A program made the position numbers and the translations under genes. A stretch of DNA of 64,000 nucleotides, taken from assembly GCA_041228335.1 (NCBI GenBank), contig CP166130.1, positions 1,884,638 through 1,948,637 of the forward strand, written 5' to 3'. This DNA comes from Alphaproteobacteria bacterium LSUCC0684 (lineage in GTDB: Bacteria; Pseudomonadota; Alphaproteobacteria; Puniceispirillales; UBA1172). Under the pieces are notes generated by a model. That model was not told the DNA's origin and ran no database searches. It saw only the letters and a list, made by a program, of their open reading frames with translations. Positions 1 through 64,000 of the stretch are shown here, piece after piece (the stretch's first letter is position 1; every line of letters starts with the position of its first letter).

Positions 1-84
1 GATATCCGGTCGGTGAGCACGAAAGTGGTGAAATGGGCCCTGCGTCGCCAGACCGGACGCCGCAAAGCCGCGGAACAGACTTGA
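1..84 (+). CDS. C-terminal end of an unidentified upstream gene (partial)
   Basis: The first frame is open from base 1 to a TGA at 82-84 and encodes a basic 27-residue tail (starts [12 protein letters not shown], ends KAAEQT). It lies 47 bp upstream of purH on the same strand. In alphaproteobacteria the gene before purH is often a heparinase II/III-like protein, and a VxWAxRR-like basic tail would suit it, but 27 residues are too few to name the product. The position next to purH supports a real gene end rather than chance. Confidence 0.45.
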
Positions 85-131
85 CCCGGAAGACGCATGA
101 AGGCAAGACACGCGAAAAAGAAAGCAGGATC

Positions 132-1715
132 ATGACCAGAACATCCATCGCCAATGCCCTGATCTCGGTTTCAGACAAGACCGGCATCGCCGATTTTGCC
201 CGTGAACTTGACGCCATGGGGGTACGGATCATCTCAACCGGCGGAACCGCGGCGCTCCTGGAAAAAGAGGGGATTGCCGTCACGCCGGTGAGCGACGTGA
301 CCGGGGCGCCTGAAATGATGGATGGCCGGGTCAAGACCCTCAACCCGATCATTCATGGCGGTATTCTGGCGCGCCGCGACATGAAGGATCATCTCGCCGC
401 CATGGAGGAACACCAGATCCCCGAAATTGATCTTGTGGTGGTAAATCTCTACCCGTTCGGATCGGTGCTCACCCGAGCCGATGCCACGAGGGAAGAGCTG
501 GTGGAAAATATCGATATCGGCGGCCCTGCCATGATCCGCGCCGCCGCCAAGAACCATGATTTCGTCACGGTTGTCACCGATGCCGATGCCTATCAGATCG
601 TCCTCAATGAGCTCCGGGATGGCGGCGTTACAGAGGCAACCCGGCAATGTCTCGCTGCCCGTGCCTATGCCCATACCGCCTGTTACGACGCCGCCATCGC
701 CGCCTGGATGCGAAACGACGGCCATGATGATACGCTGCCGCAATCACTGGCCATGGGCGGGATGAGGATTGAAACCCTCCGCTATGGTGAAAACCCGCAT
801 CAGGAAGCAGCGCTCTATCATCTCCCCGGCCGCACCTCCCGGGCCGGGGTGCTGACCGCAAGCCAGATTCAGGGCAAGCCGCTCAGCTACAACAACATCA
901 ACGACACCGATGCGGCGTTTGAACTGGTGGCGGAATTTGACGCCCCGAGCGTTGCGATCATCAAACACGCCAACCCTTCAGGCGTGGCCAGCCACGATGA
1001 TATCCGAACGGCCTGGCAGCGCGCGCTTGCCTGCGACCCGGTCAGCGCCTTTGGCGGGATTATCGCGCTGAACCGCCCGCTCGAAGCCGATCTTGCCGAA
1101 GACATCACCCGTCTCTTCACCGAAGTGGTGATTGCCCCCGGCGCAACCGCGGATGCAAAAGCCGTCATGGCCGCCAAACCCAATCTCAGGCTGCTTGTCA
1201 CCGATGGCATGCCGGACCCGGCCGAGGCGCGGCTGATGATCCGTTCGGTCAGCGGCGGCTTCCTCGCCCAGAGCGCCGATACAGGCCAGATAAGCGAAAC
1301 TGACCTTGAATGCGTGACCCGACTCAAGCCCAGCCCCGGGCAGATCACCGATATGCTGTTTGCCATGCGCGTGGCCAAGCATGTCAAATCGAACGCCATC
1401 GTCTATGCCAGGGACAGCGCCACGGTTGCCGTGGGCGCGGGCCAGATGTCGCGGCTTGATTCAAGCCGGATCGCCGCCCAGAAAGCTGCCGATCTTGCCC
1501 GCGAGGCCGGGTTTGACGTATCGCCGATCATCGGCTCCGTGGTCGCGTCCGATGCCTTCTTTCCCTTCCCGGATGGCTTGCTCGCCGCGGCCAGCGCCGG
1601 GGCTACGGCGGTTATCCAGCCAGGCGGATCGATGAAGGATGATGAGGTCATCGCCGCCGCCGATGAGGCCGGGCTTGCCATGGTTTTCACCGGGATGCGG
1701 CATTTCCGGCATTAA
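132..1715 (+). CDS. purH: Bifunctional AICAR transformylase / IMP cyclohydrolase PurH
   Basis: PurH catalyses the last two steps of de novo IMP synthesis in the cytoplasm: formylation of AICAR with 10-formyl-THF, then ring closure. The 527-residue length is normal. The N-terminal MGS-like cyclohydrolase domain shows [15 protein letters not shown] and [14 protein letters not shown]. The transformylase half shows RYGENPHQ, the IIKHANPSG active-site segment and the C-terminal [10 protein letters not shown] and [10 protein letters not shown] signatures. The ATG at 132 was chosen over an open-frame extension to 33 because the family begins just before [10 protein letters not shown] and an AGGA precedes it. 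The stop overlaps that of the convergent mutY within the TTAA at 1712-1715. The second purine gene, purD, lies about 44 kb away. Confidence 0.97.
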
Positions 1716-2848
1716 GACTTGAGAATTCCGCCTGCCCGGGCGACCTTGCGCATCACCGTCGGCAGCGCAATATCCGAAAGCTCGGCCAGCGGCACCCAGC
1801 GCTGGGCCGGCGCAAGTTTCAGCCCCCCGGGGTCCGCGTCAAGGCAATGGATCGTGAGGATGACGCGAAAATGGCTGAACACATGCTCGACATTTGTGTT
1901 GAGCCGCCGCCCCTGCCCCAGCGCCGCTATAAGCCGGCCGGCGGAATTGTCCGCCGAAAGAGGATAATCCCGTATCGATGATGTGCCATCGGGCCAGTTC
2001 GTGCCGGGGAACATGTCCATCCCGCCAAGCATGCCTTGATCGGCCCGGGTTTCCACCAGCACATGGCCTTTGCCATCTAGCACCAGCACCGCCGTGCCAT
2101 ATCTCTCGGGCCGCGGGGCTTTTGCCGGCTTGACCGGATATCCTTCGGGATGTTGATCCCGCCCGAGGCAGGTTGCGGCAATCGGGCAGGACTGGCAGTC
2201 CGGGCGCGACAGTAAATCCGCCTTTTTCCGGGCCGGGGTGCAGATCATGGCGCCGAGGTCCATCATGGCCTGGGCAAAATCACCTGCTCTCGTCTCAGGG
2301 GTGAGGTGGTCCATGACAGCGGCAATTTCCTTCTTTGCCCCGGGCAGCGGCGTTGCGATGGCCTGCCAGCGTGCCACCACCCGCTCGATATTTGCATCCA
2401 CCACGACCGCGCGGCGGCCAAAGGCAATGGCCGCAATCGCCGCCGCCGTATAAGGCCCGATGCCGGGCAGTGTGCGCAAGCCTTCTTCGGTATCCGGAAA
2501 GACACCGCCTAATTCCCTTGAGACCATACCCGCCGTCTTGTGGAGGTTGCGGGCCCGGGCGTAATAGCCGAGACCGGCCCAGGCAGCCATCACCTCATCC
2601 CGCGGGGCGGCGGCAAGAGCGTGGATATCAGGCCAGCGATCGGTGAAAAGCCGGAAATATCCCTTCACGGTCGCCACCGTCGTCTGCTGAAGCATGGTCT
2701 CGGAAAGCCAGACCTCATAGGGATCTGCCTGCTTGCCCGGCGCTGCCCGCCAGGGCAGATCACGCCTTTCCTTGTCATACCAGTCAAGAAGACGGCCCGC
2801 CGCTTCAGGGCTTCGATCTTCAAGGGTTGCGGCGCTCGGTACTGGCAT
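1712..2848 (-). CDS. mutY: A/G-specific adenine glycosylase MutY
   Basis: MutY removes adenine mispaired with 8-oxoguanine or guanine in base excision repair. The 378 residues show [10 protein letters not shown] with catalytic Glu50, a helix-hairpin-helix LPGIGPYTA (about 127-135), catalytic Asp151 in [10 protein letters not shown] and a C-terminal NUDIX-like 8-oxoG-reading domain from about 250. The 4Fe-4S cysteines are Cys203, Cys218, Cys221 and Cys227, so the first gap is 14 residues instead of the usual 6 (C-x14-C-x2-C-x5-C). The reading frame is intact through this insertion. It is divergent from the DUF721 gene and convergent with purH, with overlapping stops. Confidence 0.95.
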
Positions 2849-2959
2849 GTGCGGATCAATTTTCTGGTCTGGAAAGATGCGCTGTCATGCTACAATCCCA
2901 CCAGTGGCAGCACAACAGGCATGCGACCTTGAAAACACCCCCCCGGAGGAAGACCTGGC

Positions 2960-3475
2960 ATGGAGCAAGGCCGGAACAACTCAAAACGTGGCAACAGAGC
3001 CGCCCGGTTGAACACCATCACCTCTCGCCTGCTCAGCCCGGCCCTGCGGTCCCGCGGGATCACCATGGGCCGAATCGTCACGGAATGGAAGAAGATCGCC
3101 GGCCCATGCGCGGAATGGTGCGATCCCATGACAATTCAGTTTCCCAGGGGGCAGTCCAGCAAAGGCACGCTCACCTTGGCGGTGGTCCCGGGGCGTGGGC
3201 CTGAAATCCAGATGCAGATCCCCGAGATCATCCGCAACTGCAACGCGGTCTTCGGCTATGCCGCGCTTGAGCGAATCACGATGACACAGGGAAGATTTGA
3301 TAAAGGAAAGCCCGCAACTGCAACAGAACCGCCCCGCAGGCTTTCCCCCGAAGATGCTTCAAGCGTCGCTGAAACCGCCCCTGCCATTGCCGGAATCCGC
3401 GACGATGGCCTGCGTAAAGCCCTTGATAACCTTGGCAAGTCGCTCACCGGTGACGCGCCGAAAGACAATGGGTGA
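2960..3475 (+). CDS. DUF721 (DciA-like) family protein
   Basis: The protein has 171 residues. Its first ~110 match the DUF721 pattern: a basic N-terminus, a GRIVTEWKKIAGP motif (about 38-50), then a strand-rich LTLAVVPG segment and a helix ending near ITMTQGRF. The tail is Pro/Ala-rich and low in complexity. DUF721 includes DciA, a loader of the replicative helicase in bacteria lacking DnaC; transferring that role here is inference. A GGAGGAAG ribosome-binding site lies 7 nt before the ATG. It is followed by the DsbA-like gene and smc on the same strand, an order seen in many alphaproteobacteria. A TACAAT at 2891-2896 could be its -10 element. Confidence 0.8.
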   Translation: MEQGRNNSKRGNRAARLNTITSRLLSPALRSRGITMGRIVTEWKKIAGPCAEWCDPMTIQFPRGQSSKGTLTLAVVPGRGPEIQMQIPEIIRNCNAVFGYAALERITMTQGRFDKGKPATATEPPRRLSPEDASSVAETAPAIAGIRDDGLRKALDNLGKSLTGDAPKDNG

Positions 3476-3560
3476 ACCGCCGCCGGAAACAGCGCTTCCG
3501 AAATAGCGACCAGGCACCTGATCAATTCCATGGACAGGGCGGATACCCATACTCTATGAT

Positions 3561-4244
3561 GTGGCCATGATGAAAACACCTACAGCATATAGAATTACCG
3601 CCAAGGACCACCGCGGGCCGGATATCTCCCTTTCCCGCCGCCAGATCCTGGCCATGGGCGGGGCCGCGCTCATCTTTGCCGGTACAGGAACCGGCGGGGC
3701 ACATGCCGCCATTGACCTTGAGGCGGCGCTGGCACCACGCATCTACGGCAATCCTGATGCGCCGATCCATATTGCCGAATATTTTTCGATGTCCTGCGGT
3801 CATTGCGCCAATTTTCATCTCCAGACCTATCCGAAACTGAAAGCCGAATGGATCGATACCGGCAAGGCAAGATTTGAGTATAGAGACTTCCCCTTGCGCG
3901 GGCCTGCAATCTACGCCCATGCGCTGGCCCGTTCTGTCCCCGCCGAAGCCTATGAGAACATGATCGATATTCTGCTCCGGCAGCAGCAGACATGGGCCGG
4001 CGCCGATGATCCGGTATCCGCCCTTGCCCGGATTGCCCGGATCGCCGGGATCGGCAACGACGCCTTTGTTGAGATTATCCAGAACAGACCCTTCCTCGAA
4101 GGCATTGTTGCCATTGCCCAGAAAGGTTATGAAACCTGGGAGATCAATTCCACACCAAGCTTTGTCATCAATGATCAGGACGTGATCCGCGGCGATAAGG
4201 GATATGATGATTTCGTATCCGCTCTGCGCGGGTTTTCCACCTAA
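3561..4244 (+). CDS. DsbA-family thiol:disulfide oxidoreductase, probable Tat substrate
   Basis: This thioredoxin-fold periplasmic protein probably introduces or shuffles disulfides. It shows a twin-arginine leader (SRRQIL, about 25-30) followed by a hydrophobic stretch ending in AHA, the active-site motif CGHC at 79-82, and a cis-Pro loop STPSF near 200. At about 227 residues it has the usual length for alphaproteobacterial DsbA-like proteins. The start is uncertain: GTG at 3561 or in-frame ATGs at 3567 and 3570, none with a strong ribosome-binding site. It sits 17 bp before smc. DsbB is encoded far away at 59.3 kb. Confidence 0.88.
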   Translation: MAMMKTPTAYRITAKDHRGPDISLSRRQILAMGGAALIFAGTGTGGAHAAIDLEAALAPRIYGNPDAPIHIAEYFSMSCGHCANFHLQTYPKLKAEWIDTGKARFEYRDFPLRGPAIYAHALARSVPAEAYENMIDILLRQQQTWAGADDPVSALARIARIAGIGNDAFVEIIQNRPFLEGIVAIAQKGYETWEINSTPSFVINDQDVIRGDKGYDDFVSALRGFST

Positions 4245-4261
4245 ATACCAGGATTACAGCC

Positions 4262-7200
4262 TTGATATTCACCCACCTGAAAATGACCGGGTTTAAATCC
4301 TTTGCTGAACCAGAGCATATCAGCATTGAGGACGGGCTGACCGGTATTGTCGGCCCGAATGGCTGCGGCAAATCCAACATTGTGGAAAGCCTGCGCTGGC
4401 TGATGGGGGAAAGCTCCGCCAAATCCATGCGCGGCGGCGAGCTTGAAGATGTCATTTTCGACGGCACCGCCAGCCGCCCGTCACGAAATTTTGCCGAAGT
4501 CACCCTGACCATCGATAATTCCTCGCGCAAAGCGCCGGCCTCGCTGAACGATTCAGATGAGATTGAAGTCACGCGCCGGATTGATCGCGGCAAGGGCTCG
4601 CAGTTCCGCATCAATGGCAAGATTGCCCGGGCCAAGGACGTGCAGCTGCTCTTTGCCGATATGGCAACCGGACCACGTTCGAGCGGTATTGTCAGCCAGG
4701 GCAAGGTGGACGCGCTGATCAACGCCAAGCCCCGTGACCGGCGAAGCCTGCTTGAAGAAGCCGCCAATATCCGGGGGCTGCATCAGCGCCGCCATGAGGC
4801 CGAACTGCGCCTCAATACCGCCGAAACCAATCTCGACCGGCTTGAGGATATTCTCATTCAACTGGACGAGCAGAAAGCATCGCTCATCAAACAGGCACGG
4901 CAGGCGGCACGATATCGTTCCGTTGCCGACCGGATCCGCAAGGCCGATGCCCATCTGCTGCTGGCCAGATTTACCGCAACCCTAGGACGCGTCGACCAGA
5001 CCGAAACGCTGCTTCGTGAAGCCGAACGTCTGGCCGCGCAGGCAGCCGAAGATGCCGCGGCCAGGGCCCGTTTGCGCAATGATGCCGCCGATGCCCTGCC
5101 GCCCCTGCGCCAGACCGAAGCCGAGAAAGCCGCCGAATTGCAGCGCCTTACCCTTGCCCGGACCGAACTTGACAATGAAGAAGCCCGCGCGCTCAGGGCA
5201 ATGGAAGATGTTGAGCGGCGGCAGACCCAGATCACGACCGATATCAGCCGTGAGAACCAGCTTCTTGCCGATGCCGAGGAAGCCCTTGCCTCTCTCCGCG
5301 CCGAAGCTGAACGCATCACCGCCGATGATCAAACCGATGCCCCCCGGCTTGCCGACGCCGCCGAAGCCCTGAAAACGGCGCGCAGCGAAGCCGATGAGGC
5401 GGAACGTGCCCTTGCCGATGCCGCCGCGAAAAACCGCGCCGTCGAACGTGAGACAGAAAACATCAACCGCAGGATAGAGGAACTTTCCCGCCGTCTTGGC
5501 CAGATCGAAGAGAATCAGGCTGAAATTGACATCCCCCGGCTTGAGCGCGACGCCGCTTCCGCATCGGAAATCCGCCGCAAGGCCGAAGAAGATGCAGGTT
5601 CGATCAAGGCCCTGCTGGCCGAAGCCGAAACCCGCACCGAGGCGGCGCGCATCACCGCGGCCACCACCATGGACAGCCGCAGCAACGATACAGAAGTGCT
5701 GGCCCGGACCAGAGCCGAGGCCCAGGCGCTCAAGTCGCTTCTCGCGGTCGGTGAAGTGTCCGAAAAAACACCCGTATCTCAGGATGTCAAAGTGGATAAG
5801 GGCTTTGAGGATGCGCTGGCCGCCGCCCTCGGGGATGGTCTTGCCGCCCCCCGGGGACAGGACCGGAACGGATATTGGCTTGAGGCTGGCACCAGCCAGG
5901 ATGCCGGTTGCCCTCTCGGGGCATCGCCGCTGACAGATCACCTTTCGGCACCGAAAGCACTTGATGCGGCGCTGTCCGGGATCGGGATCGCCCGTGATGC
6001 CGCCGAGGCTGAAAAACTTCAACCCGGGCTGAAACCCGGCCAGGCGCTCACCACACGCGAGGGAGGACTCTGGAGATGGGATGGATTTGTTCAGCCCGTC
6101 GGATCGGAAACCGCCGCCGCCCAGCGGCTTCGCCAGGAAGCCAGACTCCGCGAACTCGAAGATATCCTGCCAGGAATCGAGGCGAAGGCCGAGACCGCGC
6201 AGCAGCAACTCGACGCCGCCATTGAGGCCCGCAAGGCAAGCGAAGCGGAAAGCCTGCGTCTTCGCGATGACGAACGCCGGCTGGATCAGCACCTGCTGAA
6301 CGCGGTACGCGACGATGAAAAAGCAGGCTCGGCCCTTGCCGCGGCGCGCCAGCGAATCGACGAACTTGAAAATGCCCATCGTGAAGCCAAGCACGCCCTC
6401 GCCGAAGTGGAAAAGGAAGCGCAGGATATCCGCGATGTCGCCGCGCTGGCCGAGGCGGTTGCCCGGGCCACGCAAACGGCCGAAGAAAAACGCCAGCAAC
6501 TCGCCGATGCCATGGGCGCTGAACGCAGCATCCGCAACGCAAGATCCATGCGCGAGACACGCCGCAATGAAATCATGCGCGAAACCGCCTCCTGGACCGA
6601 ACGCCAGCAGGGCGCAGGCAAGCAGCTCGAAGAACTTGCCCGGCGTCAATCCAGCGCCGTAGCCGAAGCCGAAACGCTGGCCGGAATGCCCGAAGAGATC
6701 CGCCGCAAACGTGAAGATCTGGCCGACCTGATCGAAAAAGCCGAAGACGCGCGGCGCAAGGCGGCGGATCTCCTTGCCGAAGCGGAAACCCGGCTTCGCC
6801 TTGCGGATGAAGCCGTGCGCGGGGCGGAATCGGCCCATGCCCAGGCCCGCGAGGAAACCATCCGCTGCGAATCCCAGCGCAATCTTCATCTCCAGGAACA
6901 GGCAACACTGGTCGACCGGATCAGGGAAAGGCTCAACGCAAGCCCCGATGCGCTGGCGGAGATCGCCGGGCTCAAGCCCGATGAGATGATCGACACCACC
7001 GATGATGCCATCGCCGTGCTCGAACAGCGCCATGAGCGGCTGATCCGGGAGCGCGAGAATGTCGGCCCGGTCAATCTTCGCGCCGAAGACGAGATGAAAG
7101 AGGTCGAAGAACGCATCGCCGGCATTGAGACCGAGCGTGATGACCTTATCGCCGCCATTGCCAAACTGCGTACCGCCATCAATCAGCTGAACCGTGAAGG

Positions 7201-7687
7201 CCGCGAACGTCTCTTGAAAAGCTTTGCTGACGTGAACCGTTATTTCGGCACGCTCTTCAACACCCTTTTTAACGGCGGCACCGCCGAGCTCAGCCTGACC
7301 GAAGAAGAAGATCCCCTCGAAGCGGGGCTGGAAATCCTGGCAAGCCCCCCCGGGAAGAAACTGCAGTCGCTCTCGCTGCTTTCCGGTGGCGAGAAAGCGC
7401 TGACCGCCATCGCGCTGATTTTTGCGGTCTTCATGACCAACCCTTCACCGATCTGTATTCTGGATGAGGTTGACGCCCCGCTCGATGACAGCAATGTCGC
7501 GCGTTTCTGCGATATTCTTGAGCAGATTTCCGACAAAACAGGCACGCGATTCATCATCGTCACCCACCATCGCCTGACCATGGCCCGGATGGATCGTCTT
7601 TATGGCGTTACCATGGAACAGAAAGGAGTGAGCAGAGTCGTCTCCGTTGATCTGCAACACGCTGAAAAGTTTGATAAATCTGCCTGA
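4262..7687 (+). CDS. smc: Chromosome segregation ATPase SMC
   Basis: SMC forms ring-shaped dimers that compact and organise the chromosome with ScpA and ScpB, which are not encoded here. The 1141 residues begin at TTG 4262; the first residues (IFTHLKMTGFKSF) match the family's beginning, so a later ATG is unlikely. Walker A is GPNGCGKS (31-38), followed by long Glu/Ala/Arg-rich coiled coils. A globular hinge lies at about 500-630, then a second coiled coil. The C-terminal head carries LSLLSGGEKALTAIAL and Walker B ICILDEVDAPLD. The very regular coiled-coil coding produces long spurious open frames on the other strand. Confidence 0.97.
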   Translation: MIFTHLKMTGFKSFAEPEHISIEDGLTGIVGPNGCGKSNIVESLRWLMGESSAKSMRGGELEDVIFDGTASRPSRNFAEVTLTIDNSSRKAPASLNDSDEIEVTRRIDRGKGSQFRINGKIARAKDVQLLFADMATGPRSSGIVSQGKVDALINAKPRDRRSLLEEAANIRGLHQRRHEAELRLNTAETNLDRLEDILIQLDEQKASLIKQARQAARYRSVADRIRKADAHLLLARFTATLGRVDQTETLLREAERLAAQAAEDAAARARLRNDAADALPPLRQTEAEKAAELQRLTLARTELDNEEARALRAMEDVERRQTQITTDISRENQLLADAEEALASLRAEAERITADDQTDAPRLADAAEALKTARSEADEAERALADAAAKNRAVERETENINRRIEELSRRLGQIEENQAEIDIPRLERDAASASEIRRKAEEDAGSIKALLAEAETRTEAARITAATTMDSRSNDTEVLARTRAEAQALKSLLAVGEVSEKTPVSQDVKVDKGFEDALAAALGDGLAAPRGQDRNGYWLEAGTSQDAGCPLGASPLTDHLSAPKALDAALSGIGIARDAAEAEKLQPGLKPGQALTTREGGLWRWDGFVQPVGSETAAAQRLRQEARLRELEDILPGIEAKAETAQQQLDAAIEARKASEAESLRLRDDERRLDQHLLNAVRDDEKAGSALAAARQRIDELENAHREAKHALAEVEKEAQDIRDVAALAEAVARATQTAEEKRQQLADAMGAERSIRNARSMRETRRNEIMRETASWTERQQGAGKQLEELARRQSSAVAEAETLAGMPEEIRRKREDLADLIEKAEDARRKAADLLAEAETRLRLADEAVRGAESAHAQAREETIRCESQRNLHLQEQATLVDRIRERLNASPDALAEIAGLKPDEMIDTTDDAIAVLEQRHERLIRERENVGPVNLRAEDEMKEVEERIAGIETERDDLIAAIAKLRTAINQLNREGRERLLKSFADVNRYFGTLFNTLFNGGTAELSLTEEEDPLEAGLEILASPPGKKLQSLSLLSGGEKALTAIALIFAVFMTNPSPICILDEVDAPLDDSNVARFCDILEQISDKTGTRFIIVTHHRLTMARMDRLYGVTMEQKGVSRVVSVDLQHAEKFDKSA

Positions 7688-7734
7688 CCTCATCAATATG
7701 AGACACTATGCCCCACAAAGGGGGCACCTAAGGC

Positions 7735-7763
7735 TTGACAGGGTGAGCCGCTATCCCTAATTT
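7735..7763 (+). promoter_or_regulatory. Candidate sigma-70 promoter of the atp operon
   Basis: A perfect -35 TTGACA (7735-7740) is followed 17 bp later by a weak -10 TAATTT (7758-7763), placing a start point about 30 nt upstream of atpI. A small hairpin without a T-run (TGCCCC-acaaag-GGGGCA, 7709-7726) lies between the smc stop and this site. The -35 and spacing are good, but the -10 matches only three of six positions. Confidence 0.4.
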
Positions 7764-7802
7764 GACGGCGTTTTGGCAAGCCTGAAACATAAGCCTTGAT
7801 TA

Positions 7803-8270
7803 GTGCTTGAAAGGGGTGGCACGAAAATTTCCCGGTCCAGTCAGCCAGACGCCAAGGAAGGCCGTTCCAGCAAACGGCAAGATGAGGCAGAGCTTAATGA
7901 TCTGCGTTCACGCCTTGACCGCGCTGAAAAAGCCAGGAAAGCCACCACCGAGAGCAGACGTAATCGAGCCGCATTGCCAGCCGAAGCCATGGCGCTTGTA
8001 GGCCGGATAGCAACGGAGATCGTTGCCGGAGTTGCGGTAGGCGGGTTTCTCGGGTGGATGCTGGACACCTGGCTTGGAACATCGCCGATCTTCATGATCG
8101 TCTTGTTCTTCCTCGGTGCCGGGGCTGGCATGCTGAACATCTGGCGTATGGCCACCGGCCATGGGCTTAAAGTTGGGTATTTTGATCAGGTTGACCCGGA
8201 AAAGGATATGCCGGTCGATCGCATGGGGAAAAACTCCCCGGAAACGGATGAAGACAGGAAAAGCGACTGA
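7803..8270 (+). CDS. atpI: ATP synthase accessory protein AtpI
   Basis: AtpI is a small membrane protein at the head of F-type ATPase operons that helps assemble the c-ring. The 155 residues have a long charged N-terminus, two transmembrane segments (about 75-95 and 99-118) with the family's GxxxGGFLGWMLDTWLG and GxGAGMLNIWR patterns, and a charged tail. The start is uncertain: GTG 7803 is used because no in-frame ATG occurs before the first membrane helix. Its TGA overlaps the atpB ATG by one base (TGATG), so translation is probably coupled. Confidence 0.85.
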   Translation: MLERGGTKISRSSQPDAKEGRSSKRQDEAELNDLRSRLDRAEKARKATTESRRNRAALPAEAMALVGRIATEIVAGVAVGGFLGWMLDTWLGTSPIFMIVLFFLGAGAGMLNIWRMATGHGLKVGYFDQVDPEKDMPVDRMGKNSPETDEDRKSD

Positions 8271-9013
8271 TGCATTCACCGGTTGAACAGTTTACGATCA
8301 AGGCTCTTTTTCATCTTCAGCTTTTCGGCTTTGATGTTTCCTTTACCAATTCCGCGCTGTTCATGCTGCTGGCCGTGATGGTGAGCGTTGCTTACCTCAC
8401 CTTTGCCATGCGCCGCCGGGAAATGGTGCCGGGGCGTCTGCAGGCTTCGGCGGAAATGCTCTATGAATTCATTTCCGAGATGGTGCGCAGCAATGTCGGC
8501 AACGAAGGCCGCCCCTATTTCCCCTTCATCTTCACGCTGTTCGTGTTTCTGCTTTTCGGAAACATGCTGGGCCTGATCCCGTATTCCTACACATTCACCA
8601 GCCAGATCGTCGTGACCTTTGTTCTGGCGGCGGTGGTTTTCGTCGGGGTGACGCTTGTTGCCCTGATCAAGCATGGCACCCATTTCTTCAGCTTCTTCAT
8701 TCCGCCGGGCGCGCCGAAAGCGCTGGTCCCGTTCCTCATCATCATTGAGGTGATCTCCTATTTTGTTCGTCCGGTCAGCCTTTCGGTTCGACTTTTCGCC
8801 AATATGCTCGCCGGCCACACGATGCTGAAAGTCTTTGCCGGTCTCGCCGTGATGATCACCGGCGCAGGCGGTGTTGCCATGGCCGGTTCCGTTCTGCCAT
8901 TTCTCGCGCTCATCGGCCTTACCGGGCTTGAAGTGCTTGTCGCCGGGCTGCAAGCCTATGTTTTCACCATTTTGACCTGTATGTATCTGAACGACGCGTT
9001 GCACCTGCACTAG
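8270..9013 (+). CDS. atpB: F0F1 ATP synthase subunit a
   Basis: Subunit a forms the stator half-channels for proton flow through Fo. The 247 residues show five to six hydrophobic helices. The conserved region [18 protein letters not shown] carries the essential arginine that interacts with the c-ring carboxylate. The N-terminus ([27 protein letters not shown]) is typical of alphaproteobacteria and mitochondria. It overlaps atpI by one base and is followed 67 bp later by atpE, whose leader contains a CCGCC-ATCT-GGCGG hairpin and an AGGAAGGA ribosome-binding site. Confidence 0.97.
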
Positions 9014-9080
9014 GGGGCGCATCCGAATCCGCCATCTGGCGGGAATTGACCAACATGACAATCTAGGAAGGATCTGTATC

Positions 9081-9308
9081 ATGGAAGCTGAAGCTGCAAA
9101 ACTGATTGGTGCTGGTATCGCCGTACTCCCGCTGCTTGGGGTTGGTATCGGTATCGGGAACATCTTCTCCTCGCTGGTGAACTCCATCGCCCGCAACCCG
9201 TCGGCTCGTAACGACGTCTTCGGGATCGGCATTCTGGGCTTTGCCCTGACCGAAGCGATCGCGCTGTTCGCTCTTGTTGTTGCACTGCTGCTTCTGTTCG
9301 TATTCTAG
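9081..9308 (+). CDS. atpE: F0F1 ATP synthase subunit c
   Basis: This 75-residue proteolipid forms the rotating ring. It has two transmembrane helices with the glycine motif GVGIGIG (20-26), the polar loop ARNPSARND (37-45) and the ion-carrying Glu58 in [11 protein letters not shown]. No clear sodium-site signature is seen, so proton coupling is assumed. A very strong AGGAAGGA Shine-Dalgarno sequence precedes the ATG, and two stable hairpins follow the stop. Both are in keeping with the high synthesis rate needed for the multi-copy c subunit. Confidence 0.98.
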
Positions 9309-9319
9309 GATTGCTGCCG

Positions 9320-9363
9320 GGCGCGGGAATTTCTTCCGCGCCTCCAGCACCCCCTTTCGGGGG
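9320..9363 (+). promoter_or_regulatory. Two consecutive hairpins between atpE and atpF'
   Basis: Stem 1 is GGCGCGG (9320-9326) with CCGCGCC (9336-9342). Stem 2 is CCCCC (9350-9354) with GGGGG (9359-9363) around TTTC. Neither is followed by a T-run, so they are more likely an mRNA-stabilising or processing element protecting the atpE message, or a partial attenuator, than a full terminator. Confidence 0.55.
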
Positions 9364-9400
9364 ATGAACGTTGAACAGACGCACGAACAGGATGCTTGAT

Positions 9401-10018
9401 ATGGCAAGATCGGCAAAATCCGGCAAATGGCTTGGTCATCTGGGCGCAAGCCTGGTGATGGCAGGAGTTTCCCTGCCTGCCCGGGCGGCTGGCGGCGAGG
9501 AAAGCGGCGGCCTGCCGCAGCTTGACCTGACAACCTGGCCGACACAGATTTTCTGGCTCATCGTGACATTTGCGCTTGCCTATGTGCTGATGTGGCGGAT
9601 CGTTACCCCCCGCATTGCTTCGGTGCTTGAAGACAGACATGCGCGTCTCGATGGTGATATGCAGCGGGCACGCACCGCCGCAGATGAAGCCGAAGAGATG
9701 CGTCTTTCCTATGAAAAGCAGCTGGCTGATGCACGCGCCAATGCCAGCGAGAAGACACGGACCACCCTTGCCGAAGCCCAGGCCGAAGCGGATAAAAAGA
9801 ACGCGGCTGTCGCCCGGAAACTTGCCACCAAAATCAGCAAGGCGGAAACCCGGATCATGGAAGCACGCGATACCGCGCTCAACGAACTGGATGACATTGC
9901 TGCCAGCAGTGCCATAGACGCCGCCGCCGCCCTGACCGGGATCAAGATCACCAAGACCGATGCGAAAAAAGCGGTCAAGGCGGCAGCTAAATCCATGCCA
10001 GCCATGATGGAGCAGTAA
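9401..10018 (+). CDS. F0F1 ATP synthase subunit b' (peripheral stalk)
   Basis: This is one of two b-type subunits that form the stator stalk in alphaproteobacteria and phototrophs. The 205 residues contain a signal-like hydrophobic stretch ending in ARA, then LPQLDLTTWPTQIFWLIVTFALAYVLMW (split here: LDLTTWPTQIFW, then the membrane helix), the PRI..VLEDR motif, and a long Ala/Glu/Lys coiled coil. The ATG at 9401 is chosen because AGGA lies 8 nt before it; upstream alternatives are TTG 9371 and ATG 9392. It is separated from atpF by one base. Confidence 0.92.
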   Translation: MARSAKSGKWLGHLGASLVMAGVSLPARAAGGEESGGLPQLDLTTWPTQIFWLIVTFALAYVLMWRIVTPRIASVLEDRHARLDGDMQRARTAADEAEEMRLSYEKQLADARANASEKTRTTLAEAQAEADKKNAAVARKLATKISKAETRIMEARDTALNELDDIAASSAIDAAAALTGIKITKTDAKKAVKAAAKSMPAMMEQ

Positions 10019-10019
10019 C

Positions 10020-10517
10020 ATGGATGCCTCACACGCTCCCTTGATCAATGAAGGTGTATGGGTTGCCATATCCTTTGTGGTTTTCGTGGCCCTGATCTGG
10101 AAACGTGCCGGATCAGCCATGGCGGAAATGTTTGACAAGCGCGCAAGCGAAATCCGCGCCAATCTTGAAGAAGCCCAGCGTCTCCGCGAAGAGGCCCAGG
10201 CCGAACTCAAGAAATATCAGCGCATGAACAGGGAAGCCGCCGAAGAAGCTGAAAAAATCACGGCCAATGCCATGGCAGCCGCAGAAATGATCCGCGCCAA
10301 CGCCGAAAAGGCGGCAGAATCGGCGATCAGGCGCAAGGAAGAACAGGCCACGGCCAAGATCAAGGCCATGGAAGCTGAAGTCGTTGCCAGCCTGCGCAAC
10401 AGGGCGGCTGAACTCGCCACCCGCGCGGCCACCGATCTCATCACCAGCAAGATGGATGAAAAAACATCCCTCAAACTGGTCTCATCCGATATCGACCGTA
10501 TCAAGAAACTCGGCTGA
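10020..10517 (+). CDS. atpF: F0F1 ATP synthase subunit b (peripheral stalk)
   Basis: This is the second b subunit, 165 residues, pairing with b' as a heterodimer. A single N-terminal membrane helix (GVWVAISFVVFVALIW) is followed by a charged coiled coil (KRASEIRANLEEAQRLREEA and onward). It is the last gene of the Fo operon. The F1 genes (atpHAGDC) are not in this window, as expected for alphaproteobacteria, where Fo and F1 operons are separate. A strong terminator begins 22 bp after the stop. Confidence 0.95.
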   Translation: MDASHAPLINEGVWVAISFVVFVALIWKRAGSAMAEMFDKRASEIRANLEEAQRLREEAQAELKKYQRMNREAAEEAEKITANAMAAAEMIRANAEKAAESAIRRKEEQATAKIKAMEAEVVASLRNRAAELATRAATDLITSKMDEKTSLKLVSSDIDRIKKLG

Positions 10518-10539
10518 CAGGCCGGGCCCATGCCGAAAC

Positions 10540-10563
10540 AACCCGCCGGATGGCGGGTTTTTT
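10540..10563 (+). terminator. Rho-independent terminator of the atp Fo operon
   Basis: The stem ACCCGCC (10541-10547) and GGCGGGT (10552-10558) around GGAT is followed by six T. The flanking AA on the other side could let it also serve the convergent lipoprotein gene at 10601-11101, although the minus-strand T-run is interrupted. Confidence 0.85.
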
Positions 10564-10600
10564 CATGCCTCATGTTATGATTGAAATCCGGGAGGCCTGA

Positions 10601-11101
10601 TCATTCTGCGGCGGACACAGCCCGCCCCAGCCCCATGACAACACGCGTTCCCGAAGGCACATTTGTCCTGAAAACAAAGGTTGGCCGGGATTTGACCGAA
10701 CGGTCAGCAATGAAAGCTTCTTCGCTGAACACATAACGGGAGACCACCTCATCCTTGTCATCAACAAAGGCAAGCGTGACATCAAACGGAACCCGCTCGG
10801 TCTTGTTCCAGTTTTCCGGGGCACGTTTGAGCATCAACCCGAGATCCACTTTCATCGCATAGCCATCGCGGCGCGGGGTGCATTCGGCGCTGACCCCGTT
10901 GAATCTGATGGTGACCGGATGCTGGAGATCGGCACCGATCGTCACCACCTTTTCCGCCCCCCCGGCCACAGCGATATCCGGGCAGGCAACGATTTCTGGC
11001 TGAAAAGCCGAGCATCCGGCCATCAACCCGGCCACCAGGCATGTCGGCAAGACAGCAGCGGTGCGGAATAGGGAGAAAGGCGGGCGGGAAATCTTCATCA
11101 T
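10601..11101 (-). CDS. Predicted lipoprotein, function unknown
   Basis: The product is about 166 residues. Its signal peptide ends in a clear lipobox (LMAGC, followed by SAFQPE), so it should be lipid-modified and sorted to the outer membrane. The mature part is mostly beta-strand, with two further cysteines (VACPDI and AECTPR), and no recognised enzymatic motif. The start is taken at ATG 11101; GTG/ATG codons at 11113 and 11098 are alternatives. It is convergent with the atp operon and divergent from ispH. I do not recognise the family beyond noting similarity in style to small alphaproteobacterial envelope lipoproteins. Confidence 0.7.
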   Translation of the reverse strand: MMKISRPPFSLFRTAAVLPTCLVAGLMAGCSAFQPEIVACPDIAVAGGAEKVVTIGADLQHPVTIRFNGVSAECTPRRDGYAMKVDLGLMLKRAPENWNKTERVPFDVTLAFVDDKDEVVSRYVFSEEAFIADRSVKSRPTFVFRTNVPSGTRVVMGLGRAVSAAE

Positions 11102-11199
11102 GGGGTCTGCCACTCAAATCTTCGGAACGGGTATGACAGTAGACGGTTTTCAGGGCGGTTTCAAGTTGACCTTACGCCAAACTTGAAGCAGAACAGGGC

Positions 11200-12165
11200 A
11201 TGGCCATGACAGTACATCATATCCCGTCCCAGCCCGTCCAGATACGCCTTGCCGCGCCGCGCGGTTTCTGCGCCGGTGTTGACCGCGCCGTCCGGATCGT
11301 GGAGGTTGCGCTTGAAAAATTCGGCGCGCCTGTCTATGTCCGGCATGAGATCGTGCATAATCGCCATGTCGTGGATCGCCTTGCCGGGATGGGGGCCGTC
11401 TTCGTGAAAGACCTTGATGAAGTGCCCGAAGGTGCACCGGTTGTATTTTCCGCCCATGGCGTTGCCAAAAAGGTGGTGGCCGAAGCCGAACGCCGGCAGA
11501 TGATCGCTGTTGACGCCACCTGCCCGCTGGTGACCAAGGTACATATCGAAGCCCACCGGCATGAACGTGACGGCGCCCATATCCTGCTGATCGGCCATCA
11601 CGGCCATCCGGAAGTCGAAGGCACGCTTGGCCAGGTCCCCGAAGGCACCATGACGCTGATCGAGACGCCGGAGGATGCTGAAACAGTTACCATCCCCGAT
11701 GGCACTTTTCCTGCCTTTGCCACCCAGACGACACTTTCGGTGGATGACACGGCGGAGATTATCGGCATCCTCAGGCGGCGGTTCCCGGAGATCAGGGGGC
11801 CGCGTGGCGAGGATATCTGTTACGCGACCACCAATCGCCAGCAGGCGGTCAAAGCCATTGCCGATGGCGCGGATATGGTGCTTGTTGTCGGGGCGTCGAA
11901 TTCATCGAACTCAAGGCGCCTTGTTGAAGTCGCGCTGCGTGCCGGCGCAAAGGATGCCATGCTCATCGCCTCGGCCATGGAAATCGACCATGACAGACTG
12001 GACGGCGCGCGCATCATCGGCGTATCGGCAGGTGCGTCCGCGCCTGAAATCCTCGTCGAAGAGGTGATCGCGCATCTCACGTTGAGATACGGGGCTTCGG
12101 TCAGGGAAGTCGAAACCGTCCGTGAAGACATCATCTTCAACCTTCCAGCCGCGCTCCGGGATTGA
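11200..12165 (+). CDS. ispH: 4-hydroxy-3-methylbut-2-enyl diphosphate reductase IspH
   Basis: IspH makes IPP and DMAPP in the last step of the MEP isoprenoid pathway, using an Fe-S cluster. The three conserved cluster cysteines are Cys24 ([10 protein letters not shown]), Cys108 ([12 protein letters not shown]) and Cys207 ([11 protein letters not shown]). The HEIVHN and SAHGV motifs supply substrate-binding histidines. At 321 residues it is full length. An ATG two codons later (11206) is an alternative start. It heads a plus-strand run with thrB (3 bp gap) and rnhA, an order common in alphaproteobacteria. Confidence 0.97.
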
Positions 12166-12168
12166 CAG

Positions 12169-13134
12169 ATGGCTGTTTACACCCGCGTTGATGAAAACGA
12201 CCTCACCGCTTTCCTCAACACCTATGATATTGGTGAGGCCACCAGCTTTTCAGGGATCACCGAAGGGGTTGAGAATTCCAACTACCGGCTGATCACCACG
12301 AAAGGCGCCTTTATTCTCACCCTTTACGAAAAGCGTGTCAGGACAGAAGATCTGCCGTTTTTCATCGGGCTGATGGCGCATATGGCAAAAGCCGGGATCA
12401 CCTGCCCGGAGCCGGTGGCCGACCGGGATGGACAGGTGCTCAAAGAGCTCAACGGCAAAGCCGCTGCGATCGTGACCTTTCTGAGTGGCACATGGAATGC
12501 CAGCCCTTCCGCCGCGCGATGCCGGGCGGCGGGGACAATGCTTGCCCGGATGCATCTGGCGGGCGGGGATTTCTCCCTTGAGCGTCAGAACGCGCTCAAT
12601 GCCGGCGCCTGGCAGCCGCTTCTTCAATCCGCCGGCCGTGATGCGGTGAATACCGTGCGGCAGGGGCTGTACGATGAGGCAAGCAGCAGACTCGATGCGA
12701 TCCTCGCCGACTGGCCTGATGATCTGCCCCGGGGGGTGCTCCATGCCGATCTCTTCCCCGATAACGTGCTTTTTGTCGGCGATGACGTAACCGGGGTGAT
12801 TGATTTCTATTTTGCCTGCAACGACATGCTCGCCTATGACCTTGCCATCATGCTCAACGCCTGGTGCTTTGAAGCCGATGGCAGTTTCAACATCACCAAA
12901 TCACGTCAACTGATCGATGGATATCAGTCCATACGGCCGCTCAGCGCCGGCGAGATCGCTTCCATTCCGGTTCTTTGCCGCGGCTCGGCCATGCGGTTTT
13001 TCCTGACCCGGCTTTATGACTGGATACACACGCCGCCGGATGCGCAGGTCCGTCCCCATGATCCGATGGCCTACTGGAAGCGGCTTAATTTCCATCAGCA
13101 GGTCAAGACACATCAAGGATATGGCGTAAGATAA
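12169..13134 (+). CDS. thrB: Homoserine kinase, ThrB type II
   Basis: This enzyme phosphorylates homoserine for threonine synthesis. It is the aminoglycoside-phosphotransferase-like (choline kinase fold) form found in alphaproteobacteria, not the GHMP form. The 321 residues begin [12 protein letters not shown], show the glycine-rich [13 protein letters not shown], the catalytic loop [11 protein letters not shown] (Asp as base) and the metal-binding [10 protein letters not shown]. It lies 3 bp after ispH and overlaps rnhA by one base (TAATG). The next enzyme of the pathway, thrC, lies about 5 kb downstream on the other strand. Confidence 0.95.
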
Positions 13135-13574
13135 TGGCAGCGCCGGTGATGATCTATACCGACGGATCCTGCCTCGGCAACCCGGGTCCTGGCGGCTGGG
13201 CGGCAATCCTCGTCTATGGGGAGGCCGAAAAAGAGCTCAGCGGCGGGGAGGCCGATACCACCAATAACAGGATGGAGCTGATGGCGGCCATTGCCGCGCT
13301 TGAGGCGCTGAAGCGGCCGGTGGCCTGCACCATCACCTCCGACAGTGTCTATCTTAAAGATGGCATCACCAGATGGATCAACGGCTGGAAGAAGAACGGC
13401 TGGATGACGGCGGCAAGGAAACCCGTCAAGAACAGGGATCTCTGGGAACGGCTGGATGAAGCGCTGGCGCGGCATGACGTCAGCTGGGCATGGGTCAAGG
13501 GCCATGCCGGTCACCCCATGAACGAGCGTTGCGATACCCTTGCCCGGGCTGAAGCCGAGCGTATCAAGGGCTAG
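13134..13574 (+). CDS. rnhA: Ribonuclease HI
   Basis: RNase HI removes RNA from RNA-DNA hybrids during replication and R-loop resolution. The 146 residues carry the complete active site: Asp10 (YTDGSC), Glu48 (NRMELM), Asp70 (TSDSVY) and Asp134 (ERCDTLAR), with the assisting His124 in KGHAGH. The basic-protrusion region [16 protein letters not shown] is present. Its ATG overlaps the thrB stop, and its TAG overlaps the stop of the convergent peroxiredoxin gene within a CTAG palindrome at 13571-13574. Confidence 0.97.
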
Positions 13575-14053
13575 AGATGCTTCAGCACATGTTCGGCGGA
13601 TGAGATTTCAAACGCCCCCGGCTCTTCGATAAAGATATGGGTGACGACGCCATCTTCGGCGATCAGCGCCATGCGGCCAGCCCGGATATTGCCGAGCACC
13701 GGCGTTTTCACCACCAGTATCCCCATCGCCTCTGCCGCCATCCCCTCCGGGTCTGCCAGCATGTCGATCCTGCCCTCGGCGTTGCTGTCACGCCCCCAGG
13801 CCTGCATGACATGCGCATCGTTCACCGCAAGGCAGCCGATAGCGTCAACCCCCTTGTCATGGAACGATACCGCCATTTCGACGAACCCCGGAAGGTGACG
13901 CGCCGAGCAGGTAGGCGTAAAGGCACCCGGCACGGCGATCAGCACCACCTTGCGCCCTTGCCCCCAGTCTTTTAACGAGGTTTCCTTGATCCCTTCATCC
14001 GTCTTGATATGGATGAGCGTATCGGGCAGCGTTTCGCCAGCAGAAATAGACAT
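13571..14053 (-). CDS. Peroxiredoxin, Prx5 (AhpC/TSA) type
   Basis: This thiol peroxidase reduces H2O2 and organic hydroperoxides. The 160 residues from ATG 14053 (GGAG ribosome-binding site 8 nt upstream) show the Prx5 active-site segment [10 protein letters not shown] with peroxidatic Cys49, a possible resolving or structural Cys74, and the closing motif of the family near the C-terminus. An open frame extends upstream to 14158, but its leader is not protein-like. It follows the DsbD-like gene by 73 bp on the same strand, so the two may be co-transcribed. Confidence 0.93.
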
Positions 14054-14126
14054 TGCGGGGGCTCCATTCAGGATTGATTTCTCTTTCGAACAATTTAGGC
14101 CAGATTGATGCACTTGCAAGGGAGGA

Positions 14127-16019
14127 TCAATTCCCACTCGCCCGGGTGATCGCATCAAGCACCATGGATGTGGTCAGGATCTCGCCAAGCGCAATGCCTT
14201 GAGGTGCGCCCGGGCCATAGACCATGTTGAACGGGATCCCATAACGTCCATGCGAAGCAAGATACCGGCTGATCTCCTCATCCGGCTGTGTCCAGTCCGC
14301 GCGCAGGAGAACGACGCCTTTTTCCTCGATCACCTTGATGACCGGGTCAGTGTTGAGCACAAAGGCCTTGTTGGTCTGGCAGGTAATGCACCAGTCGGCG
14401 GTGACGTCGACAAGGACAACCTGCCCGAGGGCGGCTTTTTCCATCGCCAGGCCCGGCGCCCATGCCTGCCATCGCCCATCCGGGGCATCCTTGCCCGAAA
14501 CATGGGTTGCCAGCACGGTCACAAGCCAGATTGAGGTTACAAAAAGACCGGCGGCAAGCCCGCGTTTGAGCACGACAAGCCAGCGCCCGGGCCGGGGCAG
14601 GAAAGCCACCAGCGACGGCCAGACCGCCACCGCAATCCAGGGCAAGGCAAGCCCCGCCCCCATCATGATGAAAATGAGCATCAGCACATTGCCGGGGGAA
14701 GTCAGCGCAAAGGCGACCGCCGTGCCGACAAAAGGGGCTGAGCAAGGCGTCGCCAGCAAGGTGGCCAGCGCCCCGGAGAAGAAATCGCCAACTCGCCCTG
14801 AAGGCAGACCTCTTGCCCATGCCTGAACAAAACCCGGCACGGGAAGTATCGCCAGATCCAGCATGACGAGGCCGAAAAATCCGATGGCAAGCGCCGCCAT
14901 GATCAGGAACAACGGCTCCTGGAACTGGATTCCCCAGCCGATTGCCACACCGGCGCTGCGCAAGGCATATAGCGCAAGACCAAGCAGGATGAAAGACGTC
15001 ATCACCCCTGCGGCGGTGGCAAGGAAAGACCATCTGATGGCGGTTTCCTCGCTGCCGCCATGGCCGATCACCGCCGCCAGTTTGAGCGACAGCACCGGCA
15101 GGACACATGGCATCGCGTTAAGGATCACCCCGCCCAGAAAGGCAAGAAACATCATGGCCAGAAGCCCGCCTTCAAGCACCGAAGGCCTGCCCTCGGCAAC
15201 ACCGACCTCGGCACGGCTTTCCAGCATGAACCAGGGGGCGATGACGGTGACGGTGATCTCCTCGCCGACCAGCTCCCCCGCCGGCCTGCCCCTGATCTTG
15301 AGGCTGGAATATTCCGGGCCGGGCCGGGGCCGGGCAAAACTGAACCCGGAAGGTGCTTCGATCAGGATATCACCTTCCTCAAGCGGCAGAGGCTGGCCGC
15401 CACGTTCAAGTCGCACCTCAAGATGCTCACCCCGGATCGCAGCGGTCTTGAGGCTGATACCGGCCGTGGTCCCCGGACCTGGCACCCGGGCCCTGAACTC
15501 GGCCATCTTTCTCGCCTCGGCAGACAGAACCTCCTCCCCTGCCGGCAGCACCAGCGACAGGGTCTCGCGTACGGGGATGCAGACATCACTGCAGACCAGC
15601 CCTTCAAGCAGCGCACTTGCAGCAAATCCGGCGCCGGGGTTTTCAAGCTCGAGCGTCAGCGGCAGGATCACATGTTCGCTATAGCCAAAACTGTCAAAGC
15701 CGAGAATGCTGAATCGCTCCGGTGCCGGAAAATCAATCTGGTGATGACGGATGGCCGGAGAGGCGGAGAAATCAAGCACCGGCGGCAGACCGGCATCCCC
15801 CGGACTGCGCCAATAGACTTTCCATCCCGGCTCAAGCCTGAATTCAAGACCCGCATCAAGATAGGCTTTCTTTCCGGCCGCATCGGTGGCGGTCACAAGC
15901 CGGGCCTGCATGACCTCATCCCCCTGCCAGGGGCCGGCAGCAGCCCAGGCCCCGCCCGCCCAGAAAATCCCGGCAAGGAGGCTCGAGATCAGCAGCATGA
16001 TGGTGCGTATCATCGACAT
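14127..16019 (-). CDS. DsbD-like (ScsB-type) transmembrane thiol-disulfide reductase
   Basis: The protein probably carries electrons from cytoplasmic thioredoxin across the inner membrane to periplasmic thiol proteins. The roughly 630 residues contain a signal peptide ending AWA, a periplasmic N-terminal domain with a Cys pair (LVCSDVCIP), and a polytopic DsbD-beta domain with the redox cysteines in MPCVLPVLSLKL and ATPCSAPFVGTA. A C-terminal thioredoxin domain carries WCITC. The start is set at ATG 16019, just before the signal peptide. The N-terminal domain looks like that of ScsB rather than E. coli DsbD. The downstream peroxiredoxin is a plausible partner or co-regulated gene. Confidence 0.88.
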   Translation of the reverse strand: MSMIRTIMLLISSLLAGIFWAGGAWAAAGPWQGDEVMQARLVTATDAAGKKAYLDAGLEFRLEPGWKVYWRSPGDAGLPPVLDFSASPAIRHHQIDFPAPERFSILGFDSFGYSEHVILPLTLELENPGAGFAASALLEGLVCSDVCIPVRETLSLVLPAGEEVLSAEARKMAEFRARVPGPGTTAGISLKTAAIRGEHLEVRLERGGQPLPLEEGDILIEAPSGFSFARPRPGPEYSSLKIRGRPAGELVGEEITVTVIAPWFMLESRAEVGVAEGRPSVLEGGLLAMMFLAFLGGVILNAMPCVLPVLSLKLAAVIGHGGSEETAIRWSFLATAAGVMTSFILLGLALYALRSAGVAIGWGIQFQEPLFLIMAALAIGFFGLVMLDLAILPVPGFVQAWARGLPSGRVGDFFSGALATLLATPCSAPFVGTAVAFALTSPGNVLMLIFIMMGAGLALPWIAVAVWPSLVAFLPRPGRWLVVLKRGLAAGLFVTSIWLVTVLATHVSGKDAPDGRWQAWAPGLAMEKAALGQVVLVDVTADWCITCQTNKAFVLNTDPVIKVIEEKGVVLLRADWTQPDEEISRYLASHGRYGIPFNMVYGPGAPQGIALGEILTTSMVLDAITRASGN

Positions 16020-16061
16020 GGCAGCACTATACCTTTCCCTCACATAAATTCCAGCACCCCG

Positions 16062-16100
16062 TTGCGGCAATTTTAGGGCAACGATAATTTATCTGGTCAA
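16062..16100. promoter_or_regulatory. Candidate overlapping divergent promoters of algH and the DsbD-like gene
   Basis: On the plus strand TTGCGG (16062-16067) and TAATTT (16085-16090) are 17 bp apart, with GATAAT (16083-16088) overlapping. On the minus strand TTGACC (16100-16095) and TAAAAT (16075-16070) are 19 bp apart. The two sets interleave, so transcription in the two directions may compete. The matches are imperfect. Confidence 0.3.
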
Positions 16101-16154
16101 GATCACGAATTGAGTTTAGGCTTCTAGACACAGCCAGAAAGGGGGTGTTTTGCC

Positions 16155-16712
16155 TTGGCAAATTACCTGACCGGCCAATTGCTTATTGCAATGCCGCAAA
16201 TGGATGACCAACGGTTTAGAAATACCGTGATACTTATCTGCAGCCATGACAGCGATGCCGCCATGGGCGTGATCGTCAACCAGCCTGTGGAAAATCTCTC
16301 TCTTGAAGGACTGGCCGAACAGATCGGCATAGGCACCCCGCTCTTTGCCGGCAATGCACCTGTCTATAACGGCGGCCCGGTGGAACAATCCCGCGGCATG
16401 GTCATCCATTCATCGGAACATATGCTTCCGGACAGTATTTCCATCACCCATTCCATGGCCATGACATCGAATATCAAGATCATCACCGAGATTGCAAACG
16501 GCTATGGACCGGGGGAGTATATCGTCACCCTCGGCCATGCCAGCTGGTCGGCAGGGCAGCTGGAACGTGAAATCCACAGCAATGTCTGGCTGACCATGCC
16601 ATTCCAGAAAGATCTCGTATTCAGCCAGTCGATTGATACAGTCTGGGCAAGCTGCTTCTCTCGCCTCGGGATTTCAGCGGCGCATATCTCCTCAACCGCA
16701 GGCCACGCCTGA
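16155..16712 (+). CDS. YqgE/AlgH family protein
   Basis: The protein has 185 residues of the UPF0301 (YqgE/AlgH) family; the biochemical role is not established, though AlgH was linked to alginate regulation in Pseudomonas. It shows the family's opening YLTGQLLIAMPQMDDQRF, MGVIVNQP, YNGGPV and the LGHASWSAGQLEREI region. It starts at TTG 16155, preceded by a strong AAAGGGGG ribosome-binding site; the first possible ATG would remove the conserved N-terminus. Its last codons and stop lie inside the first unit of a 16-bp tandem repeat, which sets the GHA C-terminus. Confidence 0.92.
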   Translation: MANYLTGQLLIAMPQMDDQRFRNTVILICSHDSDAAMGVIVNQPVENLSLEGLAEQIGIGTPLFAGNAPVYNGGPVEQSRGMVIHSSEHMLPDSISITHSMAMTSNIKIITEIANGYGPGEYIVTLGHASWSAGQLEREIHSNVWLTMPFQKDLVFSQSIDTVWASCFSRLGISAAHISSTAGHA

Positions 16713-16766
16713 GGCAGGCCACGCCTGAAGCAGGTCACGCCTGAAACAGGTCACGCCTGAAGCAGG
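16703..16766. repeat. Four tandem 16-bp hairpin repeats
   Basis: The units start at 16703, 16719, 16735 and 16751, each a variant of (C/T)CACGCCTGARRCAGG. Each contains CCTG-NNN-CAGG, a small stem with a 3-nt loop. The first unit holds the algH stop codon, and the last ends 2 bp before the stop of the convergent M16 peptidase gene. Confidence 0.95.
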
Positions 16767-16768
16767 TG

Positions 16769-18058
16769 TCAGCGGCCAAAGGCACCATCAAGAATTGCCG
16801 GATCTTCAAGTTCAGCAACGCCATCCGGCCCGATTGCCGCCAGCGATGGCGGCTGCTGGATCAGCATTCCGGCAATACGGCGGATATCCGCAGATGAAAT
16901 CCGCTGGATCTGCTCAAGCAGGGATGATGTTGGCCGCACCTCACCATAAAGCCGCAGATGCCGCGGCAGGGTTTCGCCCACCACGGCGACGCTTTCCTGC
17001 CGCATCCGCAGATTGGCGGAGATCTGGGCAATGGCGCGTCTGGTTTCGTCTTCGGTTGCAGCGCAGGCAACGTCCATCAGCTGATTGCCGGCAAGGCGGA
17101 TCATCCGCGCGGCATCTTCCCGGGACGTGCCGGCATAGATCCCGAAATACCCGCTGTCGCTGAATCCCTGAGGGAAGGAAAAGACGCTGTAGCAAAGCCC
17201 CTGCTTTTCGCGTGCTTCCTGAAAGAGACGTGATGACATACCGCCGCCATAGAGCACCGAAAGCGCCGACAGGATAGGCGCATCTTCATGGGCGGCGGGC
17301 AATCCGGCAAAGCCGATCACCAGATGCGTCTGCTCAAGATCCCTTGTGATGGTCCGGCAGCGGCTGGCGGCATGTCCCGGCCAGGAAGGCTTCATGCGGC
17401 GGTCGGCCATTGCCCCTTCACCAAGGCCGGTGAAATGCCTTTCAACCGCACGAACGAGGGCGCCGTGATCAAGCGCCCCCGCCGCCGAGATGATGATATT
17501 CGGCGCGTGGTAGTGCTTGTCTCTGAACCCATGAATATCCGCCTGCCCGAAACCGCCGACGCTTGATACCGTGCCCAGAATGGGCCGGCCAAGCGTATGC
17601 AGGGGAAAGCTGACCTCTCGTGAAAGATCGAAGACGATATCGTCCGGTGTATCATTGGCCTGGCCGATTTCCTGAATGATCACGCCTTTCTCCCGGGCAA
17701 TCTCGTCTTCAGGGAAGGTGGAACGGATCAGGATATCCGCCAGCAGTTCCGTTCCGAAATCGAGATCCTCGGGCAGAATGCGCAGGTAATAGGCGGTTTC
17801 CTCTGAACTTGTATGGGCGTTGATATATCCGCCGATATCTTCCACCTCACGGGCGATATCCGCCGCGCTCCGGGTGGATGTCCCCTTGAAAGCCATATGT
17901 TCAAGCATATGGGCCATGCCATGTTCTTCGGGGGCTTCATCTCTTGCCCCGGCATTGATCCAGGTGCCGATGGAAACACTTTCCACCCCCGCCATCCGGG
18001 CCGAGACAACCGTAAGGCCACCAGGCAGAACCGTCTGCTCGACAACGGGGTCAGCCAT
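16769..18058 (-). CDS. M16 family zinc metallopeptidase
   Basis: This is a processing-peptidase-like protease (pitrilysin family, similar to mitochondrial MPP-beta). The 429 residues begin with LPGGLTVVSARM and carry the inverted zinc motif HMLEH (His50, Glu53, His54) in MAHMLEHMAFKGT, with the distal zinc ligand Glu130 in IIQEIGQ. The R/Y pair region of the C-terminal half is also recognisable (GGGMSSRLFQEAREKQGLCYSV, split across about 270-290). It is cytoplasmic or periplasmic; no signal peptide is seen. It follows thrC by 3 bp, an arrangement conserved in alphaproteobacteria. Confidence 0.94.
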   Translation of the reverse strand: MADPVVEQTVLPGGLTVVSARMAGVESVSIGTWINAGARDEAPEEHGMAHMLEHMAFKGTSTRSAADIAREVEDIGGYINAHTSSEETAYYLRILPEDLDFGTELLADILIRSTFPEDEIAREKGVIIQEIGQANDTPDDIVFDLSREVSFPLHTLGRPILGTVSSVGGFGQADIHGFRDKHYHAPNIIISAAGALDHGALVRAVERHFTGLGEGAMADRRMKPSWPGHAASRCRTITRDLEQTHLVIGFAGLPAAHEDAPILSALSVLYGGGMSSRLFQEAREKQGLCYSVFSFPQGFSDSGYFGIYAGTSREDAARMIRLAGNQLMDVACAATEDETRRAIAQISANLRMRQESVAVVGETLPRHLRLYGEVRPTSSLLEQIQRISSADIRRIAGMLIQQPPSLAAIGPDGVAELEDPAILDGAFGR

Positions 18059-18061
18059 GGC

Positions 18062-19468
18062 TCAGAGCCGCCTTTCCGCTTCCAGCAACGCGGCAATCGC
18101 GGCAGGCTCGCTTCTGACATGGTGCATCCGCTCGTCGCGATCCATCAGATCGGCAAGATGCGGCGGCAAGGCGGGGCTGAGGCCAATCGCCTTTTCAACC
18201 ACGGCCGGGAATTTGGCGGGGTGCGCGCAGGCCAGCGCGACAATCGGGGTATCCGCCGGGATCGTATCATCAGCCCGGGCCGCGCGGGCCGCGGCAACGC
18301 CGATGGCCGAATGCGGGTCCAGCACCATGCCGGTTGCCTTATAGCTTCGTTCGATTTCCTGCAGCGTTCCTGCATCATCGAGGCGGAAGGGATGGAACAG
18401 TTTGCGGGCCCTGGCCAGAACATCCTGGCTCACGTCAAACTCGCCTCTTTCGCTGAACCGCTGCATCTGGGCGCTGACGGCTTCACCATCACGCTCAAGC
18501 AGCTCAAACAGCAGACGTTCGAAATTGCTTGAGATCTGGATATCCATCGACGGGCTGAAGGACGGTTCCACCTCGCGGCGTTCCATCCGGCCTGACGTAA
18601 AGAAACGGGCCAGAATATCATTGCGGTTGGAGGCACAGATGAGCGTTTTGATGGGCAGACCCATCTCTTGCGCGACATATCCGGCAAAGATATTGCCGAA
18701 ATTACCCGTCGGCACCGCAAAGGCAATTTCACGTTCAGGCGCACCAAGGGCGAGCGCACTCGTCACATAATAGACAATCTGCGGCATCAGCCGTGCCCAG
18801 TTGATCGAATTGATCGCCGAAAGACCCATCCTGTCCCTGAATTCAAGATCACGGAACAGCGCCTTGACGGCATCCTGACAGGCATCGAAATCACCTTCAA
18901 CGGCAATCGCATGGGCACCATCGGCAATGACCGAGGTCATCTGGCGTTGCTGGATTGGCGACACACGTCCATCCGGGAAAAGAATGAAGATATCGACAAA
19001 ATCCCTGCCCTGAAAGGCTTCGAGGGCCGCCGAGCCGGTATCGCCGCTGGTCGCCCCGAGAATAACCGCCCGCTTTCCCCTCGCTTTCAGCGCCCGGTCA
19101 AACGCCCGGGAAAGAAACTGCATGGCGTAATCCTTGAACGCGATGGTCGGGCCGTGAAACAGCTCACAGACATGGATATTGCCGTCGATCTCAACCAGCG
19201 GGGCGACCTCGGGATGGGCAAACCCGGCATAGGTATCGGTGGTGAGCGCCATCATCTCTTCAAGCGAGATTTCGCCATCCGTGAATTCAGCCATGATGCG
19301 GGCGGCAACCTCGGCATAGGGCTTGCCCTTGAGCGCCCGAAAGGTGGCGTCATCCAGCCGTGGCCAGGTCCGGGGCAGATAAAGCCCGCCATCCCGGGCC
19401 AGCCCGGACAGCAGCGCATCTTCAAAACCGATCGGGCTGTCCTTGCCCCGGGTGCTGATATACTTCAT
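18062..19468 (-). CDS. thrC: Threonine synthase
   Basis: The enzyme converts O-phosphohomoserine to threonine with PLP. The 468 residues have the long form typical of Gram-negative bacteria and fungi. The PLP lysine is Lys112 in HGPTIAFKDYAMQ, and the phosphate-binding loop is GATSGDTGSAA. The N-terminus MKYISTRG is canonical. Its ATG overlaps the SURF1 stop by 4 bases (ATGA), so thrC is translationally coupled to the cytochrome oxidase assembly operon. The pathway partner thrB is on the opposite strand at 12.2 kb. Confidence 0.97.
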   Translation of the reverse strand: MKYISTRGKDSPIGFEDALLSGLARDGGLYLPRTWPRLDDATFRALKGKPYAEVAARIMAEFTDGEISLEEMMALTTDTYAGFAHPEVAPLVEIDGNIHVCELFHGPTIAFKDYAMQFLSRAFDRALKARGKRAVILGATSGDTGSAALEAFQGRDFVDIFILFPDGRVSPIQQRQMTSVIADGAHAIAVEGDFDACQDAVKALFRDLEFRDRMGLSAINSINWARLMPQIVYYVTSALALGAPEREIAFAVPTGNFGNIFAGYVAQEMGLPIKTLICASNRNDILARFFTSGRMERREVEPSFSPSMDIQISSNFERLLFELLERDGEAVSAQMQRFSERGEFDVSQDVLARARKLFHPFRLDDAGTLQEIERSYKATGMVLDPHSAIGVAAARAARADDTIPADTPIVALACAHPAKFPAVVEKAIGLSPALPPHLADLMDRDERMHHVRSEPAAIAALLEAERRL

Positions 19469-20202
19469 GCCGCATCCCCTCTCTGTCCCCTGCCGAAACT
19501 TAGCCGGCCGGCCTGGTGATGCCAGGACGCATACACCCCGACCAGGCCGAGCGCAAGTCCATACCAGGTCATGGCATAATGCCAGTGATCGTTGGGGATG
19601 TCGATTTCAACCGCGGCACCAATGGGCAGTACATATGGCCCTTCAGGCCGCAGGACATCGGCGGTATAGGTGGTGATCAGGGTCTCGCCAAGCTGATGAT
19701 GGGCGGCGATATCCTCGATCGAGAGCGTGAACCAGTCATCTGTTGATGGCGCGTTATCCGGCACGAACCGGCCTTTCCTGACCGGCAGGCGGAGAACAGC
19801 CTCCATCGTCACCTCCCCTTGGGTGAGGGTGGATGGCCGCGCCGAGGGCTTGCGGTAATCTTCGGCAACCCATCCCCTGTTCACCAGAAGAAGGCGACCA
19901 TCCGCAAGCTGCATCGGCGTGATCACATGATATCCCGCCGTGCCTTCAAATGTACGGCCGATGAGCTGGGTTTCGGCATCATGCATCCATGTGCCGCTGA
20001 GGGCGATACGCTGGAACTGATAGGATGAGGCCTCTTGGGCCGCAGGTGGCGTGATCGCCTCGGCCATGGCACGGGAAGTGAACTCCTCGATCAGCGCGTC
20101 TTTCCATTGCATGCGCATCACCTGCCATGTCCCAAGCCATAAGAGGATCAACAGAGCCGGGACGGCCGCAACCGTCATCCATAATGCAGGGCGAAACGTC
20201 AT
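19465..20202 (-). CDS. SURF1 family cytochrome oxidase assembly protein
   Basis: This inner-membrane protein aids haem a insertion into subunit I. The 245 residues have one membrane helix at each end (about 8-26 and 205-228), which is the SURF1 layout. The first helix is followed by the LGTWQVMRMQWKDALIEE region; the middle shows GTWMHDAETQLIGR and LLVNRGWV; and the last helix is preceded by NDHWHYAMTWY. It lies between DUF983 and thrC in the oxidase operon. Confidence 0.92.
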   Translation of the reverse strand: MTFRPALWMTVAAVPALLILLWLGTWQVMRMQWKDALIEEFTSRAMAEAITPPAAQEASSYQFQRIALSGTWMHDAETQLIGRTFEGTAGYHVITPMQLADGRLLLVNRGWVAEDYRKPSARPSTLTQGEVTMEAVLRLPVRKGRFVPDNAPSTDDWFTLSIEDIAAHHQLGETLITTYTADVLRPEGPYVLPIGAAVEIDIPNDHWHYAMTWYGLALGLVGVYASWHHQAGRLSFGRGQRGDAA

Positions 20203-20230
20203 CTTTTCATCCTATATTGCGTTATCCTGA

Positions 20231-20590
20231 TCAGATTTCAGGTGTCTGGAAACGATACTGCAGCGCCACCATGAAGGCCTTCGCCGGCCTGAGTGATAGC
20301 AAGGTCGCGGCCAGCATGACAAGCCCCCAAAGAACCGCATGAACCCAGAGCGGGGGCGACAGGAGGGATTCAAGCACAAAGGCAAGCGGAACGATCAGCG
20401 CGCCATAGACGAAAATCAGCAGGGTTGCCGGCCCGTCCCCCGCATTGTAGCGGCCGATATCAAGACCGCAGGTATCGCATTCCGCCACCAGCGCAATCCG
20501 GCCCTGAAAAAGCTTGCCCTGACCGCAGCCAGGGCAAGTGTTATTGAGCGCCCGGCGAAGCGGGCCGTGGTCTGATCGGGATTGCCCCAT
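20231..20590 (-). CDS. DUF983 small membrane protein with zinc-ribbon cysteines
   Basis: The product has 119 residues. Two CxxC-type pairs, CPGCGQGKLF (about 19-28) and CDTCGLD (about 39-45), precede two membrane helices (about 56-76 and 82-100). DUF983 proteins occur in alphaproteobacterial cytochrome oxidase operons, between subunit III and SURF1 as here, and are assumed to help assembly, perhaps through metal handling; the role is not proven. It lies 6 bp after ctaE. Confidence 0.88.
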   Translation of the reverse strand: MGQSRSDHGPLRRALNNTCPGCGQGKLFQGRIALVAECDTCGLDIGRYNAGDGPATLLIFVYGALIVPLAFVLESLLSPPLWVHAVLWGLVMLAATLLSLRPAKAFMVALQYRFQTPEI

Positions 20591-20596
20591 GCTTTC

Positions 20597-21382
20597 CTAG
20601 CGTCCCCAGATATAGACAGCGACGAAAAGGAACAGCCAGACAACGTCAACAAAATGCCAGTACCAGGCCGCCGCTTCAAAGCCGAAATGCTGCTGCGGGG
20701 TGAAATGACCTTTTGACCCACGCCACAGGCAGACCGCAAGGAACAGCGTTCCGATGATCACATGAAAGCCGTGAAAGCCCGTTGCCATGAAGAAGACCGA
20801 CGGATAAATCCCATCGGTAAACCCGAAAGGTGCGTGGCTGTATTCGATCGCTTGCAGAAGGGTGAACAGCGCCCCGAGGCCGATGGTAATCGCCAGCCCA
20901 AGCATGAAATCTCGACGATTGCCATGGACCAGCGCGTGATGCGCCCAGGTCACGGTACATCCTGAAAGCAGGAGAACAAGGGTGTTGATCAGCGGCAGAT
21001 CAAAAGGATCAAAGGTGATAATTCCTTCCGGCGGCCAGATACCACCTGCCGGAAACAGCGCCCGATCAAAGAAGGCCCAGAAAAACGCCACAAAGAACAT
21101 GACTTCTGAACTGATGAAAAGCATCATCCCGTAGCGCATGCCGATCTGGACAACCGGGGTGTGATGCCCCTGATATTCCGCCTCGCGAATGACGTCACGC
21201 CACCAGAAGAACATGGTAACCATCACCAGGGCAAGGCCCACAATCATGGATGCGTTGCCATATTGATGATCATGCATGAACAGAACCGCACCGACGGTCA
21301 GCACAAAGGCACTAAGCGCGCCCAGGGCCGGCCATGGGCTGGGCTCCACAAGATGAAACGGATGTTTTTGTTCCCCACTCAT
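20597..21382 (-). CDS. ctaE: Cytochrome c oxidase subunit III
   Basis: Subunit III stabilises the aa3-type oxidase and its proton uptake. The 261 residues form seven membrane helices. The N-terminus [17 protein letters not shown] is diagnostic, and [23 protein letters not shown] carries the conserved Glu. The final segment [14 protein letters not shown] is also canonical. The gene lies after ctaG (48 bp gap) and before DUF983, the standard alphaproteobacterial order. Confidence 0.97.
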
Positions 21383-21430
21383 AGTCTTCTCCCTGATCTC
21401 CCATCCGGTAAGCCGATGGTATCGGCTGTC

Positions 21431-22000
21431 TTATTCCCTGTCTGTTTTAACGGGGAAAAATGTGTAGGACAACGTGATTTCCGGCGTTGCCCTTGTGTTA
21501 ATATCGTCGTCAATCTCCGGATCAAGATAGAACAGCACCGGCATTTCCACGGTCTGCCCGGGCTCCAGTGTCTGCTCGACAAAACAGAAACAGTCAATCT
21601 TCATGAAATACGGGCCGATCTTGTTCGGCGTCACGTTGAATGTCGACGTGCCGGTGGTTGGCCGGTCCGAAAGATTGGTTGCGGTATAGATGATGCGGAT
21701 TTCTTCACCGGGGCTGATCCGGACCGGTTCTGCCGGTGGCGAGAACCGCCAGTCCAGCCCGGGCACGACATGCCCGTTGAAACGAACTTCCCTGATGCTT
21801 GCCCCGGCGCTGGCCCCGGGGGCGGCGTCGCTCACCTGGGTGGTGCCGCCAAAACCTGTCACCTGGCAAAAGAGCTTGTAGAGCGGCACCGATGCGTAAG
21901 CAAGCCCGACCATCCCCGCCACCACCATCGCGGCGATGATCCCGATCCGCCGGTTCTTCTGGTGGAGCGATACGTCATAGCTAGTTGGCGCAACCGTCAT
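21431..22000 (-). CDS. ctaG: Cytochrome c oxidase assembly protein CtaG (Cox11)
   Basis: Cox11-type copper chaperone that delivers Cu(I) to the CuB centre of subunit I. The 189 residues from ATG 22000 have an N-terminal membrane anchor (about 13-33), the conserved PLYKLFCQVTGFGGTTQ, and the copper-binding IDCFCFVEQTL. The C-terminal ITLSYTFF motif is present. The ATG overlaps the stop of the preceding 51-residue gene by 4 bases, which supports this start over the longer open frame to 22048. Confidence 0.95.
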   Translation of the reverse strand: MTVAPTSYDVSLHQKNRRIGIIAAMVVAGMVGLAYASVPLYKLFCQVTGFGGTTQVSDAAPGASAGASIREVRFNGHVVPGLDWRFSPPAEPVRISPGEEIRIIYTATNLSDRPTTGTSTFNVTPNKIGPYFMKIDCFCFVEQTLEPGQTVEMPVLFYLDPEIDDDINTRATPEITLSYTFFPVKTDRE

Positions 22001-22152
22001 GACGCACCCCCGAGCCGGATGATGGTGATCAGATAGAAGATCACGCACAAGAGGACAATCCCGCCAAAGACCGCCAGATTCCGGCGTCGACGCAGGGCGA
22101 TGAACTGTTCCGGCGTCGGCTGGTCTGATGTGTTTTTCATATCATCTGCCAT
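21997..22152 (-). CDS. CoxF-like 51-residue membrane protein
   Basis: A short gene starts at ATG 22152, overlapping the ctaB stop by one base (TGATG), and ends at TGA 21997, overlapping the ctaG start by four (ATGA). The product starts MADDMKNTSDQP, has an arginine patch (ALRRRRNLAVFG) and a single hydrophobic segment (GIVLLCVIFYLITII). Alphaproteobacterial cox operons usually carry such a small protein, often called CoxF, between ctaB and ctaG. Exact coupling on both sides argues that it is translated. Its function is not established. Confidence 0.82.
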   Translation of the reverse strand: MADDMKNTSDQPTPEQFIALRRRRNLAVFGGIVLLCVIFYLITIIRLGGAS

Positions 22153-23066
22153 CAGCCAATCCCCAGCGATTTGGCCACCGGCCCGGCAAGTGCATCGAGG
22201 CCGAGCGCCAGAAAGATCAGGAAAAGATAAATAATGGAAAACCGGAAAAGCCGCATGGCGCTGGCATCATGGTCATCTTGCCACAACCGCACGGCATGGA
22301 AAACAAACATGAGCCCGAGCACCCCGGCCACCATCCCATAGACCATGCCTGCCATGCCGATAAAAGCAGGCATCACGGCCAGAGGCGCCAGGATAAGGCT
22401 ATAGGCAAGGATCTGGTTACGGGTCGCCTTGCGCCCCGCCACCACCGGCAGCATCGGGATACCTGCCTTGGTGTAATCCTCATTCTTGACCAGCGCCAGC
22501 GCCCAGAAATGCGGCGGGGTCCAGATGAAGATGATGGCAAAGAGAAGCAACGGTTCAAGCGTCAGCCCGCCGCCTGCCGCAAGCCAGCCGATGGCCGGAG
22601 GAAATGCCCCGGCCGCCCCGCCGATGACGATATTCTGCGGCGTCGATCTCTTGAGCCAGATGGTATAGATCACGCCATAAAAGAAAATCGTGAAGGCCAG
22701 CAGCAGCGCCGCCATCATGCCGCCTGCAAACCACAGCACCAGAACAGACAGAACAGATATCACAATCCCGAGGCTGAGCGCCTCTTCGGCGAGCACCTTG
22801 CCAGCGGGAATTGGCCGCCGGGATGTCCGCATCATCACCGCATCGATATCGCGGTCATACCACTGGTTGATGGCACCTGAAGCACCGGCACCGGCGGCAA
22901 TCGCAATAAGCGCAATCATCGCCAGCAGCGGGTGCGGTGCGGATGGAACAAGGGCCATGCCGATGAAACTGGTGAAGATCACCAGACTCATGACTCGTGG
23001 CTTCATCAGGGCGATGAAATCGCCCGGCGCCGCCATTGGCGGTGATGTCACCAGAGTCTGAGCCAT
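22152..23066 (-). CDS. ctaB: Protoheme IX farnesyltransferase (haem O synthase)
   Basis: CtaB attaches farnesyl to haem B, the first step toward haem A for the aa3 oxidase. The 304 residues form about nine membrane helices of the UbiA fold. The Asp-rich prenyl-diphosphate site is NQWYDRDIDAVMMRTSRRP, and the LKPR-like entry FIALMKPRVMSLVIFT marks the N-terminus. It lies between ctaD and the CoxF-like gene. The homologous UbiA is encoded at 31.4 kb. Confidence 0.97.
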   Translation of the reverse strand: MAQTLVTSPPMAAPGDFIALMKPRVMSLVIFTSFIGMALVPSAPHPLLAMIALIAIAAGAGASGAINQWYDRDIDAVMMRTSRRPIPAGKVLAEEALSLGIVISVLSVLVLWFAGGMMAALLLAFTIFFYGVIYTIWLKRSTPQNIVIGGAAGAFPPAIGWLAAGGGLTLEPLLLFAIIFIWTPPHFWALALVKNEDYTKAGIPMLPVVAGRKATRNQILAYSLILAPLAVMPAFIGMAGMVYGMVAGVLGLMFVFHAVRLWQDDHDASAMRLFRFSIIYLFLIFLALGLDALAGPVAKSLGIG

Positions 23067-23090
23067 CAGCCTTTGTTCCTTCCTTCTGCC

Positions 23091-25581
<2,491 letters not shown>

Positions 25582-25841
25582 GAATTACTCCCCCTTAAAG
25601 AGTCGACGTGGCTATACCCTTGCGGCACAGCAATCTTGACGCAGAATCACTGCCATATCCTTATAACATAAAGATCTCGTACCTGAACCAGACCTCTTGG
25701 CAGAATCTTGCGGCAGGTGGTCGCAGGAACGGCGGGGCCGGTTTTGAATATTGCGCCGCGATCTTGAAGTCCACCGCCTCTTGTGCCATGTCTTGTATCA
25801 TAAGGCAAATCGCCAACCCCGCCATCTTTCGGAGCAAGCAC
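25582..25841. other. Divergent intergenic region between ctaC and tldD
   Basis: This 260-bp spacer should contain promoters for the oxidase operon (minus strand) and tldD (plus strand). A TATAAG at about 25653-25658 on the minus strand could be a -10 element, but no convincing -35 partner was found. The plus-strand frame stays open through it, but with residues unlike any TldD N-terminus. No terminator or RNA structure stands out. Confidence 0.4.
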
Positions 25842-27284
25842 ATGTCGGATCCACTGGATATCACCCGCGATCTTTTCTTCGTCCGGGCAGGCCTTGATGA
25901 GGATACGGTCCTGTCCACGATCCGCGATGCCCTCGCCGGAAGCGATGATGGTGAGCTCTTTCTCGAAGAACGCCACAGCGAGATGATGGTGTTTGATGAC
26001 GGCCGGATGAAATCCGCGAGCTACGATAATTCCAGCGGCTTCGGGCTGCGCGCCATTGCAGGCGAAGCCCATGGCTACGCCCATTCCGGCGAAATGACCC
26101 TTGATGCCATCCGCCGTGCCGGAAACACCGTCCGCGCGGTCACGTCAGGGCATGATGGCCATCTTGCCCTGCCTCCCGCTGCCGGCAACAACCGGGCGCT
26201 CTACACCTCCGCCAACCCGCTTGAGGCAACGGCCTTTGCCGATAAAGTCACCCTGATGCAGGAAATCGACGCCTATGCCCGCGCCGCCGATCCGGCTGTC
26301 TCCCAGGTCAGCGTATCGCTGGCCGCGTCCTGGCAGGCGATCCGTATCATGCGGCCTGACGGGTATCAGGTTGCCGATATCCGGCCACTGGTACGGCTGA
26401 ATGTTTCGGTGGTGATGCAAAAGGACGGACGCATGGAATCCGGCTCCAGCGGCGCAGGCGGCCGGGTCATGCTCGACAAATGGCTTGACCCGCAGATCTG
26501 GAAAGCTGAGGTCAACGAAGCGATCCGGGTCGCGCGCGTCAACCTTGAATCGATCCCCGCCCCGGCCGGGGAGCTTGAAGTCGTGCTTGGGCCGGGCTGG
26601 CCCGGGGTCATGCTTCATGAGGCGGTGGGCCACGGGCTTGAGGGAGATTTCAACCGCAAGGGCACATCGCTCTTTTCCGGCAAGGTAGGTGAGCGGGTTG
26701 CCGCAAAAGGCGTGACCGTGGTGGATGACGGCACCATGGATGACCGCCGCGGTTCCATCACGATTGACGACGAAGGCACGCCGTCGCGGCGCAATGTCCT
26801 GATCGAAGACGGTATTCTCAAAGGCTATATGCAGGACCGCCAGAACGCCCGCCTGATGGGCGTTGACCCTACCGGAAACGGCCGCCGCGAGTCCTATGCC
26901 CATACCCCGATGCCGCGCATGACCAATACTTTCATGCTCAATGGCTCGCACAGCAATGAAGAAATTCTCGCCAGCGTCAGGAAAGGGATCTATGCCGTCA
27001 ACTTTGGTGGCGGACAGGTGGATATCACCAGCGGCAAATTCGTCTTTTCGGCCTCCGAAGCCTATATGGTTGAACATGGCCGGATAGGCGCGCCGGTCAA
27101 AGGCGCAACGCTGATCGGCAACGGCCCCGATGCCATGGGCAAGATCACCATGATCGGCGATGATCTGGCGCTCGATAACGGGATCGGCACCTGCGGCAAG
27201 GCCGGTCAGGGCGTGCCGGTTGGTGTCGGCCAGCCCACGCTCAAGATGGGGGGCATCACCATCGGCGGCACCGAAGCTGCCTGA
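25842..27284 (+). CDS. tldD: TldD metalloprotease subunit
   Basis: TldD forms a heterodimeric zinc protease with TldE/PmbA that degrades unfolded peptides and matures some modified peptides. The 480 residues carry the catalytic HEAVGH motif (His259, Glu260, His264) in VMLHEAVGHGLEGDF, the GS.GAGGR region and the C-terminal GGGQVDITSGKFVFSASEAYMVE signature (split at about 390-412). ATG 25842 is chosen, with GGAG 8 nt upstream; the open frame extends 78 codons further upstream without similarity to the family. The partner gene pmbA lies at 34.2 kb on the same strand. Confidence 0.95.
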   Translation: MSDPLDITRDLFFVRAGLDEDTVLSTIRDALAGSDDGELFLEERHSEMMVFDDGRMKSASYDNSSGFGLRAIAGEAHGYAHSGEMTLDAIRRAGNTVRAVTSGHDGHLALPPAAGNNRALYTSANPLEATAFADKVTLMQEIDAYARAADPAVSQVSVSLAASWQAIRIMRPDGYQVADIRPLVRLNVSVVMQKDGRMESGSSGAGGRVMLDKWLDPQIWKAEVNEAIRVARVNLESIPAPAGELEVVLGPGWPGVMLHEAVGHGLEGDFNRKGTSLFSGKVGERVAAKGVTVVDDGTMDDRRGSITIDDEGTPSRRNVLIEDGILKGYMQDRQNARLMGVDPTGNGRRESYAHTPMPRMTNTFMLNGSHSNEEILASVRKGIYAVNFGGGQVDITSGKFVFSASEAYMVEHGRIGAPVKGATLIGNGPDAMGKITMIGDDLALDNGIGTCGKAGQGVPVGVGQPTLKMGGITIGGTEAA

Positions 27285-27292
27285 ACGGAACC

Positions 27293-27814
27293 CTAGCCGC
27301 CGCTTTCGTTCTTCTGCCGCCGGGACTGGCGCCAGTCTTTCGGCCGGTCGAATTTTCCCGCCCAGAGCCCGAGTTTCCCGGTTTGCGCCTGATCTTCCTC
27401 GGTGAGATAATCTCTGGTGTATTCCGCCACCGCCAGACCTGATCGCACCAGCGCCCGCTGCACATCGAGGCCGGCATCTTCGCTGCCGGCATAGCACCGG
27501 CCCAGCAGACGCTTGTATCGATCCTGTCCTGTAATCCGGCACGAAACCGGGGACGGCGCTGCGGCGAGCATGCCGACCAGCATGTCCCGCGCCCGCGCCC
27601 CGCAATGCCAGGGGTTGCCTTCTGCATCCTGACATTGCTGTTGCAGTTCCGGCGCATCAATCCCCAGAAGCCTGATCTTTTTTCCATCAAGGGTGATCGT
27701 ATCGCCATCCACTATCCGGATCTTCTCGCTGATCAGAACAAAGTTTTCCGATGCTATCGCTGCATTCGCTGAAACAAGCAGCAGGATGCTCGCAATCAGG
27801 CCAAATCTCAACAT
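27293..27814 (-). CDS. Secreted thermonuclease-family (SNase-like) nuclease
   Basis: The protein has 173 residues with an N-terminal signal peptide (ending about IASE), so it should act in the periplasm or outside the cell. The staphylococcal-nuclease fold is shown by the RIVDGDTITLDGKKIRLLGID segment (32-52, read as VDGDT plus IRLLGIDAPE) with the metal Asp, and by RDMLVGM, DRYKRLLGRCY and LVRSGLAVAEY. The catalytic Arg/Glu positions are partly divergent, as in many bacterial homologues. It is convergent with tldD (8 bp gap). A perfect TATAAT lies 44 bp upstream of its start. Confidence 0.85.
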   Translation of the reverse strand: MLRFGLIASILLLVSANAAIASENFVLISEKIRIVDGDTITLDGKKIRLLGIDAPELQQQCQDAEGNPWHCGARARDMLVGMLAAAPSPVSCRITGQDRYKRLLGRCYAGSEDAGLDVQRALVRSGLAVAEYTRDYLTEEDQAQTGKLGLWAGKFDRPKDWRQSRRQKNESGG

Positions 27815-27857
27815 ATCATACCTTCCTGTACCGGTTCTGAGGTATCCCGCATGATAT

Positions 27858-27863
27858 ATTATA
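27858..27863 (-). promoter_or_regulatory. Candidate -10 box of the nuclease gene
   Basis: A perfect TATAAT on the minus strand sits in an AT-rich patch (27851-27882) within the 119-bp gap between the MFS and nuclease genes. No good -35 lies 16-18 bp upstream. An independent promoter for the nuclease is plausible on position and AT-richness alone. Confidence 0.4.
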
Positions 27864-27933
27864 AAAATTTAATTAAATAGTTCTGCGGATATGGCGGCTG
27901 ATATCCCCATTATTCCGGATCCATCGGGGAAAA

Positions 27934-29124
27934 TCACCCGCCCGAATGGGCCGGTTTTCCGCGCAGCATGATCCAAAGGTTGGACAGGACAAGACCCGAA
28001 CAGATAAGGCTACCTGCCCCAAAGGTCAGGCCGCCGCCGCCGATCTCATAAAGCGGGCCGGCGAGGATCAACCCGCTGACCTGGCCGAGCGAGCCGAATC
28101 CCTGGACAAGGCCGATACTGCCGCCGATCTTGCCCTGACGGGCACGTTTGCTGGAGGCCGAAGCAAGGGTCGGGTTGGTCAGCGCAAAACCGACACAGAC
28201 AAAGGTTGTTGCCAGAAGGATTCCGGCGATGGAAGAGCCTGCCACGAGAAAGCCCAGCGGTATCATCACCATGGTCATCAACTGGCCCGCCCCGAGGAAG
28301 ACCGATCCCGCAAGTGCCGCCCCCATATCCCCGATCCGGCTGGTGATCGGGCCGATCAGTCCTCCCTGAATAATGACGATCAGCACCCCGATCCAGGTAA
28401 AGACCCAGCCCGTATTCATGCTGGTAAAGCCCAGCACATCCTTCATGACCAGCACAAAGGACACCTCCACCTGGGCAAAGGCGAGGTTGAGCAGAAAGAC
28501 CGCCACCGCAAAACCGCCAAGCCCGCTTGCGATGAAATCACGCCATCTTTCGGCAAAGGGAAGGCGCATTTTCGGATCAGGCCTGATGCTTTCCTCAACA
28601 AAGAACTGACACAGCATCATCCCGAGGAAAGCCAGCGCCGCCGCGACCAGAAAAGGTGCTGTATGCACGGCACCGCCAACCCCCGAAAGCAGCCCGCCAA
28701 GGGCGGGTCCGGCGACAAATCCAAGCCCCACCGATGCCCCCATCAGCCCCATCCAGCGGGCGCGTTGATCGGCCTCTGTGTTGTCGGTGATAATAGCATG
28801 GACCACGCTGATATTCCCCGAAGCGAGGCCGGAGATGATCCGGGCGACAAACATCAGGGCAAGATTTGTTGTCAGCGCAAAGATCATATACCCGATCGTG
28901 GTGATGAGGATGGAGGTGATCAGCACTTTCTTGCGGCCTATTCTGTCCGACAGGCTGCCAAGGATAGGGGAGCCCACGAACATGGCCAGCGCAAAGGATG
29001 CCATCAGCATGGCCATGCTGAACTCGCTGCCCCCTGCCTCATCAATCACCGCATAGGGCAGAACAGGGATAAGCGCACCGACGCCAACAAAATTCACAAA
29101 GACAACAAGCAGCAGGCCCTTCAT
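27934..29124 (-). CDS. MFS transporter, TetA/multidrug-exporter-like
   Basis: The 396-residue protein has twelve predicted membrane helices. After the second helix it carries the major-facilitator motif GSLSDRIGRKKVLI (about 56-69); the antiporter motif GPALGGLLSGVGG of drug/H+ exporters is in helix 5 (about 137-149). The profile resembles the TetA(A-G) branch. The substrate cannot be inferred; an efflux role is likely but unproven. It follows gshA by 24 bp on the same strand and may be co-transcribed with rsmE-gshA. Confidence 0.85.
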   Translation of the reverse strand: MKGLLLVVFVNFVGVGALIPVLPYAVIDEAGGSEFSMAMLMASFALAMFVGSPILGSLSDRIGRKKVLITSILITTIGYMIFALTTNLALMFVARIISGLASGNISVVHAIITDNTEADQRARWMGLMGASVGLGFVAGPALGGLLSGVGGAVHTAPFLVAAALAFLGMMLCQFFVEESIRPDPKMRLPFAERWRDFIASGLGGFAVAVFLLNLAFAQVEVSFVLVMKDVLGFTSMNTGWVFTWIGVLIVIIQGGLIGPITSRIGDMGAALAGSVFLGAGQLMTMVMIPLGFLVAGSSIAGILLATTFVCVGFALTNPTLASASSKRARQGKIGGSIGLVQGFGSLGQVSGLILAGPLYEIGGGGLTFGAGSLICSGLVLSNLWIMLRGKPAHSGG

Positions 29125-29148
29125 TCGGCACCTATATAAAACAACATG

Positions 29149-30510
29149 TTAAAACTGAAATTCCGGATAAATGCGGGTCATCTCTTCCCCCCATTTGCCA
29201 TGGAAGAGCTCAAGCATGGCCTCAGCCCGGGTGGTTCCGCTTTGGGCAATGGCGTGGATCGGATCAAGGAAGCCGGTTTCATCATTTCCGGCGCTGTCCG
29301 TGATACGGCGGCGATGCAGGCCCTGGCGGGCGATATCCACCATCGATCGTGCCATCTCCCCGACATCCCTTTTGCCGAGCCGGCCTTTCAGCCCATGCCG
29401 GGCCACCGACATCCGGGCGGCGGCAACATCCACGGCCTCAAGGCCTCCGGCCAGTTCTTCCGCCGCGTCCAGCGCATCCGCATCATAGAGAAGCCCGGTC
29501 CATAATGCCGGCAGGGCACAGATCATGTTCCAGGGCCCGCCATCAGCACCGCGCATTTCCAGATACTGCTTGAGGCGGACTTCCGGAAAGGCCGTGGTCA
29601 CGTGATCTTCCCAATCCGCCATGGTGGGGAACTCGCCTTCATGGCCAGGCAGCCGCCCGGACATGAAATCCCGGAAAGAATGGCCCGCCACATCGACATA
29701 ACTGTCGCCGCGATGGAGAAAATACATCGGCACATCAAGTAGATAATCCACCCATTGTTCATAGCCGAACCCGGCATCAAAAACACAAGCCGGAATCCCG
29801 CAGCGGGCAGGATCGGTATCGGTCCAGGCTTCGGCCCGTGTCGAGAGCAGCCCCGTCGGCCTGCCCTCACGAAAGGGGGAATTGGCAAAAAGCGCCGTGG
29901 CCAGAGGCTGAAGCGCAAGAGAGACACGGAATTTCCGTGCCATGTCACGTTCAGACGCGTAATCGAGATTGACCTGAATGGTCGTCGTCCGCTGCATCAT
30001 ATCAAGGCCAAGGCTGCCCACTTTCGGCATATGGCGGCGCATGATGGCGTAGCGGCCCTTTGGCATCCACGGGATATCCTCACGTCGCCAGACCGGGTCA
30101 AACCCCACCCCCAGCATGCCAAGCCCAAGCGTGTTTGTTGCCTTGCGCATATCCTTGAGATGCCGGTTGGTCTCCTGGCAGGTCTGATGCAGGTTTTCAA
30201 GCGGCGCCCCGGAGAGCTCGAACTGCCCCCCCGGCTCAAGCGTGATCGACCCGCCATGGCTGTCCTTGAGGCCGATGATGACATCACCTTCAAGGATCGG
30301 CGTCCAGTGATGGCTTTCGGCAAGGCCGCTCAACAGCGCGCCGATGCCCTTTTCCCCTTCATAGGAAGGACGCCGGAAAGTGTCTTGGGCAAAAAGCAGC
30401 TTTTCATGCTCGGTGCCGATCCGCCATTGATCTGCCGGTGTTTCGCCGGATTCAAACCAGGCGACCAGATCTTCCTTGCCGGTGATTTGCGGTGATGGAT
30501 CATGCGCCAT
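29149..30510 (-). CDS. gshA: Glutamate-cysteine ligase (plant/alphaproteobacterial type)
   Basis: GshA joins glutamate and cysteine to gamma-glutamylcysteine, the first step of glutathione synthesis. The 453 residues match the plant-like group: RIGTEHEKLLF near the start, DSHGGSITLEPGGQFELSGAPLENLHQT (split here: ITLEPGGQFELSG), and PVWRREDIPWMPKGRYAIM in the middle. ATG 30510 is used, with an AAAGGGA site; upstream codons belong to rsmE in another frame. It overlaps the end of rsmE by 11 bp. ChaC, a glutathione-degrading enzyme, is encoded at 56.9 kb. gshB is not in the window. Confidence 0.94.
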   Translation of the reverse strand: MAHDPSPQITGKEDLVAWFESGETPADQWRIGTEHEKLLFAQDTFRRPSYEGEKGIGALLSGLAESHHWTPILEGDVIIGLKDSHGGSITLEPGGQFELSGAPLENLHQTCQETNRHLKDMRKATNTLGLGMLGVGFDPVWRREDIPWMPKGRYAIMRRHMPKVGSLGLDMMQRTTTIQVNLDYASERDMARKFRVSLALQPLATALFANSPFREGRPTGLLSTRAEAWTDTDPARCGIPACVFDAGFGYEQWVDYLLDVPMYFLHRGDSYVDVAGHSFRDFMSGRLPGHEGEFPTMADWEDHVTTAFPEVRLKQYLEMRGADGGPWNMICALPALWTGLLYDADALDAAEELAGGLEAVDVAAARMSVARHGLKGRLGKRDVGEMARSMVDIARQGLHRRRITDSAGNDETGFLDPIHAIAQSGTTRAEAMLELFHGKWGEEMTRIYPEFQF

Positions 30511-31258
30511 GTTGATTCCCTTTCCATTCGCCAGCCACCGCCTGCCAGATGGCCAACGCCGCCACCATCGCGGTATCCGCGCGCAACACATTCTGCCCGA
30601 GCGACACGGCAACAGCACCAGGCATGGCAGAAAGACGTGCTCGCTCAACCGGCGAGAACCCGCCTTCCGGGCCAATGACGATCGCCGCCGCCCCCTTGAG
30701 CCCGGCCACCTTCTCGGCCATGGCATGCCCGGGTATACCGGCTGAGCTTTCGTCACAGAAAATGATATGACGCATCCCGGGCCATTCATCAAGCAATCTC
30801 TCAAGCGGAATCGGCTCGCGCACATCCACCAGCGTTGTCCGGCCGGTCTGCTCGACCGCTTCGATCGTGTTGGCCCGCATTCGGCTGGTGTTGACGCGGG
30901 TCATCTGGGTATGGGCAGTGATCACCGGCTGCAGGATCCCGACCCCGAGTTCAGCCGCCTTTTCGGCCAGATAATCGATACGCGCCTTCTTGATCGGGGC
31001 AAATATGAGCATCAGATCAGGCGCCTTGTCCTGCGCGCGGGTCTGCTCCCGCGGCGTCAGCACGGCCTGCTTGCGTCCCGCCTCGGTGATCTCGGCCAGC
31101 CATTCGCCATCGCGGCCGTTGAAAAGGCGCACCTTATCCCCCGCCCCGAGCCGGAGAACCTGCAACAGATAATGCGCCTGATCATGCGATACGATCAGGT
31201 CGGCATCAGATTTCAGATCATCGGGGACAAAAAGACGATGTCGTGCACGGGTATTCAT
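30500..31258 (-). CDS. rsmE: 16S rRNA m3U1498 methyltransferase RsmE
   Basis: RsmE methylates U1498 of 16S rRNA using SAM. The 252 residues have an N-terminal PUA-like domain (RHRLFVPDDL onward) and a SPOUT C-terminal domain with the knot motif IVIGPEGGFSPVE and VSLGQNVLRADTA. The start at ATG 31258 follows a GGAGAAAG site; the open frame to 31312 adds residues foreign to the family. The gene overlaps gshA by 11 bp and is divergent from ubiA, with a 123-bp spacer. Confidence 0.95.
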   Translation of the reverse strand: MNTRARHRLFVPDDLKSDADLIVSHDQAHYLLQVLRLGAGDKVRLFNGRDGEWLAEITEAGRKQAVLTPREQTRAQDKAPDLMLIFAPIKKARIDYLAEKAAELGVGILQPVITAHTQMTRVNTSRMRANTIEAVEQTGRTTLVDVREPIPLERLLDEWPGMRHIIFCDESSAGIPGHAMAEKVAGLKGAAAIVIGPEGGFSPVERARLSAMPGAVAVSLGQNVLRADTAMVAALAIWQAVAGEWKGNQHGA

Positions 31259-31381
31259 TCTTTCTCCATACTCCCCGGGGGTAACCTTCGCAAGGCAAAA
31301 ACCCGATGCCATGCCCCTGCATAAATCCCGCGAGGATCAGGAGGCTTGCAAGCTTGCGGTCAACACGGTATCGCTTGGGGC

Positions 31382-32323
31382 ATGGCAGACACATCCAACA
31401 CCGACCTTGATGATATCGGCCTTGATGGTATCTGGGCTGCCCTGCCGGTGCGCTGGCATCCTTTTGTCACCCTGGCCCGGCTTGACCGTCCCATCGGCTG
31501 GTGGCTTTTGCTGCTGCCGGGATGGCAGGCCATCCTTATCGCCGGCACGCTCCAGCAGAAAGAATTTCTTCACCTTCTCTTCCTGATGCTGCTCTTCCTC
31601 ATCGGGGCCGTGGTGATGCGGGGGGCGGGATGCGTCATCAATGACTGGTGGGATCGTGATCTTGATAAATCCGTTGAACGCACGCGCAACCGGCCTCTTG
31701 CTTCGGGGCAGGTATCGATGCGCGGGGCGCTGATCTTTCTTGCCGGTCTCGCCTCCATCGGCGCGGGCGTCCTTTTCCTCCTGCCCCGTGAAGCGATCAT
31801 CACCGGCCTGTTCTCGCTCCCGTTGATTGTTGTCTACCCATTGGCCAAGCGGGTGATGGGGCTGCCGCAACTGGCCCTGAGCCTGACGTTCAGCTGGGGC
31901 GCGCTGCTTGGCTGGGCGGCGGTGGGTACATGGCCGGGCTGGGAAGCCGGGCTTCTTTACATCGCCTCGGCCTTCTGGGTTTTCGGCTATGATACCATCT
32001 ACGCGGTGCAGGACATGGCCGATGACACAAAACTGGGGATAGGTTCCTCTGCCCTGACGCTCGGCGGGATGGTCCGGCCCGTGGTGGCCTTCGTCTACGG
32101 AGCAATGATCCTCTTGCTGCTGACGCTCGGCGCCCTGATCGACGCCGGCTGGGGATGGATGGCCGGCGTCGCGATCGCAGCGATCCATTGCCGCTGGCAG
32201 ATCTCAAGGCTCGACCCTGAAAACCCCGGCCTCGCGGGGCGGATTTTCAGATCAAATCGTGATACGGGCCTGATACTGACCGGGGCGGCGCTGGCTTTCT
32301 ATATCGAACGAACCCTGCTCTAG
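31382..32323 (+). CDS. ubiA: 4-hydroxybenzoate polyprenyltransferase UbiA
   Basis: UbiA prenylates 4-hydroxybenzoate in ubiquinone synthesis. The 313 residues form about eight membrane helices. The two Asp-rich motifs are NDWWDRDLDKSVERTRNRP and YDTIYAVQDMADDTKLGI. LARLDRPIGWWLLLLPGWQ marks the N-terminus. The start is uncertain: ATG 31382 fits the family, while TTG 31346 has AGGAGG only one base before it. Together with coq7 at 59.8 kb it supports a ubiquinone-based aerobic respiratory chain. Confidence 0.93.
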   Translation: MADTSNTDLDDIGLDGIWAALPVRWHPFVTLARLDRPIGWWLLLLPGWQAILIAGTLQQKEFLHLLFLMLLFLIGAVVMRGAGCVINDWWDRDLDKSVERTRNRPLASGQVSMRGALIFLAGLASIGAGVLFLLPREAIITGLFSLPLIVVYPLAKRVMGLPQLALSLTFSWGALLGWAAVGTWPGWEAGLLYIASAFWVFGYDTIYAVQDMADDTKLGIGSSALTLGGMVRPVVAFVYGAMILLLLTLGALIDAGWGWMAGVAIAAIHCRWQISRLDPENPGLAGRIFRSNRDTGLILTGAALAFYIERTLL

Positions 32324-32357
32324 GCATCATCTTAAATGATCCATGGATCAATTCCCA

Positions 32358-33158
32358 TCAGAGATAGGTCTGGGCATTTTCAGCCGTCGCCGGCACCTGC
32401 TGCCATGGCCCTTCGGGCATTGAAATCGAACTTTCGGCAAGCGTCCTTGCCACTTCTTCCCGGGCCGGGCGTTCCTCTCGCATGCGCATGATCCAGGCAT
32501 CCAGATCATCCCCGCCTGAGTTGCGTTTCATGACCTCTGCCAGCATCGCCGCCTCGTTCATGTCTTCAAACCTGCGGCCGGTTGCGGGGATATCGGCATG
32601 GGCGACGGGGCCATGCTTTCCGTCAATCAGCCCTGCCCGTGACTGATAGCCGTAAACAGGGGCAGCAAAGACCGGATCATCACCATCCGCCCGCGGGCCG
32701 TGATCGACCTGCCCGGGATCAAGGCAGATGAAATCATAGGCAATGCCGAGCGCTTCGGTATCATGCATATGGCGGAGCTGCACCGGGTCAAGCCAGGCGA
32801 CATTGAGCCGAACCCGCGTGCCGGGAGACGGGCAGGCGGTGGCCGGCACCGCCCCGTAATAGGAGATCGCCGCGGCAAAGACGATATCGCAATCCTTGAG
32901 AATGCAGGCCGTGACCGGAATGAGGGCATCGGTACCGAATTTACGGCGCAACTGAAGCGGCGCCCGGTTCGACCCCACCGAAAGGACGGGAATCCGGCCG
33001 TTGAGATGATCGGCGGTGATCCCTTCTGCCGCAAGTCGGGGCAGCCCTTCCCGCATGAAGAAATCCCCCTCCGGCGCCGGATACGGGTACAGTTTGGCCT
33101 GGGACAACGGGGCAATCGTACCATCAATATGGTCTGGAAACCACTGGTCTGGCAGCAA
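32358..33158 (-). CDS. Conserved hypothetical protein, possible gamma-glutamylcyclotransferase-like fold
   Basis: The 266-residue protein was not recognised with certainty. Around 60-68 it has LSVGSNRAPLQL, which resembles the YGSN..P.Q entry of the GGCT/AIG2 fold. This is followed by a segment around 95-115 (FAAAISYYGAVPATACPSPG) like the FNG...G.AA.I.PAPG run, then VAWLDPVQLRHMHDTEAL with a Glu where these enzymes have their acid residue. The C-terminal 80 residues are unfamiliar and charged. It lies 2 bp after argC on the same strand, so translation is probably coupled. The enzymatic role is inference. Confidence 0.6.
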   Translation of the reverse strand: MLPDQWFPDHIDGTIAPLSQAKLYPYPAPEGDFFMREGLPRLAAEGITADHLNGRIPVLSVGSNRAPLQLRRKFGTDALIPVTACILKDCDIVFAAAISYYGAVPATACPSPGTRVRLNVAWLDPVQLRHMHDTEALGIAYDFICLDPGQVDHGPRADGDDPVFAAPVYGYQSRAGLIDGKHGPVAHADIPATGRRFEDMNEAAMLAEVMKRNSGGDDLDAWIMRMREERPAREEVARTLAESSISMPEGPWQQVPATAENAQTYL

Positions 33159-33160
33159 GA

Positions 33161-34132
33161 TCAGGCCTCCGGCGCTGTCATCAGCCCGGCCGTCTCGTCA
33201 AGGCCGAGGCAGAGGTTGAGATTCTGCACCGCCGCGCCGGATGCGCCTTTGCCGAGATTATCAAGCCGGGCAGCGCAAAGATACTGGCCGGGCTCACCGG
33301 ACGTGCCTTCATGGCCGAAAATGAATATCTCAAGCCGGTTTGTTCCCCGGAGCGCGTCGGCGGCAAGATATCCCTTGTCCGTCAGGCCCAGAGAAGAGAA
33401 AGGCGCATGGACATCGATGAAGGTCTCGCCCTCATAGTGCGCGGCATAAATCGCGTGAAGATCCGCCGCGCTGGTGCCGCCTTTCAGCTGATCGGCGGCG
33501 AGCGGAAGTTCAACCAGCATGCCGCAGGGGAAATTCCCGACCATCGGCATGAACAGAGGTTTGCGCAAAAGCCCGGCGTGATGCATCACTTCGGGGATAT
33601 GTTTATGGGCAAGATCAAGCGCATAGCCGAAATGTTTCGGCCCGGCATCTTTCTCCATATACTCGATCAGGGCCTTGCCACCGCCGGTATAGCCGCTGAC
33701 AGCCGGGATCGACAGCACCTGATCCGGATCAAGCACACCTGCATCGATGAGCGGCCGCAGAAGCGCGATCATCGCCGTCGCATAGCAGCCGACATTGGCA
33801 ATCCGCCTCGCGGAGCTGATACGTTCACGCTGGCCGGGGGCAAGTTCAGGGAAGCCATAGACCCAGCCTTCGGCCACGCGATGCGCCGTTGATGCATCGA
33901 TGATGGTGCAGTCAAGTCCTTCGGCCAGATCAACCGCCTCGATGGCGGCGTCATCGGGCAGGCAGAGAATGACGGCATCAGCCGCCGCCATCGCCTCCCG
34001 GCGGGCAGATCTGTCCTTGCGCCTTGCATCGTCAAGACGGATGAGACGGATCTCGTCCCGGGCCTGAAGTCTGGCATGGACCTGCAATCCCGTCGTCCCC
34101 GCCTCGCCATCGATGAAAACCTGATAAGTCAT
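33161..34132 (-). CDS. argC: N-acetyl-gamma-glutamyl-phosphate reductase (ArgC type 2)
   Basis: ArgC reduces N-acetylglutamyl phosphate to the semialdehyde in arginine synthesis. The 323 residues are of the shorter type 2 class: the NADP-binding loop is GEAGTTG (9-15), and the active-site cysteine is Cys116 in NVGCYATA. SGYTGGGKALIEYME and HKHIPEVMHHAGL are also typical. It is divergent from pmbA and directly upstream of the unknown gene at 32358. No other arg gene is in the window. Confidence 0.96.
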   Translation of the reverse strand: MTYQVFIDGEAGTTGLQVHARLQARDEIRLIRLDDARRKDRSARREAMAAADAVILCLPDDAAIEAVDLAEGLDCTIIDASTAHRVAEGWVYGFPELAPGQRERISSARRIANVGCYATAMIALLRPLIDAGVLDPDQVLSIPAVSGYTGGGKALIEYMEKDAGPKHFGYALDLAHKHIPEVMHHAGLLRKPLFMPMVGNFPCGMLVELPLAADQLKGGTSAADLHAIYAAHYEGETFIDVHAPFSSLGLTDKGYLAADALRGTNRLEIFIFGHEGTSGEPGQYLCAARLDNLGKGASGAAVQNLNLCLGLDETAGLMTAPEA

Positions 34133-34246
34133 TCTAGGAGTTTTACTCCCGCCCCCGGGCAGCGGGCAAACGGTTTTTTTGCCCCGGACGCATCTTTTCC
34201 CGTGGTTGAGGTTGTACTTTGCCGCTCAAAACGCTATGTGAAAATC

Positions 34247-35584
34247 ATGTCTGATACATTACCAAAATTAATGGATATGCTGCTCGACCGGGCGCAGAAG
34301 GCTGGCGCTGATGCGGCTGATGCGGTGGTTGCGGGCGGCTTTGGTCATTCGGTTTCGGTCCGGCTTGGCGAAGTGGAATCGATAGAACGGTCCGAAGATC
34401 ATGATATCGGCCTCAGGGTTTTTGTCGGCCGCCGCAATGCGAGCATCTCGACCAGTCGTCTCGACGAAGACAGCATTGCCGGTCTCGCGCAACGTGCGGT
34501 TGCCATGGCCCGATGCGCCCCCGAAGATCCCTATGCCGGTCTTGCCGATAAAGATCAGCTGGCCACCCGGATACCTGATCTCGATATCTGCGATCCAGAT
34601 GAGCCGGATGCCGAAACCCTCAAGGCCGCCGCCCTCGAAGCCGAGGATACGGCAAGGGCCGTGCCCGGTATTTCCAATTCCGAAGGCGGCAGCGCGTCCC
34701 ATGGCATGGTTGATGTCATGATAGCAACCTCGACCGGTTTCTCCGGGCGATACCAGCGCAGCACAAACGGCATTTCCGCCATGGTTCTGGCTGAAAAAAA
34801 CGGCGTGATGGAACGTGATTACGATTACACCGCCGCGGTCTGGCGGGAGGATCTCGAATCTCCGGCCACCATTGGCCGCCGTGCCGCCGAACGCACCCTC
34901 AGCCGCATTGGCGCAACCAGGCCGCCAACCGGCAGTTATCCGGTGATCTATGATGCCCGGGTGTCACGCTCAATCGCAGGCCATGTGGCATCCGCGATCA
35001 ATGGCAGCGCCATCGCCCGCGGCACCAGTTTCCTCAAAGACAGGATGCAAGGGGTGATTGCCGCAAGCGGTGTCACGCTGGTGGATGATCCGCTCCGCCC
35101 CCGCGGCATGGGGTCATCCCCTTTTGATGGCGAAGGTCTGGCGCGGCGACGGCGGGTGATGGTGGAAGGAGGCGTCCTCAAAGGCTGGTTTCTCGATCTT
35201 GCCGCGGCACGTCAGCTCGGGCTTGAGCCGACAGGAAATGCCGGACGCGGGGTGGGCAGCCCCCCCGCACCCGGCCCGTCCAACTGGATCATGGAGCCAG
35301 GTGAGATCAGCCGGGATGAGCTTATCGCCGGGGTTAAAGAAGGGTTTCTCGTCACCGAGATGATCGGGTCTTCCGTCAGCCTCATTACCGGGGATTACAG
35401 CCGTGGTGCTGCCGGTTTCTGGATCAGGGACGGCAAGATCAGCCATCCGGTCACCGAAGCGACCATCGCCGGCAATCTCAAGGATATGCTCATGCATATC
35501 ACCCTTGCCGATGATCTGGACCTGACCAAATCCACCGCCGCGCCGAGCCTCCGTATCGATGGCATGACCGTGGCAGGAGCCTGA
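34247..35584 (+). CDS. pmbA: TldE/PmbA metalloprotease subunit
   Basis: PmbA (TldE) is the non-catalytic partner of TldD. The 445 residues follow the family layout but lack HExxxH, as expected. Typical parts are RLGEVESIERSEDHDIGLRVFVG (about 41-63, with SIERSEDHDIGLRVF), a SNSEGGSASHG segment, the GTSFLKDRMQG loop and the C-terminal SLITGDYSRGAAGFWIRDG. ATG 34247 is used; the upstream extension overlaps argC and is not family-like. It is followed 4 bp later by the phosphatase gene. Confidence 0.94.
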   Translation: MSDTLPKLMDMLLDRAQKAGADAADAVVAGGFGHSVSVRLGEVESIERSEDHDIGLRVFVGRRNASISTSRLDEDSIAGLAQRAVAMARCAPEDPYAGLADKDQLATRIPDLDICDPDEPDAETLKAAALEAEDTARAVPGISNSEGGSASHGMVDVMIATSTGFSGRYQRSTNGISAMVLAEKNGVMERDYDYTAAVWREDLESPATIGRRAAERTLSRIGATRPPTGSYPVIYDARVSRSIAGHVASAINGSAIARGTSFLKDRMQGVIAASGVTLVDDPLRPRGMGSSPFDGEGLARRRRVMVEGGVLKGWFLDLAAARQLGLEPTGNAGRGVGSPPAPGPSNWIMEPGEISRDELIAGVKEGFLVTEMIGSSVSLITGDYSRGAAGFWIRDGKISHPVTEATIAGNLKDMLMHITLADDLDLTKSTAAPSLRIDGMTVAGA

Positions 35585-35588
35585 CCCA

Positions 35589-36239
35589 ATGACGGCCCAG
35601 CATCCACGCCGCGGTCTTAGGGACTGGCTGGATCTGATGCTGAAAGATCACGGGTTTCTGCGTCTGTGGTGGCATAACCTTGATGAATTCCGCCCCGGCA
35701 TATGGCGCAGCAATCAGCCCACCCCCGGCCGGGTAAAGGTGGCGGCGGCGCAAGGAATAAAGACCATCATCAACCTCAGGGGGCCCCGCAGCGATGGTGG
35801 CTGGCGGCTGGAAAAAGAGGCCTGTGATGCCGCTGGTATCACGCTCGTAGATTTCACCATCCGGTCCCGCGCCGTGCCTGATCGTGAAACTGTGCTGGCC
35901 GCGCGTGAGCTGTTTCAGTCCGTGGAATACCCGATCCTGATGCATTGCAAATCCGGGGCTGATCGTGCCGGGATCATGTCCGCCCTCTATCTCTTGCTGA
36001 TGGAAGACGCTGACCCCGCGACGGCGGCGGAGATGCTGTCCTTAAGATATCTGCATGTCCGGCAGGCCAAGACAGGGCTTCTCGATGCGTTTGTTGCGGC
36101 CTATGCACCTGCCGCTGCCAGCGGCACCTCTTTTCTTGACTGGGCAAGACATGACCTTGATCCTGAGGCCATTGCAGCAAATTTCCATTCCTCGACATGG
36201 GCCGAACGTCTTGTTGATCAGCTGCTCAGGCGGGAGTAG
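35589..36239 (+). CDS. Tyrosine/dual-specificity phosphatase-like protein
   Basis: The 216 residues carry the Cx5R phosphatase loop HCKSGADRAG with Cys120 and Arg126. An upstream GIKTIINLRGPR strand-turn is typical of bacterial dual-specificity (DSP/PTEN-like) phosphatases. The likely general-acid Asp is not obvious. The C-terminus (DWARHDLDPEAIAANFHSS) is family-specific. No signal peptide is seen, so it should be cytoplasmic. It sits 4 bp after pmbA and next to envelope genes on the opposite strand; a link to lipid or polysaccharide phosphate metabolism is possible. The stop abuts the stop of the convergent ABC transporter. Confidence 0.8.
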   Translation: MTAQHPRRGLRDWLDLMLKDHGFLRLWWHNLDEFRPGIWRSNQPTPGRVKVAAAQGIKTIINLRGPRSDGGWRLEKEACDAAGITLVDFTIRSRAVPDRETVLAARELFQSVEYPILMHCKSGADRAGIMSALYLLLMEDADPATAAEMLSLRYLHVRQAKTGLLDAFVAAYAPAAASGTSFLDWARHDLDPEAIAANFHSSTWAERLVDQLLRRE

Positions 36240-37994
36240 CTATTCCGTGAAATGCTGGAGCGCGCAGAGCCGGGCGTAAAGACCATCCTGACGGATGAGT
36301 TCGGCATGGGTTCCGGTTTCCACGATCCGTCCCTTTTCCATGACCAGAATCCGGTCGGCTTTCTGGACGGTGGCAAGACGATGCGCCACCACCAGGGTTG
36401 TCCGGCCCCGGGCCAGCCCCTCCAGCGCCTCCTGAATCTGGCTTTCTGCCTCGGCATCAAGGGCACTTGTCGCCTCATCCAGCAGCAGCACCGGCGCATC
36501 CTTCAGGATGGCCCGGGCAATGGCAATGCGTTGCCGCTGGCCGCCGGAAAGGCGTCCGCCGCCCTCACCCACCACCGTATCATACCCCTGGGGCTGGTTG
36601 CGGATGAAGGTATCGGCCGCCGCCGCCCTCGCGGCATCTTCCACGGCCGCATCATCGGCATCCAGCCGACCAAGGCGGATATTGTTGCGGATCGTGTCAT
36701 TGAACAGGACCTGATCCTGCCCGACCAGCGCGATGGCAGCCCTCACGTCCTCAAGCCGTGTTGCCGAAACAGGCTGGCCATCAATGGTGATCTCACCGGC
36801 TGAACAATCATAAAACCGGGGCAGGAGATTGATGACGGTTGTCTTGCCGGCACCGCTTGGCCCGACCAGCGCCACCACCTCACCGGGGCGGGCGGTGAAA
36901 CTCACCTCGTCAACGGCAACGGTATCGCCGTAGCGGAAGGAAACCCTGTCAAAGACAACGTCCCCCTTCGGGGCGGGCAGCGGCAGGGCTTGCGCCGGGC
37001 TGGCAATCGCCGGGGTGATATCGAGCAGTGCGAAAATACGGCTGGCCGCGGCCACGGCTTCCTGCACCACGGCGTTCAGCGTCCCCAGCCCGCGGATCGG
37101 CTGGACCAGCATCAGGAGGGCCGTGATGAACCCGGCCACATCACCGACCTGCATGTCGCCATTGGCCACGCGCCAGCCGGCAAGGGCGATCACCCCCGCA
37201 ACGGCAACGCCGCCCAGGACTTCAAGAATAGGATCAATCCGCGCCCGTCCGAGCGCCAGCTGAAACAGTTTCTCAAAGAGATCGTCAAAGGCAATCGATA
37301 CCCGCCGTTTTTCGTGATCTTCCAGCGAATAGGCCCGCACCATCCTGCTTCCCTGGAGGGTTTCGTTCATCAGCGCGGTGACATCCGCCATATGTTCCTG
37401 CAGCGCCCCTGTCTGCCTGCGCTGGCGACGCCCGATGGAAAGGATCGGCTGCATGGCTAGCGGATAGACAAGAAGCACCACCACCGTCAGCAGCCAGTCA
37501 AACCAGATCATCATGCCGATCATGGCCACGATCATCAGCGTATCGCGCACAAGATTGTTGGCCAGACGCGTCAGGGCTTCGCGGATGACCAGAATATCGT
37601 TCATCACGCGGCTGACATATTCCCCGACAGGCGCCGCCTGTATCAGGGCCAGGTCAGCGCCGATCAGATGCGCGGCCATCTTTTTCTGGATCGATGTGGT
37701 GATCCGGAGCGCAAGTCTCGTCACCTGCCGGACCTGAAAATACATCGCCAGCCCTTTGATGAGGGTAATCGCGATGATCAGGGGAGGGATCTGCCAGATC
37801 AGGTCGGGATCGGCAGCGCCGAGCCCGTCAAACACATGGCGGATCAGCGCCGGATAGGCCGAAGCCGTCGCCGACACCACCGCCATAAGGATGAGCGCCA
37901 CCACAAGCGCCTTTAAGTGGGGACGTACCCAGTCACGCCACAAGCGCGAGAGAACGGGGCCCGTGGCGGCGGCTTGATGCGATGCAATCGTCAT
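36240..37994 (-). CDS. MsbA-like lipid exporter ABC transporter (fused TMD-NBD)
   Basis: The 584-residue half-transporter has six membrane helices (about 30-300) and a nucleotide-binding domain. The domain shows Walker A GPSGAGKTT, the Q-loop region ALVGQDQVLFNDTI, the signature LSGGQRQRIAIARA and Walker B VLLLDEATSALD. The NBD pattern and the neighbouring LPS genes support a lipid A flippase (MsbA) role. The exact substrate remains inferred, since many alphaproteobacteria have several such exporters. Its start overlaps the stop of the GT9 gene by 4 bp (ATGA). Confidence 0.88.
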   Translation of the reverse strand: MTIASHQAAATGPVLSRLWRDWVRPHLKALVVALILMAVVSATASAYPALIRHVFDGLGAADPDLIWQIPPLIIAITLIKGLAMYFQVRQVTRLALRITTSIQKKMAAHLIGADLALIQAAPVGEYVSRVMNDILVIREALTRLANNLVRDTLMIVAMIGMMIWFDWLLTVVVLLVYPLAMQPILSIGRRQRRQTGALQEHMADVTALMNETLQGSRMVRAYSLEDHEKRRVSIAFDDLFEKLFQLALGRARIDPILEVLGGVAVAGVIALAGWRVANGDMQVGDVAGFITALLMLVQPIRGLGTLNAVVQEAVAAASRIFALLDITPAIASPAQALPLPAPKGDVVFDRVSFRYGDTVAVDEVSFTARPGEVVALVGPSGAGKTTVINLLPRFYDCSAGEITIDGQPVSATRLEDVRAAIALVGQDQVLFNDTIRNNIRLGRLDADDAAVEDAARAAAADTFIRNQPQGYDTVVGEGGGRLSGGQRQRIAIARAILKDAPVLLLDEATSALDAEAESQIQEALEGLARGRTTLVVAHRLATVQKADRILVMEKGRIVETGTHAELIRQDGLYARLCALQHFTE

Positions 37995-39145
37995 GCGTCT
38001 GTTTTACGCCGTTTTTTGGATTTCGACAATCGAGCAGACATGTGAGGTGCAGATGCCTCAAGCACATGCGCGATTTCGGGCATGACCTCATCGGGCAGAA
38101 TGTCATTGATACTGCCGGGGATATCAAGCCTCGCTCTATCCGCCGGAAGAACCGTCCGGATCAGCGGCGAGTCCAGCACCGAAAGCGTACTGGCAAAGAT
38201 CCGCACCGCGGGCGTCCCCGCGGCGGCAGCGATATTGATCAGGCTGGTATCATTGCCGACATAGAGCCTCGCGGCAGCATGGAGCGCAATCACCGTGTCA
38301 ATCTTCTGGTCAAAAACCATCATGGGTGAAGGGGTTGCGGAAGATAACGCGGCGCAAATTTCATCGCCGATACCGGCTTCGGCCGGACTGCCGCAGAGCG
38401 CAAAACTGTAGCCGGGATATCGCCGGGCAAGCTTGTCCAGAAGGGCGGCGAAATGAAGCGGCGACCAGCGGCGGGGGGCATCCGCCGCGCCAACGCCGAA
38501 AATGATCAGCGGCCCCGCCCCTTCAAGAATCCGGGAAGCCCGGGCGATGGCGGCATCGACAGGGACGATCCGGGGATGCGTATCTGTCAGCACCATGCCT
38601 TGTTCAGCAAAAAATGCCGACGCCGACGCCCGGGGATGTGCGCCCCGAAACGAGTCGTCAAGGCCCTCACCCTTATTGAGAAACCAGCGCTGCTTGCCCA
38701 GACCATACCCGGACCGTTCGGGGATTCCGGCAAGCCAGGCCGCGGCGCCATAACGCCAGCTGCGGTGCAGAATCCAGACGGCATCGGCCCGGGTTGACCG
38801 CAAGGCCAGCACCAGCCGGAAAAACCCGATCACGCCATCATGCCGGCCTTTGCGGCCACGTTCGGACCGGAGCAGCGGAAAAATCTCAAGCCCCGCATGT
38901 TCCGCCAGCACCATTCCAGCCTGCGATGACGGTTTGGCCATCAGCATCACTTTCCCGGGAAGGCGGGTGATGGCGGCATCAAGCCAGGGCTTGTGCCAGA
39001 CCATGTCACCAATCCCCACCATGGGCTGAAGGATAAGAAGACGGGGTGATTGACCTGCGGAAGATCGCCTGAAAAAAAGACGGGCGGGCGCAAACAGCAA
39101 CGAAAACCAATGTGATACTTGAAACAAACGCATCAAAAACTGCAA
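37991..39145 (-). CDS. Glycosyltransferase family 9 (heptosyltransferase-like)
   Basis: The 384 residues have a GT-B fold. The N-terminal LLILQPMVGIGDMVWHKPWL is the nucleotide-proximal GDM(V) motif of GT9, and the C-terminal RLYVGNDTSLINIAAAAGTPAVRIF is the sugar-nucleotide binding region (GNDTSLIN...AAAGTP). A basic tail (SKSKKRRKT) follows. GT9 enzymes add heptose or related sugars to the LPS inner core. It is translationally coupled to the MsbA-like gene and lies in an LPS neighbourhood, which supports core-sugar transfer. The exact sugar is unknown. Confidence 0.87.
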   Translation of the reverse strand: MQFLMRLFQVSHWFSLLFAPARLFFRRSSAGQSPRLLILQPMVGIGDMVWHKPWLDAAITRLPGKVMLMAKPSSQAGMVLAEHAGLEIFPLLRSERGRKGRHDGVIGFFRLVLALRSTRADAVWILHRSWRYGAAAWLAGIPERSGYGLGKQRWFLNKGEGLDDSFRGAHPRASASAFFAEQGMVLTDTHPRIVPVDAAIARASRILEGAGPLIIFGVGAADAPRRWSPLHFAALLDKLARRYPGYSFALCGSPAEAGIGDEICAALSSATPSPMMVFDQKIDTVIALHAAARLYVGNDTSLINIAAAAGTPAVRIFASTLSVLDSPLIRTVLPADRARLDIPGSINDILPDEVMPEIAHVLEASAPHMSARLSKSKKRRKTDA

Positions 39146-39226
39146 AAACTGAATTAAACCTGATCAGACGTGATAGATACCCTATTCCATTTTTACCCTG
39201 AGGGGGACTATTCTTTGGTCATGTGT

Positions 39227-40006
39227 TCATGCGCTTCCTCCATGAGCCAGCCGCGCCTTGATGCGGGAGACATAACCCGGGAAGCAAAGTCGCTTTCGCA
39301 TCGAGTCGCTGGCCCGGATGAAACGTCGGGAGATCCGGTGCCGGATCCGGTCATCGGGCCAGAGGGGGACATTTGAATATCCGATGGTTGAGGTCCTTCC
39401 ATCTTCGGCAAAAAGAGGCGGCAGGAGGTGAAGGACCTGACGGTCATGGTGCCACCAGTGATGTATCAGGAAATCCACTTCCGTGCTGAAGCGGTGGGGA
39501 TGATCAAGAAAAGTCCGGGCGGCTTCTTTCGTGATAAAATAGCTTTCCAGACCAAAATCGTTATACCGCATGGCATACAATCCCGCATCCCCGGCCATAT
39601 CCTTCACCTTGACACGTTTGAGGTTTTCGCGCCGGTTTGAGAGGATGACCACATCGAGCTGATCGGCCATCTCCACCACCCCCCTAATGCGAGGCATGAT
39701 ATCGTCTTGTATCGGCCCGGCATCATCTTCGAAAATGAACGCGAAGGGCGCATCACCGGCCAGAAGCGCTTCCCATGCCTTGAAATGGCTGAGCGTACAT
39801 CCCATCGCATTATCCTGCATCATCGAGGCGGTGATATATTGACGCCCGGAATTCAGAAAGGGTGATTTTTCGGCGTCGCTTAAGGTTGATCCCCGCACGG
39901 CGTCAATGAAGACAGGATCAAAGCCTATGCCAAGAAACCTCTCTTTCAACAGGTTGCGGCGGTCGCTGTTCTCTTTGAAACATATGATAAAAGCCTGAAC
40001 ATGCAT
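39227..40006 (-). CDS. Glycosyltransferase family 25 (LPS biosynthesis)
   Basis: The 259 residues match the LPS galactosyltransferase-like GT25 family. They start MHVQAFIICFKENSDRR and show GCTLSHFKAWE (about 68-78), the FIFEDDAGP acidic motif for metal/UDP-sugar, and GLESYFITKEAARTFL. These enzymes transfer hexoses to the outer core or O-antigen. The ATG at 40006 is used; an upstream TTG at 40033 is possible. The upstream spacer (40007-40176) is AT-rich. GT25 genes are often variable between strains. Confidence 0.86.
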   Translation of the reverse strand: MHVQAFIICFKENSDRRNLLKERFLGIGFDPVFIDAVRGSTLSDAEKSPFLNSGRQYITASMMQDNAMGCTLSHFKAWEALLAGDAPFAFIFEDDAGPIQDDIMPRIRGVVEMADQLDVVILSNRRENLKRVKVKDMAGDAGLYAMRYNDFGLESYFITKEAARTFLDHPHRFSTEVDFLIHHWWHHDRQVLHLLPPLFAEDGRTSTIGYSNVPLWPDDRIRHRISRRFIRASDSMRKRLCFPGYVSRIKARLAHGGSA

Positions 40007-40176
40007 GGAGCAAATTATCCATCTCAGCAACAAATAGATTGAAAAATCACTCGTATTTCTGTTTTTCTATCTCATGCGGCCGAAGGCGGCAATTCTTTTC
40101 AAGCTTTGGGGGAATTCGTGCTAGGTTTGCCTGATCCGGGCAGATTACGCCCTGTTTTGGTCGAGCAGGTTCGCTG

Positions 40177-40893
40177 ATGGCATCATGGTTGAAAAGCCCC
40201 CAGGGTATCAGAACAACGTCCCGCGTCAGTGGTCTTGCGCTTGGGATGCTGCTGAAAACCATCCGCTGGCAGAAGATTGATCAGGGCGGGCTTGCTTTCC
40301 TTGAAACCTCCGGCGAGGCGGCGATCATCGTCAACTGGCATTGCCGGCTTCTGGCCATTCCGTCGATGCTTGGCCACCGCTTTCCCACCGCCTATATCAT
40401 CTCAGCCTCGAACGACGGCCAGCTGATCTCCGGCACGGTTTCAGGCCTCGGCATTGAGACGATCTGGGGCTCACGCAGCAAGGGGGCGATCACCGGCTAC
40501 CGGGAGATGCGGCGGCGGCTGGCTTCGGGAAAACATGTCGGCATCACCCCGGATGGCCCACGCGGTCCGGCCCGGGAAGCTGCCGCCGGTGCCATCACCC
40601 TTGCCCATGCAAGCGGGGCGCCGATCATCCCTGTCGCCTGGTCCACCCGGCGGATGCGGCGGCTCGACACCTGGGACAGGCTGGCGATCCCCGGAGCTTT
40701 CAGTTCCGGCGTGCAATGCTGGGGGGAGGCATTCCGCCTGCCGGAAGACGCATCACCCGCCAGGCTTGAGGATGCCAGACTCGATCTTGAAAACAGGCTC
40801 AACGACATCACGGCAAGCGCCGATGCCCATTTCGGGCACCCCCGGGATGATGCGGAACACCGCTATGGTATCAGCAAGGAAAAACGTGGATGA
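40177..40893 (+). CDS. DUF374 lysophospholipid acyltransferase-like protein
   Basis: The 238 residues belong to the DUF374 (LPLAT-like) family. IIVNWHCRLLAIPSML supplies the His region, while SRSKGAITGYREM and VGITPDGPRGPAREAAAGAI are the family's hallmark motifs. It likely acylates a lipid or sugar-lipid at the inner membrane. It is the first of a plus-strand run, DUF374-waaA-lpxK-lpxL, overlapping waaA by 4 bp, which ties it to lipid A-Kdo assembly. It is divergent from the GT25 gene, with a 170-bp spacer. Confidence 0.9.
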   Translation: MASWLKSPQGIRTTSRVSGLALGMLLKTIRWQKIDQGGLAFLETSGEAAIIVNWHCRLLAIPSMLGHRFPTAYIISASNDGQLISGTVSGLGIETIWGSRSKGAITGYREMRRRLASGKHVGITPDGPRGPAREAAAGAITLAHASGAPIIPVAWSTRRMRRLDTWDRLAIPGAFSSGVQCWGEAFRLPEDASPARLEDARLDLENRLNDITASADAHFGHPRDDAEHRYGISKEKRG

Positions 40894-42191
40894 ATGCAAT
40901 TGCCCTTCATGGCTATCGCTTTCTGGTGACGCTGATCAGCCCGCTGCTGCCGATCTATCTGTGGCTGCGGTCCCTCAAGGGCAAGGAAGATAAATCGCGG
41001 CTTCAGGAACGGTTTGGCAAAGCTTCGCAGCCGCGCCCCGACGGGGTTTTGCTCTGGCTCCATGGCGCCAGCGTCGGTGAAACCGTCTCCTCCCTTGCCC
41101 TTGCCCGGGCCGTGCTGAAAGCAAGGCCGGACGCCATGATCCTCATCACCTCAGGGACGGTTACCTCGGCTGAAATGGTTGAGGAAAGACTCCACCAGAT
41201 GGGCATGGAGGCGCAGGTCATCCATCAATATATTCCGCTTGATGTGCCCCATTGGGTCCGGCGGTTTCTGCGCCATTGGCGTCCTGACATTGCCATTATC
41301 CTTGAAACCGAAATCTGGCCTTCGCTGATTGTCGAAACCGACAATGCCGGTATTCCTGTTCTGCTCGCCTCGGCCCAGCTTTCCGCCAGATCCTTCCGTC
41401 TGTGGTCGGGGGCGGGGCGACGGCTTGCGCGGGTGATTTTCCCGAAAATTCATACGGTTTTTGCCGTCGATCCGCATCATGCAAGCAAGTTTTCATCCCT
41501 TGAAAATCCGCCGCAGCGGGTGCAGGTCATGGGATCGATGAAAACCGCCGCCGGGCCGCTGCCGGATATCCCTCTCCTTCAGGATGCGCTCAACAGATGC
41601 GCTGACGGACGACAGATCATCCTGCTTGCATCCAGTCATGAAGGTGAGGAAACCCTCTTTCTTGAGGTCATGGAAAGGCTTGGCGGGCCAGATCAGTTTC
41701 TCGGCATTATTGCGCCTCGTCATATTGACCGCGCCAAAGCCATCCATGCCGAGATCACTGCCCGGGGCGAGGCGGCAAATCTTCGCTCACAGCAGCGCTG
41801 GCCTGAACGTGATCACCGCTTCTGGATCGCCGACCAGATGGGCGAGATGGGAGGATTGTTCCGGGCAGCCGACGTGATCGTGCTGGGCGGCGCCTTTGCC
41901 CGGCTTGGCGGGCATAACCCGATGGAGGCGGCAGCCCTCGGCAAAGGCGTGATCAGCGGGACGCATGTGTTCAAGAACACCGCTGCCTTCCGTCTTCTCA
42001 AAGACCGTGGCGGCGTGATCTTTGCGGATACGGCAAAGGATATCGCCGCCGCTATTACCGACCTCACCTCATCGGCAACCCGCCGGTCCAGCCTCAATAA
42101 AGGGGCTGTAAACGCCTACCGTATGGTGGCGGGAAAGGCCGATGAACTGGCGGGGCAAATCCTCCAACTTGTCCGGAAGGGGGACGAATGA
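40890..42191 (+). CDS. waaA: 3-deoxy-D-manno-octulosonic acid transferase WaaA (KdtA)
   Basis: WaaA adds Kdo residues to lipid IVA. The 433 residues have an N-terminal membrane anchor, then LLWLHGASVGETVSSLALA (about 51-69), LETEIWPSLI (catalytic Glu) and a GT-B C-terminal part with ADVIVLGGAFARLGGHNPMEAAALGK (GGSF...GGHNP...E region). Overlaps of 4 bp with both DUF374 and lpxK indicate a tightly coupled operon. Whether it adds one or two Kdo residues cannot be read from the sequence. Confidence 0.96.
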   Translation: MNAIALHGYRFLVTLISPLLPIYLWLRSLKGKEDKSRLQERFGKASQPRPDGVLLWLHGASVGETVSSLALARAVLKARPDAMILITSGTVTSAEMVEERLHQMGMEAQVIHQYIPLDVPHWVRRFLRHWRPDIAIILETEIWPSLIVETDNAGIPVLLASAQLSARSFRLWSGAGRRLARVIFPKIHTVFAVDPHHASKFSSLENPPQRVQVMGSMKTAAGPLPDIPLLQDALNRCADGRQIILLASSHEGEETLFLEVMERLGGPDQFLGIIAPRHIDRAKAIHAEITARGEAANLRSQQRWPERDHRFWIADQMGEMGGLFRAADVIVLGGAFARLGGHNPMEAAALGKGVISGTHVFKNTAAFRLLKDRGGVIFADTAKDIAAAITDLTSSATRRSSLNKGAVNAYRMVAGKADELAGQILQLVRKGDE

Positions 42192-43177
42192 TGCCGAAAA
42201 CACCTTTCTTCTGGTATCGCGGGGACTTGGCGGCCCGGCTGGTGAGCTTCTTTTTCATGCCCGCGGCCCTCCTCTTCCGGGCAGCCTCGTTGTTGCGGCG
42301 CGCCGGAAGACATCCCTACACCTCCCCGCTGCCGGTGATTGCCATTGGAAATATTACCGCAGGCGGCACCGGCAAAACCCCCCTCGTGGCAGCTCTTGCC
42401 GTTGCGGCCCGCAAACGTCGATACCGGCCGGTCATCCTGACCCGCGGGCATGGCGGAACTCTCATCGGGCCGGTGCTTGCGGGCCGACGCCACACCGCCA
42501 CCGAGATCGGGGATGAGGCACGGATGCTGAGTGAACTCGCGCCTGTTGTTATTGCCCGTGACCGCACCGCAGGCGCAAGGCTGATCGAAGATCAGGCCCT
42601 CGGTGATCTGATCCTGATGGATGACGGTCTTCAGAACCCCTCGATCAGGCCCCGCGCCGCCGTGCTTGTCTTCAAGGGCAGTCTCGGGGTCGGGAACGGG
42701 CAGATCATCCCGGCAGGTCCGTTGCGCGAGACGCTGCGCGCCGGGCTTGCCCGCGTCGATGCCGTCGCCATGACCGGCCCGGATGAAACCGGACTTATCG
42801 GCAGAATCCGCGAAATTGCCCCTGATCTTCCCTTATTCACCATCACCCGTTCCTTATGCGCCGGGGATTGCGCCGCGCTTACGGGCCGCAAGGTTATCGC
42901 CTTTGCCGGCATCGGCGATCCCGACGGGTTTTTTGACATGCTTGCCGCGGCTGGCATTGAGCTTGCGGCAACCCGAAGCTTTCCCGATCACCATCCTTTC
43001 CCTGACGATGACATCACCCGTCTCAAAGCCTTGGCGAAAGAGCACGGGGGCATATTGGCAACCACGGAAAAGGATTTCATGCGGCTGCCGCCACCGGCCC
43101 GGCAGAACATCCGCTCTGTCCGCCTTGAAACACGGCCTGATCCGCAACTGATAGACAAGCTGCTGCCGCGCCGCTAG
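42188..43177 (+). CDS. lpxK: Tetraacyldisaccharide 4'-kinase LpxK
   Basis: LpxK phosphorylates the 4' position of the lipid A disaccharide precursor to make lipid IVA. The 329 residues show a membrane-associated N-terminus and VIAIGNITAGGTGKTP with the P-loop (about 58-64). The catalytic region LMDDGLQNPS carries the DDGxQ motif, and the C-terminal AFAGIGDPDGFF and LATTEKDFMRL are typical. A second ATG follows immediately (42191). It overlaps waaA by 4 bp and is followed 9 bp later by lpxL. Confidence 0.96.
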   Translation: MMPKTPFFWYRGDLAARLVSFFFMPAALLFRAASLLRRAGRHPYTSPLPVIAIGNITAGGTGKTPLVAALAVAARKRRYRPVILTRGHGGTLIGPVLAGRRHTATEIGDEARMLSELAPVVIARDRTAGARLIEDQALGDLILMDDGLQNPSIRPRAAVLVFKGSLGVGNGQIIPAGPLRETLRAGLARVDAVAMTGPDETGLIGRIREIAPDLPLFTITRSLCAGDCAALTGRKVIAFAGIGDPDGFFDMLAAAGIELAATRSFPDHHPFPDDDITRLKALAKEHGGILATTEKDFMRLPPPARQNIRSVRLETRPDPQLIDKLLPRR

Positions 43178-43186
43178 AACAACATC

Positions 43187-44083
43187 ATGCGTCATGATCT
43201 GATCAAACGATTTCGGCAATGGATTGGCTGGCCCATCGAGGCGGTTTTTGTCTACACCCTTGCCGGGGTGATACGGTTGCTGCCGGCGCAGGTTGCCTCG
43301 GCATTAGGCGGCGCGATCGCCGGTATTTTCGGGCCTGTTTCATCCTGGTCCTGGCGCAGTCTTTTCAACCTCAGCTACGCCATGCCGGAGATGACCGCGG
43401 AAGAACGCCGCCAGATCAACCGGAAGATGTGGGTCAATCTCGGCCGCGTGGTCGGGGAATTTTTCCATATCCATCATCTGATCCATTCACCCCGCGTCAT
43501 CTATGAAGGGCTTGAGCATATCGAGGCCAACAAGGACAGGGGCGGGCTTCTGATCGGTGCCCATCTCGCCAACTGGGAGCTCGTCGGCACCCCGCCGATG
43601 AAACTGGGCCTGCCGGTGAGCGCGGTTTTCAGGCCAACCAACAACCCGCTGGTGGCCCGCCTGCTCCGGCAACGGAACGCGGTCTATCACAGGATGTATG
43701 AAAAAGGCCGCCCCGGGGCCCGCGGCATCAACGCAACCATCCGGCAGAAAGCCTTTTTCGCGATCCTGGTGGACCAGAAACTCCGCGAAGGCATGATGCT
43801 TGATTTTTTCGGCCATAAAGCCTCGACGCCGGTGGCCCATGTCAAGATCGCGCTCAAGGAAAAGGCACCGATCTATCTTGTCCGGGTGGTGCGCGGCAAC
43901 GGATGCCGGTTCCGGGTGATCGTCTCCCCGTTTGAGGTCATGCCCGGCGATGACGTCGCCTCCATCGCCACCCGCATCAATACCGAGATAGAAAACTGGA
44001 TCAGGCAATGCCCGGATCAATGGCTGTGGCCACATCGCCGCTGGCCCGCCAGCAAGGGCGAAACACCGGACATGACGGAATAA
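43187..44083 (+). CDS. Lipid A acyltransferase, LpxL/HtrB family
   Basis: The enzyme adds a secondary acyl chain to Kdo-lipid A. The 298 residues have an N-terminal membrane helix, the catalytic HX4E motif (His126-Glu131 in GAHLANWELVG), FRPTNNPLVARLL, and the closing WLWPHRRWP motif of the family. Whether it is LpxL- or LpxM-like cannot be decided by eye. It ends the envelope operon; the convergent xseA stop is 9 bp away. Confidence 0.92.
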   Translation: MRHDLIKRFRQWIGWPIEAVFVYTLAGVIRLLPAQVASALGGAIAGIFGPVSSWSWRSLFNLSYAMPEMTAEERRQINRKMWVNLGRVVGEFFHIHHLIHSPRVIYEGLEHIEANKDRGGLLIGAHLANWELVGTPPMKLGLPVSAVFRPTNNPLVARLLRQRNAVYHRMYEKGRPGARGINATIRQKAFFAILVDQKLREGMMLDFFGHKASTPVAHVKIALKEKAPIYLVRVVRGNGCRFRVIVSPFEVMPGDDVASIATRINTEIENWIRQCPDQWLWPHRRWPASKGETPDMTE

Positions 44084-44092
44084 CCCGGGCGG

Positions 44093-45679
44093 CTAGAAAA
44101 GATCCTGCTGGCCGCCATCATCCTTGCCGCCTTTCGGCCGCGGCTTCGGTTTTTTCCCGAGGTCACCTTCCGGAGACGGGGCGGAGATATCGCCGCCCAG
44201 CACCGCCTGACGTTGCCCATCCCCGAGCCGGAGCGTAACTTCCGTTCCGTCTTCATACTGGCTTGAGGATTTCATGACCTGGGCATCCGGGCCGGTGACC
44301 AGCGCAAATCCCCGATCAAGCACTTTCTGGAAGGATGACGCGTCGAGCAGGCGGCTGGCCTGGCCAAGACGTGATTCGGCACGGCTCAGGGTGCTGGCGA
44401 TCAGGGTATCGATTTTCTGGGCAGCAAGATCAAGCCTTGTATTTGCCGCCGCAATCTGCACCGCCGGAGCCGGCAGGCGTTCCGCCATATTCGTCAACCG
44501 CGCCTGAAGAGAGGTGAGCCGCCGCCCCATGGCATCGATGGACCGGTCATCAAGCCGCGCCAGCCGGTCTGCCGCCGAAGCAAGCAGACGTTCAGGCGAG
44601 ATGAGCCTTTCGCCGAGACGGTCAAGCGCGGCCTTGCGATCGGCAAGCTGCGCCATCATGGTCCGGTCAAGCGCCGCCAGCGCAAGGTCAAGCTGCTGGC
44701 TTTTCGTTGACAAAAGCATATCCGGATCACCAAGCGCGCGATTTAGGCTTTGCGTCCGTTCACGCGCACGTTCGATGATCTGCCCCATGGAGCGGTAAAG
44801 GCGTGCTTCGCTGTCGCTCAGGCGGGCGCGGAGTTCGGATGCCACCGGGGTTGCCATTTCGGCCGCCGCCGTCGGCGTCGGAGCCCGCCTGTCGGCGGCA
44901 AAATCTATCAGGGTTGTGTCGGTTTCATGCCCGACCGCGGAAATCACCGGCAGGCGGCAGGCGGCAACGGCACGGACAACACTTTCGGCGTTAAATGCCA
45001 TGAGATCCTCAAGCGACCCGCCTCCCCTTGCGACAATCAGCAGATCCGGCAGGGGAATATCAGCCCGCGGTGTATCGATGAGCGCGTCAAACCCGTTGAT
45101 GGCGGCGGTGATTTCCTCTTCAGCACGCTGGCCCTGCACCAGCACCGGCCAGACCAGCACCCGCACCGGAAACCTCTCTTCCAGACGATGCAGAATATCG
45201 CGAATCACCGCCCCGGTCGGGCTGGTGACCACCCCGATCACCCCGGGCAGGGACGGCACGGGTTTTTTCAGCCCGTCATCGAACAGCCCTTCGGCGGCGA
45301 GACGCCGGCGGCGTTCTTCAAGCTGCTTGAGCAGGGCCCCTTCCCCGGCAAGCTCGATATCCTGAACGATGATCTGGTATTTCGAGCGCCCGGGATAGGT
45401 GGTGAGTTTGCCCGTCACAATCACTTCAAGCCCTTCTTCAGGCTCGACCCTGAGCCGTCCTGCCATGGTTTTCCAGCAGACCGCATCAAGGGTTGCGGTA
45501 TCGTCCTTGAGGGTGAAATAGACATGACCAGAGGCCGCCCTTGTGGGACGTGATATTTCTGCCCGCACACGAACATGGTCAAAGACACTCTCGATCGTCT
45601 GCTTGAGAGACCGGGAAAGCTCGCTCAGCGAAAAAACGGCCTGATTGTCCGGTGTGGGTGGAAGCGCATCGTCCTGCAT
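44093..45679 (-). CDS. xseA: Exodeoxyribonuclease VII large subunit
   Basis: XseA with XseB degrades single-stranded DNA. The 528 residues start with an OB-fold domain (FSLSELSRSLKQTIE, then VRVRAEISRPTRAASGHVYFTLKD split by strands). The nuclease core follows with GVVTSPTGAVIRDI, VARGGGSLEDLMAFN and PVISAVGHETDTTLID, and a long coiled coil leads to the C-terminus (LDRGFALV). ATG 45679 fits the family; the open frame to 45790 would overlap purD. It is longer than E. coli XseA because of the extended C-terminal tail. xseB is not in the window. Confidence 0.95.
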   Translation of the reverse strand: MQDDALPPTPDNQAVFSLSELSRSLKQTIESVFDHVRVRAEISRPTRAASGHVYFTLKDDTATLDAVCWKTMAGRLRVEPEEGLEVIVTGKLTTYPGRSKYQIIVQDIELAGEGALLKQLEERRRRLAAEGLFDDGLKKPVPSLPGVIGVVTSPTGAVIRDILHRLEERFPVRVLVWPVLVQGQRAEEEITAAINGFDALIDTPRADIPLPDLLIVARGGGSLEDLMAFNAESVVRAVAACRLPVISAVGHETDTTLIDFAADRRAPTPTAAAEMATPVASELRARLSDSEARLYRSMGQIIERARERTQSLNRALGDPDMLLSTKSQQLDLALAALDRTMMAQLADRKAALDRLGERLISPERLLASAADRLARLDDRSIDAMGRRLTSLQARLTNMAERLPAPAVQIAAANTRLDLAAQKIDTLIASTLSRAESRLGQASRLLDASSFQKVLDRGFALVTGPDAQVMKSSSQYEDGTEVTLRLGDGQRQAVLGGDISAPSPEGDLGKKPKPRPKGGKDDGGQQDLF

Positions 45680-45702
45680 GATATGAAGAATAGGCAATTC
45701 CA

Positions 45703-45738
45703 GCCCAAGGTCAACGACAGGCCCAGGGTAAACGACAG
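45703..45738. repeat. Two tandem copies of an 18-bp sequence upstream of purD
   Basis: GCCCAAGGTCAACGACAG (45703-45720) is repeated as GCCCAGGGTAAACGACAG (45721-45738), with two mismatches, in the 72-bp divergent spacer of xseA and purD. The second copy abuts the purD ribosome-binding site. It could be a duplicated operator or a recent slip duplication. Confidence 0.85.
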
Positions 45739-45751
45739 GAAAGTGAAAATT

Positions 45752-47014
45752 ATGCATGTGCTTGTTATCGGTTCTGGCGGACGTGAACATGCGCTGGTGG
45801 ATGCGATCGACCGTTCCCCCCTCACCAGCCGGATCAGTGTTGCCCCGGGCAATCCGGGGATGATTTCCATGGCTGAACGGCCGGATCTCAAGGCAGATGA
45901 TCCTGAGGCCATCATCTCCTTTGCCCGTGCCGAAGCCGTCGATCTCGTGGTCATCGGCCCCGAAGCGCCCCTGGTGGCGGGTCTCGCCGATACGCTCAAC
46001 ACGGCCGGGATCCCGACATTCGGGCCAAGCGCCGAGGCCGCAAAACTAGAAGGCTCAAAAGCCTTTTCACGGGAATTCTGCGCCCGCCACAACATCCCCC
46101 AGCCACGATTTGCCCGGTTCACGGACAGCGCCGCCGCCCTCGCCCATCTGCAGGAGACCTGTCCGGACCAGGGGGTCGTGATCAAGGCCGATGGCCTTGC
46201 CGCGGGCAAGGGCGTCGTGGTGGCTGATACCCTGAAAGAGGCCGAGGATGCCGTGCGGATGATGCTCGATGATGCGGGTTTTGGCGATGCCGGAAGCGCC
46301 ATCCTCATCGAAGAGCGTATTGCCGGCACCGAAGCTTCCCTCTTTGCCCTTGTCGATGGGCATGATGCGGTTTTTCTCGGCAGCGCCCAGGATTACAAAC
46401 GCGCTTATGACGGCGACAAGGGGCCCAATACCGGCGGGATGGGGGCGATTTCACCTGCCCCCAGACTGACCCCTGCCCTGCAGCAGGAAGCGTGGGAGAA
46501 GATCGTCCTGCCGGTGGTCCGGGGCATGGAAGCCGAAGGCAGGCCCTATCGCGGCTTTCTCTATGCCGGGCTGATGCTGACGGATAAAGGCCCGCAAGTC
46601 ATCGAATTCAATTGCCGTTTCGGTGATCCCGAAGCCGAAGTGATACTGCCGCGGCTCAAATCTGATCTGCTGTCGGCCATGCTGACGGCCATGGAAGCCG
46701 GCCTGAGGCATGCCGATCTCCGCTTTGAAGACAAGGTGGCGGTGACCGTGATCATGGCCAATGGCGGCTATCCCGGCCATACCGACAAGGGCGCCGTGAT
46801 CCATGGTCTTGAGGCCGAGATGGCAAATACCATGGTCTTTCATGCCGGCACCGATAGAGATGAGGAAGGCCAGATCATCGCAACAGGTGGACGGGTGCTG
46901 GCGGTAACAGGGCTTGGCGGGGATGCGGCAGAAGCAAGACAGAACGCCTATGACCGGCTCGGCCAGATCACCTGGGACAGGGTCATGTATCGCCGCGACA
47001 TCGCCGCAGGCTAG
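45752..47014 (+). CDS. purD: Phosphoribosylamine-glycine ligase PurD
   Basis: PurD catalyses the second step of de novo purine synthesis (GAR synthetase, ATP-grasp fold). The 420 residues begin MHVLVIGSGGREHAL, with the GPEAPL and GSKAFSREF motifs. The ATP-binding loop VIKADGLAAGKGVVVA and the metal-binding IEFNCRFGDPEAE follow. The start ATG 45752 has an ACAGGAAAG site. Its TAG shares the CTAG at 47011-47014 with the convergent tadA stop. Confidence 0.97.
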   Translation: MHVLVIGSGGREHALVDAIDRSPLTSRISVAPGNPGMISMAERPDLKADDPEAIISFARAEAVDLVVIGPEAPLVAGLADTLNTAGIPTFGPSAEAAKLEGSKAFSREFCARHNIPQPRFARFTDSAAALAHLQETCPDQGVVIKADGLAAGKGVVVADTLKEAEDAVRMMLDDAGFGDAGSAILIEERIAGTEASLFALVDGHDAVFLGSAQDYKRAYDGDKGPNTGGMGAISPAPRLTPALQQEAWEKIVLPVVRGMEAEGRPYRGFLYAGLMLTDKGPQVIEFNCRFGDPEAEVILPRLKSDLLSAMLTAMEAGLRHADLRFEDKVAVTVIMANGGYPGHTDKGAVIHGLEAEMANTMVFHAGTDRDEEGQIIATGGRVLAVTGLGGDAAEARQNAYDRLGQITWDRVMYRRDIAAG

Positions 47015-47472
47015 CGGCGCGCCCTGAAAAATTCACGCAAGAGCCGGGCAGAATCCTCTGCCTTGATGCCGCCATAGATCTCCGGTTCATGATGACAGGT
47101 GGGATGGCTGAAAACACGGGGCCCATGGGCAACACCGCCGGATTTCGGATCATCGGCGCCGTAATAGAGACGCCGGAGTCTGGCCTGGGCGATTGCCCCG
47201 GCGCACATCGGGCAGGGTTCGAGCGTCACCCAGAGATCACATTCAGCCAGCCGCGTTGAACCCAGGGCATGAGCCGCAGCCCGGATGGCGAGAATCTCGG
47301 CATGGGCGGTCGGGTCCTTGTCACGTTCGACACGGTTTGCCTCGGCGGCAAGAATGGCCCCATCCGTTGCGGTGATCACCGCCGCCACCGGCACTTCACC
47401 GCTCAATGCAGCCTGACGCGCGAGGTCAAGCGCGGTGGCCATGGCGTTGTTCTGATACTGGCTGCCGGTCAT
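47011..47472 (-). CDS. tadA: tRNA-specific adenosine deaminase TadA
   Basis: TadA converts A34 to inosine in tRNA-Arg(ACG). The 153 residues carry the zinc site and catalytic Glu: His57 and Glu59 in AHAEILAIRAA, and Cys87 and Cys90 in LEPCPMCAGAI. Flanking residues (the N-terminal MATALDLARQAALSGEVPVAAV pattern and the RLRRLYYGADDPKSGGV loop) are typical of TadA rather than other deaminases. It is divergent from rluB and convergent with purD. Confidence 0.96.
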   Translation of the reverse strand: MTGSQYQNNAMATALDLARQAALSGEVPVAAVITATDGAILAAEANRVERDKDPTAHAEILAIRAAAHALGSTRLAECDLWVTLEPCPMCAGAIAQARLRRLYYGADDPKSGGVAHGPRVFSHPTCHHEPEIYGGIKAEDSARLLREFFRARR

Positions 47473-47520
47473 GAAAGGCCCCTTTCGAGAACAAAGATCA
47501 TCGCATATTTTTTCAACCTG

Positions 47521-47572
47521 GGCTATGGTCGGGGGGGCTATGTCGGGGAACTATGGTCAAAGGGCTGTGGTC
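47521..47572. repeat. Four degenerate short repeats upstream of rluB
   Basis: CTATGGTC-like words start at 47523 (CTATGGTC), 47538 (CTATGTC), 47551 (CTATGGTC) and 47565 (CTGTGGTC), a spacing of 13-15 bp. They sit in the 114-bp tadA-rluB divergent spacer, directly before the rluB ribosome-binding site. They could be protein-binding half-sites or an eroded minisatellite. Confidence 0.6.
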
Positions 47573-47586
47573 AAGGCAAGGATATC

Positions 47587-48624
47587 ATGATGAGCGAGAA
47601 TATTTCACGCGGCCGCAAGCCAAAGACCAGAACATCCGGCAAATCTGCCCGATCCCCGCGCACACCGGTCCCGTCTTTACTGGCGCGTCTGTTCGGAAGC
47701 GAAGATGCCGGCCCGCAACGGCTGGCCAAGGCGATGGCCGCCGCCGGGCTTTGCTCACGCCGGGATGCAGAAAGCTGGATCGCCGCCGGCAGGGTTGAAG
47801 TCAATGGCAGGCAGCAACTGTCGCCGGCGTTGAACGTCACGGCCGATGATGAAATCCGTGTTGACGGCACCCCGATCAATCCTCCCGACACGCCGCGTCT
47901 GTGGCGATATTACAAACCACGCGGGCTGATTGTCAGCCACCGGGACGAACAGGGGCGGAAGACTATTTTTGAACATCTGCCGGATCATCTGCCCCGGCTC
48001 ATCAGCATCGGGCGGCTTGATCTTGATTCCGAAGGCCTGATCCTTCTGACCAATAACGGCGATCTTGCCCGCCATCTTGAATTGCCCGATACCGGATGGA
48101 CACGGAAATACCGGGTCCGGGTCCGGGGGCAGGTTGACAGCACAAAGCTTGCCGCCCTCAGGGACGGGATCACGATTGACGGGGTGTCCTATCGCGGGGT
48201 ACTGGCCCAGCTGGACCGGCAGGCCGCGAGCAATGCCTGGCTGACCATCGCGCTCAAGGAAGGCAAGAACAGGGAAATCCGGCGCATCATGGACCATCTG
48301 GGATACAGTGTCAGCCGCCTCATTCGGATTTCCTACGGGCCGTTCACGCTCAACACGCTCGAAGAAGGCAGCCTTGAAGAGGTGCGTCCGGCGATACTCC
48401 GGGATCAGCTCGGCCTGCCGCGCATCACCGAAGCTGAAAAAAACTCCCCTTCCAGACCAGATAAAGGATCACCGGCAAAAGCACCGGGGCGGTCATCTGC
48501 CGGATCATCATCCGGATCAGGGCCCGGTTCAAGACGGAACAAGCCCGGAAACCCCCAAAGAGGAGATCGCAGCAATGCGGATCATCAGCGGAAAGCGCCG
48601 CGGCGCCATCCTCGCGGCACCTGA
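47587..48624 (+). CDS. Ribosomal large subunit pseudouridine synthase, RluB/RsuA family
   Basis: The enzyme isomerises a uridine in 23S or 16S rRNA. The 345 residues have a basic N-terminus, an S4 RNA-binding domain (about 43-95), and the catalytic Asp145 in SIGRLDLDSEGLILLTN. KEGKNREIRRIMDHLGY is the family's closing motif. Within the RluB/RsuA/RluE/RluF family the size and S4 domain fit RluB best. The last ~58 residues (Ser/Gly/Arg/Lys-rich) are low-complexity and overlap the start of rsmD by 50 bp. The start is ATG 47587 (or 47590). Confidence 0.9.
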   Translation: MMSENISRGRKPKTRTSGKSARSPRTPVPSLLARLFGSEDAGPQRLAKAMAAAGLCSRRDAESWIAAGRVEVNGRQQLSPALNVTADDEIRVDGTPINPPDTPRLWRYYKPRGLIVSHRDEQGRKTIFEHLPDHLPRLISIGRLDLDSEGLILLTNNGDLARHLELPDTGWTRKYRVRVRGQVDSTKLAALRDGITIDGVSYRGVLAQLDRQAASNAWLTIALKEGKNREIRRIMDHLGYSVSRLIRISYGPFTLNTLEEGSLEEVRPAILRDQLGLPRITEAEKNSPSRPDKGSPAKAPGRSSAGSSSGSGPGSRRNKPGNPQRGDRSNADHQRKAPRRHPRGT

Positions 48625-49147
48625 AGGCGGGGCGGTCCGGCCGACGGCGGATCGCGTGCGTGAAGGTCTTTTCAACACCCTTCTCGGCGGACGCTTCGGC
48701 AAACCCCTTGATGTTCCCGTGGTCGCGGATATCTTTGCCGGCGCCGGCACCATGGGGCTTGAAGCCTGGTCCCGTGGCGCAAGGCAGGTCATGTTCGTTG
48801 AGAACAACACCGAAGCGCTGGCAGCATTGCGGCGCAATATCGAGAAATGCAACACGAACGACGCGACCTTTGTCCTCCCCCGGGATGCGACGCGGAAACT
48901 GGCCTGGCCCGCCGCGCCTGCCGGGCTTCTGTTTCTTGACCCCCCCTGGCGAAAAACCCCGGATGATCCGGATCTGGCGAGGCTGGCGCTTGAAAATTTC
49001 ATCCAGCTCGGACTGGTTGCGCCTGCGGCCCTGATCAGCATTGAGCATGATCATCGCTCCCCGCCGGATCTGCCCGCAAGGATAAGCCTGCTTGAAACCC
49101 GGAAATGGGGGAAATCCGCCTGCACCATCGCCCGCTATGACGGCTAG
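48575..49147 (+). CDS. rsmD: 16S rRNA m2G966 methyltransferase RsmD
   Basis: RsmD methylates G966 of 16S rRNA. The 190 residues begin MRIISGKRRGAIL and show RPTADRVREGLFN, the SAM-binding VVADIFAGAGTMGLEAWSRGA and the catalytic LLFLDPPW (DPPF/Y-type). The ATG at 48575 follows an AGGAG site that lies within the end of rluB, so the two genes overlap by 50 bp in different frames. Its stop is 4 bp from that of the convergent mutL. Confidence 0.95.
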   Translation: MRIISGKRRGAILAAPEGGAVRPTADRVREGLFNTLLGGRFGKPLDVPVVADIFAGAGTMGLEAWSRGARQVMFVENNTEALAALRRNIEKCNTNDATFVLPRDATRKLAWPAAPAGLLFLDPPWRKTPDDPDLARLALENFIQLGLVAPAALISIEHDHRSPPDLPARISLLETRKWGKSACTIARYDG

Positions 49148-49151
49148 AGAT

Positions 49152-50993
49152 CTAGCGGCGGCGGAACAGCGTCTCAATCTCACCAAGGCTGAGGGAAATC
49201 CACGTCGGCCGGCCGTGATTGCACTGGCCTGAACGTGGCGTGATTTCCATTTCCCGGAGCAGGGCGTTCATTTCATCTGCCGTGAGAACACGTCCCGCCC
49301 GCACCGAGCCATAACAGGACATGGTGGCAAGCACATGGTTGATCTTCTCTTCAAGGATGGTGCTGCTGCCGAGTTCCGCGAGTTCTTCGGCGATATCAAG
49401 GAGCATGGCGCTGGCGCTGCCCTCCCCCAGGAGGGCCGGCACTTCACGAACCAGCACCGCGCCATCACCAAAGGCTTCCACCACCAGGCCGAGATCAGCC
49501 AGCATCTCCTGATGATCAAGGATCAAGGCGGCTTCCGCCCGGCCCGGTTCCACCACTTCAGGCAGGAGCAGAATCTGGCGGGCAATTCCTTCCTCGGCCC
49601 GTGCTGTTTTCATCTTTTCCAGCACCAGTCTTTCATGGGCGGCGTGCTGATCGACCAGCACAATCCCGTCGCCGGTTTCCGCCACGATATAGGTCTTGTG
49701 AATCTGGGCCCGGGCAGCGCCAAGCGGGTATTTCCCTTGATCTGTGAGATGTTCATCACCTGCATCTGGAACCGCGGGCGGGCGAGCACCGGGCATGGCC
49801 TGCATGCCTTCGGCAAGCCCTGAAGTCTGGCCGGAACTCTCCGCTCTCGCGGGATTCCAGGATTGCCATGATCCGGCCGACCCGCCAGATCGCGCCCCTC
49901 CGCCTCCCCAGGATGGAAACGGCCGCGTGGTCCCGGCGCGGAGACGTTCGAGCATCTCGCCGCCACCCGCCGCCGTCGCCTGCTGGCTTGCCCCGGCAAG
50001 CGCCGCCTGAAGCGCCCCGATGACAAGCCCGCGAATATGCCCGGCATCACGAAAGCGAACCTCGCTCTTGGCCGGATGCACGTTGACATCCACATCACCC
50101 GGCGGCAGATCAAGAAAAAGCACCACCGCCGGATGCCTGCCCCGGGGCAGGGTATCTCCATAGGCGGCGCGCACCGCCCCCAGCCACTGGCGATCCCGGA
50201 CCGGACGCCCGTTGACGAAAAGATGCATCGCCGCCGTGGTGGGGCGGTTGAACGTCGGCAGACCGGCAAAACCTTGGAGCCTCACCTCATCCCGCCTGGC
50301 ATCGATACGCACCGCTTCATCGGCGAAAACCGCCCCCATGATATCACGCATGCGCAGCCGGGAGGCTTCGGCCGGATCAAGATTGGTCCGGGCGGGCAGG
50401 TCAAGCACCGTGCGGCCGGATTCAAGCAGCATAAAAGCAATACCCGGATGCGCCATGCCCAGCCGCTTGATCATATCGGCGCAATGCGCCCCTTCGGCGC
50501 GGGCGGATTTGAGAAACTTGAGCCGCGCCGGCACGGCGGCAAAGAGATGGCGGATTTCAACCCGTGTTCCGGCGGATCGCGAGGCCGGCTCCGGGCGTTG
50601 CACCGTGCCGTTATCCACGGTGATCATCCATCCCTGATCACTGGCAGTGGCACGGCTGATCAGCGTCATGGTGCTCACCGAGCCGATCGATGGCAGCGCC
50701 TCCCCCCGGAAACCGAAGAACGCGATCTTGGCAATATCATCTTCAGGCAGTTTGGACGTGGCATGGCGCTGCACCGCCAGGCTGAGCGCCTCCTGATCCA
50801 TCCCCATGCCGTTATCGTCAACACTGACCCCGTCGAGCCCGCCATTGCGCAGATGGATCTCAATCCGGCTGGCCCCGGCATCGATGGCATTTTCGACCAG
50901 TTCCTTGACCGCGCTTGCCGGACGTTCGACCACCTCACCGGCGGCTATCTGGTTGACGATCGTGTCAGGCAGCAATCGGATCAGGGATTCCAT
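49152..50993 (-). CDS. mutL: DNA mismatch repair protein MutL
   Basis: MutL links mismatch recognition by MutS to strand excision. The 613 residues have the GHKL ATPase N-terminus: IRLLPDTIVNQIAAGEVVERP, ELVENAIDAGA (Glu, Asn), DDNGMG, ATSKL and FGFRGEALPSIG. A Pro/Ala/Gly-rich linker spans about 340-420, and a C-terminal dimerisation domain follows. The DQHAAHERLVLEKM motif is present. The start is ATG 50993; the adjacent GTG at 50996 abuts the stop of the DUF3035 gene. No MutL-type endonuclease DQHA(X)2E(X)4E variant beyond this segment was verified. Confidence 0.96.
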   Translation of the reverse strand: MESLIRLLPDTIVNQIAAGEVVERPASAVKELVENAIDAGASRIEIHLRNGGLDGVSVDDNGMGMDQEALSLAVQRHATSKLPEDDIAKIAFFGFRGEALPSIGSVSTMTLISRATASDQGWMITVDNGTVQRPEPASRSAGTRVEIRHLFAAVPARLKFLKSARAEGAHCADMIKRLGMAHPGIAFMLLESGRTVLDLPARTNLDPAEASRLRMRDIMGAVFADEAVRIDARRDEVRLQGFAGLPTFNRPTTAAMHLFVNGRPVRDRQWLGAVRAAYGDTLPRGRHPAVVLFLDLPPGDVDVNVHPAKSEVRFRDAGHIRGLVIGALQAALAGASQQATAAGGGEMLERLRAGTTRPFPSWGGGGARSGGSAGSWQSWNPARAESSGQTSGLAEGMQAMPGARPPAVPDAGDEHLTDQGKYPLGAARAQIHKTYIVAETGDGIVLVDQHAAHERLVLEKMKTARAEEGIARQILLLPEVVEPGRAEAALILDHQEMLADLGLVVEAFGDGAVLVREVPALLGEGSASAMLLDIAEELAELGSSTILEEKINHVLATMSCYGSVRAGRVLTADEMNALLREMEITPRSGQCNHGRPTWISLSLGEIETLFRRR

Positions 50994-50996
50994 CAC

Positions 50997-51524
50997 CTAC
51001 TCAATGGCAATCGGGGTCTTTTCCACCGGATCAACCGCAGGCGTCGGCGTGGCGGTTACCGATTCCCCTGCCTCGATGGCCTTGCGGATACGCTCCGCTT
51101 CCTGGGCGGCCGAAAGATTGGGCCCGACATTGGGCTGGCCACCGAAGAGAATCTGTATCGGCAGGCGGCGATCAAGCTGAACGCCGAGGGTTTCCTCATC
51201 GATCTTCTCCCGGATATCGGGATCCACCCCGTCGGTACCGAAGAGCGCATCAAACGAAGAGGCATCTGCCCGGGCGGTGCTGGTGAAGATCTTGTCGGTC
51301 TGGCTCACCGCATCATTGGTGGCGGGGCCCGCGGTTTCGATCTCTTCATCGCCGGGACGAAGATTGAAATTGGGCGGCAGGGTCAGCGGCGGGCGAACGA
51401 CAACCTGAAATTCATCCGGTGACTTCTTGGCCTTGCCGATCGCTTCATCAAAGCTTGTGCATCCCGCCAGCATCAGGCTTGCACCAAGCACTGGCATAAC
51501 GAGGAATCCATGTGGCATTTTCAT
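50997..51524 (-). CDS. DUF3035 (BamF-type) outer-membrane lipoprotein
   Basis: The 175-residue precursor has a signal peptide with a lipobox (LMLAGCTS; lipidated Cys about 22). The mature protein shows the DUF3035 pattern SPDEFQVVVRPPLTLPPNFNLR (about 35-56, key part RPPLTLPPNF) and an otherwise disordered Pro/Glu-rich body. Alphaproteobacterial BamF-type lipoproteins associate with the BAM complex that assembles outer-membrane proteins. The gene overlaps the lspA stop by 4 bp, so a lipoprotein is made together with the peptidase that processes lipoproteins. Confidence 0.85.
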   Translation of the reverse strand: MKMPHGFLVMPVLGASLMLAGCTSFDEAIGKAKKSPDEFQVVVRPPLTLPPNFNLRPGDEEIETAGPATNDAVSQTDKIFTSTARADASSFDALFGTDGVDPDIREKIDEETLGVQLDRRLPIQILFGGQPNVGPNLSAAQEAERIRKAIEAGESVTATPTPAVDPVEKTPIAIE

Positions 51525-52051
51525 TCCTTACCATCTCCTTCGCTGGCCCCGTCACCGGCATTGGTGCCGGTATGATCGCGCCGTCTTTCCAGCAGGCTTG
51601 CCAGCAGGATCAACCCAGCCCCGCCGGTGATAGCCATATCCGCTACATTAAAGGCTGGCCAGTGCCATTGGCCAGCATAAAGATCAATAAAATCGACAAC
51701 TTTTCCATAGAATACCCGATCAAGAGCATTTCCGAAAGCACCTCCTGCCATCCCTTGGGCACCGAGACGTGCAAGGCGCTCCCAGTTCCGCGCGTAAAAC
51801 GGCAGCCCGATCCCGATCGCAAAGGCGAAAGCCGCCAGCAGAACAGGCACGAACCCGCCTTCATGCTGAAGCATGCCGAAACTGATCCCCGGATTCCATA
51901 CCGGCACCAGATTGAGGAAAGGCAGAACCTCGATGCTTCGGGGCGGGAAGAAAAGGTGATTGAGCGCAAGCTGTTTGGTCAGCACATCAACAAGGACAAT
52001 CGCCGCCACCGGCACAAAAAGCCGGGCAAGGCTTCCGCCCCGTTCCGGCAT
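51521..52051 (-). CDS. lspA: Lipoprotein signal peptidase LspA
   Basis: LspA cleaves the signal peptide of diacylglyceryl-modified prolipoproteins in the inner membrane. The 176 residues contain four membrane helices and the two catalytic aspartates, Asp111 (GNALDRVFYGKVVDFI) and Asp138 (AFNVADMAIT). The N-terminal VDVLTKQLAL and NPGISFGML motifs are typical. The ATG at 52051 overlaps the ileS stop by one base. The ileS-lspA order is widely conserved. Confidence 0.96.
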   Translation of the reverse strand: MPERGGSLARLFVPVAAIVLVDVLTKQLALNHLFFPPRSIEVLPFLNLVPVWNPGISFGMLQHEGGFVPVLLAAFAFAIGIGLPFYARNWERLARLGAQGMAGGAFGNALDRVFYGKVVDFIDLYAGQWHWPAFNVADMAITGGAGLILLASLLERRRDHTGTNAGDGASEGDGKE

Positions 52052-54858
52052 CAGGCCGCATCCATGGTGTCGATAACATCCGCGCAACGGCCGCAAAGTC
52101 CATCCTCTTCGGCCGGCACTTCGGGCAGGATCTTCCAGCAGCGCTGGCATTTTTCACCTTCGGCAAGATCGACAACCACCCCGATCAGGGCATCATCTTC
52201 GGCAAGGAAAGCTTCCAGAGGTGGCGGGCCTGCCACCAGTTCCGCCGCCGAAGTGATGAAGATATCCGCCGCATCAAGCCCGGCAAACGCCTCGATGATT
52301 TCAGCCGGAGCATAAAGCCTTGGATGGGCCTGGAGCGAGGATTTCACTTCCCCTGCCGCGCGCATCTTTTCAATCGCGCCGGTCACCACCAGACGGGCGG
52401 CCCTGATCCGGGACCAGCGTTCGGCCAGATCCGGGCTTGCCCAGCTATCGGGCAGAACGGGCCAGATCTCGAAATGGACTGATCTTTCAGGGTCGCCATA
52501 TCGCGTCTGCCAGGCTTCTTCCGCCGTGAAACACAGGATCGGGGCCAGCCACGGCACCAGGCAATGGAACAGATGGTCCATGACCGTGCGACAGGACCGG
52601 CGCTCGATACTGTCATCTGCATCGCAATAGAGCATGTCCTTGCGGATATCGAAATAGAAAGCCGACAGATCGGTATTGCAGAAATGATGCAGGGTGGTGA
52701 ATACCTGATGGTAGTCATGGCCTTCGATTGCCTTGCGGATGGTCTTGTCGGTCTGATAAAGACGATCGAGCACCCAGCGTTCCAGTTCAGGCATGGCTTC
52801 GGGTTCAACCCGCTCGGCTTCGGTGAACCCGTCAAGGCTGCCCAGAATATAGCGGAAAGTGTTGCGCAGACGGCGGTAATGATCCACCTGCCGCTGCAGG
52901 ATTTCCTTCCCGATCCGGAGATCATCGTAATAATCGGAATTGGCCACCCAGATGCGCAGGATATCGGCCCCGTTCTCCTTGATCACCTCCTGCGGGGTGA
53001 CGGTGTTGCCAAGGGATTTGGACATTTTCCTGCCCTGCTCATCGAGAACAAAGCCATGTGTCAGCACGCTGTTATACGGCGCCCGGCCGCGGGTTCCGCA
53101 GGATTCGAGCAGCGAGGAATGGAACCAGCCGCGATGCTGGTCCGAGCCTTCGAGATACATATCCGCGGGCCAGGACATATCCTCGTTGCCTTCGAGGAGA
53201 AACGCGTGGGTTGAGCCGCTGTCGAACCAGACATCGACGATATCGGTCACCTGCTCGTATTCGGCCGGATCATGATCCGGGCCGAGGAAACGCTCAGGCG
53301 GGCTGCTGAACCAGGCATCGGCGCCTTCCAGTTCAAAGGCTTCAGCCACCCGGTCAATGACGCCCTGATCACGCAGCGGCTCACCGCTGGCCTTATGGAC
53401 AAAGACAGGAATAGGCACGCCCCAGGCACGCTGGCGGCTGATGCACCAGTCCGGACGGCCGGCAATCATGCTGGTCAGCCGGCTCTGCCCCGCCGGCGGG
53501 TAGAAAACGGTTTCGGAAAGAGCTTTGAGCGCCGTATCACGCAACCCGTGGCTTTCCATCGAAATGAACCATTGCGGCGTATTGCGGAAAATCAGCGGCG
53601 CGTGACTCCGCCAGGAATGGGGGTAGGAATGGGTGATCTTGCCGCGCCCGACCAGCCCGCCCTTTTCCGCCAGAATATCGGCGATGGCTTCATTATCCTT
53701 GAGCGCCGACATGCCGGCAAATAGCGGCAGATGCTCCATGATCCGGCCATCTGCCCCGACTGTTTCCGGCACCGGCACGCCATTGGCAATGCCGAGCAGG
53801 TAGTCTTCGGCGCCATGGCCCGGCGCGATATGGACAATCCCTGTTCCCTGATCGGTGGTGACGTAATCCGCGGCCAGCATCGGCACCTCATGGGTATAGC
53901 CCTCGCCATGGAGCGGATGCATGAGCACCGTTTCCGCAAAAGCGGCAGGCGGCACGCTGCCTTCATGTTCAAGGCTGGTGATCCCGCATTCATCCATCAG
54001 GCTGTCCTTGAGCGCATCGGCCAAGACAAGACGCTCACCTTCCCTTGCAAGAGACCCGTCGGCAATGCCGGTGACGCGATAAACGCCGTAGGCGATATCC
54101 TCACCATAGGCGGTGGCGCGGTTGCCCGGCATCGTCCAGGGGGTGGTCGTCCAGATGACAATGCTGGCCCCCTCAAGAAGAGCATGCCCTGCGGTCTTCA
54201 CCGGGAAGCGGGCAAAAATCGTCGTCGAAGTACGGTCAAAATATTCGATTTCAGCTTCGGCCAGCGCGGTTTTCTCCACCGCCGACCACATCACCGGCTT
54301 GGAGCCGCGGAAAAGCGAGCCGTTCATCAGAAACTTGCCGATCTCGCGGGCAATGACGGCTTCGGAAGAATGCGCCATGGTCGTATAGGGATCAGCCCAG
54401 TTGCCCATCACCCCCAGTCGCTGGAATTCCTCGGACTGGATATTGAGCCAATGGGCGGCGAAATCGCGGCATTCCTTGCGGAATTCGACGATGGGCACCT
54501 CATCCTTATCAAGGCCTTTCTTGCGATAGCTTTCCTCGATCTTCCATTCGATGGGCAGGCCGTGGCAATCCCACCCCGGGACGTAATTGGCATCCTTGCC
54601 GATGGCGGATTGAAACCGGTTGATCAGATCCTTCAGGATCTTGTTGAGCGCATGGCCGATATGAAGATTGCCGTTGGCATAGGGCGGGCCGTCATGAAGG
54701 ATGAACTTGGGGCATCCCTGACGTTTCTGCCTGAGTTTATCAAAGAATCCGATCTCATCCCACATGGCCTGGATTTCCGGCTCTTTCCTGGGCAGGCCGG
54801 CACGCATGGGAAAATCAGTCTTCGGCAGAAATACCGTGGCTTTGAGATCCTTTGTCAT
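52051..54858 (-). CDS. ileS: Isoleucyl-tRNA synthetase
   Basis: IleRS charges tRNA-Ile and edits valine. The 935 residues have the class I motifs GPPYANGNLHIGHALN (HIGH) and GRKMSKSLGN (KMSKS), a CP1 editing domain between them (WTTTPWTMPGN), and a C-terminal zinc finger CQRCWKILP...CGRCADVI. This is the bacterial type 1 enzyme, usually mupirocin-sensitive. The start is taken at ATG 54858; GTG 54864 overlaps the ribF stop and is an alternative. It is followed by lspA with a TGATG overlap. Confidence 0.97.
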   Translation of the reverse strand: MTKDLKATVFLPKTDFPMRAGLPRKEPEIQAMWDEIGFFDKLRQKRQGCPKFILHDGPPYANGNLHIGHALNKILKDLINRFQSAIGKDANYVPGWDCHGLPIEWKIEESYRKKGLDKDEVPIVEFRKECRDFAAHWLNIQSEEFQRLGVMGNWADPYTTMAHSSEAVIAREIGKFLMNGSLFRGSKPVMWSAVEKTALAEAEIEYFDRTSTTIFARFPVKTAGHALLEGASIVIWTTTPWTMPGNRATAYGEDIAYGVYRVTGIADGSLAREGERLVLADALKDSLMDECGITSLEHEGSVPPAAFAETVLMHPLHGEGYTHEVPMLAADYVTTDQGTGIVHIAPGHGAEDYLLGIANGVPVPETVGADGRIMEHLPLFAGMSALKDNEAIADILAEKGGLVGRGKITHSYPHSWRSHAPLIFRNTPQWFISMESHGLRDTALKALSETVFYPPAGQSRLTSMIAGRPDWCISRQRAWGVPIPVFVHKASGEPLRDQGVIDRVAEAFELEGADAWFSSPPERFLGPDHDPAEYEQVTDIVDVWFDSGSTHAFLLEGNEDMSWPADMYLEGSDQHRGWFHSSLLESCGTRGRAPYNSVLTHGFVLDEQGRKMSKSLGNTVTPQEVIKENGADILRIWVANSDYYDDLRIGKEILQRQVDHYRRLRNTFRYILGSLDGFTEAERVEPEAMPELERWVLDRLYQTDKTIRKAIEGHDYHQVFTTLHHFCNTDLSAFYFDIRKDMLYCDADDSIERRSCRTVMDHLFHCLVPWLAPILCFTAEEAWQTRYGDPERSVHFEIWPVLPDSWASPDLAERWSRIRAARLVVTGAIEKMRAAGEVKSSLQAHPRLYAPAEIIEAFAGLDAADIFITSAAELVAGPPPLEAFLAEDDALIGVVVDLAEGEKCQRCWKILPEVPAEEDGLCGRCADVIDTMDAA

Positions 54859-54860
54859 GA

Positions 54861-55862
54861 TCACATCATTCCTGTGTTCTGGGCATGGAAGGCGCGCGCA
54901 CTTTCCACATCCCGGGCAATCTGGTCCTTCAAGGCGTCCAGACCGTCAAAGGCCTGTTCGGGGCGAATAAAATCGAGCAGCATGACATTAAGCCGTTGCC
55001 CGTAAAGATCCCCATCATAGTCAAAAAGATGCACTTCCAACAAGACACCCCTGTCTTCCACGGTAGGGCGGCGTCCGATATTGGCAATACCCGCCACCAG
55101 CGGCGTCCCCGGGATATCCGCAAGGCGCACCAGCACCGTATAGACCCCGAAGGCAGGTTCCTGCATCATCCCGAGGCGGATATTGGCGGTGGGAAAGCCG
55201 ATTGTCCGGCCGCGCTGATCTCCTTTTTCAACCGTGGCGCTGATCACATAGGGGCGGCCAAGCATCGCCCCGGCCAAAGGGACATCGCCGAGCGCCAGCG
55301 CTTTTCGGATACGGGTGGAGGATACCGCATCACCATCTTCGGCCAGCAGATCAACCGAACGGGCGGAAATGCCGACCGGCGCACCGATTTCGCGGATCAT
55401 CTCCATGTCACCGCTGCGGTCATTGCCAAAGGCGAAATCCGCCCCGGCCAGCAGGGTCTTGACGCCGAGCGCGGGCAGGATCGAGGTGATGAAGTCTTCC
55501 GCGCTGGTCCCGCGCATGGCATCATCAAATCTGAGCCGGATGATCGCCGAAATTCCGGTCATGGCGAGGAATGCGTGTTTATCGATCTCATCGGCCAGGA
55601 AAAACCCCGGCTGATCCGGGCGAAAATAGAGCCGCGGATGCGGGGCAAAGGTGATCACCACCGGATCAAGCCCTGCCATGTCGCAGGCGCGGGCAATCAG
55701 GGCCTGATGGCCCCGATGCACGCCGTCGAAATTGCCGATGGCCGCCGCCCTGCCCCGATCTGCGGCAAGGGGCGCATCACCCACCGCCCAGTCAATCACC
55801 GGGATGGCGTTCACCTGATCGGTGGCAGGGAACAGAAAAGGCTTGGACATCGCGTGATCCAT
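54861..55862 (-). CDS. ribF: Bifunctional riboflavin kinase / FAD synthetase RibF
   Basis: RibF makes FMN and FAD from riboflavin. The N-terminal FMN adenylyltransferase domain shows AIGNFDGVHRGHQALI (HxGH-like) and VSSTRIRKAL. The C-terminal kinase domain shows GRTIGFPTANIRL, with the conserved TAN metal-binding motif. The family's PAFGVYTV and LEVHLFDYDGDLYG are present. The total is about 333 residues. ATG 55862 is used; ATG 55850 is equally possible. It forms a run with ileS, lspA and the DUF3035 gene. No FMN riboswitch is visible upstream. Confidence 0.95.
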   Translation of the reverse strand: MDHAMSKPFLFPATDQVNAIPVIDWAVGDAPLAADRGRAAAIGNFDGVHRGHQALIARACDMAGLDPVVITFAPHPRLYFRPDQPGFFLADEIDKHAFLAMTGISAIIRLRFDDAMRGTSAEDFITSILPALGVKTLLAGADFAFGNDRSGDMEMIREIGAPVGISARSVDLLAEDGDAVSSTRIRKALALGDVPLAGAMLGRPYVISATVEKGDQRGRTIGFPTANIRLGMMQEPAFGVYTVLVRLADIPGTPLVAGIANIGRRPTVEDRGVLLEVHLFDYDGDLYGQRLNVMLLDFIRPEQAFDGLDALKDQIARDVESARAFHAQNTGMM

Positions 55863-56033
55863 TGAGAAAAAACCCGTAGCAGAAGCAAAGATCATGTAGC
55901 AAAATTGAACCGGCTTGACTATACCTCACCTCGCCCATCCCTGAATTTCCCGTAAGGCCATGGCGCCAACCTTTCCCGGGATACCTGTTGACAGGGATTA
56001 ATGCTCTGGCATGGTATTGAAATGGAGAATCCC

Positions 56034-56858
56034 ATGGATATGGATATTTTTTTAAGAGTTTTGGACCGGCTGGATTTCAGTACCCTGATGGGATGGACAG
56101 GCAATGCTCTGTCGGGTTTTCTGATTCTGGCCATCGGGATTTTCATCAGCCGCCGGATCAATCAGGCACTCAGAAAGAATCTGGGCCGGATCAAGGGCTT
56201 TGACAAAACCCTCATCCCGCTTGCGGCATCGGTGACGCGATATGCCATTCTGCTGGTCGCGCTGGTTGCTGCCCTCGGCAGTTTCGGCATCCAGACAACA
56301 TCGATCATCGCCGTCCTCGGCGCCGCCGGTCTTGCCATTGGCCTTGCCATCCAGGGGACGCTTTCGAACGTCGCATCAGGCGTCATGCTGATCCTGCTGC
56401 GGCCCTTCCAGGTGGGGGACTGGATCGAGAGCGCCAGCCATTCGGGGACGGTGACCGAAGTCGGGCTTTTCACCACGGTTATCACCACCTTTGACAATGT
56501 GTTCATCTCGGTGCCGAATTCCACGATCTGGAGCGACACGATCATCAATCATTCGCGCAACGATACAAGGCGCATGGATATCGATATCGGCATCGCCTAC
56601 AACACCGATCTTGACCTTGCGGAAAAGACCCTGCTCAGCCTTGCGGAAGATGAACGGGTGCTGAAGGAACCCGCCGCGCAGTTTCTGGTGGTCCGGTTTG
56701 AGGACAGCGCGATCGTCGTGCGGCTGCGTCTTTATGCCCGCAACGACGTGTACTGGCAGCTTTATTGGGATCTGATGCGCAAAGTCAAACCTGTTCTCGA
56801 CCGTGCCTCGATCGAGATTCCCTTCCCGCAGCGTGAATACAGGCAGATTTCAGGATAA
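56034..56858 (+). CDS. Small-conductance mechanosensitive channel MscS
   Basis: This pressure-release channel of the inner membrane has 274 residues. It has three membrane helices; TM3 shows the Gly/Ala-rich pore motif GAAGLAIGLAIQGTLSNVASGVMLI (in part: AGLAIGLAIQG). The beta domain LRPFQVGDWIE and the final FPQREYRQ are typical. ATG 56034 is selected because GGAG lies 6 nt before it; upstream in-frame ATGs at 56022 and 56001 exist. It is divergent from ribF. Confidence 0.94.
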   Translation: MDMDIFLRVLDRLDFSTLMGWTGNALSGFLILAIGIFISRRINQALRKNLGRIKGFDKTLIPLAASVTRYAILLVALVAALGSFGIQTTSIIAVLGAAGLAIGLAIQGTLSNVASGVMLILLRPFQVGDWIESASHSGTVTEVGLFTTVITTFDNVFISVPNSTIWSDTIINHSRNDTRRMDIDIGIAYNTDLDLAEKTLLSLAEDERVLKEPAAQFLVVRFEDSAIVVRLRLYARNDVYWQLYWDLMRKVKPVLDRASIEIPFPQREYRQISG

Positions 56859-56867
56859 ACCCGGGCC

Positions 56868-57545
56868 ATGGCGGATCAGAAATACACGATCTCTCGCCAG
56901 ACGCTGGAAGATGGCACCATTCAGCAGATGGTGCTTCAACGCGACGGGGACCGTGCCGATATCCTGAACGAAGAGCAGCTCAAATCTTCCCGGCGCAACC
57001 TTGTGGCGGATGACAATAAGGATGATGTGTGGCTGTTCGGATACGGCTCGCTGATCTGGAATCCGGTGGTTGAAATCAAGACGCAAGTTCTGGGGCGGAT
57101 TTACGGCTATCACCGCCGGTTCTGCCTCAAGACACGCATCGGCAGGGGGACACCGGAAAACCCCGGCCTTGTCCTGGGCCTTGCGCGTGGCGGTTCCTGC
57201 ATGGGGGTTGCCCTCTGCATTGACGGTTCCATCGCGGTTCGGGAGCTTGATCTGCTCTGGAAACGGGAGATGCTGAACGCGTCCTATCATCCGAAACGGG
57301 TTCAGGTGCATTGCGGGGCAAAACAGATCAGCGCCATCACCTTTGTGATGAATGAGGAAAGCCCGAGCTATGTTGCCGCCATGCCGCTCGATGAAAAGGC
57401 CCGGATGATCACCAATGCAAGCGGGTTTGTCGGCACCAGCCGCGAATATCTGGAACTGACCTGCGAAAGCCTCGAGGAGCTGGGGATACGTGATCGGTAT
57501 CTTGCCGAGTTATGCGCCATCATCAAGGGCAATACCGGGTCCTGA
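56868..57545 (+). CDS. ChaC-family gamma-glutamylcyclotransferase
   Basis: ChaC-type enzymes cleave glutathione to 5-oxoproline and Cys-Gly in the cytosol. The 225 residues contain the substrate loop FGYGSLIWNP (YGSLIW at 59-64), RRFCLKTRIGRGTPENPGLVLGL and the catalytic Glu134 in LWKREMLNASYHP. A 50-residue N-terminal extension precedes the catalytic domain, as in other proteobacterial homologues. It lies 9 bp after mscS, so the two may be co-transcribed. GshA, at 29-30.5 kb, makes its substrate precursor. Confidence 0.93.
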   Translation: MADQKYTISRQTLEDGTIQQMVLQRDGDRADILNEEQLKSSRRNLVADDNKDDVWLFGYGSLIWNPVVEIKTQVLGRIYGYHRRFCLKTRIGRGTPENPGLVLGLARGGSCMGVALCIDGSIAVRELDLLWKREMLNASYHPKRVQVHCGAKQISAITFVMNEESPSYVAAMPLDEKARMITNASGFVGTSREYLELTCESLEELGIRDRYLAELCAIIKGNTGS

Positions 57546-57603
57546 AGAGGCGCGGAAAAAAAACTGGAACACAAGCGGCTTTGGCCTTAAGGTGCAGCAG
57601 TAA

Positions 57604-57690
57604 GCGAGTGTGGCGGAATCGGTAGACGCAGTGGACTCAAAATCCACCGATGGCAACATCTTGAGAGTTCGAGTCTCTCCACTCGCACCA
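57604..57690 (+). tRNA. tRNA-Leu (anticodon CAA)
   Basis: The 87-nt class II tRNA has a 7-bp acceptor stem (GCGAGTG with CACTCGC) and an encoded ACCA end. The anticodon loop CTCAAAA gives CAA at 57638-57640, reading UUG. A long variable arm follows, and the T-arm is GAGAG-TTCGAGT-CTCTC. All stems pair. It is followed by an AT-richer accessory-looking segment. Confidence 0.97.
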
Positions 57691-57783
57691 TCTCCAGTTT
57701 TTCTATCTATACTAAAGATAACTAACCGCCATTGTGCTCAAATTTAAAACCGGGCGTGGATCACTTTAACAAATTGCGGCTAT

Positions 57784-58230
57784 CTATTCTTTTCTGATCC
57801 TGTCGATCAACCTGACAACGGCACTGGCAATGGCCATTAATCCGCCTGGCCCTGATTGAATGACCGAAATTAAAATGATGATCAATAATCCCACGGTGAA
57901 ATCGATATTTCCCTGAAGCGCAAGAACAGCAAACAAACCGAGAAGAAAAACAACCCCAACAACTGAAAGTACAATAATCACGTAAGCTTGACGCTCATGA
58001 AATCTCAAGATTGACTCATGACTTCGTGCGGTTTTTTCTTCCGTCATCTTGTTCATGCGTTGCACAAAGCCAGGGTCATGCTTTTCCAGTGCTTCGATCA
58101 GCAAATCTGACCTCTCCTGATATTGAGCAAGAATATTCTGGGTGTTTACATAGATATCCCGCACGGACTGCGCCGGGATATCAGCATTTTCTATGATCTT
58201 TTTGTCAGTTCGATGCTTTGCTTTTGCCAT
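57784..58230 (-). CDS. DUF2335-like two-helix membrane protein
   Basis: The product has about 148 residues. A charged N-terminal half (about 1-83) contains helices rich in Glu, Lys and Gln (ILAQYQERSDLLIEALEKHD, FVQRMNKMTEEKTARS). It is followed by two membrane helices (about 85-105 and 112-135) and a short basic tail. The layout and the DPGFVQRM...EEKTARSHE segment resemble the DUF2335 predicted membrane family, whose function is unknown. Base composition is lower in GC than the neighbours. The start is ATG 58230; the gene overlaps the upstream 73-residue gene by 26 bp. Confidence 0.6.
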   Translation of the reverse strand: MAKAKHRTDKKIIENADIPAQSVRDIYVNTQNILAQYQERSDLLIEALEKHDPGFVQRMNKMTEEKTARSHESILRFHERQAYVIIVLSVVGVVFLLGLFAVLALQGNIDFTVGLLIIILISVIQSGPGGLMAIASAVVRLIDRIRKE

Positions 58231-58426
58231 CAGACGCAACTTTCATTTTCCGAAGAGCGTCTGATTGATTAATGGAATCAAGTAGTGAGATGACAATGGT
58301 GGCAGGCAGCTCATCAATTTGCGAAAGCCATGAATGTTCAGGGCGGATCTTCATGCCCTCCGTGGCCCGCATTGGGTCAAGAGTTACATAGCGTGCATCA
58401 TCAGTCCAGAAGGATTGAATGCCCAT
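58205..58426 (-). CDS. Small protein of unknown function (73 residues)
   Basis: The reading frame starts at ATG 58426, with an AGGGAG site 8 nt upstream, and ends inside the start of the DUF2335-like gene, with which it overlaps by 26 bp. The product starts MGIQSFWTDDARYVTL, contains LPATIVISLLDSINQ and ends in a Lys/Ser-rich tail. No known family was recognised. The good ribosome-binding site and the overlap support a real gene pair. The AT-richer composition and the position by a tRNA suggest acquisition by transfer. Confidence 0.55.
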   Translation of the reverse strand: MGIQSFWTDDARYVTLDPMRATEGMKIRPEHSWLSQIDELPATIVISLLDSINQSDALRKMKVASDGKSKASN

Positions 58427-58692
58427 AACACATGCTCCCTATACTGAGAAATCGTAAAACCGCACAATTCCTCTTTAAGTTTCATTTTTTCCCCAGAAAA
58501 CAAAATGTCAATAAAGAAACGCTATAAGATATATCTGGGGCAGAAATATGGTGACATAAATACACACTCTTTATGGCTAAATCAGGGATACGTCAGATGT
58601 GATCACTTGTTCTAGATTGATTTATGTGACTTTTCTGCTGACTTTACGTATAATTCAACTATTCATGTTCCCAAAAACCGGAGTACCTTTAA
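58427..58692. other. AT-rich spacer between the tRNA-linked cassette and dedA
   Basis: These 266 bp are clearly AT-richer than the rest of the window. They presumably hold promoters for the 73-residue gene (minus) and dedA (plus). A 36-codon frame (58505-58615) starts with MSIKKRYKIY but lacks a ribosome-binding site and is treated as chance. No copy of the tRNA 3' end, which would mark an att site, was found. Confidence 0.5.
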
Positions 58693-59292
58693 GTGAACGA
58701 GCGCCCTGGTCTTTATGATCGAGTTCTCACGGCCATCCCATTTCTGGCACGGCTGCAGGACTGGGTGATCCGGCTGGGAAGCCACCGGGCGGCCCTGCCC
58801 TGGCTGATGGGTCTGTCGTTTCTGGAATCGATCATCTTTCCTGTCCCCATCGATCCCCTTCTCGCCGGCCTTGTGCTGGCGCGCCCGCGTGAATATATCC
58901 GCCTTGGCGTCCTGACGGCGCTGGCCTCGACCCTTGGCGGCGTAGCGGGCTGGGCTATCGGGCTCTGGCTTGGCCAGGCGGTGATCGGGCTTGGCTGGAT
59001 CGGTGAAGAGGGCGCCTTTGCCGAGGTTGCGGCCGCCTTTGCCCGGCATGGCTGGCTGTTGATGCTGGTCGGTGCCTTCACCCCTCTTCCCTATAAAGTG
59101 GTGGTGGTGAGTGCCGGCTTCCTCGGGATCGGGGTCATTCCCCTGATCATCACCTCCCTGATTGGCCGGACCTGCAGATTCGTGCTGATCGCCGCCCTTG
59201 TCCGTTATCGGCAGGATACCGGCAAGGCCATGTCGATCCTTTCCCTTCTGCTTGTTCTTTTTGCCTTCTTCTGGTGGTACATCAAAGCATGA
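58693..59292 (+). CDS. DedA-superfamily (YqaA-like) membrane protein
   Basis: The 199-residue inner-membrane protein has about five hydrophobic segments and the SNARE-associated/VTT-domain features FLESIIFPVPIDPLLAG (E....P.P.D) and GAFTPLPYKVVVVSAGFLG (the conserved F.P.P.K...G block). Members of this superfamily act in lipid scrambling and membrane homeostasis. It starts at GTG 58693, with GGAG 9 nt upstream. Its stop overlaps the dsbB start (ATGA), so the two genes are coupled. Confidence 0.88.
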   Translation: MNERPGLYDRVLTAIPFLARLQDWVIRLGSHRAALPWLMGLSFLESIIFPVPIDPLLAGLVLARPREYIRLGVLTALASTLGGVAGWAIGLWLGQAVIGLGWIGEEGAFAEVAAAFARHGWLLMLVGAFTPLPYKVVVVSAGFLGIGVIPLIITSLIGRTCRFVLIAALVRYRQDTGKAMSILSLLLVLFAFFWWYIKA

Positions 59293-59810
59293 ACTTTTCA
59301 TCTATCTTCTGTGCTGATCCGAGAATCACCCTTGGTATGGCCGCCGCAGGCTCGACCTTTCTTCTTGGCGCGGCCTTCTTTTTTGAATATGTCATGGGTC
59401 TTGAGCCCTGCACCTTGTGCATCTGGCAGCGCTGGCCGCACGGGATCATGGCGGGCCTTGGCCTGGCCGGGCTTCTTCTGCCTTCGGGCGGGGCTCGCCT
59501 CATGATGATCGGCGGCCTTGTGGTTCTGCTGGCCGGTGCGGGCGTCGCTTTCTGGCATAGCGGGGTGGAATGGGGCCTTCTCCCGGGTCCCAGCGCCTGC
59601 AGTGGCGGTGTTCCGCTTGATGGCGATCCCGCCGCGGCCCTCGATGCCCTGCTGGCATCGGAGCCGGTGCGGTGCGACGAGGTGCCATGGTCTCTCTTCG
59701 GCCTTTCGATGGCAAACTGGAACGGTATCGCAAGTCTCGGTCTGGCAGGGTTTATCGCCATTGCCTTACAGCCTGGCCATTTTGCGGGCAGGAAACCACA
59801 GGGAAGCTGA
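59289..59810 (+). CDS. Disulfide bond formation protein DsbB
   Basis: DsbB reoxidises DsbA by passing electrons to ubiquinone. The 173 residues have four membrane helices. The first redox pair is in LEPCTLCIWQRWPH (CxxC), and the second is the periplasmic pair SACSGG...VRCDEVPW. The closing FGLSMANWN motif is typical. ATG 59289 overlaps the dedA stop by 4 bp and is preferred over the open frame from 59274. The likely partner is the DsbA-like protein at 3.6 kb; coq7 downstream serves ubiquinone synthesis. Confidence 0.93.
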   Translation: MNFSSIFCADPRITLGMAAAGSTFLLGAAFFFEYVMGLEPCTLCIWQRWPHGIMAGLGLAGLLLPSGGARLMMIGGLVVLLAGAGVAFWHSGVEWGLLPGPSACSGGVPLDGDPAAALDALLASEPVRCDEVPWSLFGLSMANWNGIASLGLAGFIAIALQPGHFAGRKPQGS

Positions 59811-59817
59811 ACATACC

Positions 59818-60339
59818 ATGACGGATATCAAGGAAAGCCAAATTGATCGAATTCTTCGGGTTGACCATGCCGGCGAAGTCGGGGCAAGACGCATTTACGA
59901 AGGCCAGCTTGCCGTCCTTGGCAATCATCCTGTTGCGCCTGAAATCGAACATATGAAAGATCAGGAACAGCATCATCTGGATACGTTTGAAAACCTCCTT
60001 CGGGATCACGAAGTCCGGCCATCGGTTTTCTCGCCTTTCTGGAATGGCGCGGGCTTCATCCTTGGCGCGGTGACCGCCGCCATGGGGCCGAAAGCTGCCA
60101 TGGCCTGCACCATCGCGGTCGAGGAAGTGATCGGGGAGCATTACGACAGGCAGGTCAAGACCCTTGATGACAGCCACGCCGAGCTCAAGGCCACCCTTGC
60201 CCGGTTCCGTGATGAGGAACTCGAACATCGTGACACCGCCCGTGACCATGATGGGGAAAAAGCCATCGGTTATCCGGTGATGCGAAAAATCATCCAGGCC
60301 GGGTGCCGGACAGCGATCCGGATTGCCGAACGCTACTAG
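59818..60339 (+). CDS. coq7: 2-polyprenyl-3-methyl-6-methoxy-1,4-benzoquinone hydroxylase Coq7 (UbiF replacement)
   Basis: Coq7 is a di-iron monooxygenase that hydroxylates demethoxyubiquinone late in ubiquinone synthesis. The 173 residues show the two four-helix-bundle iron motifs: RVDHAGEVGARRIYEGQ and EQQHHLDTFE in the first half, and VEEVIGEHY and DEELEHRDTA in the second. The start is ATG 59818, 7 bp after dsbB. Its TAG shares the CTAG at 60336-60339 with the convergent HNH gene. Confidence 0.95.
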   Translation: MTDIKESQIDRILRVDHAGEVGARRIYEGQLAVLGNHPVAPEIEHMKDQEQHHLDTFENLLRDHEVRPSVFSPFWNGAGFILGAVTAAMGPKAAMACTIAVEEVIGEHYDRQVKTLDDSHAELKATLARFRDEELEHRDTARDHDGEKAIGYPVMRKIIQAGCRTAIRIAERY

Positions 60340-60968
60340 ATCGAAAGCGCAGTTGCCGGAACAACGATATCCTCAGGGTCCGGACTGCCGTCATTTTCAA
60401 GCTCGCTATCCCAGTAGAGATAATCGCGCCAGCTGTGATGCAGGTGGTTGGGCGGAAATCTGCGGCCGTTTTCCTGCAACTGCCATGTCGTCGGCTGCGC
60501 GGGTCTCCTGCGAGGATGCATACCGCATTCCCGGGGCAGTTTATTGGCCTTCTGCAGGTTGCATCTCGAACAGGCGGCAACAACATTTTCCCAGGTGGTA
60601 CGCCCGCCTCTTGACCTCGGGATGACGTGATCGAAAGTCAGGTCCTGGGCCTGAAATTCCTGCATGCAGTACTGGCAGTTGAACCGGTCCCGCAAAAAGA
60701 CGTTAAACCGCGTAAATGCCGGGTTGGGGCTCTGCTGGACATAATCCTTGAGCGCGATGACGCTCGGCAGCCGCATGGTCAGGCTGGGGGAATGGATATA
60801 ACTGTCGTATTCGGAGATGATGGTCACGCGATCAAGAAAGACCGCCTTGACGGTATCCTGCCAGGACCACAGCGACAGCGGAAAATAGCTCAAAGGCCTG
60901 AAATCTGCATTGAGTGCCAGCGCCGGCGCCAATCCGTCATAGGGGGTTGGGCAGGAACCGCTGGTCAT
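60336..60968 (-). CDS. HNH endonuclease family protein
   Basis: The 210 residues contain an HNH domain with a zinc pair CQYCMQEF, the catalytic LTFDHVIPRSRGGRTTWENVVAA (H, N) and CSRCNLQK. The N-terminal ~90 residues (LNADFRPLSYFPLSLWSWQDTV pattern) are shared with a broad bacterial group of stand-alone HNH proteins, found mainly in chromosomal contexts rather than restriction loci. The biological role is unknown; repair or RNA/DNA processing is possible. ATG 60968 is chosen, preceded by AAGG. A 123-bp gap separates it from the esterase gene. Confidence 0.9.
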   Translation of the reverse strand: MTSGSCPTPYDGLAPALALNADFRPLSYFPLSLWSWQDTVKAVFLDRVTIISEYDSYIHSPSLTMRLPSVIALKDYVQQSPNPAFTRFNVFLRDRFNCQYCMQEFQAQDLTFDHVIPRSRGGRTTWENVVAACSRCNLQKANKLPRECGMHPRRRPAQPTTWQLQENGRRFPPNHLHHSWRDYLYWDSELENDGSPDPEDIVVPATALSI

Positions 60969-61091
60969 TATTTCAACCTTCGTCTCATCATGGAAGCATG
61001 AAACCACGAAACCCGGCGCTAATCAACCCCGGGGCGCGGCTTTAACCACAAGATCTTGTGGGTGAGACAAAAAATATCAGCAAATCCTGAT

Positions 61092-61766
61092 TTATTCGGG
61101 GAATATCTCACCGAGGAAGCTCATCGCAGCTTCAAGGCCCTCGCCATCGATACCGTGCCCGAGGCCATCCCGGGTTACGCTGGTGACCTTGATTTCAGCC
61201 TGTTTCAACACGGCTTCGGCGATCGTCAGCGCCTGATAGGGCACGACCTGATCTTCCCGGCCATGAACCAGCAGCACCGGCGGCGCGGCGGTCTTTTCGC
61301 GCTCAAGCCTGTCGGGCGCCAGCAGCGCGCCGGAAAAACTGACAATACCCGCAATCGGTGATGAAAGGCGCATCCCGGTGTGAAGCGCCATCATCCCGCC
61401 CTGGGAAAAACCGATCAGCGCAACCCGCTCAAGCCCGACGCCATGATCCCGGCAGAGCTCGTCGATCAGGTCCCTGATATGGCCCTGGGCCTCATCCGGC
61501 CCGTTATCCAGCCCGGCCTGATCCTGATTGAGGTCAAACCACTGGCGGCCCATCGGGTTGGCGGAACATGGCGCAGGCGCGTCTGGTGATGCGAAGATGT
61601 GATGCGGAAAACGGCGCGCCATCACCGGCGCCAGATCCATCAGATCGGCGCCATCAGCCCCCCATCCATGCAGGAAGATGATCACGCCCTTGGGATCACC
61701 TTCTTCCTGCGGCTGGCGAACAAGCGTGGAAAGCCCGCCTTTTGTTTCGCGGATGATTGTCGTCAT
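61092..61766 (-). CDS. Alpha/beta-hydrolase, phospholipase/carboxylesterase (Abhydrolase_2) family
   Basis: The 224 residues belong to the carboxylesterase/acyl-protein-thioesterase-like group. The catalytic triad is Ser121 (IGFSQGGMM), Asp172 (HGREDQVVP) and His204 (GLGHGID); the oxyanion segment is FLHGWGADG. No signal peptide is seen, so it should be cytoplasmic. The substrate is unknown. A GAAAGGA site lies upstream of the ATG. It is divergent from gluQ. Confidence 0.93.
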   Translation of the reverse strand: MTTIIRETKGGLSTLVRQPQEEGDPKGVIIFLHGWGADGADLMDLAPVMARRFPHHIFASPDAPAPCSANPMGRQWFDLNQDQAGLDNGPDEAQGHIRDLIDELCRDHGVGLERVALIGFSQGGMMALHTGMRLSSPIAGIVSFSGALLAPDRLEREKTAAPPVLLVHGREDQVVPYQALTIAEAVLKQAEIKVTSVTRDGLGHGIDGEGLEAAMSFLGEIFPE

Positions 61767-61877
61767 GCGATGTTCCTTTCGCGTGCAAAAGTCTGTTCCT
61801 TCTTCTTATATTGGGTCTAAGATCATGTAAGCGCAACCTCGCATCAGCCGAATGAGCCATCAGAAGATCCAGATCAG

Positions 61878-62732
61878 ATGAGTGCCCCCGATGTCATCAC
61901 CCGTTTTGCCCCGAGCCCGACCGGGTTTCTGCATCTCGGGCATGTTTTCTCGGCCCTTGAAGCGAGGCGCATCGCCGATGCACATGGCGGTGAAATGCGC
62001 CTCAGGATTGAGGATATCGACCATACCCGCTGCCGGGTGGAATTGAGGTCTGCCATTCTCGAGGATCTCGATTTCCTGGGTATCCGGGTTGACGGGTCTG
62101 TCCTCATCCAGTCGGAACGCCTGCCTTCATACCGCGAGGCCCTTGCCGAGCTTGAACGGCGGGAGCTGGTCTACCCATGCTATCTGAGCAGGGCTGAACT
62201 TGACGGGCTTCTTTCTGCTCCCCATGCGGTACCGGCCAATACCGATACCATGATCAACCCGTCCCTCAAGGCCGAGAGGATTGCGCGCGGGGATGCGCCG
62301 GCCTGGCGGCTGCGCATGGAAACCGTCCGCCCGCTGATCCGTGACCTTCACTTTCACGATATCCATCTTGGCGATCAGCGCATCGATCCGGACCAGATCG
62401 GTGATGCGGTCATCGCGCGCAAAGATATCGGTACAAGCTATCACCTTGCCGTGGTGCTGGATGATGCCGCCCAGGGGGTAACGCTGGTCACCCGCGGGGC
62501 TGATCTGCTGGCATCGACACCGCTACATCGGGTGCTTGGCGTGCTGCTGGAATTGCCGGAAACCCGCTGGCTACATCATCCCCTTCTTGCCGATGCTGCC
62601 GGCAAGCGGCTCGCCAAACGTGATGATGCGCTGGCCATCCGCCATTTGCGCGCCACCGGCATGACAAAAGAGGCTGTAATCTCCCTGATGCAGGACCAGC
62701 CCAGACTTGGCCCGAAACAAAGCGCTGGCTGA
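61878..62732 (+). CDS. gluQ: Glutamyl-Q tRNA(Asp) synthetase
   Basis: GluQ-RS attaches glutamate to queuosine in tRNA-Asp. The 284 residues are a truncated GluRS without an anticodon-binding domain. The nucleotide motif is HLGH (19-22) in FAPSPTGFLHLGH, and the KMSKS-like loop is KRLAKRDDA (about 243). Unlike E. coli GluQ, the region around YPCYLSRAELDGLL (about 99-112) has only one cysteine, so the zinc site is probably absent. The stop lies within one arm of an 8-bp inverted repeat (62728-62755). Confidence 0.93.
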   Translation: MSAPDVITRFAPSPTGFLHLGHVFSALEARRIADAHGGEMRLRIEDIDHTRCRVELRSAILEDLDFLGIRVDGSVLIQSERLPSYREALAELERRELVYPCYLSRAELDGLLSAPHAVPANTDTMINPSLKAERIARGDAPAWRLRMETVRPLIRDLHFHDIHLGDQRIDPDQIGDAVIARKDIGTSYHLAVVLDDAAQGVTLVTRGADLLASTPLHRVLGVLLELPETRWLHHPLLADAAGKRLAKRDDALAIRHLRATGMTKEAVISLMQDQPRLGPKQSAG

Positions 62733-62755
62733 TCTTTTTTCAGGCCGAGATCAGC
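62728..62755 (+). repeat. Perfect 8-bp inverted repeat over the gluQ stop codon
   Basis: GCTGATCT (62728-62735) pairs with AGATCAGC (62748-62755) around a 12-nt loop. The gluQ TGA is inside the left arm. No T-run follows the right arm, so it is more likely an mRNA 3'-end stabiliser or Rho-related pause than an intrinsic terminator. Confidence 0.6.
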
Positions 62756-62825
62756 GGGGAAAGGCGGCAGATGATGTTGCGTCATTCTGCCACAGAATTT
62801 TCAATCGAAATTTAGGTCAGCCTTG

Positions 62826-62854
62826 TTGACACATTAAGCAAAAAGGAGCATTAC
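62826..62854 (+). promoter_or_regulatory. Candidate promoter of the predicted small RNA
   Basis: A perfect TTGACA (62826-62831) is followed after 17 bp by CATTAC (62849-62854), a poor -10. The predicted start is near 62861, just before the first hairpin of the putative sRNA. Confidence 0.45.
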
Positions 62855-62860
62855 ACGCGT

Positions 62861-62926
62861 GTTGCGCCCATATGGCGCACGTTTCCTCCCTAAACTCGGT
62901 CGCGGTTCGCCCGCGGCCTTTTTTTT
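62861..62926 (+). ncRNA. Predicted small RNA with anti-Shine-Dalgarno loop and terminator
   Basis: Three stem-loops lie in about 66 nt. The first is TGCGCC-CATAT-GGCGCA (62863-62879). The second is GTTT-CCTCCCT-AAAC (62881-62895), with CCTCC exposed in the loop. The third is GGTCGCGG-TTCGC-CCGCGGCC (62898-62918, one G-U pair), followed by T8 (62919-62926), a classic intrinsic terminator. A TTGACA -35 lies at the right distance upstream. The 336-bp gap between gluQ and moaA holds no convincing protein gene. A CCUCC loop recalls alphaproteobacterial sRNAs of the 'cuckoo' type, but the assignment is by pattern only. Confidence 0.55.
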
Positions 62927-62954
62927 GCCCCCAGTTTTGTGCCCCCAGTTTTGT
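62927..62954. repeat. Two perfect tandem 14-bp repeats
   Basis: GCCCCCAGTTTTGT occurs at 62927-62940 and again at 62941-62954, with a partial third copy (GCCCCGGG) after it. The array starts directly at the end of the T-run of the terminator. Confidence 0.9.
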
Positions 62955-63004
62955 GCCCCGGGACCGGCGCTGCGGCAATCAACCGGACAGATGAGGTTAA
63001 TATC

Positions 63005-63034
63005 TTGACGCGGGCAGTTTGGATCGCGTCTAAT
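63005..63034 (+). promoter_or_regulatory. Candidate moaA promoter with embedded inverted repeat
   Basis: TTGACG (63005-63010) and TCTAAT (63029-63034), each 5/6 to consensus, are separated by 18 bp. An inverted repeat GACGCG (63007-63012) / CGCGTC (63025-63030) overlaps both boxes and would suit a dimeric regulator. The predicted start is about 30 nt before the moaA ATG. Confidence 0.6.
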
Positions 63035-63068
63035 CAGGGTTGATATATTTGATACGTTGAGGATTTCC

Positions 63069-64000
63069 ATGGCCACGCCTTCGCCGCTTGTTGACCCTTA
63101 TGGCCGGCCGATTACATATTTGCGCGTCTCGGTAACGGATCGCTGCGATTTTCGCTGTGTTTACTGCATGGCCGAAGAGATGACCTTTCTGCCCAAGGCC
63201 GATCTGTTGACGCTGGAAGAGCTGGAAACGGTGTGCCGCCGCTTCATGGCGGTGGGGACACGCAAGATTCGCCTCACCGGTGGTGAGCCGCTGGTGCGGC
63301 GCAACATCATGCAGCTGATCGGCAATCTCGGGGCGGAGGTCGGCCGCGGCAATCTTGATGAGCTCACCATCACAACCAATGGCAGTCAGCTTCACAAGAT
63401 GGCCGATGATCTCTATCGTGCTGGGGTGCGCCGGGTCAATGTCTCCATCGACACGCTGGACACGGAAAAGTTCCGGGAGATCACCCGCTGGGGGGATCTC
63501 GGCAAGGTGATGGACGGTCTTGATGCCGCCAGATCAGCCGGGCTTGATATCAAGATCAACGCGGTGGCGCTCAAAGGCTTCAACGATCTCGAACTTGCCG
63601 ATATGGTCTCCTGGTGCGGCCGCGAAGGCTTTGACATGACCATCATCGAGGTCATGCCCATGGGGGATATCGGCAGTGAGAACCGGGTGGATCAGTATCT
63701 GCCGGTCTCACTTGTCCGCGCCGGTCTGGCCAGGAGATTCACCCTTACCGATCTCGATTATTCCAGCGGCGGGCCTGCCCGCTATGTCCGGGTTGAGGAA
63801 ACCGGCCGCAAACTGGGATTTATCACGCCGCTGACCCATAATTTCTGCGAAAGCTGCAACCGGGTGCGGCTGACCTGCACCGGCATGCTGTATATGTGCC
63901 TTGGCCAGGATGACAGCGCTGATCTCTGCAAGGCCCTGCGGCAGGGGGGCGAAGCCGGGCTCAATGACGCCATTCTCGAGGCTATCGGCCGCAAGCCCAA
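63069..64000 (+). CDS. moaA: GTP 3',8-cyclase MoaA (partial, runs off the window)
   Basis: MoaA is a radical-SAM enzyme for the first step of molybdenum cofactor synthesis. About 310 residues are visible and the 3' end is missing. The radical-SAM cluster is Cys26-Cys30-Cys33 ([11 protein letters not shown]), with [10 protein letters not shown] for SAM binding. The second cluster's cysteines are in [15 protein letters not shown]. The start ATG 63069 follows GAGG at about 8 nt. The missing C-terminal GG motif would lie beyond 64000. Confidence 0.96.

Follow-up and report, generated by a model that had tools for sequence, protein, structure and literature searches.

An AT-rich two-gene cassette in a probable insertion hotspot between tRNA-Leu(CAA) and dedA of Alphaproteobacteria bacterium LSUCC0684

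Bicistronic toxin–antitoxin modules with a membrane toxin exist, and genes of the HEPN type are associated with toxic RNases and with abortive infection. Tycheposons target tRNA, and proteins of the DUF2335 family consist of a soluble helical N-terminus followed by a two-helix hairpin. Hotspots adjacent to tRNA genes, with exchangeable and often defensive cargo, are already well known; in the Escherichia coli pan-genome, tRNA loci contain 18 of 41 hotspots, and a median of 8 % is given for occupancy (PMC10121019). At the junction described here, between tRNA-Leu(CAA) and dedA, the inserts are small and the cargo is orphan. Literature searches, made with terms other than the names of the junction genes, returned no paper on this junction.

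The window, that is the whole 64 kb stretch of DNA analysed, covers positions 1,884,638–1,948,637 of a one-contig genome of 2,704,644 bases (labelled G000). Directly 3′ of tRNA-Leu(CAA) the GC content of the variable interval (Table 1) is 0.415, against 0.593 for the whole window, and this is the minimum: none of 1260 sliding 1002 bp segments across the 64 kb is as low. Values between the tRNA and dedA range from 0.38 to 0.48, and on either side from about 0.50 to 0.67. Likewise, GC3 is 0.42–0.44 for ORF1 and ORF2 and 0.60–0.71 for eight neighbouring genes. The AT-richer cassette of two overlapping minus-strand genes, one encoding 73 residues, which the earlier note had placed after the tRNA, is borne out by these figures. 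The next-lowest GC stretch of the window, at about 39051–40150, has a GC content of about 0.50. Separately, an Rfam match to the suhB/mmgR sRNA is present at 62857–62933 on the plus strand (41.4 bits against a gathering score of 41).

Table 1. Features of the tRNA-Leu(CAA)–dedA locus, in window coordinates
Feature	Position	Strand	Basis
chaC gene, conserved left flank	56868..57545	+	Family profile; comparison with relatives
tRNA-Leu(CAA), left border of the probable hotspot; 3′ end intact, unduplicated	57604..57690	+	tRNA scan, copy search
AT-rich variable interval, tRNA to dedA, 1002 bp	57691..58692	no strand	Composition and locus comparison
ORF2, 148 aa (ATG 58230) or 151 aa (TTG 58239), orphan	57784..58239	-	ORF list, model
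ORF1, 73 aa small soluble protein (predicted), one relative (G002)	58205..58426	-	ORF list, similarity search
Promoter-like site TTGACA-16-AAAAAT upstream of ORF1	58484..58511	-	Consensus match only
dedA-family gene (VTT domain), conserved right flank	58693..59292	+	Pfam; comparison with relatives

The chaC–tRNA–dedA junction is conserved across relatives, and its comparison bears on the insertion behind the tRNA that the earlier note had proposed. Of the 37 relatives in which dedA was matched, the tRNA scan of dedA loci covered 29: 11 from the same family and 18 further genomes of the order. Nine of the family loci were scorable, dedA lying at a contig end in G005 and G007. The site is empty in seven of these nine (G001, G002, G003, G004, G008, G010 and G011), with a short tRNA–dedA spacer in the same orientation, and the spacer is long in the other two (G006 and G009); in G003 it measures 24 bp, compared with 1002 bp in the window. 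Among the 18 further genomes, 11 have a short spacer in the same orientation, 2 a long one (G027 and G037) and 4 the tRNA on the opposite strand (G026, G028, G034 and G038), and in G033 there is no tRNA-Leu. The two long spacers outside the family belong to another genus and hold large ORFs between tRNA-Leu and dedA (L070 2085–4333 and L071 2028–5510), whose products, by eye, resemble surface proteins rich in repeats or RTX-type proteins.

The two occupied sites within the family allow a direct comparison. Between G006 and G009, identity is 94.9 % across 2.9 kb of left flank, which ends 9 nt past the tRNA, and 96.2 % across 2.6 kb of right flank. Both inserts begin 9 nt past the tRNA, yet the 830 bp insert of G006 and the 948 bp insert of G009 are unrelated. 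Their tRNA–dedA intervals have GC contents of 0.364 and 0.371, respectively, against 0.48 for the enclosing 6.5 kb stretches. Since the two inserts differ, the junction appears to take up varied small cargos. Conserved flanks with empty sites in relatives, and differing cargo at one point in close relatives, are the marks of a hotspot, and both were found. Because seven of nine sites are empty, and because unrelated AT-rich cargo lies between flanks of 95–96 % identity in G006 and G009, it is very likely, judging from sequence comparison, that the cassette in the window was horizontally acquired and sits in an insertion hotspot.

Each of the two other inserts carries one ORF. In G006 it encodes 214 aa from the first TTG (L074 2920–3564) and has no Pfam family. 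Relatives of this protein are found on nine plasmid records from seven genera of distant bacteria, with 28–38 % identity among the eight listed; one lies next to annotated SIR2-family and type I restriction endonuclease genes, and a second one examined is without such neighbours. The 241 aa ORF of G009 (L075 3155–3880) carries RNTCAH, an instance of the RNxxxH motif, which we take to be of HEPN type. Its Pfam matches are all below cut-off but mutually consistent (HEPN_RiboL-PSP, E 0.0043; HEPN_MAE_28990, 0.0074; Abi_2, 0.011), and PADLOC gives a weak CARF-HEPN match (0.0018); no match was found in the phage or plasmid collections. These weak, consistent matches suggest that the G009 cargo is HEPN-like.

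The 3′ end of the tRNA, searched for in the window with up to three mismatches, gave a single match and no duplicate. Local alignments at the junctions of the window, G006 and G009 were no better than those of shuffled sequences, of which 238, 266 and 162 of 300, respectively, reached the score. An att repeat is usual for integrase-driven elements; it is not demanded of every hotspot. The genome has 11 tyrosine-recombinase (PF00589) matches, the nearest about 94 and 140 kb away. None lies in or beside the interval, which therefore does not qualify as an integrase-carrying island, and the earlier statement that neither an integrase nor an att duplication is visible stands. The inserts are too small for an integrase plus cargo. 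The conserved flanks would probably serve present exchange through homologous recombination, with the first arrival of a cargo perhaps owed to an earlier integrase- or transposase-mediated event.

Both frames of the cassette are intact, and the ATG of ORF2 overlaps ORF1 by 26 nt on the same strand. Dinucleotide shuffling of the interval produced a frame of at least 149 codons in 14 of 1000 trials; thus ORF2 is unlikely to be a chance frame. Frames of at least 73 codons arose in 642 of 1000, so the length of ORF1 alone is no proof of a gene. However, a search of 101 genomes revealed a relative of ORF1 in G002, of the same family (33 % identity over residues 6–57, E 1.8e-5 for this one genome). 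The two proteins share 18 of 56 residues, and the numbers of identical bases at the three codon positions (27/38/18 of 56) are coding-like. The relative and this codon-position pattern support ORF1 as a gene. Upstream, the promoter-like site is one of three found against 1.8 expected by consensus matching. An inverted repeat (ATTTTTTCCCCAGA / TCTGGGGCAGAAAT, 36 nt apart, 58484–58547) surrounds this site and is a possible operator.

The G002 relative of ORF1 (59 aa, L003 1492–1671) is flanked by a phosphonate-binding-like gene and a 425 aa gene that is GcvT-like by eye. The 11.6 kb contig contains no ORF of 60–260 aa with two membrane segments, and the relative is therefore solitary. Beyond G000 itself it was the only convincing match in samples of 101, 385 and 136 genomes, although G002 is not among the ORF1 matches in the 385-genome class sample; a genome-contig scan re-found the same relative as JAGWAQ010000040.1. 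Other matches to ORF1, at E 0.01–0.9, were rejected, as was one in L077 whose frame lies opposite a long ORF. The structure model of ORF1 is poor (pLDDT 66.6).

Hydrophobic segments near residues 82–106 and 110–126 of ORF2 are its two predicted membrane helices and agree with the two-helix membrane protein first described. A single-sequence AlphaFold2 model (pLDDT 78, pTM 0.32) places helices at residues 20–51, 55–105, 111–125 and 127–147. As modelled, the protein would be all-helical, with a long helical N-terminal part running into a membrane hairpin, followed by a C-terminal helix. The model has no match at E <1 in the viral structure library or the PDB, and by sequence, too, the PDB offered no match below E 0.2. 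None of the 100 relatives searched has ORF2, and no homologue of it was found in viral contigs, phages (full tblastn), plasmids, genome contigs (pattern scan) or a class sample of 385 genomes including its own. A phylum sample of 299 genomes gave seven weak matches (E 0.0016–0.0098, 27–33 % identity), which were rejected, since they sit in open frames of 274–1329 aa and look like generic membrane or helical stretches. Neither ORF has an over-threshold match in Pfam, PHROGs, NCBIfam or PADLOC, in keeping with the original description of ORF1 as an unknown protein, and PADLOC returned no defence family for either at E up to 1. The best Pfam match of ORF2 is DUF3040 (E 0.0017), whose 19 bits fall short of the cut-off of 24.7.

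The lack of relatives raises the possibility that the cassette is the decaying remnant of a larger element, such as a prophage or satellite, behind the tRNA, and that its ORFs are now functionless. Prophages and other mobile elements commonly settle at tRNA loci (PMC10121019), and AT-rich spacers, an interval in which no integrase or att remains, and an ORF2 for which no relative was found would all suit such a remnant. However, neither ORF is interrupted, and frames as long as ORF2 are rare in shuffles. In addition, the inserts of G006 and G009 are similarly small and carry intact single genes, which points to a size-limited hotspot rather than to chance decay. Neither ORF has a relative among phages or viral contigs, the full tblastn against phages having been run for ORF2. 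A decayed remnant is thus rather unlikely, though it is the strongest of the alternatives.

The preferred reading is of a lineage-specific cassette, acquired at the hotspot, that acts as a coupled toxin–antitoxin-like or phage-exclusion module; we give it a probability of roughly 0.4 as a whole. ORF1 and ORF2 would share a transcript, and their translation would be coupled. ORF2 would form an inner-membrane hairpin whose long helical domain lies on the cytoplasmic side, and ORF1, small and cytoplasmic, would be the partner that holds it in check or sets it off. Once released, the pair might perturb the membrane. On sequence grounds, the layout fits a membrane effector with a small soluble protein coupled to it, and what the neighbouring genomes carry at this site fits a defence or toxin–antitoxin setting, although none of the family searches bears this out. 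The earlier suggestion of a toxin–antitoxin or defence role thus has indirect support only: a HEPN-like gene occupies the same site in G009, but the one relative of ORF1 has no membrane partner. That solitary gene counts against an obligate pair, an argument resting on a single relative. A defence or toxin–antitoxin function for the pair is put forward tentatively.

The same solitary relative would suit a different role, in which ORF2 is a superinfection-exclusion membrane protein of the phage-conversion type and ORF1 is independent and no antitoxin. ORF2 is indeed a small, predicted membrane hairpin protein, and its match to the moron membrane protein phrog_3996 in PHROGs (E 0.65), while not significant, is of this kind. 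Against this, the 26 nt overlap suggests coupled expression and there is no phage relative. Superinfection exclusion by ORF2 alone is accordingly considered unlikely. It is also conceivable, though decidedly improbable, that the junction is a miniature, integrase-less exchange site of order-wide extent for one- or two-gene defence cargo, and that the pair is a new two-gene family of anti-phage or toxin–antitoxin type in which ORF2 is the membrane-hairpin effector and ORF1 the small regulator.

Alternatively, the pair could be old and native, lost from the relatives, with a low GC content reflecting relaxed or weakly expressed genes. The earlier note had reasoned that a pair present universally, with matched codons, in close relatives would speak against insertion; ORF2 was instead absent from 100 of 100 relatives and GC3 differs from that of the neighbouring genes. 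While an integration scar is indeed lacking, a native origin would need many independent losses, and the site is mostly empty, with other cargo in G006 and G009. This origin is very improbable.

The family label given to ORF2 at the outset found no support. It had been said to resemble DUF2335 (PF10097), and the layouts are alike, a two-helix hairpin after N-terminal soluble helices being visible in the class members examined; ORF2, however, is without a profile match. PF10097 is absent from its Pfam matches at E up to 1, a family search over 142 class genomes found no member in G000, and hhalign of ORF2, as a single-sequence query, against DUF2335 gave a probability of 13.8 over 21 columns. 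The hhalign target comprised five of the six DUF2335 proteins found in the class, L087 having been dropped as an 88 aa frame with no membrane part. DUF2335 membership was rejected as unsupported, and that ORF2 is a diverged DUF2335 or DUF3040 member with an unrelated housekeeping role is scarcely credible, since the similar layout and the sub-threshold DUF3040 score are set against the missing PF10097 match and the low hhalign probability.

If the hotspot reading is true, scanning one short junction across the order would find small cargo genes, some of them likely to be defence genes, with no homology match required. The G006/G009 swap between near-identical genomes is a clean case for the movement of kilobase cargo without an integrase. 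ORF1 and ORF2 would add two orphan protein families as candidates for phage challenge.

Among known systems, the bicistronic membrane-toxin modules resemble the pair in that two small genes overlap and specify a soluble and a membrane-bound product, but ORF1 and ORF2 have no family match and the ORF1 relative is solitary. PICMI (PMC10803314) and tycheposons are likewise small islands of marine bacteria; unlike these, in so far as the sources describe them, the present interval has no integrase, replication or packaging gene. Compared with the E. coli tRNA hotspots (PMC10121019), the inserts are only about 0.8–1.0 kb, with no integrase or att and no cargo proven defensive. The general arrangement is nevertheless shared: a conserved core junction beside a tRNA, mostly empty, at which the cargo varies.
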